Below are positions 1-56,005 of a stretch of 56,005 nt of DNA, piece by piece. The DNA is from Streptomyces hainanensis (GTDB lineage: Bacteria > Actinomycetota > Actinomycetes > Streptomycetales > Streptomycetaceae). A model generated the notes under the pieces. That model was given only the letters and a program-made list of their open reading frames with translations, was not told the origin of the DNA and ran no database searches. The number at the start of each line of letters is the position of its first letter. Position 1 is the stretch's first letter. The position numbers and the translations under genes are program-made. Location of the stretch: assembly GCF_004348415.1 (NCBI RefSeq), contig NZ_SMKI01000002.1:1-56005 (forward strand). Direction: 5' to 3'.

Positions 1-14
1 TGGCGGGGGAGGGG

Positions 15-30
15 TGAGCCGGCCGGCTCA
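15..30. terminator. Short GC palindrome at the relE stop codon
   Basis: TGAGCCGGCCGGCTCA is a perfect 16-bp palindrome whose right end contains the stop codon of the RelE-like gene (28-30, minus strand). It could form a short terminator hairpin for the toxin-antitoxin operon. It has no T-run, and the sequence beyond it is cut by the window edge, so the call is weak. Confidence 0.3.
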
Positions 31-309
31 CGGGACGCGGCGGTAGACATCCCGCCGGTTGCCGACCGCCAGCACCCAGACGAGGAGTTGGCCGTCCTCG
101 ACCGTGTACACGACGCGGTAGGCCCCGACCCGCAGGCGCCAACGGGCGTCGTGCCCCTGGAGCGGTTTGACGTCGAGGGCGGAGACGTCGCCCGCGTCCA
201 GGGCGCGCTGCAACTCGGTGAGCCGTCGGAGGACGCGCATCGCGTCCGACCGGTCGATCTTCAGGAGGTCCCGCTGCGCGGACGCGCTGAAGCGAGTGGT
301 GTACCCCAT
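28..309 (-). CDS. relE: RelE/ParE-family toxin
   Basis: This 93-aa protein has the compact RelE/ParE ribonuclease fold. An N-terminal helix contains 'RDLLKID', the core strands read 'WRLRVGAYRVVYTVEDG', and the basic C-terminal end reads 'VGNRRDVYR'. Family members are mRNA interferases that cleave mRNA on the ribosome and are neutralised by a cognate Phd/YefM antitoxin. The ATG at 309 was chosen because the fold starts there and it lies 5 nt after the antitoxin stop; upstream in-frame starts would add low-complexity basic sequence overlapping the antitoxin. It is the second gene of the pair, the usual order for RelBE-type loci. Whether it acts as an RNase or as a gyrase-directed ParE cannot be told from sequence alone. 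Confidence 0.85.
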   Translation of the reverse strand: MGYTTRFSASAQRDLLKIDRSDAMRVLRRLTELQRALDAGDVSALDVKPLQGHDARWRLRVGAYRVVYTVEDGQLLVWVLAVGNRRDVYRRVP

Positions 310-314
310 CGGCG

Positions 315-596
315 TCAGCCGTGGTGGGCACGGAGCATGGCGGCCATCTCCTCGAGCGACACGGAGCCGTCGAAGCCCTCCGTCTCCGCCTCGTCGGCCA
401 GTCGGTTCAGCCACGCGTCCTCGGCGTCCTCGGCGAGCCGCCGCAGGCGCTGGTACTCCTCGATGTCGATGACCACGGCCTCCTGGCGCCCGCGCCGCGT
501 GATGATCGTCGGAATCTCGTCCCGACGAGCGCGGTCGACGACGTCCGCGAGATGACTGCGCACCATGGCCATGGACTCGATCACCGGATCACTCAT
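315..596 (-). CDS. Phd/YefM-family antitoxin
   Basis: This 93-aa protein has the Phd/YefM layout. The N-terminal DNA-binding half holds 'ARRDEIPTIITRRGRQEAV' followed by 'EEYQRLRRLAED', and an acidic C-terminal tail would wrap the toxin. Such antitoxins bind and inhibit the RelE partner and repress their own operon. An upstream in-frame ATG exists at 620, but it lies inside the operator palindrome at 611-622, so the ATG at 596 (MSDPVIES) is preferred. It is the first gene of the two-gene operon and is separated from the toxin by 5 nt. Confidence 0.85.
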   Translation of the reverse strand: MSDPVIESMAMVRSHLADVVDRARRDEIPTIITRRGRQEAVVIDIEEYQRLRRLAEDAEDAWLNRLADEAETEGFDGSVSLEEMAAMLRAHHG

Positions 597-610
597 GTCA
601 CCAGTGTAGT

Positions 611-622
611 AGATGTACATCT
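611..622. promoter_or_regulatory. TGTACA-core operator of the phd/relE pair
   Basis: AGATGTACATCT is a perfect 12-bp palindrome 14 bp upstream of the antitoxin start. Operators of YefM/Phd antitoxins are known to carry a TGTACA core, and this dyad has it in the centre. The inferred role is autoregulation by the antitoxin-toxin complex. Confidence 0.6.
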
Positions 623-708
623 GTGACTTCCAGGTTCGGGCCGGGCCGAACCGCGACGACCGGCGCCACCCGGGCCGAGCCGATGCCGAGGTCGGGGCCG
701 CCCAGCCG

Positions 709-1887
709 TCAGCCGCCCGCGCGCAACGCGCGTGCCCGGCGCCGGAGCAGCGAGGACAGCGTCTCGCCGCGCCGCCGGTCGGGGCGGAGGCCGGGCACCA
801 GGCGGCGGCCGTCCGTGACCTGGATCGTGCCGACGACGAGCCGGGCCGGAACGTGCGTGGTGTTCACCTGGCTGTCGGGCGCGCGCAGCGCCTCGGGCGT
901 CACCGGCGCCGGCCGGTCGTGGTCGGCGGTCCAGGCGCGCGGCAACCCGGGAGTCTGCTCGGGGAAGGCCGCGTACCAGTCCCGCCAGGTCCACGGCGAC
1001 GTGCCGCCCTCGCGCCGCCGGAGGAACCGCTCGACCACCTCCCGGCCGTGCGGCCGGACATGGGCCTCCACCACGCGCAGCACGAAGGCGAGGTCGTCGA
1101 TCAGCGGCCGCTCCATCGGGCCGCCCCACAGCCGGGGCGGCGGCTGGTCGTCGCCGGGCCGCAGCGCCGCGCGGAAGCGGCGGTAGGGGCGGTGGTCCGC
1201 GAGCGTCGTCAGCTCGTACTCGTACTGGAAGGCGCCGCTGAGGCAGTGGAGACAGGTGCGGGAGTCGCGGTCCCGGTCGATCTCCTCCGGGAGCGTGACG
1301 CGGTGGGCGGCGAGGATCCTGGCACGTTCGCGCTCCAGCGCCGCCTCAGTCGGGTAGTCCGGGTAGCGGACGTCCATGAGGTGCAGGTACTCGTCGAGGA
1401 AGCGGGTCCACTGCTCCGGTGTGAGGTCGTCCCGGAGCGCCGGGTCGCGCCGGTGGACGCGGAGCCGGAGCGTGTCCGCCACCCGCCGTGGCTCCAGCGG
1501 GACGTGCCGCTCCGCGAGGCTGTCGGCCAGCCAGTAGAGCAGGCACCACACGGAGAGGCCGTCCGGCAGCCGACGCTCCGACTCGCGGCGGATCCGCCTG
1601 GCCTGCCACGCGATGTCGAACTCGGTGTTGGTGACGACGCTCCTGACCAGGCCGAGTTCCTCGGGCGGCAGCTCGACGACCACCAGGTGCCCCGGCCGCC
1701 GGTGGGGATTGCGGAGGTGCCGCTCCGGCCAGCCGAAGGCGAAGGCGACCGGATCCCCGCCCCTGCCCGCCACCGGCTCGGTGCTGAGGAACACCCCGCG
1801 CTCCGGATCGCCCTCGGCGGGCCGCAGCCCCTCCCGGAGGATCCCGGCCACGTTCTCCTCGCTCGTCCCATGGAACAGCAGCACCAT
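709..1887 (-). CDS. ADP-ribosyltransferase-fold (PARP/KptA-like) protein
   Basis: The 392-aa protein begins with a PARP-like catalytic start. 'LLFHGTSEENVAGILREGL' (residues 3-21) has the NAD-binding H-G-T/S and the Ile-Leu-x-x-Gly-Leu turn, followed by 'GVFLSTEP' (31-38), the counterpart of the G-V-Y-F/L-S strand. About 340 residues follow that I do not recognise, including a C-x-x-C ('CLHC') near residue 220. The fold family transfers ADP-ribose from NAD+ to protein or nucleic acid, or removes RNA 2'-phosphates (KptA). The N-terminal KptA lobe is absent, so a tRNA-repair role is unlikely. Only 20 nt separate it from the upstream nucleotidyltransferase gene, so the two are probably co-transcribed. 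The ATG at 1887 was chosen because the domain starts immediately there. The substrate is unknown. Confidence 0.6.
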   Translation of the reverse strand: MVLLFHGTSEENVAGILREGLRPAEGDPERGVFLSTEPVAGRGGDPVAFAFGWPERHLRNPHRRPGHLVVVELPPEELGLVRSVVTNTEFDIAWQARRIRRESERRLPDGLSVWCLLYWLADSLAERHVPLEPRRVADTLRLRVHRRDPALRDDLTPEQWTRFLDEYLHLMDVRYPDYPTEAALERERARILAAHRVTLPEEIDRDRDSRTCLHCLSGAFQYEYELTTLADHRPYRRFRAALRPGDDQPPPRLWGGPMERPLIDDLAFVLRVVEAHVRPHGREVVERFLRRREGGTSPWTWRDWYAAFPEQTPGLPRAWTADHDRPAPVTPEALRAPDSQVNTTHVPARLVVGTIQVTDGRRLVPGLRPDRRRGETLSSLLRRRARALRAGG

Positions 1888-1907
1888 CACGAACCCCCCT
1901 GAGCCGT

Positions 1908-3266
1908 TTACCCGCCGTACCCTCGGCCGGCCCCGCCGGCCGGGCCGTCGTCGTCCGCCACCATCGCCAACACCGGGGCCCACCGCTCGGGGCGGACCCG
2001 CAGGAACGTCCACGCGTCCTCGTCCCCGGCCACCACGGCGCGTAGCGCGTCCTCCGGCCCGAGGCGCTCGGGGCCGGCCAGCTCACGCAGGATGACGACG
2101 GCGGCCGCCGCGCCGCATGGGCCGTGCGCCGCCCAGTGCCCGAGGGCCGCTTCGACGGGCCCGGCCGCGGCACGGGCCTCGGCCACCGGCCCGGCCAGCC
2201 ACCGCGCCCAGCGCCGGTGCGCGGCCTCGCCCGGCGGCTCGGCCGTGGCGAGGAACGCTTCGAGCGCCGTCGCCAGCCGGCTCGTCAGGTCGTGCCGCGG
2301 CCCCGGATCGAAGCCGTCACCGGCGAGCCGCGGGTACTCGGCGGCGAAGTGCTCCCACTCGACCTCCATCTCGACCGGGCCGAGTGCGTGGAGCCACCAA
2401 CGCCCGGGCGGGCGCAGGGTGTCCGCCTCGGGTTGAGTGAGGAAGGCGTCGCGGATCAGCGGATGGTTCGGCGGCTCGCGTTCGGCGAGGAGCACGGCGT
2501 CGTAGAGGTCCTTGCCCATGGGGTGCCGGTCGGTGAGCAGCCACATCAGCTTCCAGGCGAGTGAGAGGCCGGGGGAGACGGTCTGGAGGCGGCAGCCGGG
2601 TCCCTGGCCGAGTGGGCGCAGGTCGGTCCAGGTGGGTGGCTCCGGCAACGGTTCGTTGAAGACGACGTCGATCTGGACGGTGCCGCCGGGGGTGCCGGGT
2701 GCGGTCCAGGGCAGCAGCATCCGGCGGCCGGGGACCCGGTCGTAGGTCCAGATCTCCTCGACCACCGCACCGGCCGCGTCGATCGCCGCCGGGCCGCTCG
2801 CTGCCGCCGCGGCGTCGGCGATCTCCCGGAGGAGGCGGGCCGTCTCCGGGCCGTCCGCCGCCCACTCCGCCGGTGTCACGACGAGGTCGATGTCGCCGGG
2901 CTCGCGGGCCTGCGACCCGAACCACTGGGTCATCAACACGCCGCCGCGCAGCACCAGATGCGGTGCGTACGGGCCGTCGGCGACGGCGGTGAGCACGGTG
3001 TCGAGCGCGGTGCGGCGGGCCCGCCACCAGGCGGTGGCCGACTCGTCGTCCGCGAAGCGGGGCTCGCCGGCGCGGTAGGCGTTGTGGAACTGCTTGAGGG
3101 CGGGCTCGAAGATCAGCGGCTGCCGCAGCCCGTCGCGCGCCGGCGCGATCGTCCTGGGCAGCGACTGGCTGCGCCGCGTCTCCTCGTCGAGCGGGGCGGA
3201 CGGGACGTCGCGGGGCCCGCGCCAGAGCCGCCGCCAGGCTTCGTGTTCCGTCACCGGGCTATCCAT
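1908..3266 (-). CDS. AbiEii/MenT-like nucleotidyltransferase
   Basis: The 452-aa protein has the nucleotidyltransferase signature of the AbiEii/DUF1814 type. It shows 'LRGGVLMTQWFG' (106-117) with the Gly-Gly, 'GDIDLVV' (124-130) with the two metal-binding Asp, and 'VQIDVVF' (197-203) for the third Asp. The family-typical helix is 'AWKLMWLLTDR' with 'GKDLYDAVLL' (about 237-260), which supplies the conserved Lys and K/R-D-x-x-D. Known members add nucleotides to tRNA or proteins as toxins (AbiEii, MenT); others have no known target. The extra C-terminal 190 residues are unassigned. Its ATG at 3266 lies inside the end of the upstream gene (16-nt overlap), which shows translational coupling. It is paired with the ART-fold gene downstream. 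Confidence 0.7.
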   Translation of the reverse strand: MDSPVTEHEAWRRLWRGPRDVPSAPLDEETRRSQSLPRTIAPARDGLRQPLIFEPALKQFHNAYRAGEPRFADDESATAWWRARRTALDTVLTAVADGPYAPHLVLRGGVLMTQWFGSQAREPGDIDLVVTPAEWAADGPETARLLREIADAAAAASGPAAIDAAGAVVEEIWTYDRVPGRRMLLPWTAPGTPGGTVQIDVVFNEPLPEPPTWTDLRPLGQGPGCRLQTVSPGLSLAWKLMWLLTDRHPMGKDLYDAVLLAEREPPNHPLIRDAFLTQPEADTLRPPGRWWLHALGPVEMEVEWEHFAAEYPRLAGDGFDPGPRHDLTSRLATALEAFLATAEPPGEAAHRRWARWLAGPVAEARAAAGPVEAALGHWAAHGPCGAAAAVVILRELAGPERLGPEDALRAVVAGDEDAWTFLRVRPERWAPVLAMVADDDGPAGGAGRGYGG

Positions 3267-3835
3267 CCGTCGTCGAGGGCCAGGTTGGAGTCGTGGAGGA
3301 CGAACTCCCGCTCGACCTCCAGGATGTGGTGGCCGGCCGCGCGTAACGCGTCGAGCAGCGCGGTCAGTCGGCGCTCGGCCGTGTCCCGGCCCGCGTCGTG
3401 GCAGCGCTGGGTGACGAACCGCTCCTGCCGGCCGTCCGGTCGGACCCGGCGGGCGTTCCACGAGAGGTGGGCGCCGTGCGGAGTCGCCAGCCGCTCCAGG
3501 GCGGGCCGCTCGTGGTCGGCGGGCAGCAGCAGCTTGACGTGGTGCTCGAAGTACTGGCCGGCCTCCCGTGGATCGTCGTCCCGCTGCGGGACGGAGGCCG
3601 CCCACGGAGCGGCCTCCGTCTTGACGCGCACGACCGCGAACCCGTCCGCCACGAGATCGCGCACCGCGACGGTGGCGTCGCCACGGACGTTGACCATCGG
3701 CTGCGAGCGGGCCAGCCCCCTGGCCAGCTCGATGTGCGTGAACCCCAGCCCCCGCGCGGCGGCCCACGCCGCCAACCGGGGAATCCCGCCGGGCGGGCAG
3801 CTCACGGTGATGTGCGTCTCCAACACGTCGGCCAT
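3251..3835 (-). CDS. Conserved-looking protein of unknown function (194 aa)
   Basis: I cannot assign this protein to a named family. It is soluble and rich in charged residues, with no signal peptide or membrane segment. Blocks that look functionally constrained are 'LGFTHIELARGLARSQPM' near residue 30, 'YFEHHVKLLLPAD' near 95, 'GAHLSWNARR' near 120, 'ERFVTQRCHDAG' near 137 and 'VEREFVLHDSN' near 175. It overlaps the nucleotidyltransferase start by 16 nt and follows the acetyltransferase stop by 10 nt, so it belongs to the same transcript. The tight coupling suggests it works with, or restrains, the nucleotidyltransferase; that is inference only. An antitoxin-like or adaptor role is possible. 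Confidence 0.65.
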   Translation of the reverse strand: MADVLETHITVSCPPGGIPRLAAWAAARGLGFTHIELARGLARSQPMVNVRGDATVAVRDLVADGFAVVRVKTEAAPWAASVPQRDDDPREAGQYFEHHVKLLLPADHERPALERLATPHGAHLSWNARRVRPDGRQERFVTQRCHDAGRDTAERRLTALLDALRAAGHHILEVEREFVLHDSNLALDDGWIAR

Positions 3836-3845
3836 CCGCGATCCG

Positions 3846-4307
3846 TCAGCGGTCTTCGTCGAGCACCAGCATGACGTGCTCGTTCTCGGCGTACCAGACT
3901 GTTTCGGTGCGCCGGAAGCCGTGCTTCTCCAGCAGCCGCACCGAGCCGGTGTTCCCGAGATAGGGATCGGCGTGCAGCGGGCGGGCCTTCTCGCGCTCCA
4001 GGAAGAGCGCCAGCGCGCGCGTGCCGATGCCTCTGCCCCAGAACTGCCGACCGAGCCAGTACCCGATGAAGCGGCGGCCCTCGGCCCACCACGCCACGAA
4101 GTTGCCCGCCAGCTCGCCGTCGACGGTGACCGCCTGCACGAAGACGGTCGGCTCGCCGAGGACCTTCGTCGTCCAGTGCGTCATGAAGGTATCCCGCTCC
4201 CGGGGCGAGAACCTCGACCGCCGTGCGGCCTCCGGGTCCTGCTCCTGCGCGAAGAACACCTCCAGATCGGCCGGCCCGACATCTCTCAACTCCACCTGGT
4301 CACTCAT
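3846..4307 (-). CDS. GNAT-family N-acetyltransferase
   Basis: The 153-aa protein has the GNAT core: N-terminal 'ELRDVGPADLEVFF', a central sheet 'VDGELAGNFVAWW', the acetyl-CoA pyrophosphate loop 'GRGIGTRALALFLE' near residue 91, and the closing 'NTGSVRLLEKHGFRR' near 119. Family members transfer an acetyl group from acetyl-CoA to a small molecule or protein amine; the target is not predictable. It is the first gene of the minus-strand cassette that continues into the unknown protein, nucleotidyltransferase and ART genes, with 10 nt to the next start. The ATG at 4307 gives the standard length, and the divergent promoter region begins just upstream. Confidence 0.85.
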   Translation of the reverse strand: MSDQVELRDVGPADLEVFFAQEQDPEAARRSRFSPRERDTFMTHWTTKVLGEPTVFVQAVTVDGELAGNFVAWWAEGRRFIGYWLGRQFWGRGIGTRALALFLEREKARPLHADPYLGNTGSVRLLEKHGFRRTETVWYAENEHVMLVLDEDR

Positions 4308-4422
4308 GCCAACAGCCTGCCACGCGCCACTGACACTCCCGCGGGCGGTCAGCGGCTGACGCCGGGGCTCCGCGCCCCCGCGAGTCCGGTGAGCCCAGGC
4401 CGGCGGGCGAATGGTAGCGGCG

Positions 4423-4449
4423 GCGATAGTATCGCTTGCGATAGTATCG
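4423..4449. promoter_or_regulatory. Twin CGATA-G-TATCG dyads upstream of the ATPase gene
   Basis: GCGATAGTATCG occurs twice, at 4423-4434 and 4438-4449, so the copies are offset by 15 bp. Each is itself an inverted repeat (CGATA/TATCG around a central G). The second copy ends 23 nt before the ATG of the plus-strand ATPase. The embedded TAGTAT also fits a streptomycete -10 (TAnnnT). The pair looks like a cooperative operator or promoter element in the intergenic space shared with the divergent acetyltransferase. The regulator is unknown. Confidence 0.5.
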
Positions 4450-4472
4450 TCGGGACTACCAGGGAGGTGTCC

Positions 4473-5900
4473 ATGCGTCGCTTCATCGGACGGCAGCACG
4501 AGCTGGGTGTGCTGCGGGGCGTTCTCGACCAGGTGCGCGCCGCCATGGGGGCGGGGGGCGCGCCCGGGCAGTGCGTGCTCATCCGGGGGCGCCGGCGGGT
4601 CGGCAAGTCGAGCCTGGTCGAGGAGTTCCTGCGACAGGCCGAGGTGCCGGCCGTCTTCTACACCGCGGCCGGTCAGTCGGCCGAGCAGGAGCTGGCCGAG
4701 CTCGTCGAGGCCGTCGCGGGATCCACCCTGCCGGGCGGGGAGCTGTTCGTCGAGGAGGCCCCCGGCCAGTGGAACGCGGCGTTCCGGCTGCTGGCGGAGG
4801 TGCTGCCGGACGACGCCCCGAGCGTCGTCGTGATGGACGAGGTGCCGTACCTCATGAACCGCGTCGACGCCTTCGAGGGCATGCTCCAGCGGGCCTGGGA
4901 CCGTCAGCTCAGCCGCAAGCCGGTGCTCCTCCTGCTCATCGGCTCCGACCTGTCCATGATGGAGGCGCTCAACGACTACGCCCGCCCCTTCCACCAGCGC
5001 GGGCGCGAGATGGTGGTGGGCCCGCTCAACCCCGCCGACATCGCCGACATGCTCGGCCTCCCGCCGGCGGCGGCCTTCGACGCGGCGCTCGTCACGGGCG
5101 GCCTGCCGCTGATCTGCCGCGAGTGGGGCGCCGGGCAGGGCATGTGGGACTTCCTCCGGACGTCGCTGGAGAGCCCCGTCTCCGCGCTCCTCGTCTCCGC
5201 CGAGCGCTCGCTGGCGGCCGAGTTCCCGCCCCAGGCGATGGGCCGGGAGGTGCTGCGCGCCATCGGCTCGGGGGAGCGGACCTTCACCAACATCGCGCGC
5301 GCCGCCGGCGGCATCGCCCACACCACGCTCAGCCGGGCGACGGAGCTGCTGATCGAGAAGGGCGTGGTCGCCGCCGAGCTGCCCGTCTCGATGCGTCCCT
5401 CGAAGGAGCGCCGCTACCGCGTCGCCGACCCCTACCTCCGCTTCTGGCTGGCGTTCGTCGAGCCGCACATGGCGGAGATCGAGCGGATGCGCGGCGACCT
5501 GACGCTCGAACGGATCAGGGAGCGGTGGACCGCGTGGCGGGGCCGGGCGGTCGAGCCGCTGGTCCGGGAGGCGCTGGCCCGGCTCCTGCCGGACGGCGAC
5601 CTCCCGGCGGCCCCCGTCATCGGCGGCTACTGGACGCGGGGCAACGACGTCGAGATCGACCTGGTGGGCGCGGACCGGGAGCCGGTCGCCAAGCGTCTCC
5701 TGTTCCTCGGCTCGATCAAGTGGCTGGAGCGGTCGCCGTTCGACGCCCACGACCTGGCCGCGCTGCACCGGCACCGGGCCGCGCTCACCGACGACCCCGT
5801 GCCGCTGGTCGCGGTCTCCCGGAGTGGCGTGAAGTGCCAGGGGCTGACCGCGACCTACGGGCCCGACGAACTCGTCGCCGCCTGGCGGCGCCCGGGCTGA
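4473..5900 (+). CDS. ATP-binding protein, archaeal-ATPase/DUF234 family
   Basis: The 475-aa protein has the ATPase_2/DUF234 architecture. Walker A is 'GRRRVGKSSL' (39-48), Walker B is 'SVVVMDEVPYL' near residue 125, and a sensor-like 'LLLIGSDLSMM' lies near 155. A winged-helix segment 'TNIARAAGGIAHTTLSRA' is near 275. The C-terminal DUF234 module contains 'DVEIDLVG' and 'FLGSIKW', a PD-(D/E)xK-like arrangement in which the usual acidic residue before x-K is Ser, so nuclease activity is doubtful. Members are common in archaea and in bacterial accessory regions; their biochemical role is not settled. The start is supported by the GGGAGG Shine-Dalgarno at 4462-4467, just upstream of the ATG. It is a single gene, convergent with the kinase. 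Confidence 0.8.
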   Translation: MRRFIGRQHELGVLRGVLDQVRAAMGAGGAPGQCVLIRGRRRVGKSSLVEEFLRQAEVPAVFYTAAGQSAEQELAELVEAVAGSTLPGGELFVEEAPGQWNAAFRLLAEVLPDDAPSVVVMDEVPYLMNRVDAFEGMLQRAWDRQLSRKPVLLLLIGSDLSMMEALNDYARPFHQRGREMVVGPLNPADIADMLGLPPAAAFDAALVTGGLPLICREWGAGQGMWDFLRTSLESPVSALLVSAERSLAAEFPPQAMGREVLRAIGSGERTFTNIARAAGGIAHTTLSRATELLIEKGVVAAELPVSMRPSKERRYRVADPYLRFWLAFVEPHMAEIERMRGDLTLERIRERWTAWRGRAVEPLVREALARLLPDGDLPAAPVIGGYWTRGNDVEIDLVGADREPVAKRLLFLGSIKWLERSPFDAHDLAALHRHRAALTDDPVPLVAVSRSGVKCQGLTATYGPDELVAAWRRPG

Positions 5901-5929
5901 CCCGGTCGCCGTCCTCGACGCGGCGGCCG

Positions 5930-7909
5930 TCACCCCGGGACGGCCACCACCAGGGTCATGGAGTCGCCGGAGCGCCGCTGCTCGATGACCGTGCCCTGCT
6001 GGAAACGGCCGTCGGCCCGGTCCTCGCGGGAGACGGAGAAGCCCTGGGCCTCCAACCCCTGGCGGGCCTGGTCGAACTGCTGGCCGAGGACGTTCGGGGT
6101 CTCCTCCGGGGTGTCCGGCTGGTCCGGATTCTGGTCCTGCCCGCCCGCCCCGACGGCGTAGACGATCTCGACGGGCGTGCCGGGCGCCACCTGCGCGCCG
6201 CCCTCCGGGGACTGCCGGATGACGGTGCCCGCCGCGATCGACGGGTTCTGCTCCTCCGACAGCACGGGCTCGAAGCCGGTGTTCCGCAGCGCCTGGGCCG
6301 CGGCGTTGAACTCCTGCCCGACGACGCTCGGGACGGCCACGGTCGACTGGTTCTCCGAGTCGCCCGGGTCCGGCTCCTCGTCGGAGTCCGACTCCGGCGC
6401 GTCCGCCACGACGAGCGTGACGGTCTCGCCGGGTTCGGCCTCCTCGCCGGCCTCCGGGTCCTGCGTCAGCACCGTGCCCGGCTCGGCGCTCCCGTCCTCC
6501 TGCGACTCCTGCGCCACCCGGAAGCCCGAGTCCTGGAGCTCGGCCAGCGCTTCCTGGAACGGGTCGCCGACGACGTTCGGGACCTCGACCGGCTCGGGGC
6601 CCGAGGACATGATCAGGGTGACGGTCTCGCCCCGCTCGATCTCCTCGTCCGCGGCCGGGCTGGTCTCGCAGACCGTGTCCGCCTCCTCGACGCAGGGCCT
6701 GCTCGTGCCCTCCGCGACCACCAGGCTCTGGTTGGCCGCGCGTGCCCTGGCGTCCTCGAAGGACAGGCCGGTCAGGTCGGGCACGGTCAGCGTGGTCCCG
6801 CCCCCGCCGTCGCCCTCGTCCGGGAAGAGGAGCCGGCCGATGGCGACGGCCCCGATCAGCACCAGCACGGCGCCCACGGCGAGCAGGACCGTCGACCGCT
6901 GGGACGAACGCCGCTGCGGCGGACGGCGGTTGGCCCGCCGGCCACCGCCGTCGGGGACGGCGGGCGCCACGCCGGTCCTGGCAGCGGACATCGCGGGCAT
7001 CGAGGCGGTCGCGGCGCCCGAGGCGCGGGAGGCGGACGGCTCGGGCGGCGGGGCGAACACCGCCATGCCGCGCCCTTCGAGCACGGCCTCCAGATCGGCC
7101 CGCATCTCGGCGGCCGACTGGTACCGCCACTCGCGGTCCTTGGCCAGGGACCGGAGCACGACGGCGTCGACGCCGGGCGAGATCCCCTCGGCGAGGACGC
7201 TGGGCGGCGTCGGCTCCTCGCTGACGTGCTGGTAGGCGACGGCGACCGGGCTGTCACCGACGAACGGCGGCCGGCCGGTGAGGAGCTCGTAGAGCATGCA
7301 GCCGGTCGAGTACAGGTCGGAGCGGGCGTCGACCTTCTCGCCCCTGGCCTGCTCGGGCGACATGTAGTGCGCCGTGCCGATGACGGCCGCCGTCTGCGTC
7401 ATCGTCATACCGGAGTCGCCCGAGGCGCGGGCGATGCCGAAGTCCATCACCTTGACCTGGCCGGCGGGGGTGAGCATGACGTTGGCCGGTTTGATGTCCC
7501 GGTGGACGATCCCGGCGCCGTGCGAGTAGTCCAGCGCCTGCAGCACGCCGACGCAGATCTCCATCACGCGCTCCGGCAGCAGGCCCCGGCCGGTGTGCAG
7601 CAGGTCGCGCAGCGTGGAGCCCTCGACGTACTCCATCACGATGTACGGCATCGGGACGCCGTTGACCTGGTCCTCGCCGGTGTCGTAGATGGCGGTGATC
7701 GCCGGGTGGTTCAGCGAGCCGGCGGACTGCGCCTCGCGGCGGAACCTGGCCTGGAAGACGGGGTCGCGGGCGAGGTCGCCGAGCAGTGTCTTGACGGCCA
7801 CCGTGCGGCCGAGACGGCTGTCGTGGGCCAGATACACCTCGGCCATGCCGCCCCGGCCAAGCACCTGGCGCAGCTCGTAGCGATCGGCGAAGCGCGGCGG
7901 CGCGTCCAT
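5930..7909 (-). CDS. pknB: PASTA-domain Ser/Thr protein kinase (PknB-type)
   Basis: The 659-aa protein is a membrane receptor kinase. The kinase domain spans about 11-275: glycine loop 'LGRGGMAEVY' (17-26), catalytic Lys 40, 'HRDIKPAN' (136-143), 'DFG' (157-159 region) and 'YMSPEQ' (182-187). A Pro/Ala-rich juxtamembrane linker leads to one membrane helix (about 341-362). Four extracellular PASTA repeats follow, opening with 'VPDLTG', 'VPNVVG', 'VPSVVG' and 'TPNVLG'; the last is the shortest. PASTA domains bind peptidoglycan fragments or lipid II, linking wall status to phosphorylation of division and wall enzymes. The gene stands alone rather than beside pbpA/rodA/fhaAB, so it is probably one of several paralogous PASTA kinases in the genome. 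The ATG at 7909 directly precedes the kinase fold. Confidence 0.95.
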   Translation of the reverse strand: MDAPPRFADRYELRQVLGRGGMAEVYLAHDSRLGRTVAVKTLLGDLARDPVFQARFRREAQSAGSLNHPAITAIYDTGEDQVNGVPMPYIVMEYVEGSTLRDLLHTGRGLLPERVMEICVGVLQALDYSHGAGIVHRDIKPANVMLTPAGQVKVMDFGIARASGDSGMTMTQTAAVIGTAHYMSPEQARGEKVDARSDLYSTGCMLYELLTGRPPFVGDSPVAVAYQHVSEEPTPPSVLAEGISPGVDAVVLRSLAKDREWRYQSAAEMRADLEAVLEGRGMAVFAPPPEPSASRASGAATASMPAMSAARTGVAPAVPDGGGRRANRRPPQRRSSQRSTVLLAVGAVLVLIGAVAIGRLLFPDEGDGGGGTTLTVPDLTGLSFEDARARAANQSLVVAEGTSRPCVEEADTVCETSPAADEEIERGETVTLIMSSGPEPVEVPNVVGDPFQEALAELQDSGFRVAQESQEDGSAEPGTVLTQDPEAGEEAEPGETVTLVVADAPESDSDEEPDPGDSENQSTVAVPSVVGQEFNAAAQALRNTGFEPVLSEEQNPSIAAGTVIRQSPEGGAQVAPGTPVEIVYAVGAGGQDQNPDQPDTPEETPNVLGQQFDQARQGLEAQGFSVSREDRADGRFQQGTVIEQRRSGDSMTLVVAVPG

Positions 7910-8025
7910 GTCGTCTGGTCTCCCCGGGGCAGGCGAAGTCCCGTGAGCCTAGCGGGAATTGGAGGCGAGTGTTCGCGACTCCGGTCGCAGCCGCTAAGAA
8001 CCGGGCATCGGGGTTTGGGGTGGGC

Positions 8026-8466
8026 TCAGGCGGTGAGAGGCTTCGCGTAGCAGAAGGTGCCGGGCCGGGTGGCGTACGTGCCCCACGGGTCGGTCGGCTC
8101 GTAGCCGGCGGACTCGTAGAGGGCGACGGCGGCCGGCTGGAGGTGGCCGGTGACGAGGCGGAGGCGGGTGTGGCCCAGCTCCGCCGCCTGCCGCTCGACC
8201 TCCTTGAGCAGCGCCCGGGCGATGCCCTGGCCACGGGCGGCCGGGGCGACGTACATCCGCTTGACCTCGCCGGTGCCGGCGACGCCGGTGGTCTGGACGG
8301 CGACACAGCCGACGGTCTCGCCGTCCACGACGGCCACCAGGTAGTGGGCGCCGGGGCCGATGCCCGAGCGGCCCTCCAGGCCGTACCGGGCGACCAGCTC
8401 GGCGAAGGCCGCGTCGAGCAACCGGATCAGGTCGAGGTCGTCGGCGGTGCGCTGCTCTATAAACAT
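8026..8466 (-). CDS. GNAT-family N-acetyltransferase
   Basis: The 146-aa protein contains a full GNAT domain. 'EVKRMYVAPAARGQGIAR' carries the acetyl-CoA loop R-G-Q-G-I-A, preceded by the strand 'YLVAVVDGETVGCVAV'. The closing helix-turn is 'PAAVALYESAGY', followed by a C-terminal 'GTFCYAKPL' strand typical of small putative acetyltransferases in this group. The substrate is unknown. An in-frame ATG also exists at 8475, but it falls inside the likely -10 (8476-8481), so the second ATG at 8466 and a leaderless or near-leaderless mRNA are preferred. The neighbours (kinase and PepSY protein) suggest no pathway. Confidence 0.85.
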   Translation of the reverse strand: MFIEQRTADDLDLIRLLDAAFAELVARYGLEGRSGIGPGAHYLVAVVDGETVGCVAVQTTGVAGTGEVKRMYVAPAARGQGIARALLKEVERQAAELGHTRLRLVTGHLQPAAVALYESAGYEPTDPWGTYATRPGTFCYAKPLTA

Positions 8467-8475
8467 GCCGAACAT

Positions 8476-8481
8476 TGTATA
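8476..8481 (-). promoter_or_regulatory. Likely -10 box of the acetyltransferase gene
   Basis: On the minus strand the sequence reads CTATACAATG; TATACA is a good -10 hexamer in this very GC-rich context. It sits immediately before the first possible ATG (8475), which implies transcription starts at or after that codon and favours translation from 8466. This is inferred from base composition and spacing only. Confidence 0.4.
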
Positions 8482-8491
8482 GGTATGAGAG

Positions 8492-8525
8492 CGGCGCGGG
8501 TCGGGGCTTTCCCCGACCCGCGCCG
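8492..8525. terminator. Strong hairpin terminator between PepSY and GNAT genes
   Basis: An inverted repeat with 15-bp perfect arms (8492-8506 and 8511-8525) closes on a CTTT loop. It lies 27 nt beyond the stop of the PepSY gene on the minus strand and would end its transcript. There is no U-tract, as is common in streptomycete terminators. Confidence 0.75.
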
Positions 8526-8552
8526 AGCGGTGCGTCAGTCGACCCGGTCGAC

Positions 8553-9311
8553 TCAGTCGTCGTCGCCGTCCTCGTGCTGGCCGCCGTCGTCGTCGTGCTG
8601 GTTCTGGCCGTCGTCGTCCGCCTCGTCGTCCGCCTCGTCATCGGACTGGTCGTCCGAGTCGTCGGAGGCGTCCTCACCCTGGTCGTCCTGGGTGGCGTCC
8701 GTGACCTCGCCGGAGGCCGGGTCGATCGACAGTTCGTGCTCGGTGCCGTCGTCCGCCTTCACCTCGACGTCCCAGTGACCGTCCTCGAAGTCGACGCCGT
8801 CCAGGTTGCCGGACACCTGGCCCAGCGCGATGTCGATAGCCTGCGCCGCGTCCACCTGGTTGTCGGCGGACCGGAGGGCGTCGGCCACCGCGGCGTCATC
8901 GTCGTCGGTGTCGCTCTCGTTCTCGACCTGGCTGTCGACGACCTGGGTACCGTCCGCGTTGACCTGGACCTTGTACCACTGGCCGTCCTCGCCGATGATC
9001 TCGATCTCCCAGCCGCCCGCGTTGCCGCCGTCGTCGTCGTTGAAGTCGACCTCGGCGACCGCGCCGGCCTGCTCGTTGAGCGCCGTGCTCACGGCCTGCC
9101 GGGCCGCGGACCCGGAGCCGCCCTCCGGACCGCTGTCCCGGGTGTCGTCGCCCGACGACGCGGCCGAGGAGTCCGCGACCGAAGTCGAGGCGCCGCCGGA
9201 GCCGGCGGTGTCGGACGGGCTGGACGAGCCACTCGCCGCTGCGGCGGTGAGGGCGCCACCGCCGATCACGGCACTGGCAACCACGGTGGTGAGAATGACC
9301 TTGCGCTTCAT
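8553..9311 (-). CDS. Secreted Asp-rich PepSY-domain protein
   Basis: The 252-aa protein starts with a clear Sec signal peptide ('MKRKVILTTVVASAVIGGG' and on, cleavage near residues 25-27). A Ser/Gly/Asp linker leads to two PepSY-like modules: about 70-130 ('AVSTALNEQAGAVAEVDF' then 'WEIEIIGEDGQWYKVQVN') and about 150-210 ('AAQAIDIALGQ' then 'GHWDVEVKADDGTEHELSI'). The last 45 residues are mostly Asp/Glu/Gln. PepSY domains are found in protease inhibitors and extracellular sensor partners. The gene is divergent from an OmpR-type two-component system, and the 120-bp spacer holds a CTGAAG repeat array, so it is the likely target of that regulator. The acidic tail may bind cations; this is inference. 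Confidence 0.85.
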   Translation of the reverse strand: MKRKVILTTVVASAVIGGGALTAAAASGSSSPSDTAGSGGASTSVADSSAASSGDDTRDSGPEGGSGSAARQAVSTALNEQAGAVAEVDFNDDDGGNAGGWEIEIIGEDGQWYKVQVNADGTQVVDSQVENESDTDDDDAAVADALRSADNQVDAAQAIDIALGQVSGNLDGVDFEDGHWDVEVKADDGTEHELSIDPASGEVTDATQDDQGEDASDDSDDQSDDEADDEADDDGQNQHDDDGGQHEDGDDD

Positions 9312-9369
9312 GTGCGGGATTCCTCCCCGGTTGGCTTGCGCGAACGGTCTCGACCCTCGCTGATCGTTG

Positions 9370-9407
9370 CTGAAGGAGAGCTGAAGCCGCCTGAAGACGT
9401 CTTCAGG
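9370..9407. promoter_or_regulatory. CTGAAG direct-repeat array and 18-bp palindrome: response-regulator binding site
   Basis: CTGAAG occurs at 9370-9375, 9381-9386 and 9391-9396, spaced 11 and 10 bp apart, i.e. one helical turn. The third copy forms the left half of the perfect 18-bp palindrome CCTGAAGACGTCTTCAGG (9390-9407). OmpR/PhoB-type regulators bind tandem half-sites about one turn apart. The site lies between the divergent PepSY gene and the response regulator gene (start 9431), so it probably controls both. Confidence 0.65.
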
Positions 9408-9430
9408 AAAGATTTGCCAAGCTGTAGCGC

Positions 9431-10099
9431 ATGCGCGTGCTGATCGTGGAGGACGAGCGACGTCTCGCCCGCTCCCTCGCCCAGGGACTGACCGCCGAGG
9501 GCTTCGCCGTGGACGTGGTGCACACCGGCACCGACGGCCTGCACCAGGCCACCCAGAACGCCTACGACCTGATCATCCTCGACATCATGCTGCCCGGCCT
9601 CAACGGCTACCGGGTGTGCGCGGCGCTCCGCGCCGCCGGCGACGAGACCCCGATCCTGATGCTCACCGCCAAGGACGGCGAGTACGACGAGGCCGAGGGC
9701 CTGGACACCGGCGCCGACGACTACCTCACCAAACCGTTCTCCTACGTCGTCCTCGTGGCCAGGGTGCGCGCGCTGCTGCGCCGCCGGGGCGGCCGGGGCG
9801 CCGCGCCCGAGCTGCGGGTCGGCGACCTCACCGTCGACCGCGTCACCCGCCGGGTCACCAGGGGCGACACCGACGTCACCCTCACCGCCAAGGAGTTCGG
9901 CGTGCTGGAACACCTGGCCACCAGGGCGGGGGAGATCGTCTCCAAGGCCGAGATCCTGGAACACGGCTGGGACTTCGCCTACGACGGCGACCCCAACATC
10001 GTCGAGGTCTACATCAGCGCCCTGCGCCGCAAGCTGGGCCCCGGCCTGATCGTCACGGTGCGCGGCGCCGGCTACCGGCTGGTCGGAACCCGTGGCTAG
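9431..10099 (+). CDS. OmpR/PhoB-family response regulator
   Basis: The 222-aa regulator has an N-terminal receiver with the acidic pocket 'VEDE' (6-9), phospho-acceptor Asp51 in 'LIILDIMLPG', Thr79 and Lys101 ('YLTKPFSY'). The C-terminal winged helix (about 125-222) includes 'LTAKEFGVLEHLA', 'EILEHGWD' and 'VEVYISALRRKL'. Phosphorylated by the adjacent kinase, it should bind the CTGAAG array just upstream and control itself and the divergent PepSY gene. The ATG at 9431 starts directly with the first beta strand. The histidine kinase start overlaps the stop by 8 nt, so the two are translationally coupled. Confidence 0.93.
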   Translation: MRVLIVEDERRLARSLAQGLTAEGFAVDVVHTGTDGLHQATQNAYDLIILDIMLPGLNGYRVCAALRAAGDETPILMLTAKDGEYDEAEGLDTGADDYLTKPFSYVVLVARVRALLRRRGGRGAAPELRVGDLTVDRVTRRVTRGDTDVTLTAKEFGVLEHLATRAGEIVSKAEILEHGWDFAYDGDPNIVEVYISALRRKLGPGLIVTVRGAGYRLVGTRG

Positions 10100-11531
10100 C
10101 GTCCGCGCCCGCGCCACGCTGGGGGCCACGGCCGTGGTGGCGGTGGCACTGCTCGCCGCCGGCCTGCTGCTCCTCAACACGCTGCGCGCCAACGTCACCC
10201 AGCAGATCGGTGTCGAGGCGGAGGTCTCGGCCCGGGGCGTGGCCACGGAACTGGCCGCGGGTACCACGTTCGAGGACCTCAATCTGGACTCCGACACCCC
10301 TGTCCAGGTACTCGACGGCGACGGCAGGGTACGTGCCGTCAGCGACGACCTGGAGGCCATCACCGGCACCGGCCAGCCCGACGTGACGTCACGCGGCGCC
10401 GGGCTGAGCACGCACGACCTCGATGACGACGACGATGACGATGACGACGCCCCCGGCGAGGCGGAGCGGGGCGAGGTGTCGGAGCACGCCACCATGTCCA
10501 CCGGCACGGCCACCATCGACGGCGACACCGACGACTACCGTTTCGCCCGCGTCGAGGTGGTCGGTGACACGGGCGTGGAGGCCGTCGTCTTCGCCGGCGC
10601 GCCGCTCGACGTCGAGCAGGCCGCCGTGTCCGGCGCCCGCGGCTCCATGCTGGTCGGCTTCCCGCTCGTGCTGGCCCTGGTGGCCGTCGTCACCTGGCTG
10701 GTGACCCGGCGGGCGCTCGGCCCGGTCGAGGGGATCCGCCGCGAGATGGCCGCCATCACCCACTCCGAGGACCTGTCCCGGCGGGTGCCCGAGCCGGCCA
10801 GCCGGGACGAGATCGGGCGGCTCGCCAGGACCACCAACGAGACGCTCGCCGCCCTGGAGAGCTCCGTGGAACGGCAGCGCCGCTTCGTCGCCGACGCCTC
10901 GCACGAACTGCGCAGCCCGATCGCCTCGCTCCGCACCCAACTCGAGGTGGGCGAGGCCCACCCGGAACTGCTCGACGTGTCGGGCGCGGTCCAGGACACC
11001 GTCCGGCTCCAGGTACTCGCCGCCGACCTGCTGCTGCTGGCCAGGCTCGACGCGGGGGAGCGGCCGGTGGCCGGGGCGGTCAGACTCGACCGGCTGGTCG
11101 CCGACGAGACGGGGCAGCGCACCGGCGACCGGCTCCCGATCGACGTCGGCGACCTGCCGGAGCTGACCGTCGACGGCTCGCGCGGCCAACTGGCCAGGGT
11201 GCTCGGCAACCTGCTGGACAACGGGCAGCGGCACGCGGCGGGACGGGTTCGGGTGACGCTGCGCGGCGAGGGCGACCAGGCGGTGCTCGAGGTCGCGGAC
11301 GACGGCGCCGGGGTCCCGGAAGAGGACCGCGAGCGGATCTTCGAACGCTTCGTCCGGCTCGACGACGCCCGCGGCCGCGACGAGGGCGGCGCCGGCCTCG
11401 GCCTGGCCATCGCCCGCGACGTGGCCGTCCGGCACGGCGGCACCCTGACCGTCTCCCGGGCCCCGGAGGGCGGCGCCCTCTTCACCCTCCGCCTACCGAC
11501 GGGCGACGCCGCAGGCGGCACCGACGTGTAG
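10092..11531 (+). CDS. Sensor histidine kinase with poly-Asp extracellular segment
   Basis: The 479-aa kinase has a first membrane helix at about 10-30, an extracytoplasmic sensor to about 185, a second helix (186-206), a HAMP domain (207-260), a HisKA domain with 'ASHELRSPIASLR' (His271), and an HATPase_c with 'NLLDNGQRHAAG', 'DDGAGVP' and 'GGAGLGLAIARD'. It autophosphorylates on His and passes the phosphate to the upstream regulator. The sensor region carries nine consecutive Asp (about 111-119), encoded by a GAY repeat at 10422-10448. This is unusual and suggests divalent-cation or cationic-peptide sensing. It starts with GTG at 10092 inside the regulator's 3' end. Confidence 0.93.
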   Translation: MASVRARATLGATAVVAVALLAAGLLLLNTLRANVTQQIGVEAEVSARGVATELAAGTTFEDLNLDSDTPVQVLDGDGRVRAVSDDLEAITGTGQPDVTSRGAGLSTHDLDDDDDDDDDAPGEAERGEVSEHATMSTGTATIDGDTDDYRFARVEVVGDTGVEAVVFAGAPLDVEQAAVSGARGSMLVGFPLVLALVAVVTWLVTRRALGPVEGIRREMAAITHSEDLSRRVPEPASRDEIGRLARTTNETLAALESSVERQRRFVADASHELRSPIASLRTQLEVGEAHPELLDVSGAVQDTVRLQVLAADLLLLARLDAGERPVAGAVRLDRLVADETGQRTGDRLPIDVGDLPELTVDGSRGQLARVLGNLLDNGQRHAAGRVRVTLRGEGDQAVLEVADDGAGVPEEDRERIFERFVRLDDARGRDEGGAGLGLAIARDVAVRHGGTLTVSRAPEGGALFTLRLPTGDAAGGTDV

Positions 11532-11573
11532 TACCGGAATCTCGTACCGCTGCGGTACGGTGGCCTCGTACCG
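11531..11573. promoter_or_regulatory. GTACCG operator cluster of the yefM/yoeB operon
   Basis: CGTACCGCTGCGGTACG (11543-11559) is an inverted repeat with 8-bp perfect arms around one T. A third half-site CGTACCG follows at 11567-11573 and a related GTACCGG precedes at 11531-11537. The cluster fills the space between the kinase stop and the antitoxin ATG at 11607. It is the likely autoregulatory operator bound by YefM-YoeB. Confidence 0.6.
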
Positions 11574-11606
11574 TTCAGGAGGGGCCGCGCGAAGGGAGAG
11601 CAGCGT

Positions 11607-11882
11607 ATGAGCATCAGTGCCAGCGAGGCCAGGAGGAGCCTGTTCCCGCTCATCGAGCGGGTGAACACGGACCACGATCCGGTGCGGATCACCTCCAAGG
11701 CCGGCGACGCCGTTCTCATGTCGGCCGACGACTACGACTCCTGGCAGGAGACCATCTACCTGCTGCGTTCCCCTGCCAACGCCCAGCGACTCATGGAAGC
11801 GGTCGCCCGGGACAGGGCGGGTGAGCCCGGAGTCGCCAGGACGATCGACGAACTCCGGGACATGGCCGGGGGTGAGGCGTGA
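11607..11882 (+). CDS. yefM: YefM-family antitoxin
   Basis: The 91-aa protein is a canonical YefM/Phd antitoxin: '[18 protein letters not shown]' at the N-terminus, '[19 protein letters not shown]' in the DNA-binding half, and '[20 protein letters not shown]' leading to the toxin-wrapping tail. It neutralises the YoeB partner and represses the operon through the GTACCG operator upstream. A GGAGGGG/AAGGGAG ribosome-binding region precedes the ATG. Its stop overlaps the toxin GTG by 4 nt. Confidence 0.92.
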
Positions 11883-12136
11883 GGAGCGTCACCTTCGACC
11901 CCGCCGGCTGGGACGACTTCCTGTTCTGGCTCGCGTCCGACCGGAAGATGGCCCGCCGGATCACGCGCCTGATCGCGGAAATCCAGCGCACCCCCTTCGA
12001 GGGCATCGGCAAGCCCGAGCCGCTGAAGGGCGACCTCACGGGTTACTGGTCGCGTCGGATCGACGACGAACACCGACTCGTCTACCGCGCCGACGTCAAG
12101 GAAGTGAAGATCATCAAGGCCCGCTACCACTACTGA
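11879..12136 (+). CDS. yoeB: YoeB/Txe-family toxin
   Basis: The 85-aa toxin shows the full YoeB signature: '[18 protein letters not shown]', '[20 protein letters not shown]', '[20 protein letters not shown]' and the terminal 'KIIKARYHY' with the catalytic His-Tyr end. YoeB is a ribosome-dependent mRNA endonuclease that acts when the labile antitoxin is degraded. It starts with GTG at 11879 in a GTGA overlap with yefM. The length matches the E. coli and S. lividans homologues. Confidence 0.95.
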
Positions 12137-12229
12137 CGGCGGGCGACCGCCGCGGTGCGACGGCCCGTCGCGCGCGCCTCCGGCGCGCTGCCGCGCCTCG
12201 GCCCGCCCGCGCCTCCGCGCCGAGGACGG

Positions 12230-12721
12230 TCAGCCGCGGCCCCGCTCCTCGTGCAGGTGGGCGGCCACCGGGCCGAGCGCGTGGAGGAGGGCCTTCAGGT
12301 CCTCGGGGGAGAGCAGGTCGACGAAGTGGCGGCGGACCGAGGCCACGTGGTGGGGGGCGACGTCCCGCATCGTCTCCCAGCCCTCGTCGGTGAGCACCGC
12401 GAAGAGGCCGCGCTTGTCGGAGTCGCAGTTCTCGCGGCGGACGAGACCGGCCCGTTCCATGCGGGTGATCTGGTGGGAGAGCCGGCTCTTGGACTGGAGG
12501 GTGGCGGCGGCGAGGTCGCTCATCCGCATCCGGCGTTCGTCCGACTCCGAGAGGTTGACCAGGATCTCGTAGTCGTTCATGGTCAGCCCGAACGGCTGGA
12601 GGTCACGCTCCAGCTGGTGGGTCAGCAGCTTGGTCACCTCCAGATGGGTGCGCCAGGCGCGCTGTTCCGCCTCGCTCAGCCAGCGGGTCTCCTGGGCGGC
12701 GGGGGCGGCTTCGGTGTCCAT
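12230..12721 (-). CDS. MarR-family transcriptional regulator
   Basis: The 163-aa protein is a typical MarR winged-helix regulator. A dimerisation helix ('LEVTKLLTHQLERDLQPFG') is followed by 'LTMNDYEILVNLSES', recognition region 'AATLQSKSRLSHQITRME', and wing 'CDSDKRGLFAVLTDEGW'. The family binds short palindromes and is released by small phenolic or lipophilic ligands. It is divergent from a DUF3817 membrane gene with about 70 bp between the starts, so it may control it. No ligand can be inferred. Confidence 0.9.
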   Translation of the reverse strand: MDTEAAPAAQETRWLSEAEQRAWRTHLEVTKLLTHQLERDLQPFGLTMNDYEILVNLSESDERRMRMSDLAAATLQSKSRLSHQITRMERAGLVRRENCDSDKRGLFAVLTDEGWETMRDVAPHHVASVRRHFVDLLSPEDLKALLHALGPVAAHLHEERGRG

Positions 12722-12790
12722 GCTCCGACTCTAACCAACCGGCCACCCCGGCCCGGAGGGGTCGGCGGCACCCCTGCGAGAATGGCCGGC

Positions 12791-13135
12791 ATGGACCTCA
12801 AGACCGCTAGCTCCCTGCGTCGGCTCCGGCTGGTGTCCGCCCCCGAGGCGGTCTCCTTCCTGGTGCTGCTGGTGTGCTCCGTGCTCAGGCGCACCACCGA
12901 CTTCGACGCCGTCCCCGTGATGGGCATGATCCACGGCGTGCTGTTCGTCGGCTACGTGCTGTTCTGGCTGGACGCCTGGAACCGCACGAAGTGGCCGCTG
13001 CCGACCGCCGCCTGGTTCTTCCTGATGTCGGTGCTGCCCATCGGCGGCTTCTTCGCCGAGCGTCGGCTGCGCCGGGCGCAGGACGACGCGGTGATCGCGG
13101 CCCGCGCCCGTCGCGAGGGCGTCGTCAACGCCTGA
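12791..13135 (+). CDS. DUF3817 integral membrane protein
   Basis: This 114-aa protein has three membrane helices in the DUF3817 pattern: 'LRLVSAPEAVSFLVLLVCSV', 'VMGMIHGVLFVGYVLFWLDA' with the conserved His, and 'TAAWFFLMSVLPIGGFFAER' ending at the membrane-exit 'ERRLRRAQ'. The function of the family is not established. An ATG 9 nt upstream (12782) is equally in frame; the second ATG is chosen because homologues begin 'MDLKT..'. It lies between two MarR genes, and a second DUF3817 gene follows 650 bp downstream. Confidence 0.85.
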   Translation: MDLKTASSLRRLRLVSAPEAVSFLVLLVCSVLRRTTDFDAVPVMGMIHGVLFVGYVLFWLDAWNRTKWPLPTAAWFFLMSVLPIGGFFAERRLRRAQDDAVIAARARREGVVNA

Positions 13136-13177
13136 CGCCCCGGCGGCGTCAGGTGACCAGCCGGTAGGGTCACAGGC

Positions 13178-13759
13178 GTGTCGAAACCGCTCAGCCTTCC
13201 CTTCGACCCGATCGCGCGCGCCGACGAACTCTGGCAGCGGCGCTGGGGAGCCGTGCCGGCGATGGGCGCCATCACCTCGATCATGCGGGCGCACCAGATC
13301 CTGCTGGCCGAGGTGGACGCCGTGGTCAAGCCCTACGGGCTGACCTTCGCGCGCTACGAGGCACTGGTGCTGCTCACCTTCAGCAAAAAGGGTGAACTGC
13401 CCATGTCCAAGATCGGCGAGCGGCTGATGGTGCATCCGACCTCGGTCACCAACACCGTCGACCGGCTGGTCCGCTCGGGCCTGGTGACCAAGCGCCCCAA
13501 CCCCAACGACGGCCGCGGCACCCTCGCCTCCATCACCGACGAGGGCCGCGCCGTGTGCGACGCCGCCACCCGCGACCTGATGGCCATGGACTTCGGCCTC
13601 GGCGTCTACGACGGCGAGGAGTGCCAGGAGATCTTCGCGCTGCTGCGCCCGCTGCGGGTGGCCGCCCAGGACTTCGCCGACGGCGAGCCCGCGCCCGCGG
13701 CCGGGGCCCCTCGCGGCCCGGCGTCGGACCCGGCCCCCCGGGAAGATCGCCCCGAATGA
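13178..13759 (+). CDS. MarR-family transcriptional regulator
   Basis: The 193-aa regulator carries a MarR winged helix at about 30-165: 'VVKPYGLTFARYEALVLLTF', recognition helix 'LMVHPTSVTNTVDRLVRSG', wing 'NPNDGRGTLASITDEGR'. The C-terminal 25 residues are a Pro/Ala-rich disordered tail. The GTG start at 13178 has no clear ribosome-binding site, so the message may be leaderless. It is followed 19 nt later by a DUF3817 membrane gene and then icmA, so it is a candidate regulator of that transcript. Confidence 0.9.
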   Translation: MSKPLSLPFDPIARADELWQRRWGAVPAMGAITSIMRAHQILLAEVDAVVKPYGLTFARYEALVLLTFSKKGELPMSKIGERLMVHPTSVTNTVDRLVRSGLVTKRPNPNDGRGTLASITDEGRAVCDAATRDLMAMDFGLGVYDGEECQEIFALLRPLRVAAQDFADGEPAPAAGAPRGPASDPAPREDRPE

Positions 13760-13778
13760 CCCGTTAGGCTCTGGAGCC

Positions 13779-14111
13779 ATGAAGCGGAGTGTGCTCACCC
13801 GGTATCGGACCATGGCGTATGTCACCGCGGTGATGCTGCTGGTCCTGTCCACCTGCATGGTGTTCAAGTACGGCTTCGACACCGGTGAGGACGTCACCCT
13901 GGTGGTGTCCCAGGTGCACGGGCTGCTGTACATCGTCTACCTGGTCTTCGCCTTCGACCTCGGGCAGAAGGCCCGCTGGCCGTTCGGCAAGCTGCTGTGG
14001 GTCCTGCTCTCCGGCACCATCCCGTTCGCCGCGTTCTTCGTGGAGCGGCGGATCGCGGCCGAGACGGAGCCCCTGATCGAGTCCGACGAGGCGGAGCCGG
14101 TCAAGGTCTGA
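13779..14111 (+). CDS. DUF3817 integral membrane protein
   Basis: The 110-aa protein is a second DUF3817 member with three predicted helices: 'AYVTAVMLLVLSTCMVFKYG', 'VVSQVHGLLYIVYLVFAFD' with the conserved His in the second helix, and 'LLWVLLSGTIPFAAFFVERR'. It resembles the upstream 12791 gene in layout but differs in sequence, so the two are old paralogues rather than a recent duplication. It follows the MarR gene by 19 nt and probably shares its transcript. The function is unknown. Confidence 0.85.
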   Translation: MKRSVLTRYRTMAYVTAVMLLVLSTCMVFKYGFDTGEDVTLVVSQVHGLLYIVYLVFAFDLGQKARWPFGKLLWVLLSGTIPFAAFFVERRIAAETEPLIESDEAEPVKV

Positions 14112-14181
14112 CCCGCGCCGGCCACCCCCGGGCCCTCGGCCGGCCCAGGCCCCCGGTGAGTCCGGGGGCCGATTGGTCGAC

Positions 14182-14205
14182 ATTTAGTTGGGCGTCCAAG
14201 TAAAT
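14182..14205. promoter_or_regulatory. AT-rich dyad immediately upstream of icmA
   Basis: ATTTAGTTGG at 14182-14191 and CCAAGTAAAT at 14196-14205 form a 10-bp inverted repeat with one mismatch and a GCGT centre. It ends 7 nt before the icmA ATG and is the only AT-rich stretch nearby. It looks like an operator or a promoter-overlapping repressor site. The regulator is unknown; the upstream MarR protein is one candidate. Confidence 0.5.
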
Positions 14206-14212
14206 TGGCTCC

Positions 14213-15913
14213 ATGGACGCTGACGCCATCTCGGCGGGCCGCGCACGTTGGCAGGCCCGCTTCGAGGCGTCCCGGATCCGGGACGCCGACTTCACCACGC
14301 TCTCCGGGGACCCCGTCGAGCCCGTGTACGGCCCTCGCCCGGGCGACACCTACGAGGGTTTCGAGCGCATCGGCTGGCCTGGCGAGTTCCCCTACACCCG
14401 CGGCCTGTACGCCTCCGGCTACCGGGGCAGGGCCTGGACGATCCGCCAGTTCGCCGGCTTCGGGAACGCGGCGCAGACCAACGAGCGCTACCGCTCCATC
14501 CTCGCCAACGGCGGCGGTGGGCTCTCCGTGGCCTTCGACATGCCGACGCTGATGGGCCGGGACTCCGACGACCCGCGCTCGCTCGGCGAGGTCGGCCACT
14601 GCGGCGTCGCCATCGACTCGGCCGCCGACATGGACATACTGTTCGGCGGCATCCCGCTGGGCGAGACCACCACCTCCATGACCATCAGCGGCCCCGCCGT
14701 GCCCCTCTTCTGCATGTACGTCGTCGCGGCCGAGCGCCAGGGCGTCGACCCCGGCACGCTCAACGGCACGCTCCAGACCGACATCTTCAAGGAGTACATC
14801 GCCCAGAAGGAGTGGCTCTTCGAGCCCGAGCCGCACCTGCGGCTCATCGGCGACCTGATGGAGTACTGCGTCCGGCACATCCCGGCCTACAAGCCGCTCT
14901 CCGTCTCCGGCTACCACATCCGGGAGGCCGGCTCCACGGCGGCGCAGGAGCTGGCCTTCACCCTCGCCGACGGCTTCGGCTACGTCGAGCTCGGGCTCTC
15001 CCGCGGCCTGGACGTCAACACCTTCGCGCCCGGGCTCTCGTTCTTCTTCGACGCGCACGTCGACTTCTTCGAGGAGATCGCCAAGTTCCGCGCCGCGCGC
15101 CGGATCTGGGCCCGCTGGATGCGCGACGTCTACGACGCCACCAGCGAGCGCGCCCAGTGGCTGCGCTTCCACACCCAGACCGCCGGCGTCTCGCTGACCG
15201 CGCAGCAGCCGTACAACAACGTGGTGCGCACCGCCGTCGAGGCGCTGTCCGCCGTGCTCGGCGGCACCAACTCGCTGCACACCAACGCGCTGGACGAGAC
15301 CCTCGCCCTGCCGAGCGAGCAGGCCGCCGAGATCGCGTTGCGCACCCAGCAGGTGCTGATGGAGGAGACGGGCGTCGCCAACGTCGCCGACCCGCTGGGC
15401 GGCTCCTGGTACGTCGAGCAGCTGACCGACCGGATCGAGGCCGACGCGGAGAAGATCTTCGACCGGATCAGGGAGCTCGGCGCCCGCGCCGTGCCGGACG
15501 GGCAGCACCCGATCGGGCCGATCACCTCGGGGCTGCTGGCCGGCATCGAGGACGGCTGGTTCACCGGGCTCACCGCCGACGCCGCCTTCCGCTACCAGCA
15601 GTCGCTGGAGAAGGGCGAGAAGAAGGTCGTCGGCGTCAACTGCCACCCCGGTTCCGTCACCGGCGACCTGGAGATCCTGCGGGTCAGCCACGAGGTGGAG
15701 CGCGAGCAGTCCCGCGTGCTGGGCGAGCGCCGCGCCGCCCGCGACGAGGCGGCGGTCCGCGCCGGCCTCGCCGCCCTCGTGGACGCGGCGCGGAGCGACC
15801 GCAACATGATCGAACCCATGCTGACCGCCGTCCGCGCGGAGGCCACCCTGGGCGAGATCTGCGACGCGCTGCGGGCCGAGTGGGGCGTGTACGTGGAGCC
15901 GGCCGGCTTCTGA
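14213..15913 (+). CDS. icmA: Isobutyryl-CoA mutase large subunit
   Basis: The 566-aa protein matches the coenzyme-B12-dependent acyl-CoA mutase large subunit and has the same length, as I recall it, as S. cinnamonensis IcmA. It has 'YATGYRG'-type substrate-barrel motifs ('[19 protein letters not shown]', about 64-82), '[20 protein letters not shown]', and a run ending '[20 protein letters not shown]'. It lacks the C-terminal B12-binding domain, which in this system is the separate IcmB. The enzyme interconverts isobutyryl-CoA and n-butyryl-CoA, linking valine catabolism to butyrate units for fatty acids and polyketides. No icmB is in the window, so it must lie elsewhere. It is preceded by the 14182 dyad and followed by a clear terminator. 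Confidence 0.9.
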
Positions 15914-15943
15914 CGGTTTCCCTTCCGACGGTTTCCGGAGGAG

Positions 15944-15969
15944 CCCGCGCGCGAGTTATTGCGCGCGGG
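15944..15969 (+). terminator. Terminator hairpin after icmA
   Basis: CCCGCGCGC (15944-15952) pairs perfectly with GCGCGCGGG (15961-15969) around an 8-nt AT-rich loop and is followed by TTT. It starts 31 nt after the icmA stop. Confidence 0.75.
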
Positions 15970-15986
15970 TTTCGGCGGGCCCATTC

Positions 15987-16000
15987 TGGGAGCGCTCCCA
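15987..16000. promoter_or_regulatory. CebR box upstream of the SGNH hydrolase
   Basis: TGGGAGCGCTCCCA is an exact copy of the palindromic operator known for CebR, the cellobiose-responsive LacI-family repressor of Streptomyces cellulose utilisation. It lies 45 bp before the hydrolase ATG, in promoter position. This predicts induction by cello-oligosaccharides. The cebR gene itself is not in the window. Confidence 0.8.
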
Positions 16001-16044
16001 TCGCTCGCTCCCATCCATGCCACTCCCGATGAAGGGACCCCCAC

Positions 16045-16776
16045 ATGGCAAGCAGGAGACAGTTACTCGCCGGCGCCATCGCCCTCGCCGTCGCCCCCAC
16101 CGCGATCGGCGCCACCACCGCCCACGCCGCGTCGTCCGACACCGGGGCCGCCGCAGGCGTGCGGGTGATGCCGCTCGGCGACTCGATCACCGACGGCTTC
16201 AACGTGCCGGGCGGCTACCGCATCGGGCTGTGGGAGCGGCTGGTGGCCGGCGGCCAGACGGTCGACTTCGTCGGCTCGATGTCCAACGGCCCGGGCAACC
16301 TCGGCGACCGCGACCACGAGGGCCACTCCGGCTGGACGATCGCCGGGATCGACGCCAACGTGTCCCGCTGGCTCACCACCTACCAGCCGCAGACGATCCT
16401 GCTGCACATCGGCACCAACGACATCTACGGCTCCGACCCGGGCGGCGCCCCGGCCAGGCTCCGCACCCTCGTCAACCGCATCACCAGCCAGCTGCCCCAG
16501 GCGTACCTGTTCCTGGCCACCATCACCCCGCTGCCGGCCTTCGACGCCGGCGTGCGGGCGTTCAACGCGGCCGTCCCCGGCATCGTCCGGGACCAGGCCA
16601 ACGCCGGCCGCCGGGTCCATCTGGTCGACATGTACGCGGCGTTGACCAACGCCGACATCGCCGACGGCGTGCACCCCAACGCCACCGGCTACAACAAGAT
16701 GGCCGCCGCCTGGTACAACGCGCTGCGATCCGTACCCGGCGCCACCGGCGCCGGCGCGCTGACGAACGCGGCGTAG
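16045..16776 (+). CDS. Secreted SGNH/GDSL esterase (CE3-like), TTA-containing
   Basis: The 243-aa protein has a signal peptide (about 1-28, ending 'AHA') with an Arg-Arg near the start. SGNH blocks are 'PLGDSITDG' (nucleophile Ser47), 'GSMSNGPG', 'HIGTNDIYG' (121-129) and 'ADGVHPNATG' with Asp207-x-x-His210. The layout resembles carbohydrate esterase family 3 acetyl-xylan esterases, which remove acetyl groups from plant polysaccharides. A CebR box upstream supports a role in lignocellulose use. Codon 7 (16063-16065) is the rare TTA, so translation should depend on the bldA tRNA and be tied to development. No cellulose-binding module is attached. Confidence 0.88.
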   Translation: MASRRQLLAGAIALAVAPTAIGATTAHAASSDTGAAAGVRVMPLGDSITDGFNVPGGYRIGLWERLVAGGQTVDFVGSMSNGPGNLGDRDHEGHSGWTIAGIDANVSRWLTTYQPQTILLHIGTNDIYGSDPGGAPARLRTLVNRITSQLPQAYLFLATITPLPAFDAGVRAFNAAVPGIVRDQANAGRRVHLVDMYAALTNADIADGVHPNATGYNKMAAAWYNALRSVPGATGAGALTNAA

Positions 16777-16778
16777 CC

Positions 16779-16838
16779 GGGTCCTGGGCGGGTCACCACG
16801 GTTGGTGCCCCGACTCCAGGCAGCGGGCCTCGTTCGCC
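16779..16838. repeat. 60-bp direct repeat, copy A
   Basis: This segment matches 18682-18741 in the same orientation with only four differences in 60 positions, all C/T. Weaker similarity continues for about 60 bp more. In copy B it is the 3' end of an intact Nudix gene. The two copies bound a 1.9-kb segment holding a toxin-antitoxin pair, a methyltransferase and a truncated gene. Confidence 0.8.
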
Positions 16839-16902
16839 CGCATGGCCGCGAGAGTCGGGGTCACCCGGCGCCGGGTCCGTTGGCGGGTGCCGCTATCGCC
16901 AT
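16793..16902 (-). pseudogene. Remnant of the 3' end of a Nudix hydrolase gene
   Basis: Read on the minus strand, this stretch encodes a tail ending 'RANEARCLESGHQPW' and a stop at 16793. It is nearly the same as the C-terminus of the intact Nudix protein at 18696 ('KANEARYLESGHQPW'), preceded by the related 'RTRRR' versus 'RIRRR'. The catalytic part is missing, so this is a decayed gene end. It lies between the SGNH gene and the toxin gene and marks the left edge of the repeat-bounded module. Confidence 0.6.
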
Positions 16903-16946
16903 GGGGGTGTGGACGCCCCAGCGGTCTCGCGTCCGCGTCGAGGCTG

Positions 16947-17297
16947 GTGTATGTCGCCCAGTGGCTCGACGGGCTGTCCGACAAGCACGTCGGAAAGGTC
17001 GACGATGCCTCGGGCCTGCTGGCTCAGCTCGGCCCGGCGATACCCATGGCCCTCGCCCGGCCTCTGCGGGACGGGGTCTGGGAGCTGCGGCTGACGCTCG
17101 GCGACGTCGACGCGCGCATCACCTACTGGATGGCGCCGGACCGCCGGATTGTTTTCCTGACGTGGTTTCGCAAGACCCGTCAGCACGAGGAGAAGCAGAT
17201 CACCCGCGCGGTCCTCGCCCGTAAGCAGTGCGAGGCCGAACACGACCCGGCCGACGCCGACTTCCATCGGAGCAGACTCGAAGGAGGGACACCATGA
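16947..17297 (+). CDS. HigB/RelE-like (phage Gp49-type) toxin
   Basis: The protein of about 116 aa belongs to the Gp49/HigB branch of the RelE superfamily. 'VAQWLDGLSDKHVGKV' opens the fold, followed by 'LARPLRDGVWELRLTLGD', 'ARITYWMAPDRRIVFLTWF' and 'RKTRQHEEKQITRAV', the diagnostic F-x-K-K/R-x-x-x block. Members cleave ribosome-bound mRNA. The start is uncertain: GTG at 16947 fits the fold, while GTG at 16887 would add 20 residues running into the Nudix remnant. It is followed in an ATGA overlap by an XRE antitoxin, the toxin-first order typical of HigBA. The C-terminal 20 residues beyond the helix are extra. Confidence 0.75.
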   Translation: MYVAQWLDGLSDKHVGKVDDASGLLAQLGPAIPMALARPLRDGVWELRLTLGDVDARITYWMAPDRRIVFLTWFRKTRQHEEKQITRAVLARKQCEAEHDPADADFHRSRLEGGTP

Positions 17298-17641
17298 GTG
17301 GTCACACCAGGACGAAGGCCCGGCGCGGGAAGCGCATCCGGGGCGATTACCCCGACTCCGAGGAGCGTGCGCAGGAGCGGCGGGAGAATCCGCTGGCCAT
17401 GGCACTCGCCGTCGTCGTCTACAACCGCCGGAAGGAGCTCGGCCGGACCCAGGCCGAGGCCGCCGAGAGGTGCGGCCTGGATCAGGCGAAGATCTCCCGT
17501 ATCGAAGGCAGCGACGCCGTCCCCACTCTCCCACTGCTGTACAAGCTGTCCAGGGGCCTCGACGCGGCCCTGCGCATCGACATCGACGTCGTCGACGACG
17601 AGCCGAAGATCACGCTGACCCCACACGGCGCTGCCGCGTAG
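17294..17641 (+). CDS. XRE-family antitoxin (HigA-like)
   Basis: The 115-aa protein has a basic N-terminus and a Cro/CI helix-turn-helix at about 38-95: 'MALAVVVYNRRKELGRTQAE', recognition part 'CGLDQAKISRIEGSD', and 'TLPLLYKLSRGLDAALRI'. The short C-terminal tail ('EPKITLTPH') follows the pattern of HigA-type antitoxins of Gp49 toxins. It would inhibit the upstream toxin and repress the operon. The ATG at 17294 overlaps the toxin stop (ATGA). Confidence 0.85.
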   Translation: MSGHTRTKARRGKRIRGDYPDSEERAQERRENPLAMALAVVVYNRRKELGRTQAEAAERCGLDQAKISRIEGSDAVPTLPLLYKLSRGLDAALRIDIDVVDDEPKITLTPHGAAA

Positions 17642-17692
17642 CGTCCTGCGGCCACCGCGGTGGAGTGAGGGTGAGGTCGCTGGCGACGACGT

Positions 17693-18391
17693 TCAGCCTC
17701 CTCGGACTCCCCAGACGAACAGGGTGCCCGTGCGCCGACTTCCCGAGGGCGGGGCGAGCACGGACGCCGACACGTCCACGTAGCCGTGTTCCTTGAGCGT
17801 CAGCATCCACACATCGGGTTCGTAGTCCCACCGCTTGACGACGGCGGGGTCCTCTTCGGGCCCGCGCGGGATGTATGACGCCTGGCAGCCGTAGCACCCT
17901 TCAACCGGGGGCCGCTGGGAGAAGGCGAACACTCCACCTGGCTTGAGTTTCGCGTGAACGTTCGGCAGCAGCAGGGTGGGGTCGGTGAACCAGGCAGCGC
18001 CGAACACGCTGTAGATCGCATCGAAGATCGTGACCGTGCCTTCGAGGTAGGTGAGGGCATCGGCCTGGTGGAGTTCCATCCCGTCCACGCCCGGCCACCG
18101 TTCGTGTGACTTGTCGAGCTGCTGGGCGGAGAGGTCGACCCCTACGGCCTTGGTGCCGAGCGTCGCGAGGTGAGCGGCGTTCCCACCGGACCCGCACCCG
18201 AGGTCGAGCACGCTGTCTCCGGGGTTGAGGCTGAGCACGTCGGCCCCCGGGCCGTGGTCGGGGTACTGGGTCCAGTTGAACCACGTGGTGTCGCCCTCGG
18301 CGTTGGTCTTCCGCCGGTGGGGCTTGCTCTGTGAATAGGTGTCCCATGCGGTGCTGCGAGGGTCAGTCACTACCTGTCCGTTCTCGTTCAC
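17693..18391 (-). CDS. Class I SAM-dependent methyltransferase
   Basis: The 232-aa enzyme has a Rossmann methyltransferase domain: motif I 'VLDLGCGSGGNAAHLA' (about 61-76), motif II Asp in 'AVGVDLSAQQLDKS', motif III 'LHQADALTYLEG', and motif IV-V 'FDAIYSVFGAAWF' with 'LKPGGVFAFSQRP'. The N-terminus 'TAWDTYSQSKPHRR' is shared with small actinomycete methyltransferases near phage-like or accessory genes. A cluster of Cys ('CYGCQ') follows motif V. The substrate is unknown. It converges with the HigA-like gene and lies inside the repeat-bounded module. The start may instead be the GTG a few codons in. Confidence 0.85.
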   Translation of the reverse strand: MNENGQVVTDPRSTAWDTYSQSKPHRRKTNAEGDTTWFNWTQYPDHGPGADVLSLNPGDSVLDLGCGSGGNAAHLATLGTKAVGVDLSAQQLDKSHERWPGVDGMELHQADALTYLEGTVTIFDAIYSVFGAAWFTDPTLLLPNVHAKLKPGGVFAFSQRPPVEGCYGCQASYIPRGPEEDPAVVKRWDYEPDVWMLTLKEHGYVDVSASVLAPPSGSRRTGTLFVWGVRGG

Positions 18392-18397
18392 GGCGAC

Positions 18398-18424
18398 AGC
18401 CGCCCGGCACGATACCGGGCGGCT
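18398..18424. terminator. Hairpin downstream of the truncated gene
   Basis: AGCCGCCCGG (18398-18407) and CCGGGCGGCT (18415-18424) form a perfect 10-bp stem with a 7-nt loop. On the minus strand it lies 30 nt past the stop of the truncated gene and just before the methyltransferase start. It was probably the terminator of that gene. Confidence 0.55.
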
Positions 18425-18454
18425 GAGGCTGTAGTCGTCCCGCTTGCGGCGGAG

Positions 18455-18679
18455 CTACTTGACAACGGGGCTGTCGGAGCAGCCCGCGTAGCTCTGGGTG
18501 CAGTCGGCCGCGCCGTTGACCGGCCAGAACTCCGGGTCCACGTCGAAGCCGGCCGATCGGATCATCTCGGCTGTCCGACGCATCGCGGCCCGTCCCTCGG
18601 CGGGGTTGTGGCTGTTGCCGCGGTCGGGGACGTGGTGGATGAATCCGGAGCCGAGCGCCTCACAGAACTCGGCGTAGTG
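18455..18679 (-). pseudogene. 5'-truncated small gene (C-terminal 74 codons)
   Basis: On the minus strand an open frame runs from the right repeat edge to a TAG at 18455-18457. Its product contains 'HYAEFCEALGSGFIHHVPD', 'NPAEGRAAMRRTAEMI' and 'EFWPVNGAADCTQSYAGCS', with two Cys near the end. The even, constrained composition looks like a real protein end. There is no start codon with a ribosome-binding site: the frame enters directly from the repeat that forms the Nudix 3' end. I take it as the tail of a gene whose 5' part was lost when the repeat was joined here. The function is unknown. Confidence 0.55.
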
Positions 18680-18681
18680 CG

Positions 18682-18741
18682 GGGTCCTGGGTGGGTCACC
18701 ATGGTTGGTGCCCTGACTCCAGGTAGCGGGCCTCGTTCGCC
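18682..18741. repeat. 60-bp direct repeat, copy B
   Basis: This is the partner of 16779-16838, and here it is part of an intact Nudix gene (last 15 codons plus 14 bp downstream). Both copies are also preceded by AAC-K-CGGCGTAG within a few bases, which may mark the recombination junction. Confidence 0.8.
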
Positions 18742-19211
18742 TTCAGCGCCTCGAGGGCCTGGACGAGTCGGCGCCGGATGCGGGGGCGCAGGGCGGCTAT
18801 CGCGTCTTCCTGGGTGAAGAACACGCAGGCGGACAGCTCCTCATCGCGGGGAGCCAGGGCCGCCGCCACTTCCGGCGCCAACTCCCCGCCGTCGAAGATC
18901 AACACGATCTGGTCGTCCCAGGGCCCGTGCGCGGGGTCCCAGTCCATCGTGAGGACGCCGCGGATGTGTGGCCGAATGCGCAGCTCTTCCCACAACTCGC
19001 GCATGGCACCGTCAAGCGGGGACTCGTTCGCCTCGACCATCCCTCCCGGAAGATCCCACCCCTCCTTGTAGGTCGGCTTGACGAGGAGCACCCTTCCCGT
19101 GACGTCGCGCAGGATCACGTCCGCGGCGACACGCTTGCGGGCCTGCCTGGCATTGCCCTCCGCGAGGTAGGCGTCCCACTCGGCGGTTCCCGGCTGTGGG
19201 CGAGAGGTCAC
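18696..19211 (-). CDS. Nudix hydrolase
   Basis: The 171-aa protein contains a Nudix fold with the box 'GGMVEANESPLDGAMREL' continuing W-E-E-L-R-I (about 56-79). It fits G-x5-E-x7-R-E-U-x-E-E, with Arg in place of the last Gly. Nudix enzymes hydrolyse nucleoside diphosphates linked to another moiety; the substrate cannot be set from the box. The GTG start at 19211 overlaps the corrected stop of the upstream XRE-TPR gene in a GTGA, so the two were co-translated. Its 3' end is duplicated 1.9 kb away. Confidence 0.88.
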   Translation of the reverse strand: MTSRPQPGTAEWDAYLAEGNARQARKRVAADVILRDVTGRVLLVKPTYKEGWDLPGGMVEANESPLDGAMRELWEELRIRPHIRGVLTMDWDPAHGPWDDQIVLIFDGGELAPEVAAALAPRDEELSACVFFTQEDAIAALRPRIRRRLVQALEALKANEARYLESGHQPW

Positions 19212-20436
19212 GACGAAACTCCCCCGACATGAGAGGACTGGATTCCGGCCAGCAGCAGATTCCTCTGTTGGGTGACCACGGTGAGCGATTCGAGAAGCTG
19301 AGCCACCCGGCGTTCTGCCCGAACGGCCGCAACGCCCGTGACAGCTCGTCGAGTTGCTGGTTGATCCGCAGCGAGCCCAGTGTGCGGCAGGATGCGATGA
19401 GCTGACCGCCGACCTGGCAGGCGGCCTCCAGCTCGCCCATCTCCGTGCGAATGACGGCCAGCGAGATCTGCCCGAACACCCGGCTGCGCGCCCGATCTCC
19501 GGTGCGGAGGCTCACGGCTCGCTCTGCGCTCTCCGCCGCCGCTGGAAGCTGTCCGAGGTCGCGCAGACACAGGGCTGTTTCGCTGGCGAGAGACGCCTCG
19601 TCGAAGTGGCTGATCCACACGGAGGGCGGCCCGTCGGCGTCACGACTCAAACACTCCGCCGCAGTCTCGATGGCCCGGCTGGCCGTAGTTTCCTCCCCTG
19701 CCCGCGCCAGGGCGCGACCTTCCATCGTGTGCAGGCGGGCCATCAGCGTCGGGAGGAAAGGGCCGGTGTCGACTTCACTTCGTCCAGCGCGCGCGAGCCT
19801 CGCCGCCTGCTCCGGCTGGCGCTGTTGCAGCGCGAGGTGGCTCATGCTGGCCAGGATGTTGGCCGTGAGCGCGCCGTCCGAACCGGCTCGGGCGAGCGGC
19901 AGGGCATGGGCGAAATGCTGCTGAGCTCGGTCGTCCCGACCCGAGTCGTGCGCCATCCACCCGGCCATCTCCGTGAGCGCGGCGGCGGCGCGAAACGTCT
20001 CCGGCGTGCTGCTCACACTGGCGGCCCCGAAGAGTCTTGGTGCCACTTCGGCGGTCAGGTAGTGGAGCACGGCACCGTAGAGATGACCGCCGCCGAGTTG
20101 GCGATCCGCCATGCGGAAGGAGTCCACAGCCGCCCGGTCGGCATGCCGGCCCGTGTGTGGTGGGCCGGGCAACGTGGCCGGCGCATCCGGCTCGCCGCGT
20201 GCCCGTGCCGCCGCTCGCTCCAGTTCGTCCAGGGGTACGCCCACTGCCTGCGCGAGGAAAGGGAGCCAGGAGTCGGGGATCCGTTCGCCACGCTCCCAGC
20301 GGGATACCTCGTTGCGGGTCAGCGACGTGACTCCGGACAGCGCGCACAGCCGTTCGGCGAGCTGCCGTTGGCTCCTTCTGCCCGCACGGCGTAGGCGCGC
20401 GAGATACGCGCCGAACTCCTGGCGTCGCGTCGTCAC
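19208..20436 (-). CDS. XRE-family regulator with TPR-like domain, apparent frameshift
   Basis: The N-terminus is a Cro/CI helix-turn-helix ('SQRQLAERL', 'TRNEVSRWERGERIP', 'LAQAVGVPLDELE', about 20-75). About 300 residues of helical TPR-like repeats follow, as in streptomycete regulators that sense peptides or small signals. Near 19320 the frame breaks: after 'INQQLDELSRALRPF' the continuing frame drifts to 19012, deep inside the Nudix gene. In the next frame, 'RRVAQLLESLTVVTQQRN' restores a plausible C-terminus that stops at 19208 in a GTGA overlap with the Nudix start. A single-base loss in the GGG at 19318-19320 explains this. It may be a real mutation or a sequencing error. It starts with GTG. 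Confidence 0.75.
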
Positions 20437-20599
20437 CTGGCCCCCTGTCCCCTCAAGGCTGGCCTCTTCCTGGCCCCCAGTCTGGCTCCCCCTTCCGCGC
20501 GGCGGGCGGAGTTCGATGGGAACTCCCCCGACAGGGGACCCCCGCGACCGCTGGCAGGCGGCCCGGGGGCGTGGCCAACGCTGAACAGGAGCGTCAACG

Positions 20600-20704
20600 A
20601 TGAGGAAGGGTATCGCCCGCGTCGCGGCGCGATCGCTTGCACTGTTGCTGCCCGCGTCCGGTCGTCACCGGGCCTCTGCGGGAGGGAGGCGGTCCCATGG
20701 CTGA
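20600..20704 (+). CDS. Small basic peptide (34 aa)
   Basis: The short frame encodes '[19 protein letters not shown]' followed by a basic Ser/Gly/Arg tail, i.e. a short amphipathic or signal-like helix. It is preceded by AGGAG at 20587-20591 with good spacing and overlaps the next gene start by 8 nt, which suggests a real coupled reading frame. I recall similar tiny genes next to streptomycete XRE regulators. The function is unknown. Confidence 0.45.
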
Positions 20705-20918
20705 ACGGGACACACCCGAGGTCGGCGAACTGGCGCGTGACGCGCGCGGGGTGGTCGGCCGGGTCATGGATCGCGAAGCCGGTCGGGTCTGGCTCCGGCC
20801 GGTGGGTGGTGGCCGGGAGTGGGACGTGCGTGCGGAAGAGGTGGCGGCGGTCGGCACGAGGGAGCTGCCGGGTCCGGCCGTTGCCGAGGCCAACCGCCGT
20901 TCCGGGGAGGCGCGGTGA
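20697..20918 (+). CDS. Small hypothetical protein (73 aa)
   Basis: The protein reads '[20 protein letters not shown]', then '[19 protein letters not shown]', and ends in an Ala/Arg tail. The beta-strand-rich '[19 protein letters not shown]' segment recurs, from memory, in small streptomycete proteins encoded beside XRE regulators, with no known function. A GGGAGG ribosome-binding site lies 9 nt before the ATG. Its stop overlaps the GTG of the next gene (GTGA), so the three small genes form one operon divergent from the XRE regulator. Confidence 0.65.
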
Positions 20919-21184
20919 CGCGCTTGATCATCAAGGCGGCTGAGTGGACTCTGACGGAGGAGGCGGCCGAGGGTGCGCCTCGGGCGATCTTCCACGTCGC
21001 CTGCCTCACCTGCGGGGCTGAGTCCGAAGCGGTCGACAACCAGCCGGACCCGGTGGAGACGTGGGCGCTGCGACACACCGGGCTGAACACCTCTCATCGG
21101 CAGTTCAAGCTCACCACCGAGTGGTTCTGGCGCGTCGTCCCCTCGCCCGGTAACCCCTACCGCGCCTTGGAGAGCGGGGGATGA
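20915..21184 (+). CDS. DUF7848-like small protein
   Basis: The 89-aa protein has the pattern '[20 protein letters not shown]' (continuing VETW), then '[16 protein letters not shown]' and '[11 protein letters not shown]'. A C-x-x-C pair and two conserved His are arranged like a small metal site. This matches my recollection of the streptomycete DUF7848 group, which is usually encoded near XRE regulators; its role is unknown. It starts with GTG at 20915 in overlap with the preceding gene and is followed by a very strong hairpin. Confidence 0.7.
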
Positions 21185-21267
21185 ACCGTGAGGCCCCCGG
21201 CCCGTCGGCAGAACGGAACGCGGGTGGCGGAGAAGGAGATTGTGCCTGACGTCGGAGCCTGACGGTC

Positions 21268-21309
21268 CGCGCGCCTTCACGTGCCCCCGGCGGCACGTGA
21301 AGGCGCGCG
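21268..21309 (+). terminator. Strong terminator hairpin with 18-bp arms
   Basis: Perfect 18-bp arms (21268-21285 and 21292-21309) enclose a 6-nt loop. It is 83 nt downstream of the three-gene small-protein operon and should end it. Confidence 0.75.
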
Positions 21310-21570
21310 CTCCACTCGCTCCGAGTCAGATCGATTCGGCCTGGTTTTGATCGATCTCTGCCCGGGGTGGTGTTGGCGTTGCTGGTCATCGGGGGGCTCG
21401 GCCGACCGGGCGGTCCCTCGCCAGGACCTGTCGGTTCTCCCCCGCAACAGCTTCCCGCGTGCCTGGCTCGGCCCGCCGGGCAGGACGAGGTGAACACAGT
21501 GCGTGACATTCTGCCGCCACTGCCACGGGGGGTGACGAGTGTCAGTCGCCGCGGTGAGCCGGAGCTGCCG
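21310..21570. other. Intergenic stretch with no recognised gene
   Basis: Together with 21185-21267 this leaves almost 400 bp between the small-gene operon and the next credible gene, interrupted only by the hairpin. Reading frames run through it in several phases, but none shows protein-like composition. It probably contains the promoter of the 21571 gene; I could not pick -35/-10 boxes with confidence. Confidence 0.5.
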
Positions 21571-21972
21571 ATGACGGATCCACGGCCGCTCCGGACGGCC
21601 CAACACGAGGTGGCCAGGGCAGCCACCGTGACCGTGTCCGATGTCGTCGAGGCTGGGTTGCACCAGACCTACCACTCGGTCACGGTCTCCTCCTGCGCTG
21701 CTCGGGAGGTGACGGTGCTCTGTCACCGGCACCTGCCGTGGGTTGCGTTCGCTGACCCGGGACGGCACCAGGCGTTCACCCCCTGGTTCGTCCAACCGCC
21801 GCCGTGGGCCGAGCACTTCACCTGGTGCGGCTTCACGGTGCTCGACCTCGGCTTCCTGCTCGCGCCCGTCGCCGGGGCCGATCTGTCGGCCCTGGGCCGT
21901 GTGGAGCGCGAGCAGGTCGGGTACGGGAAGCCGCGGGTGATCGGGGAGATTGCCTTCAACCGCTGGGACTGA
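21571..21972 (+). CDS. Hypothetical protein (133 aa)
   Basis: I do not recognise the family. The protein has a mixed alpha/beta look with conserved-looking blocks 'VTVLCHRHLPWVAFADP', 'FTPWFVQPPPWAEHFTWCGF', 'VLDLGFLLAPVAG' and the terminal 'KPRVIGEIAFNRWD', which is reminiscent of small soluble streptomycete proteins. There is no signal peptide or membrane segment. The ATG at 21571 follows GGAG by 6 nt; upstream in-frame codons are low in protein character. It stands alone ahead of the thioredoxin gene. Confidence 0.6.
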   Translation: MTDPRPLRTAQHEVARAATVTVSDVVEAGLHQTYHSVTVSSCAAREVTVLCHRHLPWVAFADPGRHQAFTPWFVQPPPWAEHFTWCGFTVLDLGFLLAPVAGADLSALGRVEREQVGYGKPRVIGEIAFNRWD

Positions 21973-22053
21973 GCGACGCCCCCGCGGCGGCTCGTCGGGC
22001 GCCGCGTGCCGGGTGCGTGTCCGAACGGTTCCGGAAGGGGGGAGACTGGTGCC

Positions 22054-23031
22054 ATGCAGCCACGCAACATGTCCATGAGCGGAGCCGTTGACCTCTCCGC
22101 GGTGAAGGCGGCCGCCGAGGCCAAGCAGAAGGCCGAGCGGGCCCGGTCCCAGCGGGCGGCCCAACCGGGCGGGCAGCAGGCGGCTGCCGCCACGCGACTG
22201 GTGATCGACGTCGACGAGGCCGGGTTCGAGCAGGAGGTGCTGCAGCGCAGCGCCGAGGTGCCCGTGGTCATCGACTTCTGGGCCGAGTGGTGCGAGCCGT
22301 GCAAGCAGCTCAGCCCCATCCTGGAGCGGCTGGCCGAGGCGTACGCCGGCCGGTTCGTGCTCGCCAAGATCGACGTCGACCAGAACCAGATGCTCTTCCA
22401 GCAGTTCGGCGTGCAGGGCATCCCCGCGGTGTTCGCGGTGATCGCCGGGCAGGCCCTGCCGCTGTTCCAGGGCGCGGCGCCGGAGCCGCAGGTGCGGCAG
22501 GTGCTCGACCAGTTGATCCAGGCCGCCGAGGAGCGGTTCGGCATCGTCGGCGCGCCGGTCGACCCGGAGCAGGCGGCGGCCGCCGGCGAGGAGGCGGCCG
22601 GCCCGCCGCAGCCGCCGGCCAACCCGACGCTGGCCGCGGCGCACGCCGCGCTGGACGGCGGGGACCTGGCCGGCGCGATCCAGGCGTACGAGAACGTGCT
22701 GGCCGACGAGCCGGGCAACCTGGAGGCCTCCATCGGCCTCGGCCAGGCGCGGTTGCTCAAGCGGGTGCAGGAGGCCGACCCGGCGAAGGTCCGCAAGGCC
22801 GCGGCCGACAAGCCGACCGACGTCGCCGCGCAGCTCGCCGCCGCCGACCTGGACCTGGTGGGCGGCCATGTCGAGGACGCCTTCGGCCGGTTGGTGTCCC
22901 TGGTGCAGCGCACGGCCGGGGAGGACCGGGACGCCGCGCGGGTGCGGCTGCTCGAACTCTTCGAGGTCGTCGGCCCGGACGACCCGCGCGTCATCAGCTC
23001 GCGTGCGGCGCTCTCCCGCGCGCTCTTCTGA
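22054..23031 (+). CDS. Thioredoxin-domain protein with TPR tail (YbbN/CnoX-like)
   Basis: The 325-aa protein has a charged N-terminal 45 residues, then a thioredoxin fold at about 47-160 with active site 'WAEWCEPCKQL' (C-E-P-C instead of C-G-P-C) and cis-Pro in 'VQGIPAVFAV'. Helical TPR-like repeats fill about 190-325 ('LAAAHAALDGGDLAGAIQAY', 'LEASIGLGQARLL'). YbbN/CnoX proteins act as co-chaperones or redox holdases with GroEL/DnaK rather than as general reductants. A GGGGGGAG Shine-Dalgarno precedes the ATG. A large hairpin follows the stop. It is a backbone gene, as far as I recall, in streptomycetes. Confidence 0.9.
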   Translation: MQPRNMSMSGAVDLSAVKAAAEAKQKAERARSQRAAQPGGQQAAAATRLVIDVDEAGFEQEVLQRSAEVPVVIDFWAEWCEPCKQLSPILERLAEAYAGRFVLAKIDVDQNQMLFQQFGVQGIPAVFAVIAGQALPLFQGAAPEPQVRQVLDQLIQAAEERFGIVGAPVDPEQAAAAGEEAAGPPQPPANPTLAAAHAALDGGDLAGAIQAYENVLADEPGNLEASIGLGQARLLKRVQEADPAKVRKAAADKPTDVAAQLAAADLDLVGGHVEDAFGRLVSLVQRTAGEDRDAARVRLLELFEVVGPDDPRVISSRAALSRALF

Positions 23032-23054
23032 GGGAATCGGCTCTTCTACACTTC

Positions 23055-23098
23055 ATGGCGGCCGCGCTTTACCAAAACTTGGTAATCGCGGCCGTCAT
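23055..23098 (+). terminator. Large inverted repeat after the thioredoxin gene
   Basis: Arms 23055-23075 and 23079-23098 pair almost completely. CGGCCGCG pairs with CGCGGCCG, and TTACCAA with TTGGTAA, around AAC, with one bulge and one wobble. It begins 23 nt after the stop and should be a terminator. The AT-rich tip TTACCAA-AAC-TTGGTAA could also serve as a protein-binding dyad. Apart from this and the 23226 dyad, 23032-23509 shows no gene. Confidence 0.65.
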
Positions 23099-23225
23099 TA
23101 CACTCGGTCACAAGGGCAGGGGGCTACTGGGGAGTTACGCCTGGTTGAAGGGAGGGTGCGGCTTTCGCGCGGTCGCGTCTTCGTGTCGACCGGCACGCGG
23201 TGATCACTCATTTGCCACATCGTTA

Positions 23226-23239
23226 TTACTCGCAAGTAA
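23226..23239. promoter_or_regulatory. TTACT-AGTAA dyad upstream of the DUF6230 operon
   Basis: TTACTCGCAAGTAA is a 14-bp near-palindrome with 5-bp arms in an otherwise GC-rich region, 270 bp before the DUF6230 start. TetR-family operators in actinomycetes often have the TTACT...AGTAA form. It probably marks the promoter region of the envelope operon and implies a long 5' leader. No cognate regulator is adjacent. Confidence 0.45.
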
Positions 23240-23509
23240 CGAACCCCTTGTGCCGGGACGTGAGATGCACCACGATCGGCCAAGCCGATGGGGCCACCCA
23301 TCGGCCTCGGAGCAGGGGGGTTCCCGCCGGCCCGCGAGGGGCGGAGGGACCTGTTTCGCTGTCAGCCGCGTCCAAGCGACGGTCAGTGGCTGTCGCCGGG
23401 GTGCACGCCCGGGGATAACGCACTTCTTCTCTCCAGGGCCCCGGACGGCTTGGCAGACCACGGGCTTGCGGAGTCCGTGGAGTTGTTCGTCCGAGAAGGA
23501 GGAAAGTCA

Positions 23510-24124
23510 ATGGAGTCACAGGCTCGCGGCGGCACGAGATGGCGGCGGTTCGGCCTCGTCATGGTGCCCGGCGTGGCCGCTACCGCTGCCATAGGTATCG
23601 CCCTCGCCCAGGGGGCGCTGGCCGCCTCGTTCTCCGTGTCCGGCCAGCAGTTCAAGGTGAGCGTGCGCCAGCTCGTGGGAGAGGGGTTCAATCAGTACGG
23701 CTCGTTCGTCACACCGCCCGACGGTCGGGACAGGCCCGTCGCGGTCTCGGCCTTCGATCACGCCGAGCTCAACGAGCTCTGCCAGTCGGTGGTCATCCCC
23801 GTTCCGTTGTTCGGAGACGTCACCGTCAAGATCAACGCCGGGTCCGACCCCAACAACCCCGTCGATGCGCAGAACCTGTTCATTGACCTGACGCAACTCG
23901 ACGCCGACGCGGAATTCAGGAACATCGACATCGGTGTCAGCGTGGACGAGCTCACTCGCGGGCCCGACCCGGTCAGGAACACGCTGCCCGGCTCGTTCGC
24001 TCAGCAAGCCGAATCAGTGACGCTCTCGCAAGTGGAGCAGACGGCCTGGGGGACCCAGGCCGGCACGTTCACCCTGAACGATCTCAGCCTGAGGTTGCAC
24101 AGGGGTAGCAACGAGTGTTTCTGA
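23510..24124 (+). CDS. DUF6230 exported protein
   Basis: The 204-aa protein has an N-terminal hydrophobic signal/anchor ('GLVMVPGVAATAAIGIALAQ', about 15-36) and an exported beta-rich domain: 'FSVSGQQFKVSVRQLVGEGF', 'LNELCQSVVIPVPLFGDVTV', 'NLFIDLTQLDADAEF', 'TFTLNDLSLRLHRG'. Homologues in Streptomyces are labelled DUF6230 and were sometimes called cholesterol esterase without evidence. It heads a three-gene operon with a DUF6114 membrane protein and an EP-rich exported protein, so an envelope-associated complex is likely. AGAAGGAGG precedes the ATG. Confidence 0.85.
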   Translation: MESQARGGTRWRRFGLVMVPGVAATAAIGIALAQGALAASFSVSGQQFKVSVRQLVGEGFNQYGSFVTPPDGRDRPVAVSAFDHAELNELCQSVVIPVPLFGDVTVKINAGSDPNNPVDAQNLFIDLTQLDADAEFRNIDIGVSVDELTRGPDPVRNTLPGSFAQQAESVTLSQVEQTAWGTQAGTFTLNDLSLRLHRGSNECF

Positions 24125-24235
24125 TCGGCTGATCCACGCCTGGGGCAGGGAGCGGAGACGCGCCTCTCTGCCCCAGGGCGCACCGCCGTATCGTGCATCC
24201 CGCCACTGAAACGCGCCACCAGGGGAGTACGTGCC

Positions 24236-24781
24236 GTGAGCACCAAGACTGAGGAAATGCCCAGAATCTCGCTGTTCACCCGGGCGCGCGTCGCCTTCCG
24301 GCACTTCAGGTGGCGGCGGCCGTTCTGGGCGGGCCTCTTTGTCCTCATAGGAGGACTGCCCATCGCCTACTTCCCGTATGCCAACATGACGTTCGGTCAG
24401 CTCACCGTTCGCATGGCCACCACGGCCGGCGCCGGGTCGCTTGTCATCGGCGTCCTGCTGATCGTTCTCGGCCTGACCATATGGTTCCAGCCGCATGTGC
24501 GGATATTCGCGGGCGTCGCCGCGATCATGTTGGCACTGGTCTCCCTGGTGGTCTCCAACGTTGGTGGCTTCCTGCTGGGTTTCCTGTTCGGCATGGTCGG
24601 CGGGGCCATGAGCATCGCCTGGATGCCGGGCGAAGCGCGGCCGACCGCGGCAAGGGACGCCGCGGCGGATGGCGAGCCGTCGGTCCCGGTCCCCGGGACA
24701 GGCAGCGCGCTGGAGGCCTTCCAAGGAGCCGCACCGGAGCGGGGGAAAGATCCGGGGAAGGGAAACCAAGGTGCCGAGTGA
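24236..24781 (+). CDS. DUF6114 integral membrane protein
   Basis: The 181-aa protein has four predicted membrane helices: 'PFWAGLFVLIGGLPIAYF', 'MATTAGAGSLVIGVLLIVLG', 'IFAGVAAIMLALVSLVVS' and 'GGFLLGFLFGMVGGAMSIAW'. A basic N-terminus ('ARVAFRHFRWRRP') and a hydrophilic Pro/Gly-rich C-tail flank them. The 'FRWRRPFWAG' start is, from memory, characteristic of DUF6114. It starts with GTG at 24236 and overlaps the next gene by 11 nt. The role is unknown; the conserved pairing with DUF6230 points to an envelope function. Confidence 0.87.
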   Translation: MSTKTEEMPRISLFTRARVAFRHFRWRRPFWAGLFVLIGGLPIAYFPYANMTFGQLTVRMATTAGAGSLVIGVLLIVLGLTIWFQPHVRIFAGVAAIMLALVSLVVSNVGGFLLGFLFGMVGGAMSIAWMPGEARPTAARDAAADGEPSVPVPGTGSALEAFQGAAPERGKDPGKGNQGAE

Positions 24782-26135
24782 AGAGATAACCACCGCGGAC
24801 GGCGATGGGTCACGGCACGCGGTGCCGCGCAGGCCACTGCTGCGCCGCCTCCACATGCCGGTGGGGAAGGCGATCGCGCTCGCGGCCATGCCGTCCGCCG
24901 CGCTGATGGGCATGGGCTTCACCTCTCCGCTGGCCAAGGCGGACCCGAGCCAGCCGGAGAACCCCTTCCAGGACGCGCCGTGCGTCGAGATGCCGGACGA
25001 GGCGGAGGCCGAGGACACGGCTGAGGAGCCGACCGAGGAACCGACGGCCGAGGAGACGCCGGAGCCCGAGCCGGAACCCGAGCCAGAACCGGAACCCGAG
25101 CCAGAACCGGAGCCCGACGAGGAAGCGGAGCCGGACGCGCAGCCGACGGAGTCCGAGACAGAGTCCGAGCCGGCGGAAGACGCCGCGGCCACCGAGCAGG
25201 AGCGTGCGGAGGGCCAGGACGCGGCCCAGGAGCCCACCGAGGAGGCCGAGGAGCCCACGGCCGAGGAGCCGAACCCCTGGGACCCGCTGGGCGTCGGGCG
25301 CGGCCTCGAGGAGCTCGGCAACGCCATCGGCGACGTCCTCAACCCCGGCCGCGACGAGGAGCCGCCCGCAGAGCCTGAGGAACCGGCGGAGGAGCCGGAG
25401 GACGAGCCGGAGCCGGAGCCGACGACGCCGCCCGCGGAGCAGGACGAGTCGGACCGGACCGAGACGGGGACCGACGAGGCGTCAGCGGACGAGGACGCCG
25501 CCGGGGAGCCGGACGCGGAGCAGACGGACGAGGCCGAGGCGGAGGCCGACGAGCGGGACGAGGCCGACGCCGAGGAGCAGGACGAGGTCGAGGTGGAGAC
25601 CGTCGACCCGTTCGCCCGCGACGAGTTGGGCCGGCTGCCGTTCCCCTGTCCCGAGGAGCGCCGCGTGCCCGGCATCGACGAACAGACGCCGCTCGTCCTG
25701 CCTGACCAGCCCTGGTATCTGGAAGCCAGCTACCTGACGCTGCGCGGCCTCGACTACCACGGCGTCGTCAACGTCACCACCGCCAACGGCGGCGTGAAGC
25801 AGGTGCTGAAGTTCACCGCTGACCTGATCGACATCGGCGACCTGCACCAGATCGTGGACGCGCCAGGCGGGGTCCGGTACCACGTGGGCACGGACCCGGG
25901 CTCCAACTCCACCTTCAGGAACGGCACGGTGACGATGTACACCGAGCGCTTGGAGGGCAATCTCTTCGGCATCATCCCGGTGGTCTTCGACCCCGAGCAC
26001 GAGCCGCCGCTCGACCTTCCCATCGCGAACTTCACCGACGTCCTCATCACCCAGGCCGGCCAGATGGGCGGCACGCTCACCATGCGGGGGATGACGAGCT
26101 ACACCACCAACGACGGGCCGACCACGGTGGGTTGA
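24771..26135 (+). CDS. Exported acidic EP-repeat protein with C-terminal beta domain
   Basis: The 454-aa protein starts with GTG at 24771, has an export segment ('VGKAIALAAMPSAALMGMGF', about 31-50), then about 225 residues of Glu/Pro/Ala/Asp-rich low complexity including an EPEP run near 95-120 (about 25060-25120). The C-terminal 170 residues are folded-looking: 'ASYLTLRGLDYHGVVNVTT', 'KQVLKFTADLIDIGDLHQ', 'GTVTMYTERLEGNLFGIIPV', 'FTDVLITQAGQMGG'. This tail is like those of other DUF6230-linked proteins. The acidic Pro-rich section would act as an extended wall-spanning spacer. It is the last gene of the operon, followed by a bidirectional terminator. Confidence 0.82.
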   Translation: MPSEEITTADGDGSRHAVPRRPLLRRLHMPVGKAIALAAMPSAALMGMGFTSPLAKADPSQPENPFQDAPCVEMPDEAEAEDTAEEPTEEPTAEETPEPEPEPEPEPEPEPEPEPDEEAEPDAQPTESETESEPAEDAAATEQERAEGQDAAQEPTEEAEEPTAEEPNPWDPLGVGRGLEELGNAIGDVLNPGRDEEPPAEPEEPAEEPEDEPEPEPTTPPAEQDESDRTETGTDEASADEDAAGEPDAEQTDEAEAEADERDEADAEEQDEVEVETVDPFARDELGRLPFPCPEERRVPGIDEQTPLVLPDQPWYLEASYLTLRGLDYHGVVNVTTANGGVKQVLKFTADLIDIGDLHQIVDAPGGVRYHVGTDPGSNSTFRNGTVTMYTERLEGNLFGIIPVVFDPEHEPPLDLPIANFTDVLITQAGQMGGTLTMRGMTSYTTNDGPTTVG

Positions 26136-26177
26136 TCCGCATTGCGAGAAGGCGGGCGCGAACGCGGGGCGCGCGAA

Positions 26178-26204
26178 GGCGGGGCGGCGCGGTGCCGCCC
26201 CGCC
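26178..26204. terminator. Bidirectional terminator between envelope operon and pyk
   Basis: GGCGGGGCGGC (26178-26188) and GCCGCCCCGCC (26194-26204) form a perfect 11-bp stem with a 5-nt loop, midway between two convergent stop codons (26135 and 26234). Confidence 0.7.
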
Positions 26205-26233
26205 GGGAGAGCGCCGGGAGCGCCAGGGGACCC

Positions 26234-27664
26234 TCAGACGCCCTGCTGGCCGCCGATGTGGTGAACGCGGACCATGTTGGTGGTGCCGGCCACGCCGGGA
26301 GGCGAGCCGGCGGTGATGATCATGGTGTCGCCCGCCTCGTAGCGGTTGAGGCGGGACAGCTCGGCGTCGCAGAGCTCCACCATCTCGTCCGTGTGGTTGA
26401 CGTGCGGGACGACCGTGGTCTCCACGCCCCAGCTCAGCGTGAGCTGGTTGCGGGTGGCCGGCTCCGAGGTGAAGGCCAGGATCGGCTGGATCGCGCGGTA
26501 GCGGGAGAGCCGGCGGGCCGTGTCACCGGACTTGGTGAAGGCCACCAGCGCCCTGGCATCCAGGAAGTCGGCGATCTCGCAGGCGGCGCGGGCCACGGAA
26601 CCGCCCTGGGTGCGCGGCTTCTTGCCCGGCACCAGCGGTTGGAGGCCGCGGGAGAGCAGCTCGCCCTCGGCGGCCACCACGATCTTGGACATGGTCTTGA
26701 CCGTCTCGACCGGGTAGCGGCCGACCGACGACTCGGCGGAGAGCATCACCGCGTCCGCGCCGTCCAGGATGGCGTTGGCCACGTCGGACGCCTCGGCGCG
26801 GGTGGGGCGGGAGTTGGTGATCATCGACTCCATCATCTGGGTCGCCACGATCACCGGCTTGGCGTTCCGGCGGCACAGCTCGATGAGCCGCTTCTGCACC
26901 ATCGGGACCTTCTCCAGCGGGTACTCCACCGCCAGGTCGCCGCGGGCCACCATCACACCGTCGAAGGCCAGGACGACCTCCTCCATGTTGTCGACCGCCT
27001 GCGGCTTCTCGACCTTGGCGATCACCGGCACCCGGCGGCCGACCCGGTCCATCACCCGGTGCACGTCCCGCACGTCCTCCGCGTTGCGCACGAAGGAGAG
27101 GGCCACCATGTCGGCGCCGAGCCGCAGCGCGAACTCCAGGTCCTCGACGTCCTTCTCGGAGAGCGCCGGCACGTTCACCGCGACGCCCGGCAGGTTGATC
27201 CCCTTGTGGTCGGAGATCACGCCGCCCTCGATCACGATGGTCTTCACCCGAGGGCCGTCCACCTCGGTGACCTGGAGCGAGACGTTGCCGTCGTTGATCA
27301 GGATGGCCTCGCCCTTGGCGACGTCACCCGGCAGCCCCTTGTAGGTGGTGCCGCAGATGGACCGGTCGCCCGGCACGTCCTCGGTGGTGATGGTGAACTC
27401 GTCGCCCCGCTGGAGCTCCACGGGGCCGTTGGCGAAGGTCTCAAGGCGGATCTTGGGGCCCTGGAGGTCGGCCAGCACGCCCACGGCGACGCCGGTCTCC
27501 TCGCTCGCCTTGCGGACCCGGTGGTACCGCTCCTCGTGCTCCTCGTGCGAGCCGTGGCTGAAGTTGAACCGGGCCACGTTCATGCCTGCCTCGATCAGCG
27601 CCTTCAGCTTCTCGAAGGAGTCGACGGCTGGGCCCAGGGTGCAGACGATTTTGGAACGGCGCAT
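26234..27664 (-). CDS. pyk: Pyruvate kinase
   Basis: The 476-aa enzyme catalyses phosphoenolpyruvate + ADP to pyruvate + ATP in glycolysis. Visible family features are 'RRSKIVCTLGPA' at the start, 'NVARFNFSHGSHEEH' (substrate Arg and His), 'DLQGPKIRLE', 'GVMVARGDLAVE', the signature 'VIAKVEKPQAVDNM' with the catalytic Lys, and 'VIVATQMMESMI'. Full length has A, B and C domains. The ATG at 27664 is the normal start. It is downstream of ackA and pta on the same strand with 47 nt to the ackA stop, so the three form a module for acetyl-CoA and ATP output. S. coelicolor has two pyk genes; this one sits, from memory, in the pyk2 context. Confidence 0.97.
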   Translation of the reverse strand: MRRSKIVCTLGPAVDSFEKLKALIEAGMNVARFNFSHGSHEEHEERYHRVRKASEETGVAVGVLADLQGPKIRLETFANGPVELQRGDEFTITTEDVPGDRSICGTTYKGLPGDVAKGEAILINDGNVSLQVTEVDGPRVKTIVIEGGVISDHKGINLPGVAVNVPALSEKDVEDLEFALRLGADMVALSFVRNAEDVRDVHRVMDRVGRRVPVIAKVEKPQAVDNMEEVVLAFDGVMVARGDLAVEYPLEKVPMVQKRLIELCRRNAKPVIVATQMMESMITNSRPTRAEASDVANAILDGADAVMLSAESSVGRYPVETVKTMSKIVVAAEGELLSRGLQPLVPGKKPRTQGGSVARAACEIADFLDARALVAFTKSGDTARRLSRYRAIQPILAFTSEPATRNQLTLSWGVETTVVPHVNHTDEMVELCDAELSRLNRYEAGDTMIITAGSPPGVAGTTNMVRVHHIGGQQGV

Positions 27665-27711
27665 GCTGGCGATCCTACTCGTTTTGTTCCGTGCCGGAAT
27701 AATGTGGTGTC

Positions 27712-28917
27712 TTACCGGGGCCGGGCCAGGGCGAAAGCCTGGGTGGCGATCTCCAGTTCCTCGTCCGTGGGCACCACGGCGACCGCCACCCGAGCGTACT
27801 CCGGGGAGATGAGCCGGGGCCCCTTCGCCGCCGCCGAGTTCAACCGTTCGTCGATCTCGATTCCCAGTCCCGAAAGCCCCGCGACGGCCGCCGCTCGCAC
27901 CTCGGTCGAGTTCTCCCCGACGCCGGCCGTGAACGCCACCGCGTCCACCCGGCCGAGCACCGCCACGTAGGCGCCCAGGTACTTCCGCAGTCGGTACGCG
28001 TAGACGTCGAACGCCAGCCGGGCCGCCGGGTCGCCCGCCGCCATCCGGCGCGCGATCTCCCGCATGTCGTTGTCCCCGCACAGGCCGAGGAGCCCCGAGC
28101 GCTTGTTGAGCAGCGCGTCGATCTCGTCGACCGGCATGCCGGCCACCCGCGCCAGGTGGAAGACCACCGCCGGGTCGAGGTCGCCGGAGCGGGTGCCCAT
28201 CACCAGGCCCTCCAGCGGCGTCAGGCCCATCGAGGTGTCCACGCACCGGCCGCCCGCCACCGCCGAGGCGGAGGCGCCGTTGCCGAGGTGCAGCACGATC
28301 ACGTTGACCTCGGACGGGTCGCGGCCCAGCAACGCGGCGGCGCGGCGCGACACATAGGCGTGCGAGGTGCCGTGGAAGCCGTAGCGGCGGATCCGGTGCC
28401 GGTCCGCGGTCGCCACGTCGATCGCGTAACGGGCCGCGTGCTCCGGCATGGTGGTGTGGAACGCGGTGTCGAAGACGGCGACCTGCGGCACGTCGGGGTT
28501 GAGCGCCCGGGCCGTGCGGATGCCGGCCAGGTTGGCCGGGTTGTGCAGCGGGGCCAGCGGCACAAGACGTTCGATCTCGGCGAGCACCGCGTCGTCCACC
28601 AGCGTGGGCTCGGTGAAGGACTGCCCGCCGTGCACCACCCGGTGGCCCACCACGGCCAGTTCCGGGGAGTCCAACCCCCGCCCGTCCGCGGCCAGTTCCT
28701 CGGCGGCGAGGCGGAGCGCGGCGCCGTGGTCGGGCACCGGCAGCTCGCGCTCCCGGCGCCGGCCGTCGGCCGGGGTGTGCGTGAGCCGGGCGGTGCGCTC
28801 GCCGATCCGCTCCACCAGGCCGACGGCCAGCCGGGCCTCGTCCCGCATGTCGAGCAGCTGGTACTTCACCGACGAGGAGCCGGAGTTGAGCACCAGCACC
28901 CGTGTCGCCCCGGTCAT
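27712..28917 (-). CDS. ackA: Acetate kinase
   Basis: The 401-aa enzyme converts acetyl phosphate + ADP to acetate + ATP, and the reverse. Diagnostic motifs are 'VLVLNSGSSSVKYQL' at the start, 'GHRVVHGG' (about 91-98), 'FDTAFHTTMP', 'RRYGFHGTSHAYVS', 'HLGNGASASAV' and 'FTAGVGENSTEVR'. The ATG at 28917 overlaps the pta stop (ATGA at 28914-28917), so translation is coupled to phosphotransacetylase. The length is typical. Confidence 0.97.
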   Translation of the reverse strand: MTGATRVLVLNSGSSSVKYQLLDMRDEARLAVGLVERIGERTARLTHTPADGRRRERELPVPDHGAALRLAAEELAADGRGLDSPELAVVGHRVVHGGQSFTEPTLVDDAVLAEIERLVPLAPLHNPANLAGIRTARALNPDVPQVAVFDTAFHTTMPEHAARYAIDVATADRHRIRRYGFHGTSHAYVSRRAAALLGRDPSEVNVIVLHLGNGASASAVAGGRCVDTSMGLTPLEGLVMGTRSGDLDPAVVFHLARVAGMPVDEIDALLNKRSGLLGLCGDNDMREIARRMAAGDPAARLAFDVYAYRLRKYLGAYVAVLGRVDAVAFTAGVGENSTEVRAAAVAGLSGLGIEIDERLNSAAAKGPRLISPEYARVAVAVVPTDEELEIATQAFALARPR

Positions 28918-31100
28918 GCCGCGGACTCCTTGCCGTCTCGGGCCGGTTGGGCCCCTTGGGCCGGTTGGGCTTGTTGGGCTCCTTGGGCCTGTTGGGCCTG
29001 GATCGCGGTGATCGCCACCGTGTTGACGATGTCCTGCACCAGCGCGCCGCGCGACAGGTCGTTCACCGGCTTGCGCAGCCCCTGGAGCACCGGGCCGACC
29101 GCCACCGCGCCCGCCGAACGCTGCACCGCCTTGTAGGTGTTGTTGCCGGTGTTGAGATCCGGGAAGACGAGCACGGTGGCCTGGCCGGCCACCGGCGAGC
29201 CCGGCAGCTTGGCCGCCGCCACGATGGGCTCGACCGCCGCGTCGTACTGGATCGGGCCCTCCACCAGCAGGTCGGGCCGCAGCCGCCGCACCAGCCCGGT
29301 GGCCTCCCGCACCTTGTCCACGTCCGCGCCGGACCCCGAGGTGCCCGTCGAGTACGACAGCATCGCGATCCGCGGCGTCACCCCGAACCCGGCCGCGGTG
29401 GCCGCCGACTGGATGGCTATGTCGGCCAGTTGGGTCGCGTCCGGGTCCGGGTTGACCGCGCAGTCGCCGTAGACCAGCACCCGGTCGGCCAGGCACATGA
29501 AGAACACCGAGGAGACGATGGACGCGTCCGGCTTGGTCTTGATCACCTCGAACGCCGGGCGGATCGTCGCCGCCGTGGAGTGCGCGGCGCCGGACACCAT
29601 GCCGTCGGCCAGCCCCTCCTCGACCATCAGCGTGCCGAAGTAGGAGACGTCCGCCACCACGTCGTGCGCCAGCTCGTAGGAGACGCCGCGGTGGGCGCGG
29701 AGCCTGGCGTAGCGCTCGGCGAACCGCTCGCGCAGCGGCGACGTCTCCGGGTCGACCACCCGGGCGCTCGGCACCGGTCCCGCGGCGTCCGCCGGCTCGT
29801 CCGGATCGAGCAGCCGCACGTCGAGGCCGAGGTCGGCGACCCGCTTGCGCACCGCGGCCACCGGGCCGAGCAGCGTGAGGTCGCACACGTTGCGGCGCAG
29901 CAGCACCTCGGCGGCGCGCAGCACCCGCTCCTCGGTGCCCTCGGGCAGCACCACGTGCCGCCGGTCCACCCGGGACCGCTCGATCAGCTCGTGCTCGAAC
30001 ATCATCGGGGTCACCCGGTCGCTCCTGCCGACCGAGAGGTGCCGGGTGAGGGCCGAGGTGTCCACGTGCGCCTCGAACAGGCCGAGCGCGATCTCCGCCT
30101 TGCGGGGGGTGGCCGCGGTCAGCTTGCCCTCAAGACCGGAGAGCGAGGTCGCCGTGGAGAACGAGTCGCCCGGCACGGAGAGCACCGGGATGCCCGGCGC
30201 GAGCCGCTCGGCGAGCGCCATGGTGCGCGCGCCGGGGCGTTCGCCCAGGGTCAGCAGGAGGCCGGCGATGCGGGGCGCCCCGGCCGAGTGCGCGGCCAGC
30301 GCGCCCACCACCAGGTCCTCGCGGTCCCCCGGCATGATCACCAGGCAGCCCTCGGTGAGCGCGGCCAGGAACGTCGGCAGCATCGCGCCGCCGAAGACGA
30401 AGCCGCGCACGTCCCTGGCGAGCCCCGTCGGGTCGCCGAGCAGCGGCTCGGCGCCCAGCGCGGCCGCCACCTGGTTCACCGTGGGCGCGGAGAGCGCCGG
30501 GTCCTCGGGCAGCACGTAGACGGGCACCGGCAGGCCGCCGGCGCCGAGGTCGCGGGCCGCCCGCACCGCCTCGTCGTCCCGCACCCGGTTGGCGACCATG
30601 GCGAGCACGTCGCAGCCGAGCGAGGCGAAGGCGTGGTGCGCGTTGCGGACCTCGGCGGTGATCGACTCGGCGCTCTGCCCGGTGCCGGCGACCACCGGCA
30701 GCAGGGCGGCGCCGAACTCGTTGGCCAGCCGGGCGTTGAGCGCCAGCTCGGCCGGCAACTGGGTGTCGGCGTAGTCGCTGCCGAGGACCAGCACCACCTC
30801 GTAGGCGCGGGCCACCGCGTGGAAGCGGTCGACCAGGCGGGTGACCAGCTCGTCGGTGCCGCGCTCGGCCTGGAGCGCGGCGGCCTCCCGATAGCTCATG
30901 CCGCGCGCCTCGTCGGCCCGCTGGGAGAGCCGGTAGCGGCCCTTCAGCAGCCCGAAGACGGGGTCGGGCGCGTCGTGGTCCAGCGGCCGGAAGAGGCCGA
31001 CCCGGTCCACCTGCCGGGTCAGCATCTCCATGACGCCCAGCTCGATCACCTGCCGGCCATCTCCCCGACCGATACCGGTCACGTACACACTGCGCGTCAC
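28914..31100 (-). CDS. pta: Phosphate acetyltransferase (long form)
   Basis: The 728-aa protein is a long-form Pta. The N-terminal P-loop-like domain starts 'SVYVTGIGRGDGRQVIELG', a central DRTGG-type regulatory domain includes 'NAHHAFASLGCDVLAMVANR', and the catalytic C-terminal domain contains 'VVLPEGTEERVLRAAEVLL', 'GLADGMVSGAAHSTAATIR' and 'STGTSGSGADVDKVR'. It converts acetyl-CoA + Pi to acetyl phosphate + CoA for AckA. The start is GTG at 31100, just before the domain. After the normal end ('DIVNTVAITAIQ') comes an odd tail of about 25 residues of Gln/Ala/Gly/Pro repeats, encoded by TTGGGC-type repeats at 28945-28999. The tail is probably disordered. Confidence 0.95.
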   Translation of the reverse strand: MTRSVYVTGIGRGDGRQVIELGVMEMLTRQVDRVGLFRPLDHDAPDPVFGLLKGRYRLSQRADEARGMSYREAAALQAERGTDELVTRLVDRFHAVARAYEVVLVLGSDYADTQLPAELALNARLANEFGAALLPVVAGTGQSAESITAEVRNAHHAFASLGCDVLAMVANRVRDDEAVRAARDLGAGGLPVPVYVLPEDPALSAPTVNQVAAALGAEPLLGDPTGLARDVRGFVFGGAMLPTFLAALTEGCLVIMPGDREDLVVGALAAHSAGAPRIAGLLLTLGERPGARTMALAERLAPGIPVLSVPGDSFSTATSLSGLEGKLTAATPRKAEIALGLFEAHVDTSALTRHLSVGRSDRVTPMMFEHELIERSRVDRRHVVLPEGTEERVLRAAEVLLRRNVCDLTLLGPVAAVRKRVADLGLDVRLLDPDEPADAAGPVPSARVVDPETSPLRERFAERYARLRAHRGVSYELAHDVVADVSYFGTLMVEEGLADGMVSGAAHSTAATIRPAFEVIKTKPDASIVSSVFFMCLADRVLVYGDCAVNPDPDATQLADIAIQSAATAAGFGVTPRIAMLSYSTGTSGSGADVDKVREATGLVRRLRPDLLVEGPIQYDAAVEPIVAAAKLPGSPVAGQATVLVFPDLNTGNNTYKAVQRSAGAVAVGPVLQGLRKPVNDLSRGALVQDIVNTVAITAIQAQQAQGAQQAQPAQGAQPARDGKESAA

Positions 31101-31350
31101 AGCAGCCGTCCCTGTCGCTTTGTATGGTCCCCCTCTGGCGCCGTAGCTCAAGGTGCGGGCAGCATGCCCGCGTGGGCCTTTCTCCCGACCGTACCCGGGG
31201 GCCGGGAGGGGGCGCGCGGTGGGGCCCGAGCGCCTTGCCGAGGTGCTCCGGGCCCGTGAAACAATTCCAATCGTCCGTGTCGCGCCCGAGTCGTCCCGGT
31301 GCCATCGGGCAAACGCACCAACGTCCAACCGAGCAGGAGAACGCCCCATC

Positions 31351-32376
31351 ATGCGTATCGGAGTACTGACCGCGGGCGGTGACTGCCCCGGCCTCAACGC
31401 CGTGATCAGGTCGGTCGTGCATCGCGCGGTGGTGGACCGCGGCGACTCGGTGATCGGCTTCGAGGACGGCTTCAAGGGCCTGCTCGACGGCCGCTACCGC
31501 GAACTCGACATCGACTCCGTCAGCGGCATTCTGGCCCGCGGCGGCACCATCCTCGGGTCGAGCCGCCTGGAGCGGGCCCGGCTGCGGGAGGCGTGCGACA
31601 ACGCCGAGGCCTTCCGCCACAAGCTCAGCCTGGACGCGCTGATCCCCATCGGCGGCGAGGGCACCCTGACCGCGGCCCGGATGCTCGCGGACGCGGGCAT
31701 CCCGGTGGTCGGCGTCCCCAAGACCATCGACAACGACATCTCCGCCACCGACCGCACCTTCGGCTTCGACACCGCCGTCGGCGTCGCCACCGAGGCCATC
31801 GACCGGCTCAAGACCACCGCCGAGTCGCACCAGCGCGTCATGGTCGTCGAGGTCATGGGCCGGCACGCGGGCTGGATCGCGCTGGAGGCCGGCATGGCCG
31901 GCGGCGCGCACGGCATCTGCATCCCGGAGCGGCCCTTCCAGGTGGACGACCTCTGCAAGATGGTCGAGGAGCGGTTCGACCGCGGCAAGAAGTTCGCGGT
32001 GATCTGCGTCGCCGAGGGCGCCCGCCCGGCCGAGGGCTCCATGCCGTACGAGCGCGGCGAGATCGACCCCTACGGCCACGAGCGGTTCGCCGGCATCGGC
32101 AACCGGCTGGCCGCCGAGCTGGAGAACCGGCTCGGCAAGGAGGCCAGGCCCGTCATCCTGGGCCACATCCAGCGCGGCGGCACCCCCACCGCCTACGACC
32201 GCGTCCTGGCCACCCGCTTCGGCTGGCACGCGGTGGAGGCCGCGCACCGCGGCGAGTTCGGCATGATGACGGCGCTGCGCGGCACGGAGATCGTGATGAC
32301 GCCGCTGGCCAACGCGACGATGGAACTGAAGCGGGTGCCGCAGTACCGGATGGACGAGACCGAGGCCGTGTTCTAG
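31351..32376 (+). CDS. pfkA: 6-phosphofructokinase
   Basis: The 341-aa enzyme phosphorylates fructose-6-phosphate. It shows 'IGVLTAGGDCPGLNAVIRS' at the start, 'GSSRLERARL', 'LIPIGGEGTLTAARMLAD', 'VVGVPKTIDNDISATDRTFG' (catalytic Asp; T-I-D-N-D), 'VEVMGRHAGWIAL' and 'GHIQRGGTPTAYDR'. The Gly-Gly-Glu-Gly and 'PKTIDND' pattern with Lys is typical of actinomycete PfkA proteins of the PPi/ATP mixed clade; S. coelicolor homologues use ATP. It is divergent from pta across 250 bp that must hold both promoters. The ATG at 31351 is preceded by AGGAG. Confidence 0.96.
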   Translation: MRIGVLTAGGDCPGLNAVIRSVVHRAVVDRGDSVIGFEDGFKGLLDGRYRELDIDSVSGILARGGTILGSSRLERARLREACDNAEAFRHKLSLDALIPIGGEGTLTAARMLADAGIPVVGVPKTIDNDISATDRTFGFDTAVGVATEAIDRLKTTAESHQRVMVVEVMGRHAGWIALEAGMAGGAHGICIPERPFQVDDLCKMVEERFDRGKKFAVICVAEGARPAEGSMPYERGEIDPYGHERFAGIGNRLAAELENRLGKEARPVILGHIQRGGTPTAYDRVLATRFGWHAVEAAHRGEFGMMTALRGTEIVMTPLANATMELKRVPQYRMDETEAVF

Positions 32377-32480
32377 GCCGCCGCGTTCTTGGCGAACGGC
32401 CTTGCCCGACGCGACTCGCCCTGCCGGGCCGGGCGCCCGGCCCCGAGCCTGGCGGCTCGGCGGGCCCCACCCGGTGCGGT

Positions 32481-32553
32481 GGCCCTTCGGGCCGGGCCGG
32501 TGTGGTTTCCGGCATCGGCTGCTCGGCCCGTCGCCGACGGCCCTTCGGGCCGT
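32481..32553 (+). repeat. Two GGCCC-TTCG-GGCC hairpins downstream of pfkA
   Basis: GGCCCTTCGGGCC occurs at 32481-32493 and, extended to ACGGCCCTTCGGGCCGT, at 32537-32553. In RNA each forms a stem capped by the very stable cUUCGg tetraloop. Another TTCGGGC motif follows near 32613. Lying 105-180 nt after the pfkA stop, they may terminate or stabilise the pfkA transcript. Confidence 0.5.
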
Positions 32554-32719
32554 GGCGAGCCGAAAGGTGGCCAGCGGCTCCGAGCATGGGCTGCCCCGCG
32601 CGCCGGCCTGCCTTCGGGCCATGGGCCCGGTCCGGCGTGGATGGATGCGGTAGTTCAGTGGGCCGTTGCCCCGGGTCGAGGCCGCCCTTTCGGCGCGGCG
32701 GTCCGCATCCGTCGGCGCG

Positions 32720-32893
32720 GCGTCGGCCAACCGGCGGGCCGATGGTCCTTGGGCCGGAGCCGGGTGGGCCAATGGGCCACGGGCCGGCCCCCTGGGCGGC
32801 CGAAGCCGGGCCGTTCGGCGAGGCGTCGGCCATCCGGCGGGTGATCGTCGCCGGGGCAGAGCCGGGTGGGTCGACGGGCTACGGGCCCGGCCC
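32720..32893. repeat. 71-bp imperfect direct repeat (two copies)
   Basis: The block 32720-32790 recurs at 32823-32893. Both begin GCGTCGGCCA, share an AGCCGGGTGGG core, and end in an ACGGGCC(C)GGCCC run, with scattered substitutions between. It sits in the non-coding region after pfkA and resembles the neighbouring tandem array in composition. Confidence 0.6.
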
Positions 32894-32979
32894 GGCGGAG
32901 TGACGCGGCCGGCAGGGCTCGTCGGGCGCCGGGGCTCCCGTACGTACGGGCCGGGTGGCGCCGCCGTTAGGTGGCCTAA

Positions 32980-33275
32980 GGCCCTCGGGTCGAGGTGTGG
33001 TGGGTTCCCTGGGCCGGAGGCCCGGACCTGGGTACGGCGCGGGTCCTTTGTCCGTGTGGGCTGGGTGGTGCCGGCCGTCTGGTGGTCGATGGCCCTCCGG
33101 GGCGGGGTTTGGTGGGTCCCGGGCCGTAGGCCCGGACCTGGGTACGGCGCCGGTCCTTCCTACGTGCCGGCTGGGCGGCGACGGCCCTCGGGGCGGGGTT
33201 CGGCGGGACCCGGGCCGGAGGCCCGGGCCGAGTGGGCCGTCCGGTCGGGCGCGAGCCCCCGGCTGGGCCGGGTGG
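32980..33275. repeat. Degenerate tandem repeat array, units about 92-111 bp
   Basis: Units start with GGCCCTC at 32980, 33091 and 33183; a partial unit precedes at about 32909. Units 1 and 2 share the identical 23-bp core AGGCCCGGACCTGGGTACGG plus CGC (33018-33040 and 33128-33150, 110 bp apart); unit 3 keeps only its first part. No reading frame is preserved between units because their lengths are not equal modulo 3. Confidence 0.65.
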
Positions 33276-33455
33276 CGCGGCCGCAGGCCCGTCTCCCGGG
33301 CGCCCGGGAGACGGCCACGCCGGGGGCGCGTTCGAGGGCCGTTGGGACCCCGACGCGCGATCCGGGAAACCCCCGGAGGGTGGGGTTGGCACCAGTGGGA
33401 AGCGGGAGGCAGGCGCCAGTGAGGCCGGTGGCGCGGGCCGCATAACGTGGCCCGC

Positions 33456-35036
33456 ATGGCAACTCACAGTTGGTTACGACGTGCCGCCGTCTCGGCCGCC
33501 GTGTTGGGTGCGTGTCTCGTGGCGGCGCCCGCGGCGCCCGCGGCGCCCGCGGCGCCCGCGGCGCCCGCGGCGCCGGCGGTGGGCGCCGACCGCGCCGACC
33601 GCGGCGACCCGCTCCGGCAGTACTACGGGCAGGACCTCGACTGGCACGGCTGCGCGCTCGGGCCCGACGACGTGACCGGGCGGGAGCTCGACGACGCGGG
33701 GGCCGGTTGCGCGGAGCTCACCGTGCCGCTCGACTACGCCGCGCCGCGCGGCAGGACCATCACCGTCGCGCTGTCCCGGCTCCCCGCCACCGACCGCGAG
33801 CACCGCGTCGGCGCGCTGTTCCTCAACGACGGGGGTCCCGGCGGGGCGGGCCTCGACATGCCGCTCCGCATCGCCGCCGACCTGGGGGACGTCGCCGAGC
33901 GCTTCGACCTGATCGGCATGGACCCGCGGTTCGTCGGCCGTTCCACGCCGCTCGACTGCGGCTGGGACATCGGCACCGGCCTCTACTCCGCGGGCCCCGA
34001 CCGGGCCTCGTTCGCCCGGGCCGCCGCCCGCGCCCACGACCTGGCCGGGCGGTGCCGGCGGACCAACGGCGACGTGCTGCCGTACGTCACCACCCGCAAC
34101 ACCGCCCGCGACATGGACGTGCTGCGCGGCGCCCTGGGCGAGGACCGGATCTCCTACCTCGGCTACTCCTACGGCTCCTACCTCGGCGAGGTCTACACCA
34201 CGCTCTTCCCCGGCCGGACCGACCGGATGGTGCTGGACGGCGTGATAGACCCGGCGCGCTACCGGCAGACGCTGCTCCAGGACTCGGAGGTCGCCAACGA
34301 GCGCGCGCTGCGCGGCTGGGCGGCGTGGGCGGCCGAGCGGGACGACATCTACGGCCTGGGCGGCAGCCGGGAGGCGGTGCTGGCCACCGTGGACCGGATC
34401 GACGCCGCCGCGGCCGAGGCGCCGGTGCGGGTGGGGGAGTACCGGCTCGACGCGCACCTGCTGCCGATCATCCTGATCAGCGGTCTCGGCAGCGACCTGG
34501 ACGGGCCGCGGGCCTCGCTCGCCGAGACCGTGGCGCTGCTGGCGCGCGTCGTCGAGGGGGAGGCGGCCGAGCCCACCCCGGCGCAGGCGGAGCAACTGGC
34601 GTTCCTGACCACCGAGGTCGGCTCGCGGTACGCGAGCGCGCAGCTGGCGATCCTCTGCGGGGACGTCGCCGAGCGGCGCGGCCTCGGCACCTACTGGCGG
34701 GACATCGAGGCCGGCAGGAGCACGAACCCGTTCGCCGCGCCCGTCGTCTCCAACGTCAACGCCTGCGAGTTCTGGAGCCGCCCGGCCGAGGCGCCGACGG
34801 TGGTGGGCGGCGACGTGCCGGCGCTGCTGGTGGCCGCCACCGGTGACCCCCGCACGACGTACTCGGGGACCGAGGCGGTGCGCGAGCTGTGGCCGTCCTC
34901 CCGGCTCGTCACCCTGGACGGCGCCGCCCACCACGGCGTCTACGGCGAGTACGGCAGCGCCTGCGTGGACGAGCGGGTCAACGCCTACCTGGCCAGCGGG
35001 CGGCTGCCGGCCGCCGACGTGACCTGCCTGCCATAG
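33456..35036 (+). CDS. Secreted alpha/beta-hydrolase, tripeptidyl-aminopeptidase-like
   Basis: The 526-aa protein begins with a signal peptide ('RAAVSAAVLGACLVAAPA') that runs into a perfect Ala-Ala-Pro repeat encoded by a 9-bp tandem repeat (about 33523-33573). The hydrolase fold has the oxyanion segment 'LFLNDGGPGGAGLDM', nucleophile elbow 'YLGYSYGSYLGEVY' (G-Y-S-Y-G), acid region 'LLVAATGDPRTTY' and catalytic His in 'LDGAAHHGVY'. This matches the streptomycete Slp/tripeptidyl aminopeptidase family (abhydrolase_1 plus TAP C-terminal domain), which trims tripeptides outside the cell. The ATG at 33456 is preferred over the GTG 9 nt upstream. Confidence 0.9.
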   Translation: MATHSWLRRAAVSAAVLGACLVAAPAAPAAPAAPAAPAAPAVGADRADRGDPLRQYYGQDLDWHGCALGPDDVTGRELDDAGAGCAELTVPLDYAAPRGRTITVALSRLPATDREHRVGALFLNDGGPGGAGLDMPLRIAADLGDVAERFDLIGMDPRFVGRSTPLDCGWDIGTGLYSAGPDRASFARAAARAHDLAGRCRRTNGDVLPYVTTRNTARDMDVLRGALGEDRISYLGYSYGSYLGEVYTTLFPGRTDRMVLDGVIDPARYRQTLLQDSEVANERALRGWAAWAAERDDIYGLGGSREAVLATVDRIDAAAAEAPVRVGEYRLDAHLLPIILISGLGSDLDGPRASLAETVALLARVVEGEAAEPTPAQAEQLAFLTTEVGSRYASAQLAILCGDVAERRGLGTYWRDIEAGRSTNPFAAPVVSNVNACEFWSRPAEAPTVVGGDVPALLVAATGDPRTTYSGTEAVRELWPSSRLVTLDGAAHHGVYGEYGSACVDERVNAYLASGRLPAADVTCLP

Positions 35037-35154
35037 GGGCGTAGCGAGGACCTGTCGTCCGCCGTGCGGCGCTGACAGCCCGGTGTGCGGGGTCTGACAG
35101 CGCCGCCCGGCAGCCTCGGTCGTGTCATCGAAGGACGAACAGGAGGGAGGCGTC

Positions 35155-36135
35155 GTGACTTACGCCTTTCGGACCGAGGGGTTGGTCAAGCGCTTCGGCG
35201 CGACCACGGCGCTGGCGGGGGTCGATCTGGCCGCCCGGCCGGGCACGGTGCTCGGGGTGCTGGGGCCGAACGGCGCCGGCAAGACGACGGCGGTGCGGAT
35301 ACTCGCGACGCTGCTTCGGCCCGACGGGGGGCGGGCCGAGGTGGCGGGCCACGACGTGGTGCGGCAGGCCGAGGAGGTGCGTCGGCGGATCGGGCTCACC
35401 GGTCAGTACGCCTCGGTGGACGAGGACCTGACCGGCACCGAGAACCTGGTGATGATCGGCCGGCTGCTCGACCTGCCCCGCGCCGAGGCCAGGGCCAGGG
35501 CGGCCGAACTGCTGGAGCGGTTCGACCTCACCGAGGCCGCCGGGCGGCGGGCCCGCACCTACTCCGGCGGTATGCGCCGCCGGCTCGACCTGGCGGCCAG
35601 CCTCGTCGCCAGGCCCGAGGTCGTCTACCTCGACGAGCCCACCACCGGCCTCGACCCCGCCAAGCGGGACGACGTCTGGGCGCTGGTCCGGCAGCAGGTG
35701 TCGCAGGGCGTCACGGTGCTGCTGACCACCCAGTACCTGGAGGAGGCCGACGCCCTCGCCGACGACATCGCCGTCATCGACCGCGGCGCCGTCATCGCCC
35801 ACGGCACCCCGCACGAGCTGAAGGGCGTGGTCGGCGGACAGACCCTCCGGGTGCGGCCGCTCGACCCGGCCAGGCTGCCCGAGGTGGCGACCCTGCTGGA
35901 GCGGATCGCCGGTCAGCGCCCCGACTCGCCGGGACGCGGGATGCTGGGCGTCCCGGTGGACGGCGACGCGGCGCTGGCCCCGGTGGTGGCCGCGCTCGCC
36001 GAACGGGGCATCGCGGTCACCGAGTTGTCGCTCCGGCTGCCCAGCCTGGACGAGGTCTTCCACACCCTCACCGGCGGCCGGTCGCGCACGGGCGAGCCGG
36101 TGGCCGAGCAGGACCGGGAGGGGGCGGCCGCATGA
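35155..36135 (+). CDS. DrrA-type ABC exporter ATPase
   Basis: The 326-aa ATPase has Walker A 'GPNGAGKTT' (37-45), Q-loop Gln84, signature 'YSGGM' (136-140), Walker B 'VVYLDEPTTGLDP' (156-168) and 'TTQYLEEAD' (192-200), where Gln replaces the usual switch His, as is common in DrrA proteins. The C-terminal DUF4162-type domain includes 'LSLRLPSLDEVFHTLTG'. It drives export of drugs or lipophilic metabolites with the permease encoded next. GTG at 35155 is chosen because AGGAGGGAGG lies 5 nt upstream. Its stop overlaps the permease ATG. Confidence 0.92.
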   Translation: MTYAFRTEGLVKRFGATTALAGVDLAARPGTVLGVLGPNGAGKTTAVRILATLLRPDGGRAEVAGHDVVRQAEEVRRRIGLTGQYASVDEDLTGTENLVMIGRLLDLPRAEARARAAELLERFDLTEAAGRRARTYSGGMRRRLDLAASLVARPEVVYLDEPTTGLDPAKRDDVWALVRQQVSQGVTVLLTTQYLEEADALADDIAVIDRGAVIAHGTPHELKGVVGGQTLRVRPLDPARLPEVATLLERIAGQRPDSPGRGMLGVPVDGDAALAPVVAALAERGIAVTELSLRLPSLDEVFHTLTGGRSRTGEPVAEQDREGAAA

Positions 36136-36893
36136 GCACCCGCGTTCTCGCGCACAGCGCGACGCTGGCCTGGCGCAGCCTGGTCAAGATGGTCCGCACC
36201 CCGGAGCAGCTGGTCGACGTGACGATGCAGCCGGTGATCTTCGTGGTGATGTTCGTGTACCTCCTCGGCGGCGCCATCTCCGGATCGACCAGCGAGTACC
36301 TGACGTTCCTCCTGCCGGCGATCATGGTGCAGACGGTGGTCTTCGCCACGGTCCCCACCGGGGTCAACCTCAACACCGACATCAGGAAGGGCGTCTTCGA
36401 CCGCTTCCGCAGCCTTCCGATCGCCCGCTCGGCGCCGCTGCTCGGCGCGGTGCTCGGCGACATGGTCAGGTTCGTGGTCTGCGTCGTCGTGCTGCTCGGC
36501 TTCGGCTACGCGCTCGGCTTCCGGATCGGCACCGACCCGCTGTCCGCGTTCGCGGCCTGCCTGTTGATGATGCTGTTCGCGTTCTCGCTGATCTGGGTCT
36601 CGGTGCTGCTCGGGCTGACGGCCAGGGAGCCGGGCAGCGTGCAGGGGATCATGTTCCTCGCGATGTTCCCGCTCACCTTCGGCACCAACATGATCTCGCC
36701 CACCGGGACCATGCCCGGCTGGCTCCAGTGGTGGGTCGAGGTCAACCCGGTGACGGACGTGATGGCGGCGGCCCGCGGCCTGCTGACCTCAGGCCCCGTC
36801 GCCGGGCCGGTCATCAGCACGCTGCTGTGGTCGGCCGGCCTGTTCGCGGTGTTCTTCCCCCTGGCCGTCCGGGCCTACCGCCGCAGCGCGTAG
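36132..36893 (+). CDS. DrrB-type ABC exporter permease
   Basis: The 253-aa ABC-2 permease has six predicted helices, e.g. 'QPVIFVVMFVYLLGGAI', 'FLLPAIMVQTVVFATV', 'FVVCVVVLLGFGYALGF' and 'LLWSAGLFAVFFPLAV'. Family motifs 'DIRKGVFDRFRSLPIARSA' and 'VNPVTDVMAAARGLL' are present. It forms the membrane channel for the DrrA-like ATPase. The substrate is unknown; no biosynthetic genes flank it. Its last 105 bp overlap the 3' end of the convergent AfsR-like gene. Confidence 0.92.
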   Translation: MSTRVLAHSATLAWRSLVKMVRTPEQLVDVTMQPVIFVVMFVYLLGGAISGSTSEYLTFLLPAIMVQTVVFATVPTGVNLNTDIRKGVFDRFRSLPIARSAPLLGAVLGDMVRFVVCVVVLLGFGYALGFRIGTDPLSAFAACLLMMLFAFSLIWVSVLLGLTAREPGSVQGIMFLAMFPLTFGTNMISPTGTMPGWLQWWVEVNPVTDVMAAARGLLTSGPVAGPVISTLLWSAGLFAVFFPLAVRAYRRSA

Positions 36894-39800
36894 CAGGTCG
36901 ACGGCCGCGGCCCGGTCGAGCCGGGCACCGCGCTCGAACGCGGCGGCGTAGTCCGCCGCGAGCGTGTCGCGGAGGCGGGCGGCGAGCACGCCGGCGTCCC
37001 GGCCGCTCAGGTCGGGCATGCCACGGAGCCGCTCCGCCGCGCCCAACGCCTCGGCCGCCAGGGCCGGCTCGCCCCGCCGCTCGCACAGTTCGGCCAGGGC
37101 GACGCCGACCTTGGACAGGACCGGCATGTCCCAGACGTCGTTCACCTCTTCGAGCGCCGGGCCGAGGAGGGCGCCGGCCGCGCCGGCGTCGCCCTCGGAC
37201 AGCACCACCATGGCGAGGCCGGCCCGCAGCAGTGAACTCAGCTGGGGCTGGACGAAGGTGCGGCGCTCGACGTGCCGTAGCGCGCTCTCGTACTGCGCCC
37301 TGGCCTCGGCCATCTCGCCGGCCTCACGGGCCAGATCACCGAGGGCGAGCCGCACGTGCGCCACCTGGTAGCCGGCGCCGCGCTGGTCGGCGGCCTCGGC
37401 CAGGTCTGCCAACTCCTCACGCACTCCGAGGTGTTCGCCCTGCTCGGCCCGGACGAGGGCGAGCAGGGCGCGCAGCTGGTCCAGGTCGGTCTCGGCGCGC
37501 AGCTCACCCGCCAGCCGCAGCGCCTCCGACAACGACTCGCGGGCGGCGGCGAGTTCGCCGCGCTGCCGGTGCAGCACGCCGAGCGTGGTCAACGCCATGC
37601 CGAGCCCCCAGCGGTCCCCGGCCTCCCGGAACCCGGCCAGGGCCGGCTTCAGTTCCTCCCAGACCCCGTCGGGATCGCCGTCGTTCTCCCGGATCGTGGC
37701 CCGCATCAGCCGCAGCATCGCGCGGGTCCACGGGTCCGGGTGGTCGAGCGCCAGGTCGGAGGACCGCAGCCCCTCCCCGGTCCGGTCCATGAACATCGCG
37801 AGGGCCGGATGGAGCAGCGCGAGCACCGCCGGGTGCGGGGACTCCCCGCCGGGCTCCACCAGTTCGGTTCTCAGCCCCTCGGCCTCCGCCCACGCCTCGG
37901 CCGGGCGGCCGGCCGAGGCGGTGCTGAGCACGTACAGGGCCCTGGCCACCGTCCTGGCCGCCCACGGCGACTCGCCCGGCACGTCGAGCGCGAACCGCAG
38001 CCAGTGGGCGGCCTCCGCGTGGCTGCCGCGCATCGTCCAGTACAGGCCGAGGGCCGCGACGAGGCGGACCGCGGTGTCCGCGTCCCCCACCGCCGCGGCG
38101 TGGTGCAGGGCGGCCAGCAGGTTGTCGCGCTCCGCGTTCAGCGTGGCCAGCCACGCCAGTTGGTCGTGGCCGCGCAGATGCGGCTCCGCCGTCTCCGCGA
38201 GCCGCAGGAAGTGCGCGGCGTGCGCGTCCCGCACCCGGCGCGTCAACCCGGCCGCCGCCAGCCGCTCCGCGCCGTACTCGCGCAACGTCTCCAGCATCCG
38301 GAACCGTGGTCCCGACGGGTCGCCGCCGTCGGCGAGCTGGAGCAGCGAGCGGTCGGCGAGCGAGGTCAGCGCCTCCAGGGCCTCGCCGGCCGCCACCCCG
38401 CACACCCCCTCGGCGCTCGCCGGGGTGACGCCGCCGGCGAACACCGCCAGCCGCTCGGCGAGCCGCCGCTCGTCGTCGGTCAGCAGCTCCCAGCTCCAGT
38501 CGACCACCGCGCGCAGCGTCTGGTGCCGGGGCAGGGCGGTGCGGCTGCCCGCGGACAGCAGCCGGAACCGGTCGTCCAGCCGGGACGCCAGATGGTCGGG
38601 GTCGAGGGTGCGCAGCCGCGCCGCGGCCAACTCGATGGCGAGCGGCAGCCCGTCGAGCCGGTGGCAGATCTCGCGCACCGCGCCGACGTTCCCCTCGTGC
38701 ACCGCGAAGCCGGGCCGGACCGCGGCCGCCCGGTCGGCGAGGAGCCGCACGGCCGGGCTGGCGGCCGCCTCCTCGGCGCCCGCCGCGGGCGCCGGCAGCC
38801 GCAGCGGCTCCACGGGCGACAGCACCTCGCCGAAGATGCCCAACGGTTCGCGACTGGTCGCCAGCACCCGCAACCGGGGGCAGCGGCCCAGGAGTTGGTC
38901 GGCGAGCCGGGCCGCCGCGTCCACCAGGTGCTCGCAGTTGTCCAACAGCAGCAGCGTCGGGCCGCGGGACAGCGAGTCGACCAGCAGGTCGAGCGTGCCC
39001 CTGGGGGTGGTGGTCGCGCGGCGCGGTTCGAGGAGGGCGGCCGGCCCGCCGCCCAGCGTGTCAAGCACGGCGCGGGCCACGTCCTCCGGGTCGGTCACCG
39101 AGGCCAGCTCCACCAGCCAGGTGCCACCCGCGAAGCCGTCGGCGTGCTCGGCGGCGGCCGTGGTGGCGAGCCGGGTCTTGCCGGCGCCGCCCGGGCCGAC
39201 CAGCGTGACGAGCCGCGCCTCCGTGAGCCGCTTGCCGATCAGCCGCAGCTCCTCGTCCCGGCCGACGAAGCTGGTCAGCGCCGCCCGCAGGTTCCCCGCC
39301 GGCGCGTGACCCGGCGCGTGACCCGGCGCGAGCGGGGCCAGCGCCGGGTCGGCGCGCAGCACCGACAGGTGCAGCTCGCGCAGCTCGGGCGCCGGGTCGG
39401 TGCCCAACTCGTCGGCCAGCAGCGCCCGGTACTCCTCGTAGCCGGCCAGCGCCTCGGCCTGCCGGCCGGCCGCGTAGCGGGCGCGCATCAGCAGCCCGCG
39501 CGGCCGCTCGCGCAGCGGGTGCTCGGCGACCAGCGACTCGAGATCGGCCAGCACCACGGCCAGCGCGGCCGCCGGCCGCCCGGCGGCCAACTCGGCCTCG
39601 GCCAGGTCCTCGACCGCCGCCCGCCGCAGCTCGTCGAGCCGGGCGACGGGCGCCGCGGCGTACGGCGCGTCTCCCGCGTCGGCCAGCGCGGGGCCGCGCC
39701 ACAGCGCCAGCGCCGCGCGCAGCGGCCCGGCGGCCGCGCCGGGCTCGCCCCGACCGAGCGCCCGCCGGCCCTCGGCGGCCAGCCGCTCGAACCTGGCCGC

Positions 39801-40097
39801 GTCCACCGCGTCCGGCGCCACGGCCAGCCGGTAGCCGCCGGGCTCGGAGACGATCAGGCCGGGCTCCGGCAGGGCCCGGCGCAGCCGGGAGACGAGGGAC
39901 TGGAGCGCGTTGGCCCGGTCGCCGGGCGCCGCGCCCCCGTCCGCCCACAGCGCCTCGGCCAGGGCCTCGCCGCGCACCGGCGAACCGGCGTCCAGGGCGA
40001 GGCGGATCAGCAGCGCCCGCAGCCGCGCCCCGCCGAGGACGACGGCGTCGCCCTGGGACGAGGTGACCTGGAGTGGCCCGAGGATGCCGACCTGCAC
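36789..40097 (-). CDS. AfsR/SARP-type regulator with NB-ARC and TPR domains
   Basis: The protein of about 1,100 aa has the AfsR layout. A winged-helix SARP DNA-binding domain is followed by the bacterial transcriptional activation domain ('FERLAAEGRRAL' to 'ELREL', about 100-245). An NB-ARC STAND ATPase follows, with P-loop 'LVGPGGAGKTRLA', Walker B 'TLLLLDNCEHLVD' and 'GLPLAIELAAARLRTL'. The rest is TPR-like ('AAARESLSEALRLAGEL'). Such proteins activate secondary metabolism when phosphorylated or ligand-bound. GTG at 40097 ('QVGILGPLQV') matches the usual family start; GTG at 40121 would add eight residues. The last about 35 residues are antisense to the ABC permease and look unlike the family, so the original stop may have been lost. 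The direct target is unknown. Confidence 0.9.
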   Translation of the reverse strand: MQVGILGPLQVTSSQGDAVVLGGARLRALLIRLALDAGSPVRGEALAEALWADGGAAPGDRANALQSLVSRLRRALPEPGLIVSEPGGYRLAVAPDAVDAARFERLAAEGRRALGRGEPGAAAGPLRAALALWRGPALADAGDAPYAAAPVARLDELRRAAVEDLAEAELAAGRPAAALAVVLADLESLVAEHPLRERPRGLLMRARYAAGRQAEALAGYEEYRALLADELGTDPAPELRELHLSVLRADPALAPLAPGHAPGHAPAGNLRAALTSFVGRDEELRLIGKRLTEARLVTLVGPGGAGKTRLATTAAAEHADGFAGGTWLVELASVTDPEDVARAVLDTLGGGPAALLEPRRATTTPRGTLDLLVDSLSRGPTLLLLDNCEHLVDAAARLADQLLGRCPRLRVLATSREPLGIFGEVLSPVEPLRLPAPAAGAEEAAASPAVRLLADRAAAVRPGFAVHEGNVGAVREICHRLDGLPLAIELAAARLRTLDPDHLASRLDDRFRLLSAGSRTALPRHQTLRAVVDWSWELLTDDERRLAERLAVFAGGVTPASAEGVCGVAAGEALEALTSLADRSLLQLADGGDPSGPRFRMLETLREYGAERLAAAGLTRRVRDAHAAHFLRLAETAEPHLRGHDQLAWLATLNAERDNLLAALHHAAAVGDADTAVRLVAALGLYWTMRGSHAEAAHWLRFALDVPGESPWAARTVARALYVLSTASAGRPAEAWAEAEGLRTELVEPGGESPHPAVLALLHPALAMFMDRTGEGLRSSDLALDHPDPWTRAMLRLMRATIRENDGDPDGVWEELKPALAGFREAGDRWGLGMALTTLGVLHRQRGELAAARESLSEALRLAGELRAETDLDQLRALLALVRAEQGEHLGVREELADLAEAADQRGAGYQVAHVRLALGDLAREAGEMAEARAQYESALRHVERRTFVQPQLSSLLRAGLAMVVLSEGDAGAAGALLGPALEEVNDVWDMPVLSKVGVALAELCERRGEPALAAEALGAAERLRGMPDLSGRDAGVLAARLRDTLAADYAAAFERGARLDRAAAVDLLRAAAVGPDGQGEEHREQAGRPQQRADDRPGDGA

Positions 40098-40365
40098 ACC
40101 GGTCAGTCTCTCACCGGCCACGACTCCGGAAGGTAAACGATTGGACAGGCCGCGCCCGGGTTCGTAGGGTCGGCGATCGTGTTCACCCCCGAAGCCGACA
40201 GACGCTAGCCACCGGTTGTCCGGTGGCCGCCCGCGTTCTCATCACCGCCCCCGCCGCGGGGCGTCCCGGGCCGTGATCCGTCCGCTGATCACCTCTGCCG
40301 TCACCGGATGGCCGGCGTAGCCGTCTCCTGTCGATTCCAGCCGCTTCGTGGTTGTGGGGTTCGCT

Positions 40366-41568
40366 GTGCCGTTCTTCCTTTATGTCCTTTCCCTGGCGGT
40401 CCTCGCCCAGGGAACGAGTGAGTTCATGCTGGCCGGCCTGGTGCCGGACATCGCCGCCGACCTCGGTGTCTCGGTGCCGGCCGCCGGGGCGCTGACCTCG
40501 GCCTTCGCGGTCGGGATGATCGTCGGCGCGCCGCTGATGGCGGTGGTGTCGATGCGGTGGCCGCGCCGCCGGGCGCTGCTGGCCTTCCTGGTCACCTTCC
40601 TCGCCGTGCACGTCGTCGGCGCGGTGACCACCAGTTATCCGCTGCTGCTCGCCACCCGGGTGGTGGCGGCGCTGGCCAACGCCGGCTTCCTGGCGGTCGC
40701 CCTGGCCACGGCCGCCGCGCTGGTGGCGCCGGACGCCAAGGGCCGGGCCACCTCGGTGCTGCTCGGCGGCGTCACGCTGGCCTGCGTCGCCGGCGTGCCG
40801 GGCGGCGCGCTGCTCGGCCAACTCTGGGGTTGGCGCTCGGCGTTCTGGGCCGTGGCGCTGATCTCGGTGCCGGCGGTGGTGGCCATCGTGCGGTCCGTGC
40901 CCGGCGACGTGCCCGCCGCCGCCGCCGTCGGTGGCGCGGGCGGAGCGGGCGGCGCTCGCGGTGAGCTGCGGGCGCTGCGGCGGCCCCGGCTGCTGGTCGT
41001 GCTGCTGCTCGGCGCGCTGGTGAACGGCGCGACGTTCTGCACCTTCACCTATCTCGCGCCGCTGGCCACCGACGTGACCGGTCTGGCCGACGGCTGGGTG
41101 CCGGCGCTGCTGGCGCTCTTCGGCATCGGCTCGTTCCTGGGCGTCACGCTGGGCGGCCGGTTCGCCGACAGCCGGCCGCTGCCGCTGCTCGCGGGCGGCG
41201 GCGTGGCGCTGTTCGCCGGCTGGGTGGTGCTCGGCCTGACGGCCGGCGTGCCGGCGGCGGTGGTGCCGCTGGTCCTGGTCCAGGGCACGCTGTCGTTCGC
41301 GGTGGGCTCCACGCTGATCGCGCGGGCCCTCTACGAGGCGGTCGACGCGCCACGCCTCGGCGGCGGCTTCGCCACCGCCGCGCTCAACGTCGGCGCGGCC
41401 CTCGGCCCCTGGGCCGGCGGCCTGGCCATCGACACCGGCCACGGCTACCGCTCCGCGCCCTGGGTGAGCGCGGCTCTCGCCGCCGTGGCGCTCGCGACGG
41501 CGGCGGCCGCCTGGCTGTCGACACGGGCCGCGACGCGGCCCGCACGGGCCGCCGCGCCCGCGGAGTAG
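40366..41568 (+). CDS. MFS drug exporter, Cmx/CmlR-like
   Basis: The 400-aa transporter has 12 predicted membrane helices and the chloramphenicol-exporter start 'LYVLSLAVLAQGTSEFML' (motif G-T-S-E-F-M). It also has 'SMRWPRRRALLAFLVTFL' (motif A-like loop) and 'LGGVTLACVAGVPGGALLG'. Close family members (Cmx, CmlR, CmrA) export chloramphenicol; others export sugars or arabinose-like compounds. GTG at 40366 was selected because homologues begin at 'PFFLYVL'. It converges on a TetR gene and may be independent of it. Confidence 0.88.
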   Translation: MPFFLYVLSLAVLAQGTSEFMLAGLVPDIAADLGVSVPAAGALTSAFAVGMIVGAPLMAVVSMRWPRRRALLAFLVTFLAVHVVGAVTTSYPLLLATRVVAALANAGFLAVALATAAALVAPDAKGRATSVLLGGVTLACVAGVPGGALLGQLWGWRSAFWAVALISVPAVVAIVRSVPGDVPAAAAVGGAGGAGGARGELRALRRPRLLVVLLLGALVNGATFCTFTYLAPLATDVTGLADGWVPALLALFGIGSFLGVTLGGRFADSRPLPLLAGGGVALFAGWVVLGLTAGVPAAVVPLVLVQGTLSFAVGSTLIARALYEAVDAPRLGGGFATAALNVGAALGPWAGGLAIDTGHGYRSAPWVSAALAAVALATAAAAWLSTRAATRPARAAAPAE

Positions 41569-41574
41569 GGCGTC

Positions 41575-41609
41575 CGCGGCTCCTCGTGCCACCGGCACGG
41601 GGAGCCGCG
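41575..41609. terminator. Bidirectional terminator between MFS and TetR genes
   Basis: Two 16-nt arms (41575-41590 and 41594-41609) pair with one mismatch around an ACC loop, centred between the convergent stops at 41568 and 41630. Confidence 0.7.
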
Positions 41610-41629
41610 CCGCCCAGGCCGGCCCGGCC

Positions 41630-42226
41630 TCAGGGCATGGCCGCCGTGAGGAGGGCCTCGGCCGCCGCGTGGGCGGCCTCGGCGGCGTGGGACTCGTCGG
41701 CGATGGCGAAGCTGACGACCGCGCCCTCGTGCAGGCTGAGCAGCTGGACGGCCAGCTGGTCGGGGTCGGCGGCGCCGGCCGCCGTGAGCTCGCGGTGGAA
41801 CAGGTCCCGCAGCCACTTCTTCTCGGCGACGATCACCTGCCGCCCCGGGTGCTCGGGCTCCGGCAGCTCGGCGAAGGCGTTGATGAAGCTGCATCCCCGG
41901 TCGGACTCGCCCAGCCACTCGGGCAGCACCTCGAACGGCACCAGGACCCGGCGAGCCGGGTCGTCGCCGACGGCCGCCAGGTGCTCGCCGAGGAGGTCGC
42001 GCCAGCGCTGGTCGCGGGTCTCCAGGTAGGCGACCAGCAGGCCGTCCTTGGAGCCGAACCGGTCGTAGAGGGTGCGCTTGGTGACGCCGGACTCGGCCGC
42101 GATGGTGTCGACCCCGACGGCGTGGATCCCGCGCCGGTAGAACAGCTCGGAGGCGACGGCCAGGATGCGCCGGGCGCCCGGGGTCAGTCGGTCGGCGCGG
42201 GCGGCGCCACTCGTGGCCCGAGACAT
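41630..42226 (-). CDS. TetR-family repressor
   Basis: The 198-aa regulator has the TetR helix-turn-helix at about 14-60: 'ARRILAVASELFYRRGIHAV', 'VDTIAAESGVTKRTLYDRFG', 'SKDGLLVAYLETRDQ'. The ligand-binding half has 'GCSFINAFAELPEPEHPG' with a Cys, and 'VQLLSLHEGAVVSFAI', as in the AcrR/YcdC-like group that controls MFS or oxidoreductase genes. The ATG at 42226 is used; an ATG 21 nt upstream is less likely. It should bind the paired ACTTCACAG repeats just upstream, controlling itself and the divergent small gene. Confidence 0.9.
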   Translation of the reverse strand: MSRATSGAARADRLTPGARRILAVASELFYRRGIHAVGVDTIAAESGVTKRTLYDRFGSKDGLLVAYLETRDQRWRDLLGEHLAAVGDDPARRVLVPFEVLPEWLGESDRGCSFINAFAELPEPEHPGRQVIVAEKKWLRDLFHRELTAAGAADPDQLAVQLLSLHEGAVVSFAIADESHAAEAAHAAAEALLTAAMP

Positions 42227-42240
42227 CGGATTCCCCCTTG

Positions 42241-42295
42241 ACTTCACAGGTCGGTATACCTAAGGTCGGGATCGGAACTTCACAGATCAGTATAG
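42241..42295. promoter_or_regulatory. Paired 19-bp direct repeats: TetR operators
   Basis: ACTTCACAGGTCGGTATAC (42241-42259) and ACTTCACAGATCAGTATAG (42277-42295) are direct repeats with three differences, 36 bp apart. The GTATA part of each can serve as a -10-like element, one for each divergent gene. The arrangement suggests two binding sites for the adjacent TetR protein. Confidence 0.6.
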
Positions 42296-42308
42296 TCGGG
42301 AGGCTTCG

Positions 42309-42494
42309 ATGGAGCGGATGCTGCGGCCACTGGCCCGATTCGTGCGTGATGTCGGCTTCGGAATCCACGCGGGGAACGCCATCCGGCACGGCCGGCCCCT
42401 GGGTCCGACCACCCGGGACGCCACCGCGCGGCCGCCGGCCGCCGCGCGGGTGTCGCCGCCGGCGCCGCGGAACCGGCGGCTGCTCGGCGGCTGA
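42309..42494 (+). CDS. Small hypothetical protein (61 aa)
   Basis: The frame encodes 'MERMLRPLARFVRDVGFGIH' then a Pro/Arg-rich tail. The N-terminal half could be an amphipathic helix; the tail is low complexity. Support for a real gene comes from the sequence upstream: GGGAGG at 42298-42303 with good spacing to the ATG, directly after the TetR operator pair. No homologue is recognised. It may simply be the leader of a decayed target gene of the repressor. Confidence 0.45.
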   Translation: MERMLRPLARFVRDVGFGIHAGNAIRHGRPLGPTTRDATARPPAAARVSPPAPRNRRLLGG

Positions 42495-42583
42495 GTGCGC
42501 GCCGGGCGCGGGCCGGGCGCGGGCCGGCGCGGTTATCGTGAGCGGGGGCGGCGGCCGGACAGGTCGCCGCGGTGGGAGGCGGC

Positions 42584-42769
42584 ATGTATGTCCTGAACGT
42601 CATCGAGGCGCTGTTCCTGCCGGGCAGCCGCCACACCCACGACGAGCGGCGGCGACAGGAGCTCACCCGGGACGAGGAGGGCGACGCCGACCAGGGGCGC
42701 GGCCCGATAGACCTCGACTCCGGCCGCGTCCTCATCACCCTTCCCGCGGCGCCTCCGCCGCACCGCTGA
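42584..42769 (+). CDS. Small hypothetical protein (61 aa)
   Basis: The protein reads 'MYVLNVIEALFLPGSRHTHD' continuing with 'RRRQELTRDEEGDADQGRG' and 'PIDLDSGRVLITLP'. It has a hydrophobic N-terminal strand followed by a charged stretch. I have a recollection of similar short streptomycete proteins of unknown role. It converges with the PLP dehydratase, overlapping its 3' end by 35 bp. The GGTGGGAGG-type Shine-Dalgarno near 42570 supports the start. Confidence 0.6.
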   Translation: MYVLNVIEALFLPGSRHTHDERRRQELTRDEEGDADQGRGPIDLDSGRVLITLPAAPPPHR

Positions 42770-43670
42770 GCGAACCCAGGTCGGTGTTGGCGCCGCACAG
42801 CACCACGCACACCTCCTCGCCGGGCGCCGGCTCCGGCGCCCCGGCCACGGCCGCCGCGGCGGCGTGTTCGACGGCGAGCCGGTGGTCCCGCCACAGCCGC
42901 CGTCGGGTCTCCACGACGGCCGCGTCCGACACCAGCACCGAGTCGACGTGCGGTTCCCCGGCCCAGCGCAGCGCCTCCGCCGAGACCCGGCGGGCGCCGA
43001 GCGAGTCGGCCGCGACCGAGTCGACGGGCACGTCCACCGGCTCCCCGGCCGCCAGCGCCGCGTTCAGGCACCGGCAGTTCTCGGGTTCGACGGCGACCAC
43101 CCGGATCCCGTGCGCGGCGGCGGCCGCCGCCACCCCGGAGAACAGGCCGCCACCGCCCACCGCGACCACCACCGTGGAGACCGCGGGCCGGGCCGCGGCG
43201 ATCTCGTCCAGCAGCGTGCCGGCGCCGGCGGCGATCAGCGGATGGTCGTAGGCGTGCGAGGCCAACGCCCCGCTTTCGGCCGCGAACTCGGCGCAGGCGG
43301 CCGCCGCCTCGGCGTACTCCCGCCCCACCCGCCGCACCTCGGCGCCCAACTCCCGCAGCCTGGCCAGCTTCACCGCGGGCACCGTCTCCGGCACGAAGAC
43401 CGTGGCCCGGATCCCGCGCTGCCCGGCCGCCCAGGCGCAGGCCAACCCCGCGTTCCCGCCCGAGGCGATGGTGATGCCGGCCGCCGGCATCTCGCCGCGC
43501 TCCAGCTGGGCGGTGGTGAAGTTCAGCGCGCCGCGCGCCTTGAACGTGCCGGTGTGCTGGAGGTGTTCGAGCGCGAACGACCGCCCGGCGCCCACCGGGG
43601 CCACCACCACCGGCCGCACCCGCCCCGCGATCCGACCGCCCGCCGCCTTCACGTCGTCATAGCTGATCAC
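42735..43670 (-). CDS. PLP-dependent threonine/serine dehydratase-like protein
   Basis: The 311-aa enzyme is a fold-type II PLP protein: catalytic Lys in 'HTGTFKARGALNFTT', substrate loop 'ASGGNAGLACAWAA', phosphate-binding glycine loop 'VAVGGGGLFSGVAA', and C-terminal 'VVLCGANTDLGSL'. Members deaminate threonine or serine to ketoacids; some are serine racemases. There is no regulatory ACT domain, so a catabolic or racemase role is more likely than biosynthetic IlvA. The start is GTG at 43670 after GGAG. It is transcribed away from the amidohydrolase, with 130 bp between the starts. Confidence 0.88.
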   Translation of the reverse strand: MISYDDVKAAGGRIAGRVRPVVVAPVGAGRSFALEHLQHTGTFKARGALNFTTAQLERGEMPAAGITIASGGNAGLACAWAAGQRGIRATVFVPETVPAVKLARLRELGAEVRRVGREYAEAAAACAEFAAESGALASHAYDHPLIAAGAGTLLDEIAAARPAVSTVVVAVGGGGLFSGVAAAAAAHGIRVVAVEPENCRCLNAALAAGEPVDVPVDSVAADSLGARRVSAEALRWAGEPHVDSVLVSDAAVVETRRRLWRDHRLAVEHAAAAAVAGAPEPAPGEEVCVVLCGANTDLGSLSGAAEAPREG

Positions 43671-43799
43671 GCTCCTCAGCCTAGTTCGGGCGCGCCGCCG
43701 AACCCGCGGAGAGGCGGACAACGGCCACCGGAATCGGTCCTGCCAGGTCAGGCGGGGTGAAGACAGGACCAACCGGGCCCTGGGATAGGTTCATCAGCC

Positions 43800-45017
43800 A
43801 TGGACATCGCGATCAGATCAGGTCATGTCGTGCCGGTGGACGGCGAGCCCATCGAGGGTGGGACCGTGCTCGTCCTCGGCGGCAGGATCGCCGCCGTGGG
43901 GCCGGACGCCGAGGTCACCGTGCCGGAGGGGGTGCCCACGGTCGACGCGGCCGGGAAGTGGGTGCTGCCCGGGTTCGTCGAGGCGCACGGGCACATCGGC
44001 GTCCACGAGGAGGCCGAGGGCTGGGCCGGCCAGGACACCAACGAGATGACCGACCCCAACGGCGCCCGGATGCGGGCGCTCGACGCCATCAACCCGGCCG
44101 ACACCGGCTTCGCCGACGCCCTCGCCGGCGGCGTCACCAGCGCCGTGATCAAGCCGGGCTCCGGGAACCCGATAGGCGGTCAGACCGTCGCCGTGAAGTG
44201 CTGGGGCCGCACCGTCGACGACATGCTGGTCCGGCAGCCGGTCAGCGTGAAGAGCGCGCTCGGCGAGAACCCCAAGCGGGTCTACGGCGAGAAGAAGCAA
44301 CTGCCGTCCACCCGGCAGGGCGTGGCCGCCGTGATCAGGGACGCCTTCACCAGGGCCCAGGACTACCAGGCCAAGCGGGAGTACGCGGCCACCGAGGGCA
44401 AGCCGTTCGAGCGCGACCCCAGCCTCGAGGTGCTGGTCAAGGTGCTCGCCGGCGAACTGCCCTGGTGCCAGCACACCCACCGCGCCGACGACATCGCCAC
44501 CGCGCTGCGGCTGGCCGACGAGTTCGGCTACCGGGTCATCATCAACCACGCCACCGAGGCGCACCTGATGGCCGACGAGATCGCCCGCCGGGAGATCCCG
44601 GTGATCAGCGGCCCGCTCTTCACCACCCGCAGCAAGGTGGAGCTGCGGGAGCGCACCCTGGCCAACCCGGGCATCCTGGCCCGGGCCGGCGTGAAGGTGG
44701 CCATCACCACCGACCACCCCGTGGTGCCGATCAACTTCCTGGTGCACCAGGTCACGCTGAGCGTCAAGGAGGGCCTGGACCGCGGTGAGGCGATCCGCAC
44801 CATCACCGCCAACCCCGCCGAGATCATGGGCCTCGACGACCGCGTCGGCTCGCTGAAGCCGGGCCTCGACGGCGACGTGGTGATCTGGTCGGGCGACCCG
44901 CTCGACGTGATGAGCCGCGCGCTGCGGGTCTTCGTCGAGGGGCGCGAGGTCTACACCTACGACGAGGAGAAGCGGGTCGGCCAGGTGCTCGACCCCTACT
45001 TCCGCGAGACCGTCTGA
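43800..45017 (+). CDS. Amidohydrolase (imidazolonepropionase-like)
   Basis: The 405-aa protein is a metal-dependent amidohydrolase. The N-terminal beta-sandwich strand pattern 'GGTVLVLGGRIAAVGPDAEV' precedes 'LPGFVEAHGHIGVHEE' with the metal-binding H-x-H. Further candidate ligands are His in 'WCQHTHRADD' and 'IINHATEAHLMAD', and the catalytic Asp in 'ITTDHPVVP'. The C-terminal 'LDDRVGSLKPGLDGDVVIW' completes the sandwich. The substrate is not predictable; related proteins act on cyclic amides or peptides. It ends just before the large inverted repeat ahead of the TetR gene. Confidence 0.9.
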   Translation: MDIAIRSGHVVPVDGEPIEGGTVLVLGGRIAAVGPDAEVTVPEGVPTVDAAGKWVLPGFVEAHGHIGVHEEAEGWAGQDTNEMTDPNGARMRALDAINPADTGFADALAGGVTSAVIKPGSGNPIGGQTVAVKCWGRTVDDMLVRQPVSVKSALGENPKRVYGEKKQLPSTRQGVAAVIRDAFTRAQDYQAKREYAATEGKPFERDPSLEVLVKVLAGELPWCQHTHRADDIATALRLADEFGYRVIINHATEAHLMADEIARREIPVISGPLFTTRSKVELRERTLANPGILARAGVKVAITTDHPVVPINFLVHQVTLSVKEGLDRGEAIRTITANPAEIMGLDDRVGSLKPGLDGDVVIWSGDPLDVMSRALRVFVEGREVYTYDEEKRVGQVLDPYFRETV

Positions 45018-45037
45018 TCCTCGGCCCACCCGGCCAA

Positions 45038-45077
45038 AATCTTGCCGTGGCGGAAACTTTGCCGCCACGGCAAGATT
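45038..45077. promoter_or_regulatory. Perfect inverted repeat (16-bp arms) before the TetR gene
   Basis: AATCTTGCCGTGGCGG (45038-45053) and CCGCCACGGCAAGATT (45062-45077) are exact complements around AAACTTTG. It lies 20 nt after the amidohydrolase stop and 16 nt before the TetR ATG. It is positioned as operator and promoter of the TetR/monooxygenase unit, and could double as terminator of the upstream gene. Confidence 0.7.
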
Positions 45078-45093
45078 AGCTACGGTGGTCCGC

Positions 45094-45735
45094 ATGACAC
45101 CGGACGGCGACGCTCCCCTCGGCCTGCGGGAGCGCAAGAAGCGAGAGACCCGCGTCGCGCTGAGCCGCGCCACCATCCGGCTGTGCGTCGAGCGCGGCTG
45201 GGAGAACGTGACGGTGGAGGACATCGCCGCCGCCGCGAACGTCTCGGTGCGCACCTTCCGCAACTACTTCGCCGGCAAGGCCGAGGCGGTCGCCGCCAGC
45301 CACGTGGAGCGCATGCTGCGGATCGCCGACGAACTGCGCGCCCGGCCGGCGGCCGAGCCGCTGTGGGACGCGGTCACCGCCGCCGTCCTCGCCGAGTTCG
45401 GCGCGCCGGGCGACCAGGCCGACCAGGCCGTCGCCGAATCGCCCCACGCCCGACGCTGGCGCGACGGCGTCCGGCTGATGCTCGCCGAACCGGCCCTGCA
45501 GGGCGAGATCGTCAAGGCGAACGCCGCCGCCCAGGGCGAGTTGGCCAGGGCCGTCGCCGAGCGCACCGACGGCGACGCGGCCCACGACGTCTATCCGAAA
45601 CTGCTGGCCGCCGTCGTCAGCGCCGCCAGCTCGGTGGCCGTCGAGCACAGCCTGACGGCCGAACCCCCGACCGCCGTCGGCCCGCTCCTGGCCGAGGTGT
45701 TGGAGCGGCTGGCCATGGGCCTCCGCGCGCCGTAG
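45094..45735 (+). CDS. TetR-family regulator
   Basis: The 213-aa regulator has an N-terminal helix-turn-helix: 'LRERKKRETRVALSRATIRL', 'VTVEDIAAAANVSVRTFRNY', 'FAGKAEAVAASHVERM'. A C-terminal ligand domain with 'SPHARRWRDGVRLMLAEPAL' places it with the MftR/TetR group common beside FAD monooxygenases. The ATG at 45094 is favoured over GTG at 45085. It follows the 16-bp-arm inverted repeat and precedes the monooxygenase by 115 bp, so it likely represses both. The inducer is probably an aromatic or drug-like substrate of that enzyme (inference). Confidence 0.9.
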   Translation: MTPDGDAPLGLRERKKRETRVALSRATIRLCVERGWENVTVEDIAAAANVSVRTFRNYFAGKAEAVAASHVERMLRIADELRARPAAEPLWDAVTAAVLAEFGAPGDQADQAVAESPHARRWRDGVRLMLAEPALQGEIVKANAAAQGELARAVAERTDGDAAHDVYPKLLAAVVSAASSVAVEHSLTAEPPTAVGPLLAEVLERLAMGLRAP

Positions 45736-45850
45736 GCGCGAACGCGCCCCTCGAACGCCCCCCTGTCAGGACCGAAGTCACCCGGCTGTTCCCCGGGCGG
45801 TCCCCCCTGCCGTTTTCCGATCGGACACATCCCCCCGAGGAGTGCGAACC

Positions 45851-47398
45851 ATGATCACCGATGTCGTCATAGCCGGCGGCGGCCCGAACGGGCTGATGCT
45901 CGCCTGCGAACTCAGCCTGGCCGGCGTCCGCCCCGTCGTGCTGGAGCGCCTGCCGGAGCCCGGCGAGGAGCCCAAGGCCAACGGCCTGCTCGGGCAGGTG
46001 GTGCGGATGGTCGACCACCGCGGGCTGCACGAGCGGCTCGGCGGCCAGGCGCCACCGCTGCCCAACACCCGGTACTTCATGTTCGCCGCCATGGGCCTGA
46101 ACCTCGGCCTGCTGCCCGCCAGCCCGCTGTACGGCCTGGCGGTGCCGCAGCGGCAGGTCGTGCGGGTCCTGGAGGAACGCGCCGCCGAACTCGGCGTCGA
46201 GATCCGGCGCGGACACCGACTCGTCGGCCTGACCCAGGACGACGACGCCGTCACCGTCGACGTCACGGCGCCGGACGGCGACTACCGGCTCGGGGCCCGC
46301 GCTCTCGTCGGCGCCGACGGCGCGCACAGCGCCACGCGCAAACTCGCCGGGATCGGCTTCCCCGGCGTCAGCTACGACCGCAGGACCAACAGGACCGCGC
46401 ACGTCACGATCCCGGCGGACCTGGTGGACCCCACGACCGGCGCCCTCACCGTGCCAGGACGCGACCCCGTCCCGCCCTTCCTGCCGCTGCGCACCGACCA
46501 CGGCGGCTTCTCCTACGCCCCGTTCCCCGGCCACCCGCCGCTGATCAGCACCACCGAGTGGGACCAGCCCGAGACCGACGGGCCCATGAGCCTCGACGAA
46601 CTCCGGGCCTCCGTACGCCGCGTGCTCGGCGCCGACCTGCCGCTCGACCCGCCCGTCGGCGAGGAACACCCCGTGCTGCGCCGGCTGACCAGCGGCCACA
46701 CCCGGGTCGCCGACCGCTTCCGGGACGGCCGGGTCTTCCTCGTCGGCGACGCCGCCCACGTCTACGCCGAGGGCGGCGGCCCCGGCCTCAACCTCGGGCT
46801 GCAGGACGCGGTCAACCTCGGCTGGAAGCTCGCCGCGACACTCCGCGGCGACGCGCCGGCCGGGCTCCTCGACAGCTACGAGACCGAGCGCCGGCAGGCC
46901 GCCGACCGGATGGTCACCAACGCGCGGGCGCAGTCCGCGCTCTCCGCCCCCGGCGGCGACGTCACCGCGCTGCGCGAACTGTTCACCGAACTGCTCGGTC
47001 AGCGGGACGTCGTCCACCACCTCGCCGAGCTCCTCGCGGGCGCGGACGTCCGCTACGACATGGGCGTGGCGGAACCGCACCCGGCGGTCGGCCGGTTCGC
47101 GCCAGAGGCGGAGCTCGACACCCCGACCGGCACCGTGCGCCTCGCCGAACTCACCCGCGGCGCACGCCCGCTGCTCCTCGACCTGACCGGGAACGGCGCC
47201 GTCGCGGCGGCGTTGGCGGAGTGGAAGGACCGGGTCGACCTCGTCACCGCCCGACCCGGCACGCCCGCCCCCGCGTTCACGGCCCTGCTGCTGCGCCCGG
47301 ACTGCTACGTGGCCTGGGCGACGGACGCCCCCCACCCGGACCCCGCCGAGCTGGCGTCGCTCCGCGAGACCGCCCGCCGCTGGCTCGGCGCGCCGTAG
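45851..47398 (+). CDS. FAD-dependent aromatic monooxygenase
   Basis: The 515-aa flavoprotein belongs to the PheA/TfdB (group A) hydroxylases. It has the FAD dinucleotide motif 'VIAGGGPNGLMLACELSLAG' (6-25), the middle 'VGADGAHSATRKLAGI' (DG motif), 'GRVFLVGDAAHVYAEGG' with 'GLNLGLQDAVNLGWKLAA' (GD motif), and a C-terminal thioredoxin-like domain ('RLAELTRGARPLLLDLTG'). Relatives hydroxylate polyketides, or inactivate rifampicin (Rox) or tetracycline. With an upstream TetR it forms a likely inducible detoxification pair. A GAGGAG Shine-Dalgarno lies about 8 nt before the ATG. The stop is only 4 nt from the convergent glgB stop. Confidence 0.9.
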   Translation: MITDVVIAGGGPNGLMLACELSLAGVRPVVLERLPEPGEEPKANGLLGQVVRMVDHRGLHERLGGQAPPLPNTRYFMFAAMGLNLGLLPASPLYGLAVPQRQVVRVLEERAAELGVEIRRGHRLVGLTQDDDAVTVDVTAPDGDYRLGARALVGADGAHSATRKLAGIGFPGVSYDRRTNRTAHVTIPADLVDPTTGALTVPGRDPVPPFLPLRTDHGGFSYAPFPGHPPLISTTEWDQPETDGPMSLDELRASVRRVLGADLPLDPPVGEEHPVLRRLTSGHTRVADRFRDGRVFLVGDAAHVYAEGGGPGLNLGLQDAVNLGWKLAATLRGDAPAGLLDSYETERRQAADRMVTNARAQSALSAPGGDVTALRELFTELLGQRDVVHHLAELLAGADVRYDMGVAEPHPAVGRFAPEAELDTPTGTVRLAELTRGARPLLLDLTGNGAVAAALAEWKDRVDLVTARPGTPAPAFTALLLRPDCYVAWATDAPHPDPAELASLRETARRWLGAP

Positions 47399-47402
47399 CC
47401 CG

Positions 47403-49259
<1,857 letters not shown>

Positions 49260-49274
49260 GGCGGAGTCTCCAGG

Positions 49275-50738
49275 TCAGTCGGCGGTGACGGTGGCGGCCG
49301 CGAGGCGGCGGATCGCCGTCATCGGGACGTGCAGCCAGTGCGGGCGGTGTCTGGCCTCGTACAGCACCTCGTAGACCGCCTTGTCGGTCTCGTAGGCGCG
49401 CAGCAGCTCCAGTTGGTCGAGCGGGTCCCGGCCCGAGGTCTCGGCGTAACCCCGGCAGTAGGCGGCGCGGTTGGCGCGCGACCAGGACTCGGCCCAGGAG
49501 CCGCCGGTGCCGTGCTGGCAGGCCGCGTAGTCGAACGACCGCAGCATCCCGGCGATGTCGCGCACCGGCGGCCCCGGGCGGCGGCGGTCGGTGAGCGGGC
49601 GGGCCGGTTCCCCCTCGAAGTCGATCAGCGACCAGCCCTCGCCCTCCGCGGTGCGCAGCACCTGGCCGAGGTGCAGGTCGCCGTGGAGCCGCTGCACCGG
49701 GCACTCGCCGCCGCGCGCCGCGTAGTCGGCCAGGGCCCGGTAGGTGCGGCGCAGCCCCGACTGGTAGGGGCGCAGCGCCGGCACCGCGGCGGCCGCGTCG
49801 GTCAGCCGCTCGGTCATCGCGGCCGCCGCCTCCTCCAACTCCGGCCGGCCGAGCCGGTCGGTGGGCAGGGCGGTGGCCAGCGCGGTGTGCACCTCGGCGG
49901 TGGCGCGGCCGAGGGAGCGGGCGGCGCCGGAGAAGTCGGTGCGCTGGGTGAGCGAGGCGAGCGCCAGCTGCCAGCCGTCGGCCGAGCCGGCCAGGTAGGG
50001 GACGAGGACGCCCAGGGTCAGCGGCTCGGCGTCCGGCTCGGGGGCCGCGGCGCCCGGGAAGGACGCCTCGAACCAGGCGGCGGGCGCCGGCACCCGGGCG
50101 CAGCCGGCCTCGGCCAGCGCGAGCGGGAGTTCCAGGTCGGGGTTGACGCCCGGGCTGACCCGGCGGAACAGCTTGAGGATGTGTTCCTCGCCGTAGACCA
50201 CCGAGGAGTTGGACTGCTCGCCGGTGAGCATCCGGGCGGAGAGCCCGGAGGGGATGGCGGTGCCGGGCGCGCGGCCGAAGCTCAGGGTGCCGTGCCGCCC
50301 GGGGGCGCGCAGCCGCTCCAGCATCAGGGTGGCGAGCCGGTTGTCGTGCAGCGCCTCGTAGACGGCCCGGCCGCGCAGCGGCCCCTCGGTGGGGCGGCCG
50401 ACGAGCGCGGGGGAGAGGGCGGGCGGCAGCACCGGGCGGACGCCGAGCAGCAGTTGGTAGCAGTCGTCCGGGGTGGTGTCGCGGGCGCCGCCGTGGCGGG
50501 CGCGGACCAGCAGGTGCAGCAGCCCGGGACCGGGCCCCGAGCCGGAGCAGGACAGCAACTCGGTGGCGGCCACCAGGGAGAGCGAGCTGAGGGGGCGGCC
50601 CTTGCCGGCGAACCAGCGCTGCCTGGGCAGCCAGCGGGCGAGCGGGCCGGTCAGCGAGCGCAACAGGGCGCTGCCGTGCGGCGCGGAGAGCTGGGGGAGA
50701 CGGGCGTGCACCGTTCGGGGCGAGGAACTCTCCGGCAT
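49275..50738 (-). CDS. mak: Maltokinase
   Basis: The 487-aa enzyme phosphorylates maltose to maltose-1-phosphate with ATP. The N-terminal cap has 'ARWLPRQRWFAGKGRPL', a maltokinase hallmark. The kinase core has 'SSVVYGEEHILKLFRRV', 'VQRLHGDLHLGQVLRT' (catalytic Asp) and 'WSLIDFEGEPARPL' (metal Asp). The C-terminal helices end 'HRPHWLHVPMTAIRRLA'. It receives maltose from TreS and feeds GlgE. A 196-bp gap follows treS, and 15 nt separate it from glgB. The start ATG at 50738 is preceded by GGAAAGGA. Confidence 0.95.
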   Translation of the reverse strand: MPESSSPRTVHARLPQLSAPHGSALLRSLTGPLARWLPRQRWFAGKGRPLSSLSLVAATELLSCSGSGPGPGLLHLLVRARHGGARDTTPDDCYQLLLGVRPVLPPALSPALVGRPTEGPLRGRAVYEALHDNRLATLMLERLRAPGRHGTLSFGRAPGTAIPSGLSARMLTGEQSNSSVVYGEEHILKLFRRVSPGVNPDLELPLALAEAGCARVPAPAAWFEASFPGAAAPEPDAEPLTLGVLVPYLAGSADGWQLALASLTQRTDFSGAARSLGRATAEVHTALATALPTDRLGRPELEEAAAAMTERLTDAAAAVPALRPYQSGLRRTYRALADYAARGGECPVQRLHGDLHLGQVLRTAEGEGWSLIDFEGEPARPLTDRRRPGPPVRDIAGMLRSFDYAACQHGTGGSWAESWSRANRAAYCRGYAETSGRDPLDQLELLRAYETDKAVYEVLYEARHRPHWLHVPMTAIRRLAAATVTAD

Positions 50739-50934
50739 GGCGTCCTTTCCCCGGGCGGCAAAATATGTCCCGAAGTGTCCCGGATGGGGGCCGGTGTTGC
50801 CCGGCGGTGCGGGACGTGTCGTGAAGGAACGGCCGTGCGGGTGAGGCGAAAGGCGCCCGGATGGCGGTGGGACGCGGTGGAACGGGGCCCGGGGCCGCGG
50901 CCTGGGTGGCTGCGGCCCACGGTCGTTGGTGCGC

Positions 50935-54694
<3,760 letters not shown>

Positions 54695-54802
54695 CTGAGA
54701 ATCACCTGAACCGGCTGGGAGATTGATGGGCTTCGTCCTTTGTATCGGTTTCGTCCCTGAGTGTCGGTGAGTGGGCGGATTCGCGTGGCGCGTGCGCGCG
54801 GG

Positions 54803-55807
54803 CTACCGCGCGTCGTCCACGCCGAAGATCTCCGCCATGTCGTCCAGCACCTGGTTGGCGCCCTGGAGCGACACGGAGGTCATCCAGATCTCGTCCCGGA
54901 CGTCGTACGCGTGCCCGTTCTGGACGGCGGTAAGGCGTTCCCAGAGGGGATTGGCGAGGAATCTCTCCCGCCGCTCCTCGCCGCCCGAGTAGGAGGTGTA
55001 GAACAGGACGTCCGCGTCGGCCTGTTCGATCTGCTCCTCGCTGATCTCGATGTTGAACTCCTCCGGATCCCGCTGGTTCTCCGGCCGCGCCAGGCCCATG
55101 TCGGTGAGGATGATCCCGCTGAAGGTCGCGGGCAGGTAGATGCGGGTGGGGCCGTCGAGGAACCGGACGACGGAGACCGTCGGGTCGCCCAACTGCTCGT
55201 TGACCGCGGTGCCGATGGCGGTCGCCCTGGCCTCGTAGGCGGCCAGCTGCTCGGCGGCGGCGTCCTCCTCGTCCAGCGCCTCGGCGATCAGGCCGATGTT
55301 GTCCTTCCAGGTCGGCCCGGTGGTCGCGACGAAGACGGTGGGCGCGATCGCCGAGAGCTGGTCGTAGAGGTCCTCGTGGCGGACGGTCGCCGAGATGATC
55401 AGGTCCGGGTCGAGGGTGGCGATCAGCTCCAGGTTCGGGCTCTCCAGCGGGCCGACCTCCTCCGTCTCGGCCACGGCGTCGCCCAGGTACTCGGGGAAGC
55501 CGCCGAGGTCGCGGTAGGAGGAGATGCCGCCGACCAGGTTGCCGTCCAGCGCGACCACGGCCTCGACCAGGCTGTTGTCCAGGGCGACGATCCGCTGGGG
55601 CTTGGCCTCCAGGACGGTCTCGCCCTGGTCGTGCGTGACGGTGCGCGGGTACGCGCCGTCGGACGAGCCGCCCGAGGGCGCCGCGTCCTGTGACGTGTCG
55701 GTGTCGGAGCCGCCGCAGGCGGTCAGGGTGCCTGCCACGGCCAGCGACAGCAGCAGGGTGACGAGTCGGCCGCGCCGGCGGCCGACTCGGTTGGGGGTGC
55801 CGATCAC
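54803..55807 (-). CDS. Iron-siderophore ABC transporter binding lipoprotein
   Basis: The 334-aa protein has a lipoprotein signal peptide ('VTLLLSLAVAGTLTACGG', lipidated Cys31) and a FecB/FhuD-type periplasmic-binding fold: 'TVLEAKPQRIVALDNSLVEA', 'GPLESPNLELIATLDPDLII', 'VSVVRFLDGPTRIYLPATFS', 'QADADVLFYTSYSGGEER'. It captures ferric siderophores at the membrane surface for an ABC importer. It starts with GTG at 55807. Iron-box sequences upstream predict repression by DmdR/IdeR when iron is sufficient. The permease genes are not seen downstream and may be divergent, beyond the window. Confidence 0.92.
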   Translation of the reverse strand: MIGTPNRVGRRRGRLVTLLLSLAVAGTLTACGGSDTDTSQDAAPSGGSSDGAYPRTVTHDQGETVLEAKPQRIVALDNSLVEAVVALDGNLVGGISSYRDLGGFPEYLGDAVAETEEVGPLESPNLELIATLDPDLIISATVRHEDLYDQLSAIAPTVFVATTGPTWKDNIGLIAEALDEEDAAAEQLAAYEARATAIGTAVNEQLGDPTVSVVRFLDGPTRIYLPATFSGIILTDMGLARPENQRDPEEFNIEISEEQIEQADADVLFYTSYSGGEERRERFLANPLWERLTAVQNGHAYDVRDEIWMTSVSLQGANQVLDDMAEIFGVDDAR

Positions 55808-55847
55808 AGAGTTCTCTCCCGCGCTTTCCTCTTAGGCCCGCATTTCC

Positions 55848-55861
55848 TTAGGCAAGCCTAA
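55848..55861. promoter_or_regulatory. Iron box 1 (DmdR/IdeR operator)
   Basis: TTAGGCAAGCCTAA is a perfect palindrome apart from its two central bases and continues as CC, matching the IdeR/DmdR1 consensus TTAGGTTAGGCTAACCTAA over both outer half-sites. It lies 41 bp before the GTG of the binding lipoprotein. Confidence 0.8.
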
Positions 55862-55934
55862 CCTTGGCAAAATCTGTGTGAGAATAGCCGTTGATCCCGT
55901 TCCGCGCCATATTGGGGGTGGGGGGCGCGTCAAC

Positions 55935-55950
55935 TTAGGTGTGCCTTACC
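55935..55950. promoter_or_regulatory. Iron box 2 (DmdR/IdeR operator)
   Basis: TTAGGTGTGCCTTACC fits the IdeR-type consensus in both half-sites (TTAGGT and GCCTTACC, with one departure). It lies 74 bp beyond the first box and points to a divergent iron-regulated gene that starts at the right edge of the window. Confidence 0.65.
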
Positions 55951-55958
55951 GTGTGCGG

Positions 55959-56005
55959 GTGCACCTGAAGCCCGTCCCCGTCCCGGTGGCCGCCCAACCG
56001 CCACC
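55959..56005 (+). CDS. Possible 5' end of a divergent iron-regulated gene (partial)
   Basis: GTG at 55959 opens a frame that stays open to the window edge ('VHLKPVPVPVAAQPP'). It begins 8 nt after iron box 2, consistent with a short-leader or leaderless transcript of a siderophore gene such as a permease or siderophore-interacting protein. Only 15 codons are visible, so the identity and even the reality of the gene are uncertain. Confidence 0.25.
   Translation, partial: MHLKPVPVPVAAQPP

Follow-up and report, generated by a model that had tools for sequence, protein, structure and literature searches.

This study analyzed a 56,005-nucleotide stretch of the Streptomyces hainanensis genome (hereafter the window), in which a gene for an exported esterase is preceded by a palindrome matching the CebR operator and carries a TTA codon within its signal peptide sequence. 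The features of the locus are listed in Table 1. The results confirmed both elements of the original prediction, namely the exact palindrome TGGGAGCGCTCCCA at position 15987 and the TTA at codon 7, and the exported hydrolase that it had named was borne out by the signal peptide, the SGNH blocks, the PF13472 match, and the match to the solved structure 2vpt.

Table 1. Features of the esterase locus, in window coordinates
Feature	Position	Strand	Basis and remarks
Methylmalonyl-CoA mutase-type gene, 566 aa, upstream of the esterase	14213..15913	+	PF01642, E 3.8e-203; gene order shared with Streptomyces sp. 8K308
Inverted repeat, 9-bp GC stem and 8-nt loop, in the interval between mutase gene and box	15944..15969	+	Read from the sequence; stem kept in 8K308
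CebR operator, exact 14-bp palindrome TGGGAGCGCTCCCA	15987..16000		Consensus in PMC5332605; kept in 8K308
Extra GCTCCCA half-site just 3′ of the box	16007..16013	+	Not in 8K308
GAAGGGA, probable ribosome binding site	16031..16037	+	Read from the sequence
Exported SGNH/GDSL esterase, CE3-like, 243 aa	16045..16776	+	PF13472, E 4e-19; 2vpt, E 1.2e-41; motifs
TTA leucine codon, codon 7 of the esterase	16063..16065	+	In a twin-arginine-like signal peptide (SRRQLLAG, by eye); kept in 8K308

The signal peptide of the esterase, delimited by eye, is MASRRQLLAGAIALAVAPTAIGATTAHA, and the gene opens with the codons ATG GCA AGC AGG AGA CAG TTA. An in-frame TGA lies five codons 5′ of the ATG, and no other in-frame start occurs until codon 39, past the signal peptide; the TTA is therefore not an artefact of start choice, and a misplaced start was ruled out. 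TTA occurs in 2 of the 48 genes called in the window. The third-position GC content of the esterase is 0.97, which ruled out a foreign gene. Upstream, the inverted repeat probably marks the end of the mutase transcript. A consensus scan of the mutase-esterase intergenic region for sigma-70 promoters and terminators found nothing and thus did not report this repeat.

The SGNH blocks of the esterase comprise GDS at residue 45, GTND at residue 123, and DGVHP at residue 207. The best solved structure, 2vpt, matched residues 36-227 with the catalytic blocks aligned. The entry is named a 'lipolytic enzyme', and we take it to be the clostridial CtCes3-1 of carbohydrate esterase family CE3. The two proteins are alike in the aligned catalytic blocks but belong to different organisms under different regulation, and the activity of the esterase of this study is predicted from its sequence. 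Because the esterase resembles 2vpt, an acetylated plant polysaccharide, such as acetylated xylan, is a fair guess for its substrate. Against the NCBIfam acetylxylan esterase model AcxylEst_AxeA1, the esterase scored 30.1 bits, far below the curated cut-off of 700.

The box stands 45-58 nt 5′ of the esterase ATG and is the sole match in the window at up to two mismatches. At the same threshold, shuffled versions of the window yielded a mean of 0.64 matches, and the window count is unremarkable alone; the significance of the box rests instead on whole-genome counts. The genome of the strain (7.99 Mb in 951 contigs) contains 15 exact boxes, and 27 boxes at up to one mismatch compared with 2 for a reversed control pattern. 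Twelve further genomes of the genus contained 93 exact boxes, compared with 0 control matches. A chance match was ruled out by this near-zero reversed-pattern control. The claim that the palindrome is the CebR operator agrees with the published CebR site as given in passages of PMC5332605, which list CebR boxes in Streptomyces scabiei, and of PMC4898821, in which the same motif precedes genes induced on cellulose.

The genes beside the other boxes in the strain were then identified by family. On contig C393 (L173), a box lies between a LacI-family gene (PF00356) and a gene for a solute-binding lipoprotein (PF13416), followed by two permease genes (PF00528); by family membership, these CebR-like and CebEFG-like genes appear to form a CebR-CebEFG arrangement. 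Eleven further genes scanned beside exact boxes encode two GH6, one LPMO10, one GH9, two GH5, and two GH48 proteins, a GDSL esterase bearing a CBM2 domain, a CBM2 protein with a Sortilin-type match, and a GHL10 protein. Most other boxes examined in this genome precede cellulases or an LPMO. The boxes on C9, C104, and C123 are without an evident cellulose gene, and an ABC-type protein, an unrecognised 183-aa open reading frame, and an MFS protein were found there; one boxed stretch also faces a second solute-binding protein (L272). The GDSL esterase with the CBM2 domain, a paralogue of the esterase in the window (L003; L270:4188-5264 on C107), has an exact CebR box and no TTA, and members of its 9-gene cluster in four other genomes (G104, G123, G065, and G009) do have TTA.

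A search with ARAGORN identified a bldA-type tRNA-Leu with the anticodon TAA (UAA) at approximately 8495-8577 of C118, one of 7 long candidates with the anticodon read among 47 tRNA matches. The original prediction had held that TTA genes need the bldA tRNA. The tRNA itself is present in the genome, but the general rule is weakened by passages of PMC5133688, in which many S. clavuligerus TTA genes are bldA-independent.

Within the strain, three boxed genes carry a TTA inside their first seven codons, and a fourth such gene stands behind a 1-mismatch box; because of the three, the box regions of other genomes of the genus were examined. An exported-type gene was scored as boxed when it lay within 300 nt of an exact box, and a TTA was scored as early when it fell in codons 1-30. 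Genes were called, starts chosen, and signal peptides assigned by a simple script that treated boxed and control genes identically; its signal-peptide criterion also admits lipoproteins and membrane proteins, such as the MFS protein L271. The first set comprised the strain's own genome and 8 of the 12 searched genomes, with 75 of the 93 sites used; four genomes (G012, G015, G031, and G044) and 3 of the 10 sites of G091 were excluded. In these nine genomes, an early TTA was found in 18 of 81 boxed exported-type genes, compared with 9 of 168 other exported-type and 5 of 314 non-exported genes. The excess was replicated in nine further genomes under the same rules and with all 58 sites included, the corresponding counts being 22/60, 5/87, and 3/190 (p 2.4e-6 against the exported controls). 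Across all 18 genomes, the early TTA was present in 40/141 boxed exported-type, 14/255 other exported, and 8/504 non-exported genes. Beyond codon 30, TTA was rare in all three groups (3/141, 1/255, and 11/504, respectively).

Genes counted in this manner are related across genomes. The family-resampled rate was 0.28 (0.17-0.43) for boxed genes and 0.05 (0.02-0.10) for controls, and an early TTA occurred in 15 of the 33 families having a boxed member, compared with 7 of 162 other families, although family sizes differ between the two groups. Boxed genes that were set aside, either lying more than 300 nt from the box or having no predicted signal, had an early TTA in 4 of 52 cases. At least three TTA-bearing control genes (L220, L312, and L348) closely follow a boxed gene and may belong to the same operon. 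One control region of the strain's own genome contains a 1-mismatch box, and the GH5 gene there, which bears a TTA, was counted as a control. The genes for CebR (0/15) and CebE (0/18) in these genomes contained no TTA at any position. The strongest new element of this analysis is that CebR-boxed genes have an excess of TTA in their signal peptides, which was replicated and which shifts in codon position.

Such an excess could arise from a generic 5′ codon ramp: in genes for highly expressed exported enzymes, rare or AT-rich codons would be preferred across the signal peptide to keep mRNA structure weak or early elongation slow, and TTA would simply be the most extreme of these codons, without any developmental control. 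We consider this explanation unlikely, although it accounts for several of the observations. Relative to gene bodies, the 5′ regions of boxed exported-type genes were enriched not only in TTA (63-fold) but also in AGA (18-fold), AAA (12-fold), AAT (7.6-fold), and TCA (7-fold), and CGA was likewise enriched in codons 2-30; the opening codons of the esterase itself fit this pattern. Compared with other exported genes, the boxed genes showed excesses of TTA (3.6-fold), TCA (3.0-fold), AAA (2.6-fold), AAT (6.2-fold), and ATT (5.0-fold), the last two values resting on 5 codons each. The third-position AT content was also higher in boxed exported-type genes than in other exported genes (0.171 versus 0.124). 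A codon ramp explains the early TTA partly.

As a whole explanation, AT-rich 5′ ends were rejected, being real but, as we read it, insufficient in view of the leucine ratios, the A/T-ending codons, and the chitinases. Counted per leucine, the excess of TTA in boxed genes amounted to 3.8-fold odds (p 5e-6). Measured against CTT and CTA together, the difference between boxed and other exported genes was weak (2.3-fold, p 0.02). The 40 TTA codons seen compare with 3-4 expected from TTG combined with CTA or CTT. In addition, the third-position AT content of the other codons was equal in boxed genes with TTA (0.172) and without it (0.171), which argues against the ramp. The DasR regulon was considered as a control, but its exact 12-mer yielded 1 or 0 sites per genome, 5 in total compared with 3 for the reversed control; because these sites were too few, GH18 chitinases were used instead. 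Among 23 GH18 loci from 8 of the same genomes, one (L368) was dropped for lack of a callable gene, and the remainder had TTA in 0 of 22 genes and 0 of 109 leucines, compared with 31 of 75 genes and 31 of 420 leucines for the boxed genes in this comparison. The chitinases equalled the boxed genes in third-position AT content (0.183 versus 0.182) and had AGA more frequently, but because they form few families, this control is suggestive and not final.

We further investigated another actinobacterial family (f17), represented by six genomes from six genera, in which 67 of 70 sites were counted; four of these genomes (G407, G505, G514, and G495) contain 11-15 exact CebR boxes each. An early TTA was found in 8 of 44 boxed exported-type genes, compared with 0 of 55 exported and 0 of 127 non-exported genes (0/182 controls), and in 1 of 29 genes set aside for lying more than 300 nt from the box or having no predicted signal. 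One of the eight TTA genes (L436) encodes a solute-binding protein, and the sparing of the importer is therefore seen only in the first genus. The recurrence of the TTA excess in this family is also a point in favour of the codon ramp. According to passages of PMC4255298, TTA in streptomycetes is biased to gene starts, and outside Streptomycineae it has no such bias, and the developmental use of bldA may not extend there. Either the TTA pattern is independent of bldA in its developmental role, or a UUA-reading tRNA gates genes more widely than has been assumed.

The relatives of the esterase bear on a second alternative, namely that the TTA reflects neutral drift or is a relic of horizontal transfer without any effect, which we regard as improbable. 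The nearest relative found, in Streptomyces sp. 8K308, has 87% protein identity, and gene order, box, and TTA are all kept there whereas the box-to-start spacer has diverged; the TTA was kept although codon 5 changed, which argues against drift. The original prediction had named the absence of TTA in close relatives as evidence that would count against it, and on this point the outcome was mixed: the codon is kept in 8K308, absent in CNH099 (L066), and found elsewhere at other positions. The box is kept and the TTA absent in six relatives (L021, L052, L062, L065, L070, and L285). Among the best 80 named relatives, 64 were not Streptomyces; no exact box was found within up to 400 nt upstream of these 64 (approximately 120 nt only for L079), and one of them (L077) had an early TTA.

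The tree of the esterase family comprised 52 distinct sequences, 40 of them from the strain's own genus. In this CE3-like family, TTA occupies six signal-peptide columns (codons 2, 4, 7, 11, 14, and 17), which implies at least six gains if the alignment holds. The codon was also lost, L062 and L021 lying without TTA within the codon-14 group. Among the same-genus sequences, TTA was present in 10 of 16 with an exact box within 450 nt and in 2 of 24 without one, in a comparison that ignores the tree and from which only identical proteins were removed. The varying position and the losses would suit drift, as would a genus survey, in passages of which most TTA codons are poorly conserved (PMC10327506). 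The replication of the excess over controls in a second set of genomes argues against drift, and the high third-position GC content of the esterase argues against both drift and transfer. It is very improbable that the box is bound by another LacI-family regulator with an inducer other than cellobiose, since, although a second LacI-family gene (L177:3182-4228) lies approximately 1.7 kb from the nearer of the two exact boxes on C104, the sequence is identical to the published CebR site and is found in this genome both between the CebR-like and CebE-like genes and ahead of cellulases.

We consider it reasonably probable that the esterase is an ordinary CebR regulon member that is subject to a further condition at translation, and both inputs are likely to control it. 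Binding by CebR, induction by cellobiose, dependence on bldA, and the substrate are what we infer from the sequence. In the proposed mechanism, the LacI-type repressor CebR would occupy the box and block transcription without cellobiose, and cellobiose imported through CebEFG would release it. The resulting mRNA would be readable past codon 7 only with charged tRNA-Leu(UAA), the bldA product; without it, ribosomes would stall in the signal peptide and no exported esterase would be formed. Once exported, the enzyme would remove acetyl groups from extracellular plant polysaccharide, alongside the cellulases and the LPMO of the regulon. The original prediction had inferred further that the esterase is made only in differentiating mycelium, which goes beyond what a sequence can show.

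On a broader scale, we propose tentatively, and with somewhat less than an even chance of being right, that mycelial actinobacteria repeatedly equip the signal peptides of plant-wall enzymes under CebR control with TTA codons but leave CebR and CebE free of them (in the sampled Streptomyces). In such a two-input gate, cellobiose would allow transcription of the costly exported enzymes and the UUA-reading tRNA their translation; the gate would be older or wider than Streptomyces (on the basis of one other family) and would re-form at other codons as existing instances are lost. If this gate is real, plant-biomass feeding would be linked to the developmental clock, late or poor production of some secreted enzymes in culture could find an explanation, and one simple codon-swap prediction would cover many genes. 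If only a codon ramp is at work, the pattern would be a warning against reading every TTA as bldA control.

Parts of this arrangement have precedents. In S. halstedii JM8, the genes for an endoglucanase and a cellulose-binding protein are reportedly 'co-regulated by a TTA codon', in the words of the title of Garda et al. 1997, and according to that title they resemble the esterase in the TTA control of cellulose genes. The pairing of box and TTA is not unique to the esterase, having been published for two S. scabiei cellulose genes: in passages of PMC5332605, celS2 (scab21081) and scab51081 are exported cellulose genes with an exact box upstream and an early TTA (at nucleotides 22 and 13, respectively), and bldA control is proposed. 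Those genes encode an LPMO and a GH5 protein, whereas the gene analyzed here encodes a CE3-like esterase in another strain and is accompanied by comparative counts. The same passages propose double CebR-bldA control for txtR, which shares CebR control and a TTA with the esterase but is a regulator gene with its TTA at nucleotide 621 and an imperfect box, and they cite a correlation of box number with cellulose hydrolysis in Streptomyces. In Table 2 of PMC4255298, TTA is frequent in the orthologues of celB and celS2 (6/13 and 7/14 genomes, respectively), labelled cellulose utilisation; these orthologues share frequent TTA with the boxed genes, and the passages of that paper contain no CebR box analysis. 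A literature search, outside of which most subscription papers lay, gave no paper that tallies TTA over exported genes with a CebR box.

Several further observations were made beside these results. Just behind the esterase, positions 16944-17638 encode a Gp49-like protein (PF05973) and, directly after it, an HTH_3 protein, which together resemble a HigBA-type toxin-antitoxin pair; window positions 16900-18692 had no blastn match in the 6.7-kb locus of 8K308. A second exported hydrolase in the window (33456-35033; alpha/beta fold with a TAP-like C-terminal domain) also has TTA as codon 7, and no box at up to two mismatches was found within 350 nt upstream of it. An exported GH2-type protein of approximately 1030 aa has TTA as codon 8 in three genomes (L235:798-3902, L327:4197-7301, and L337:4129-7215), and the same search upstream of these three genes gave no box either. 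A second esterase family shows the pairing of box and codon: a CE2-type esterase (L353:2860-3975, genome G108) has an exact CebR box and TTA as codon 7.
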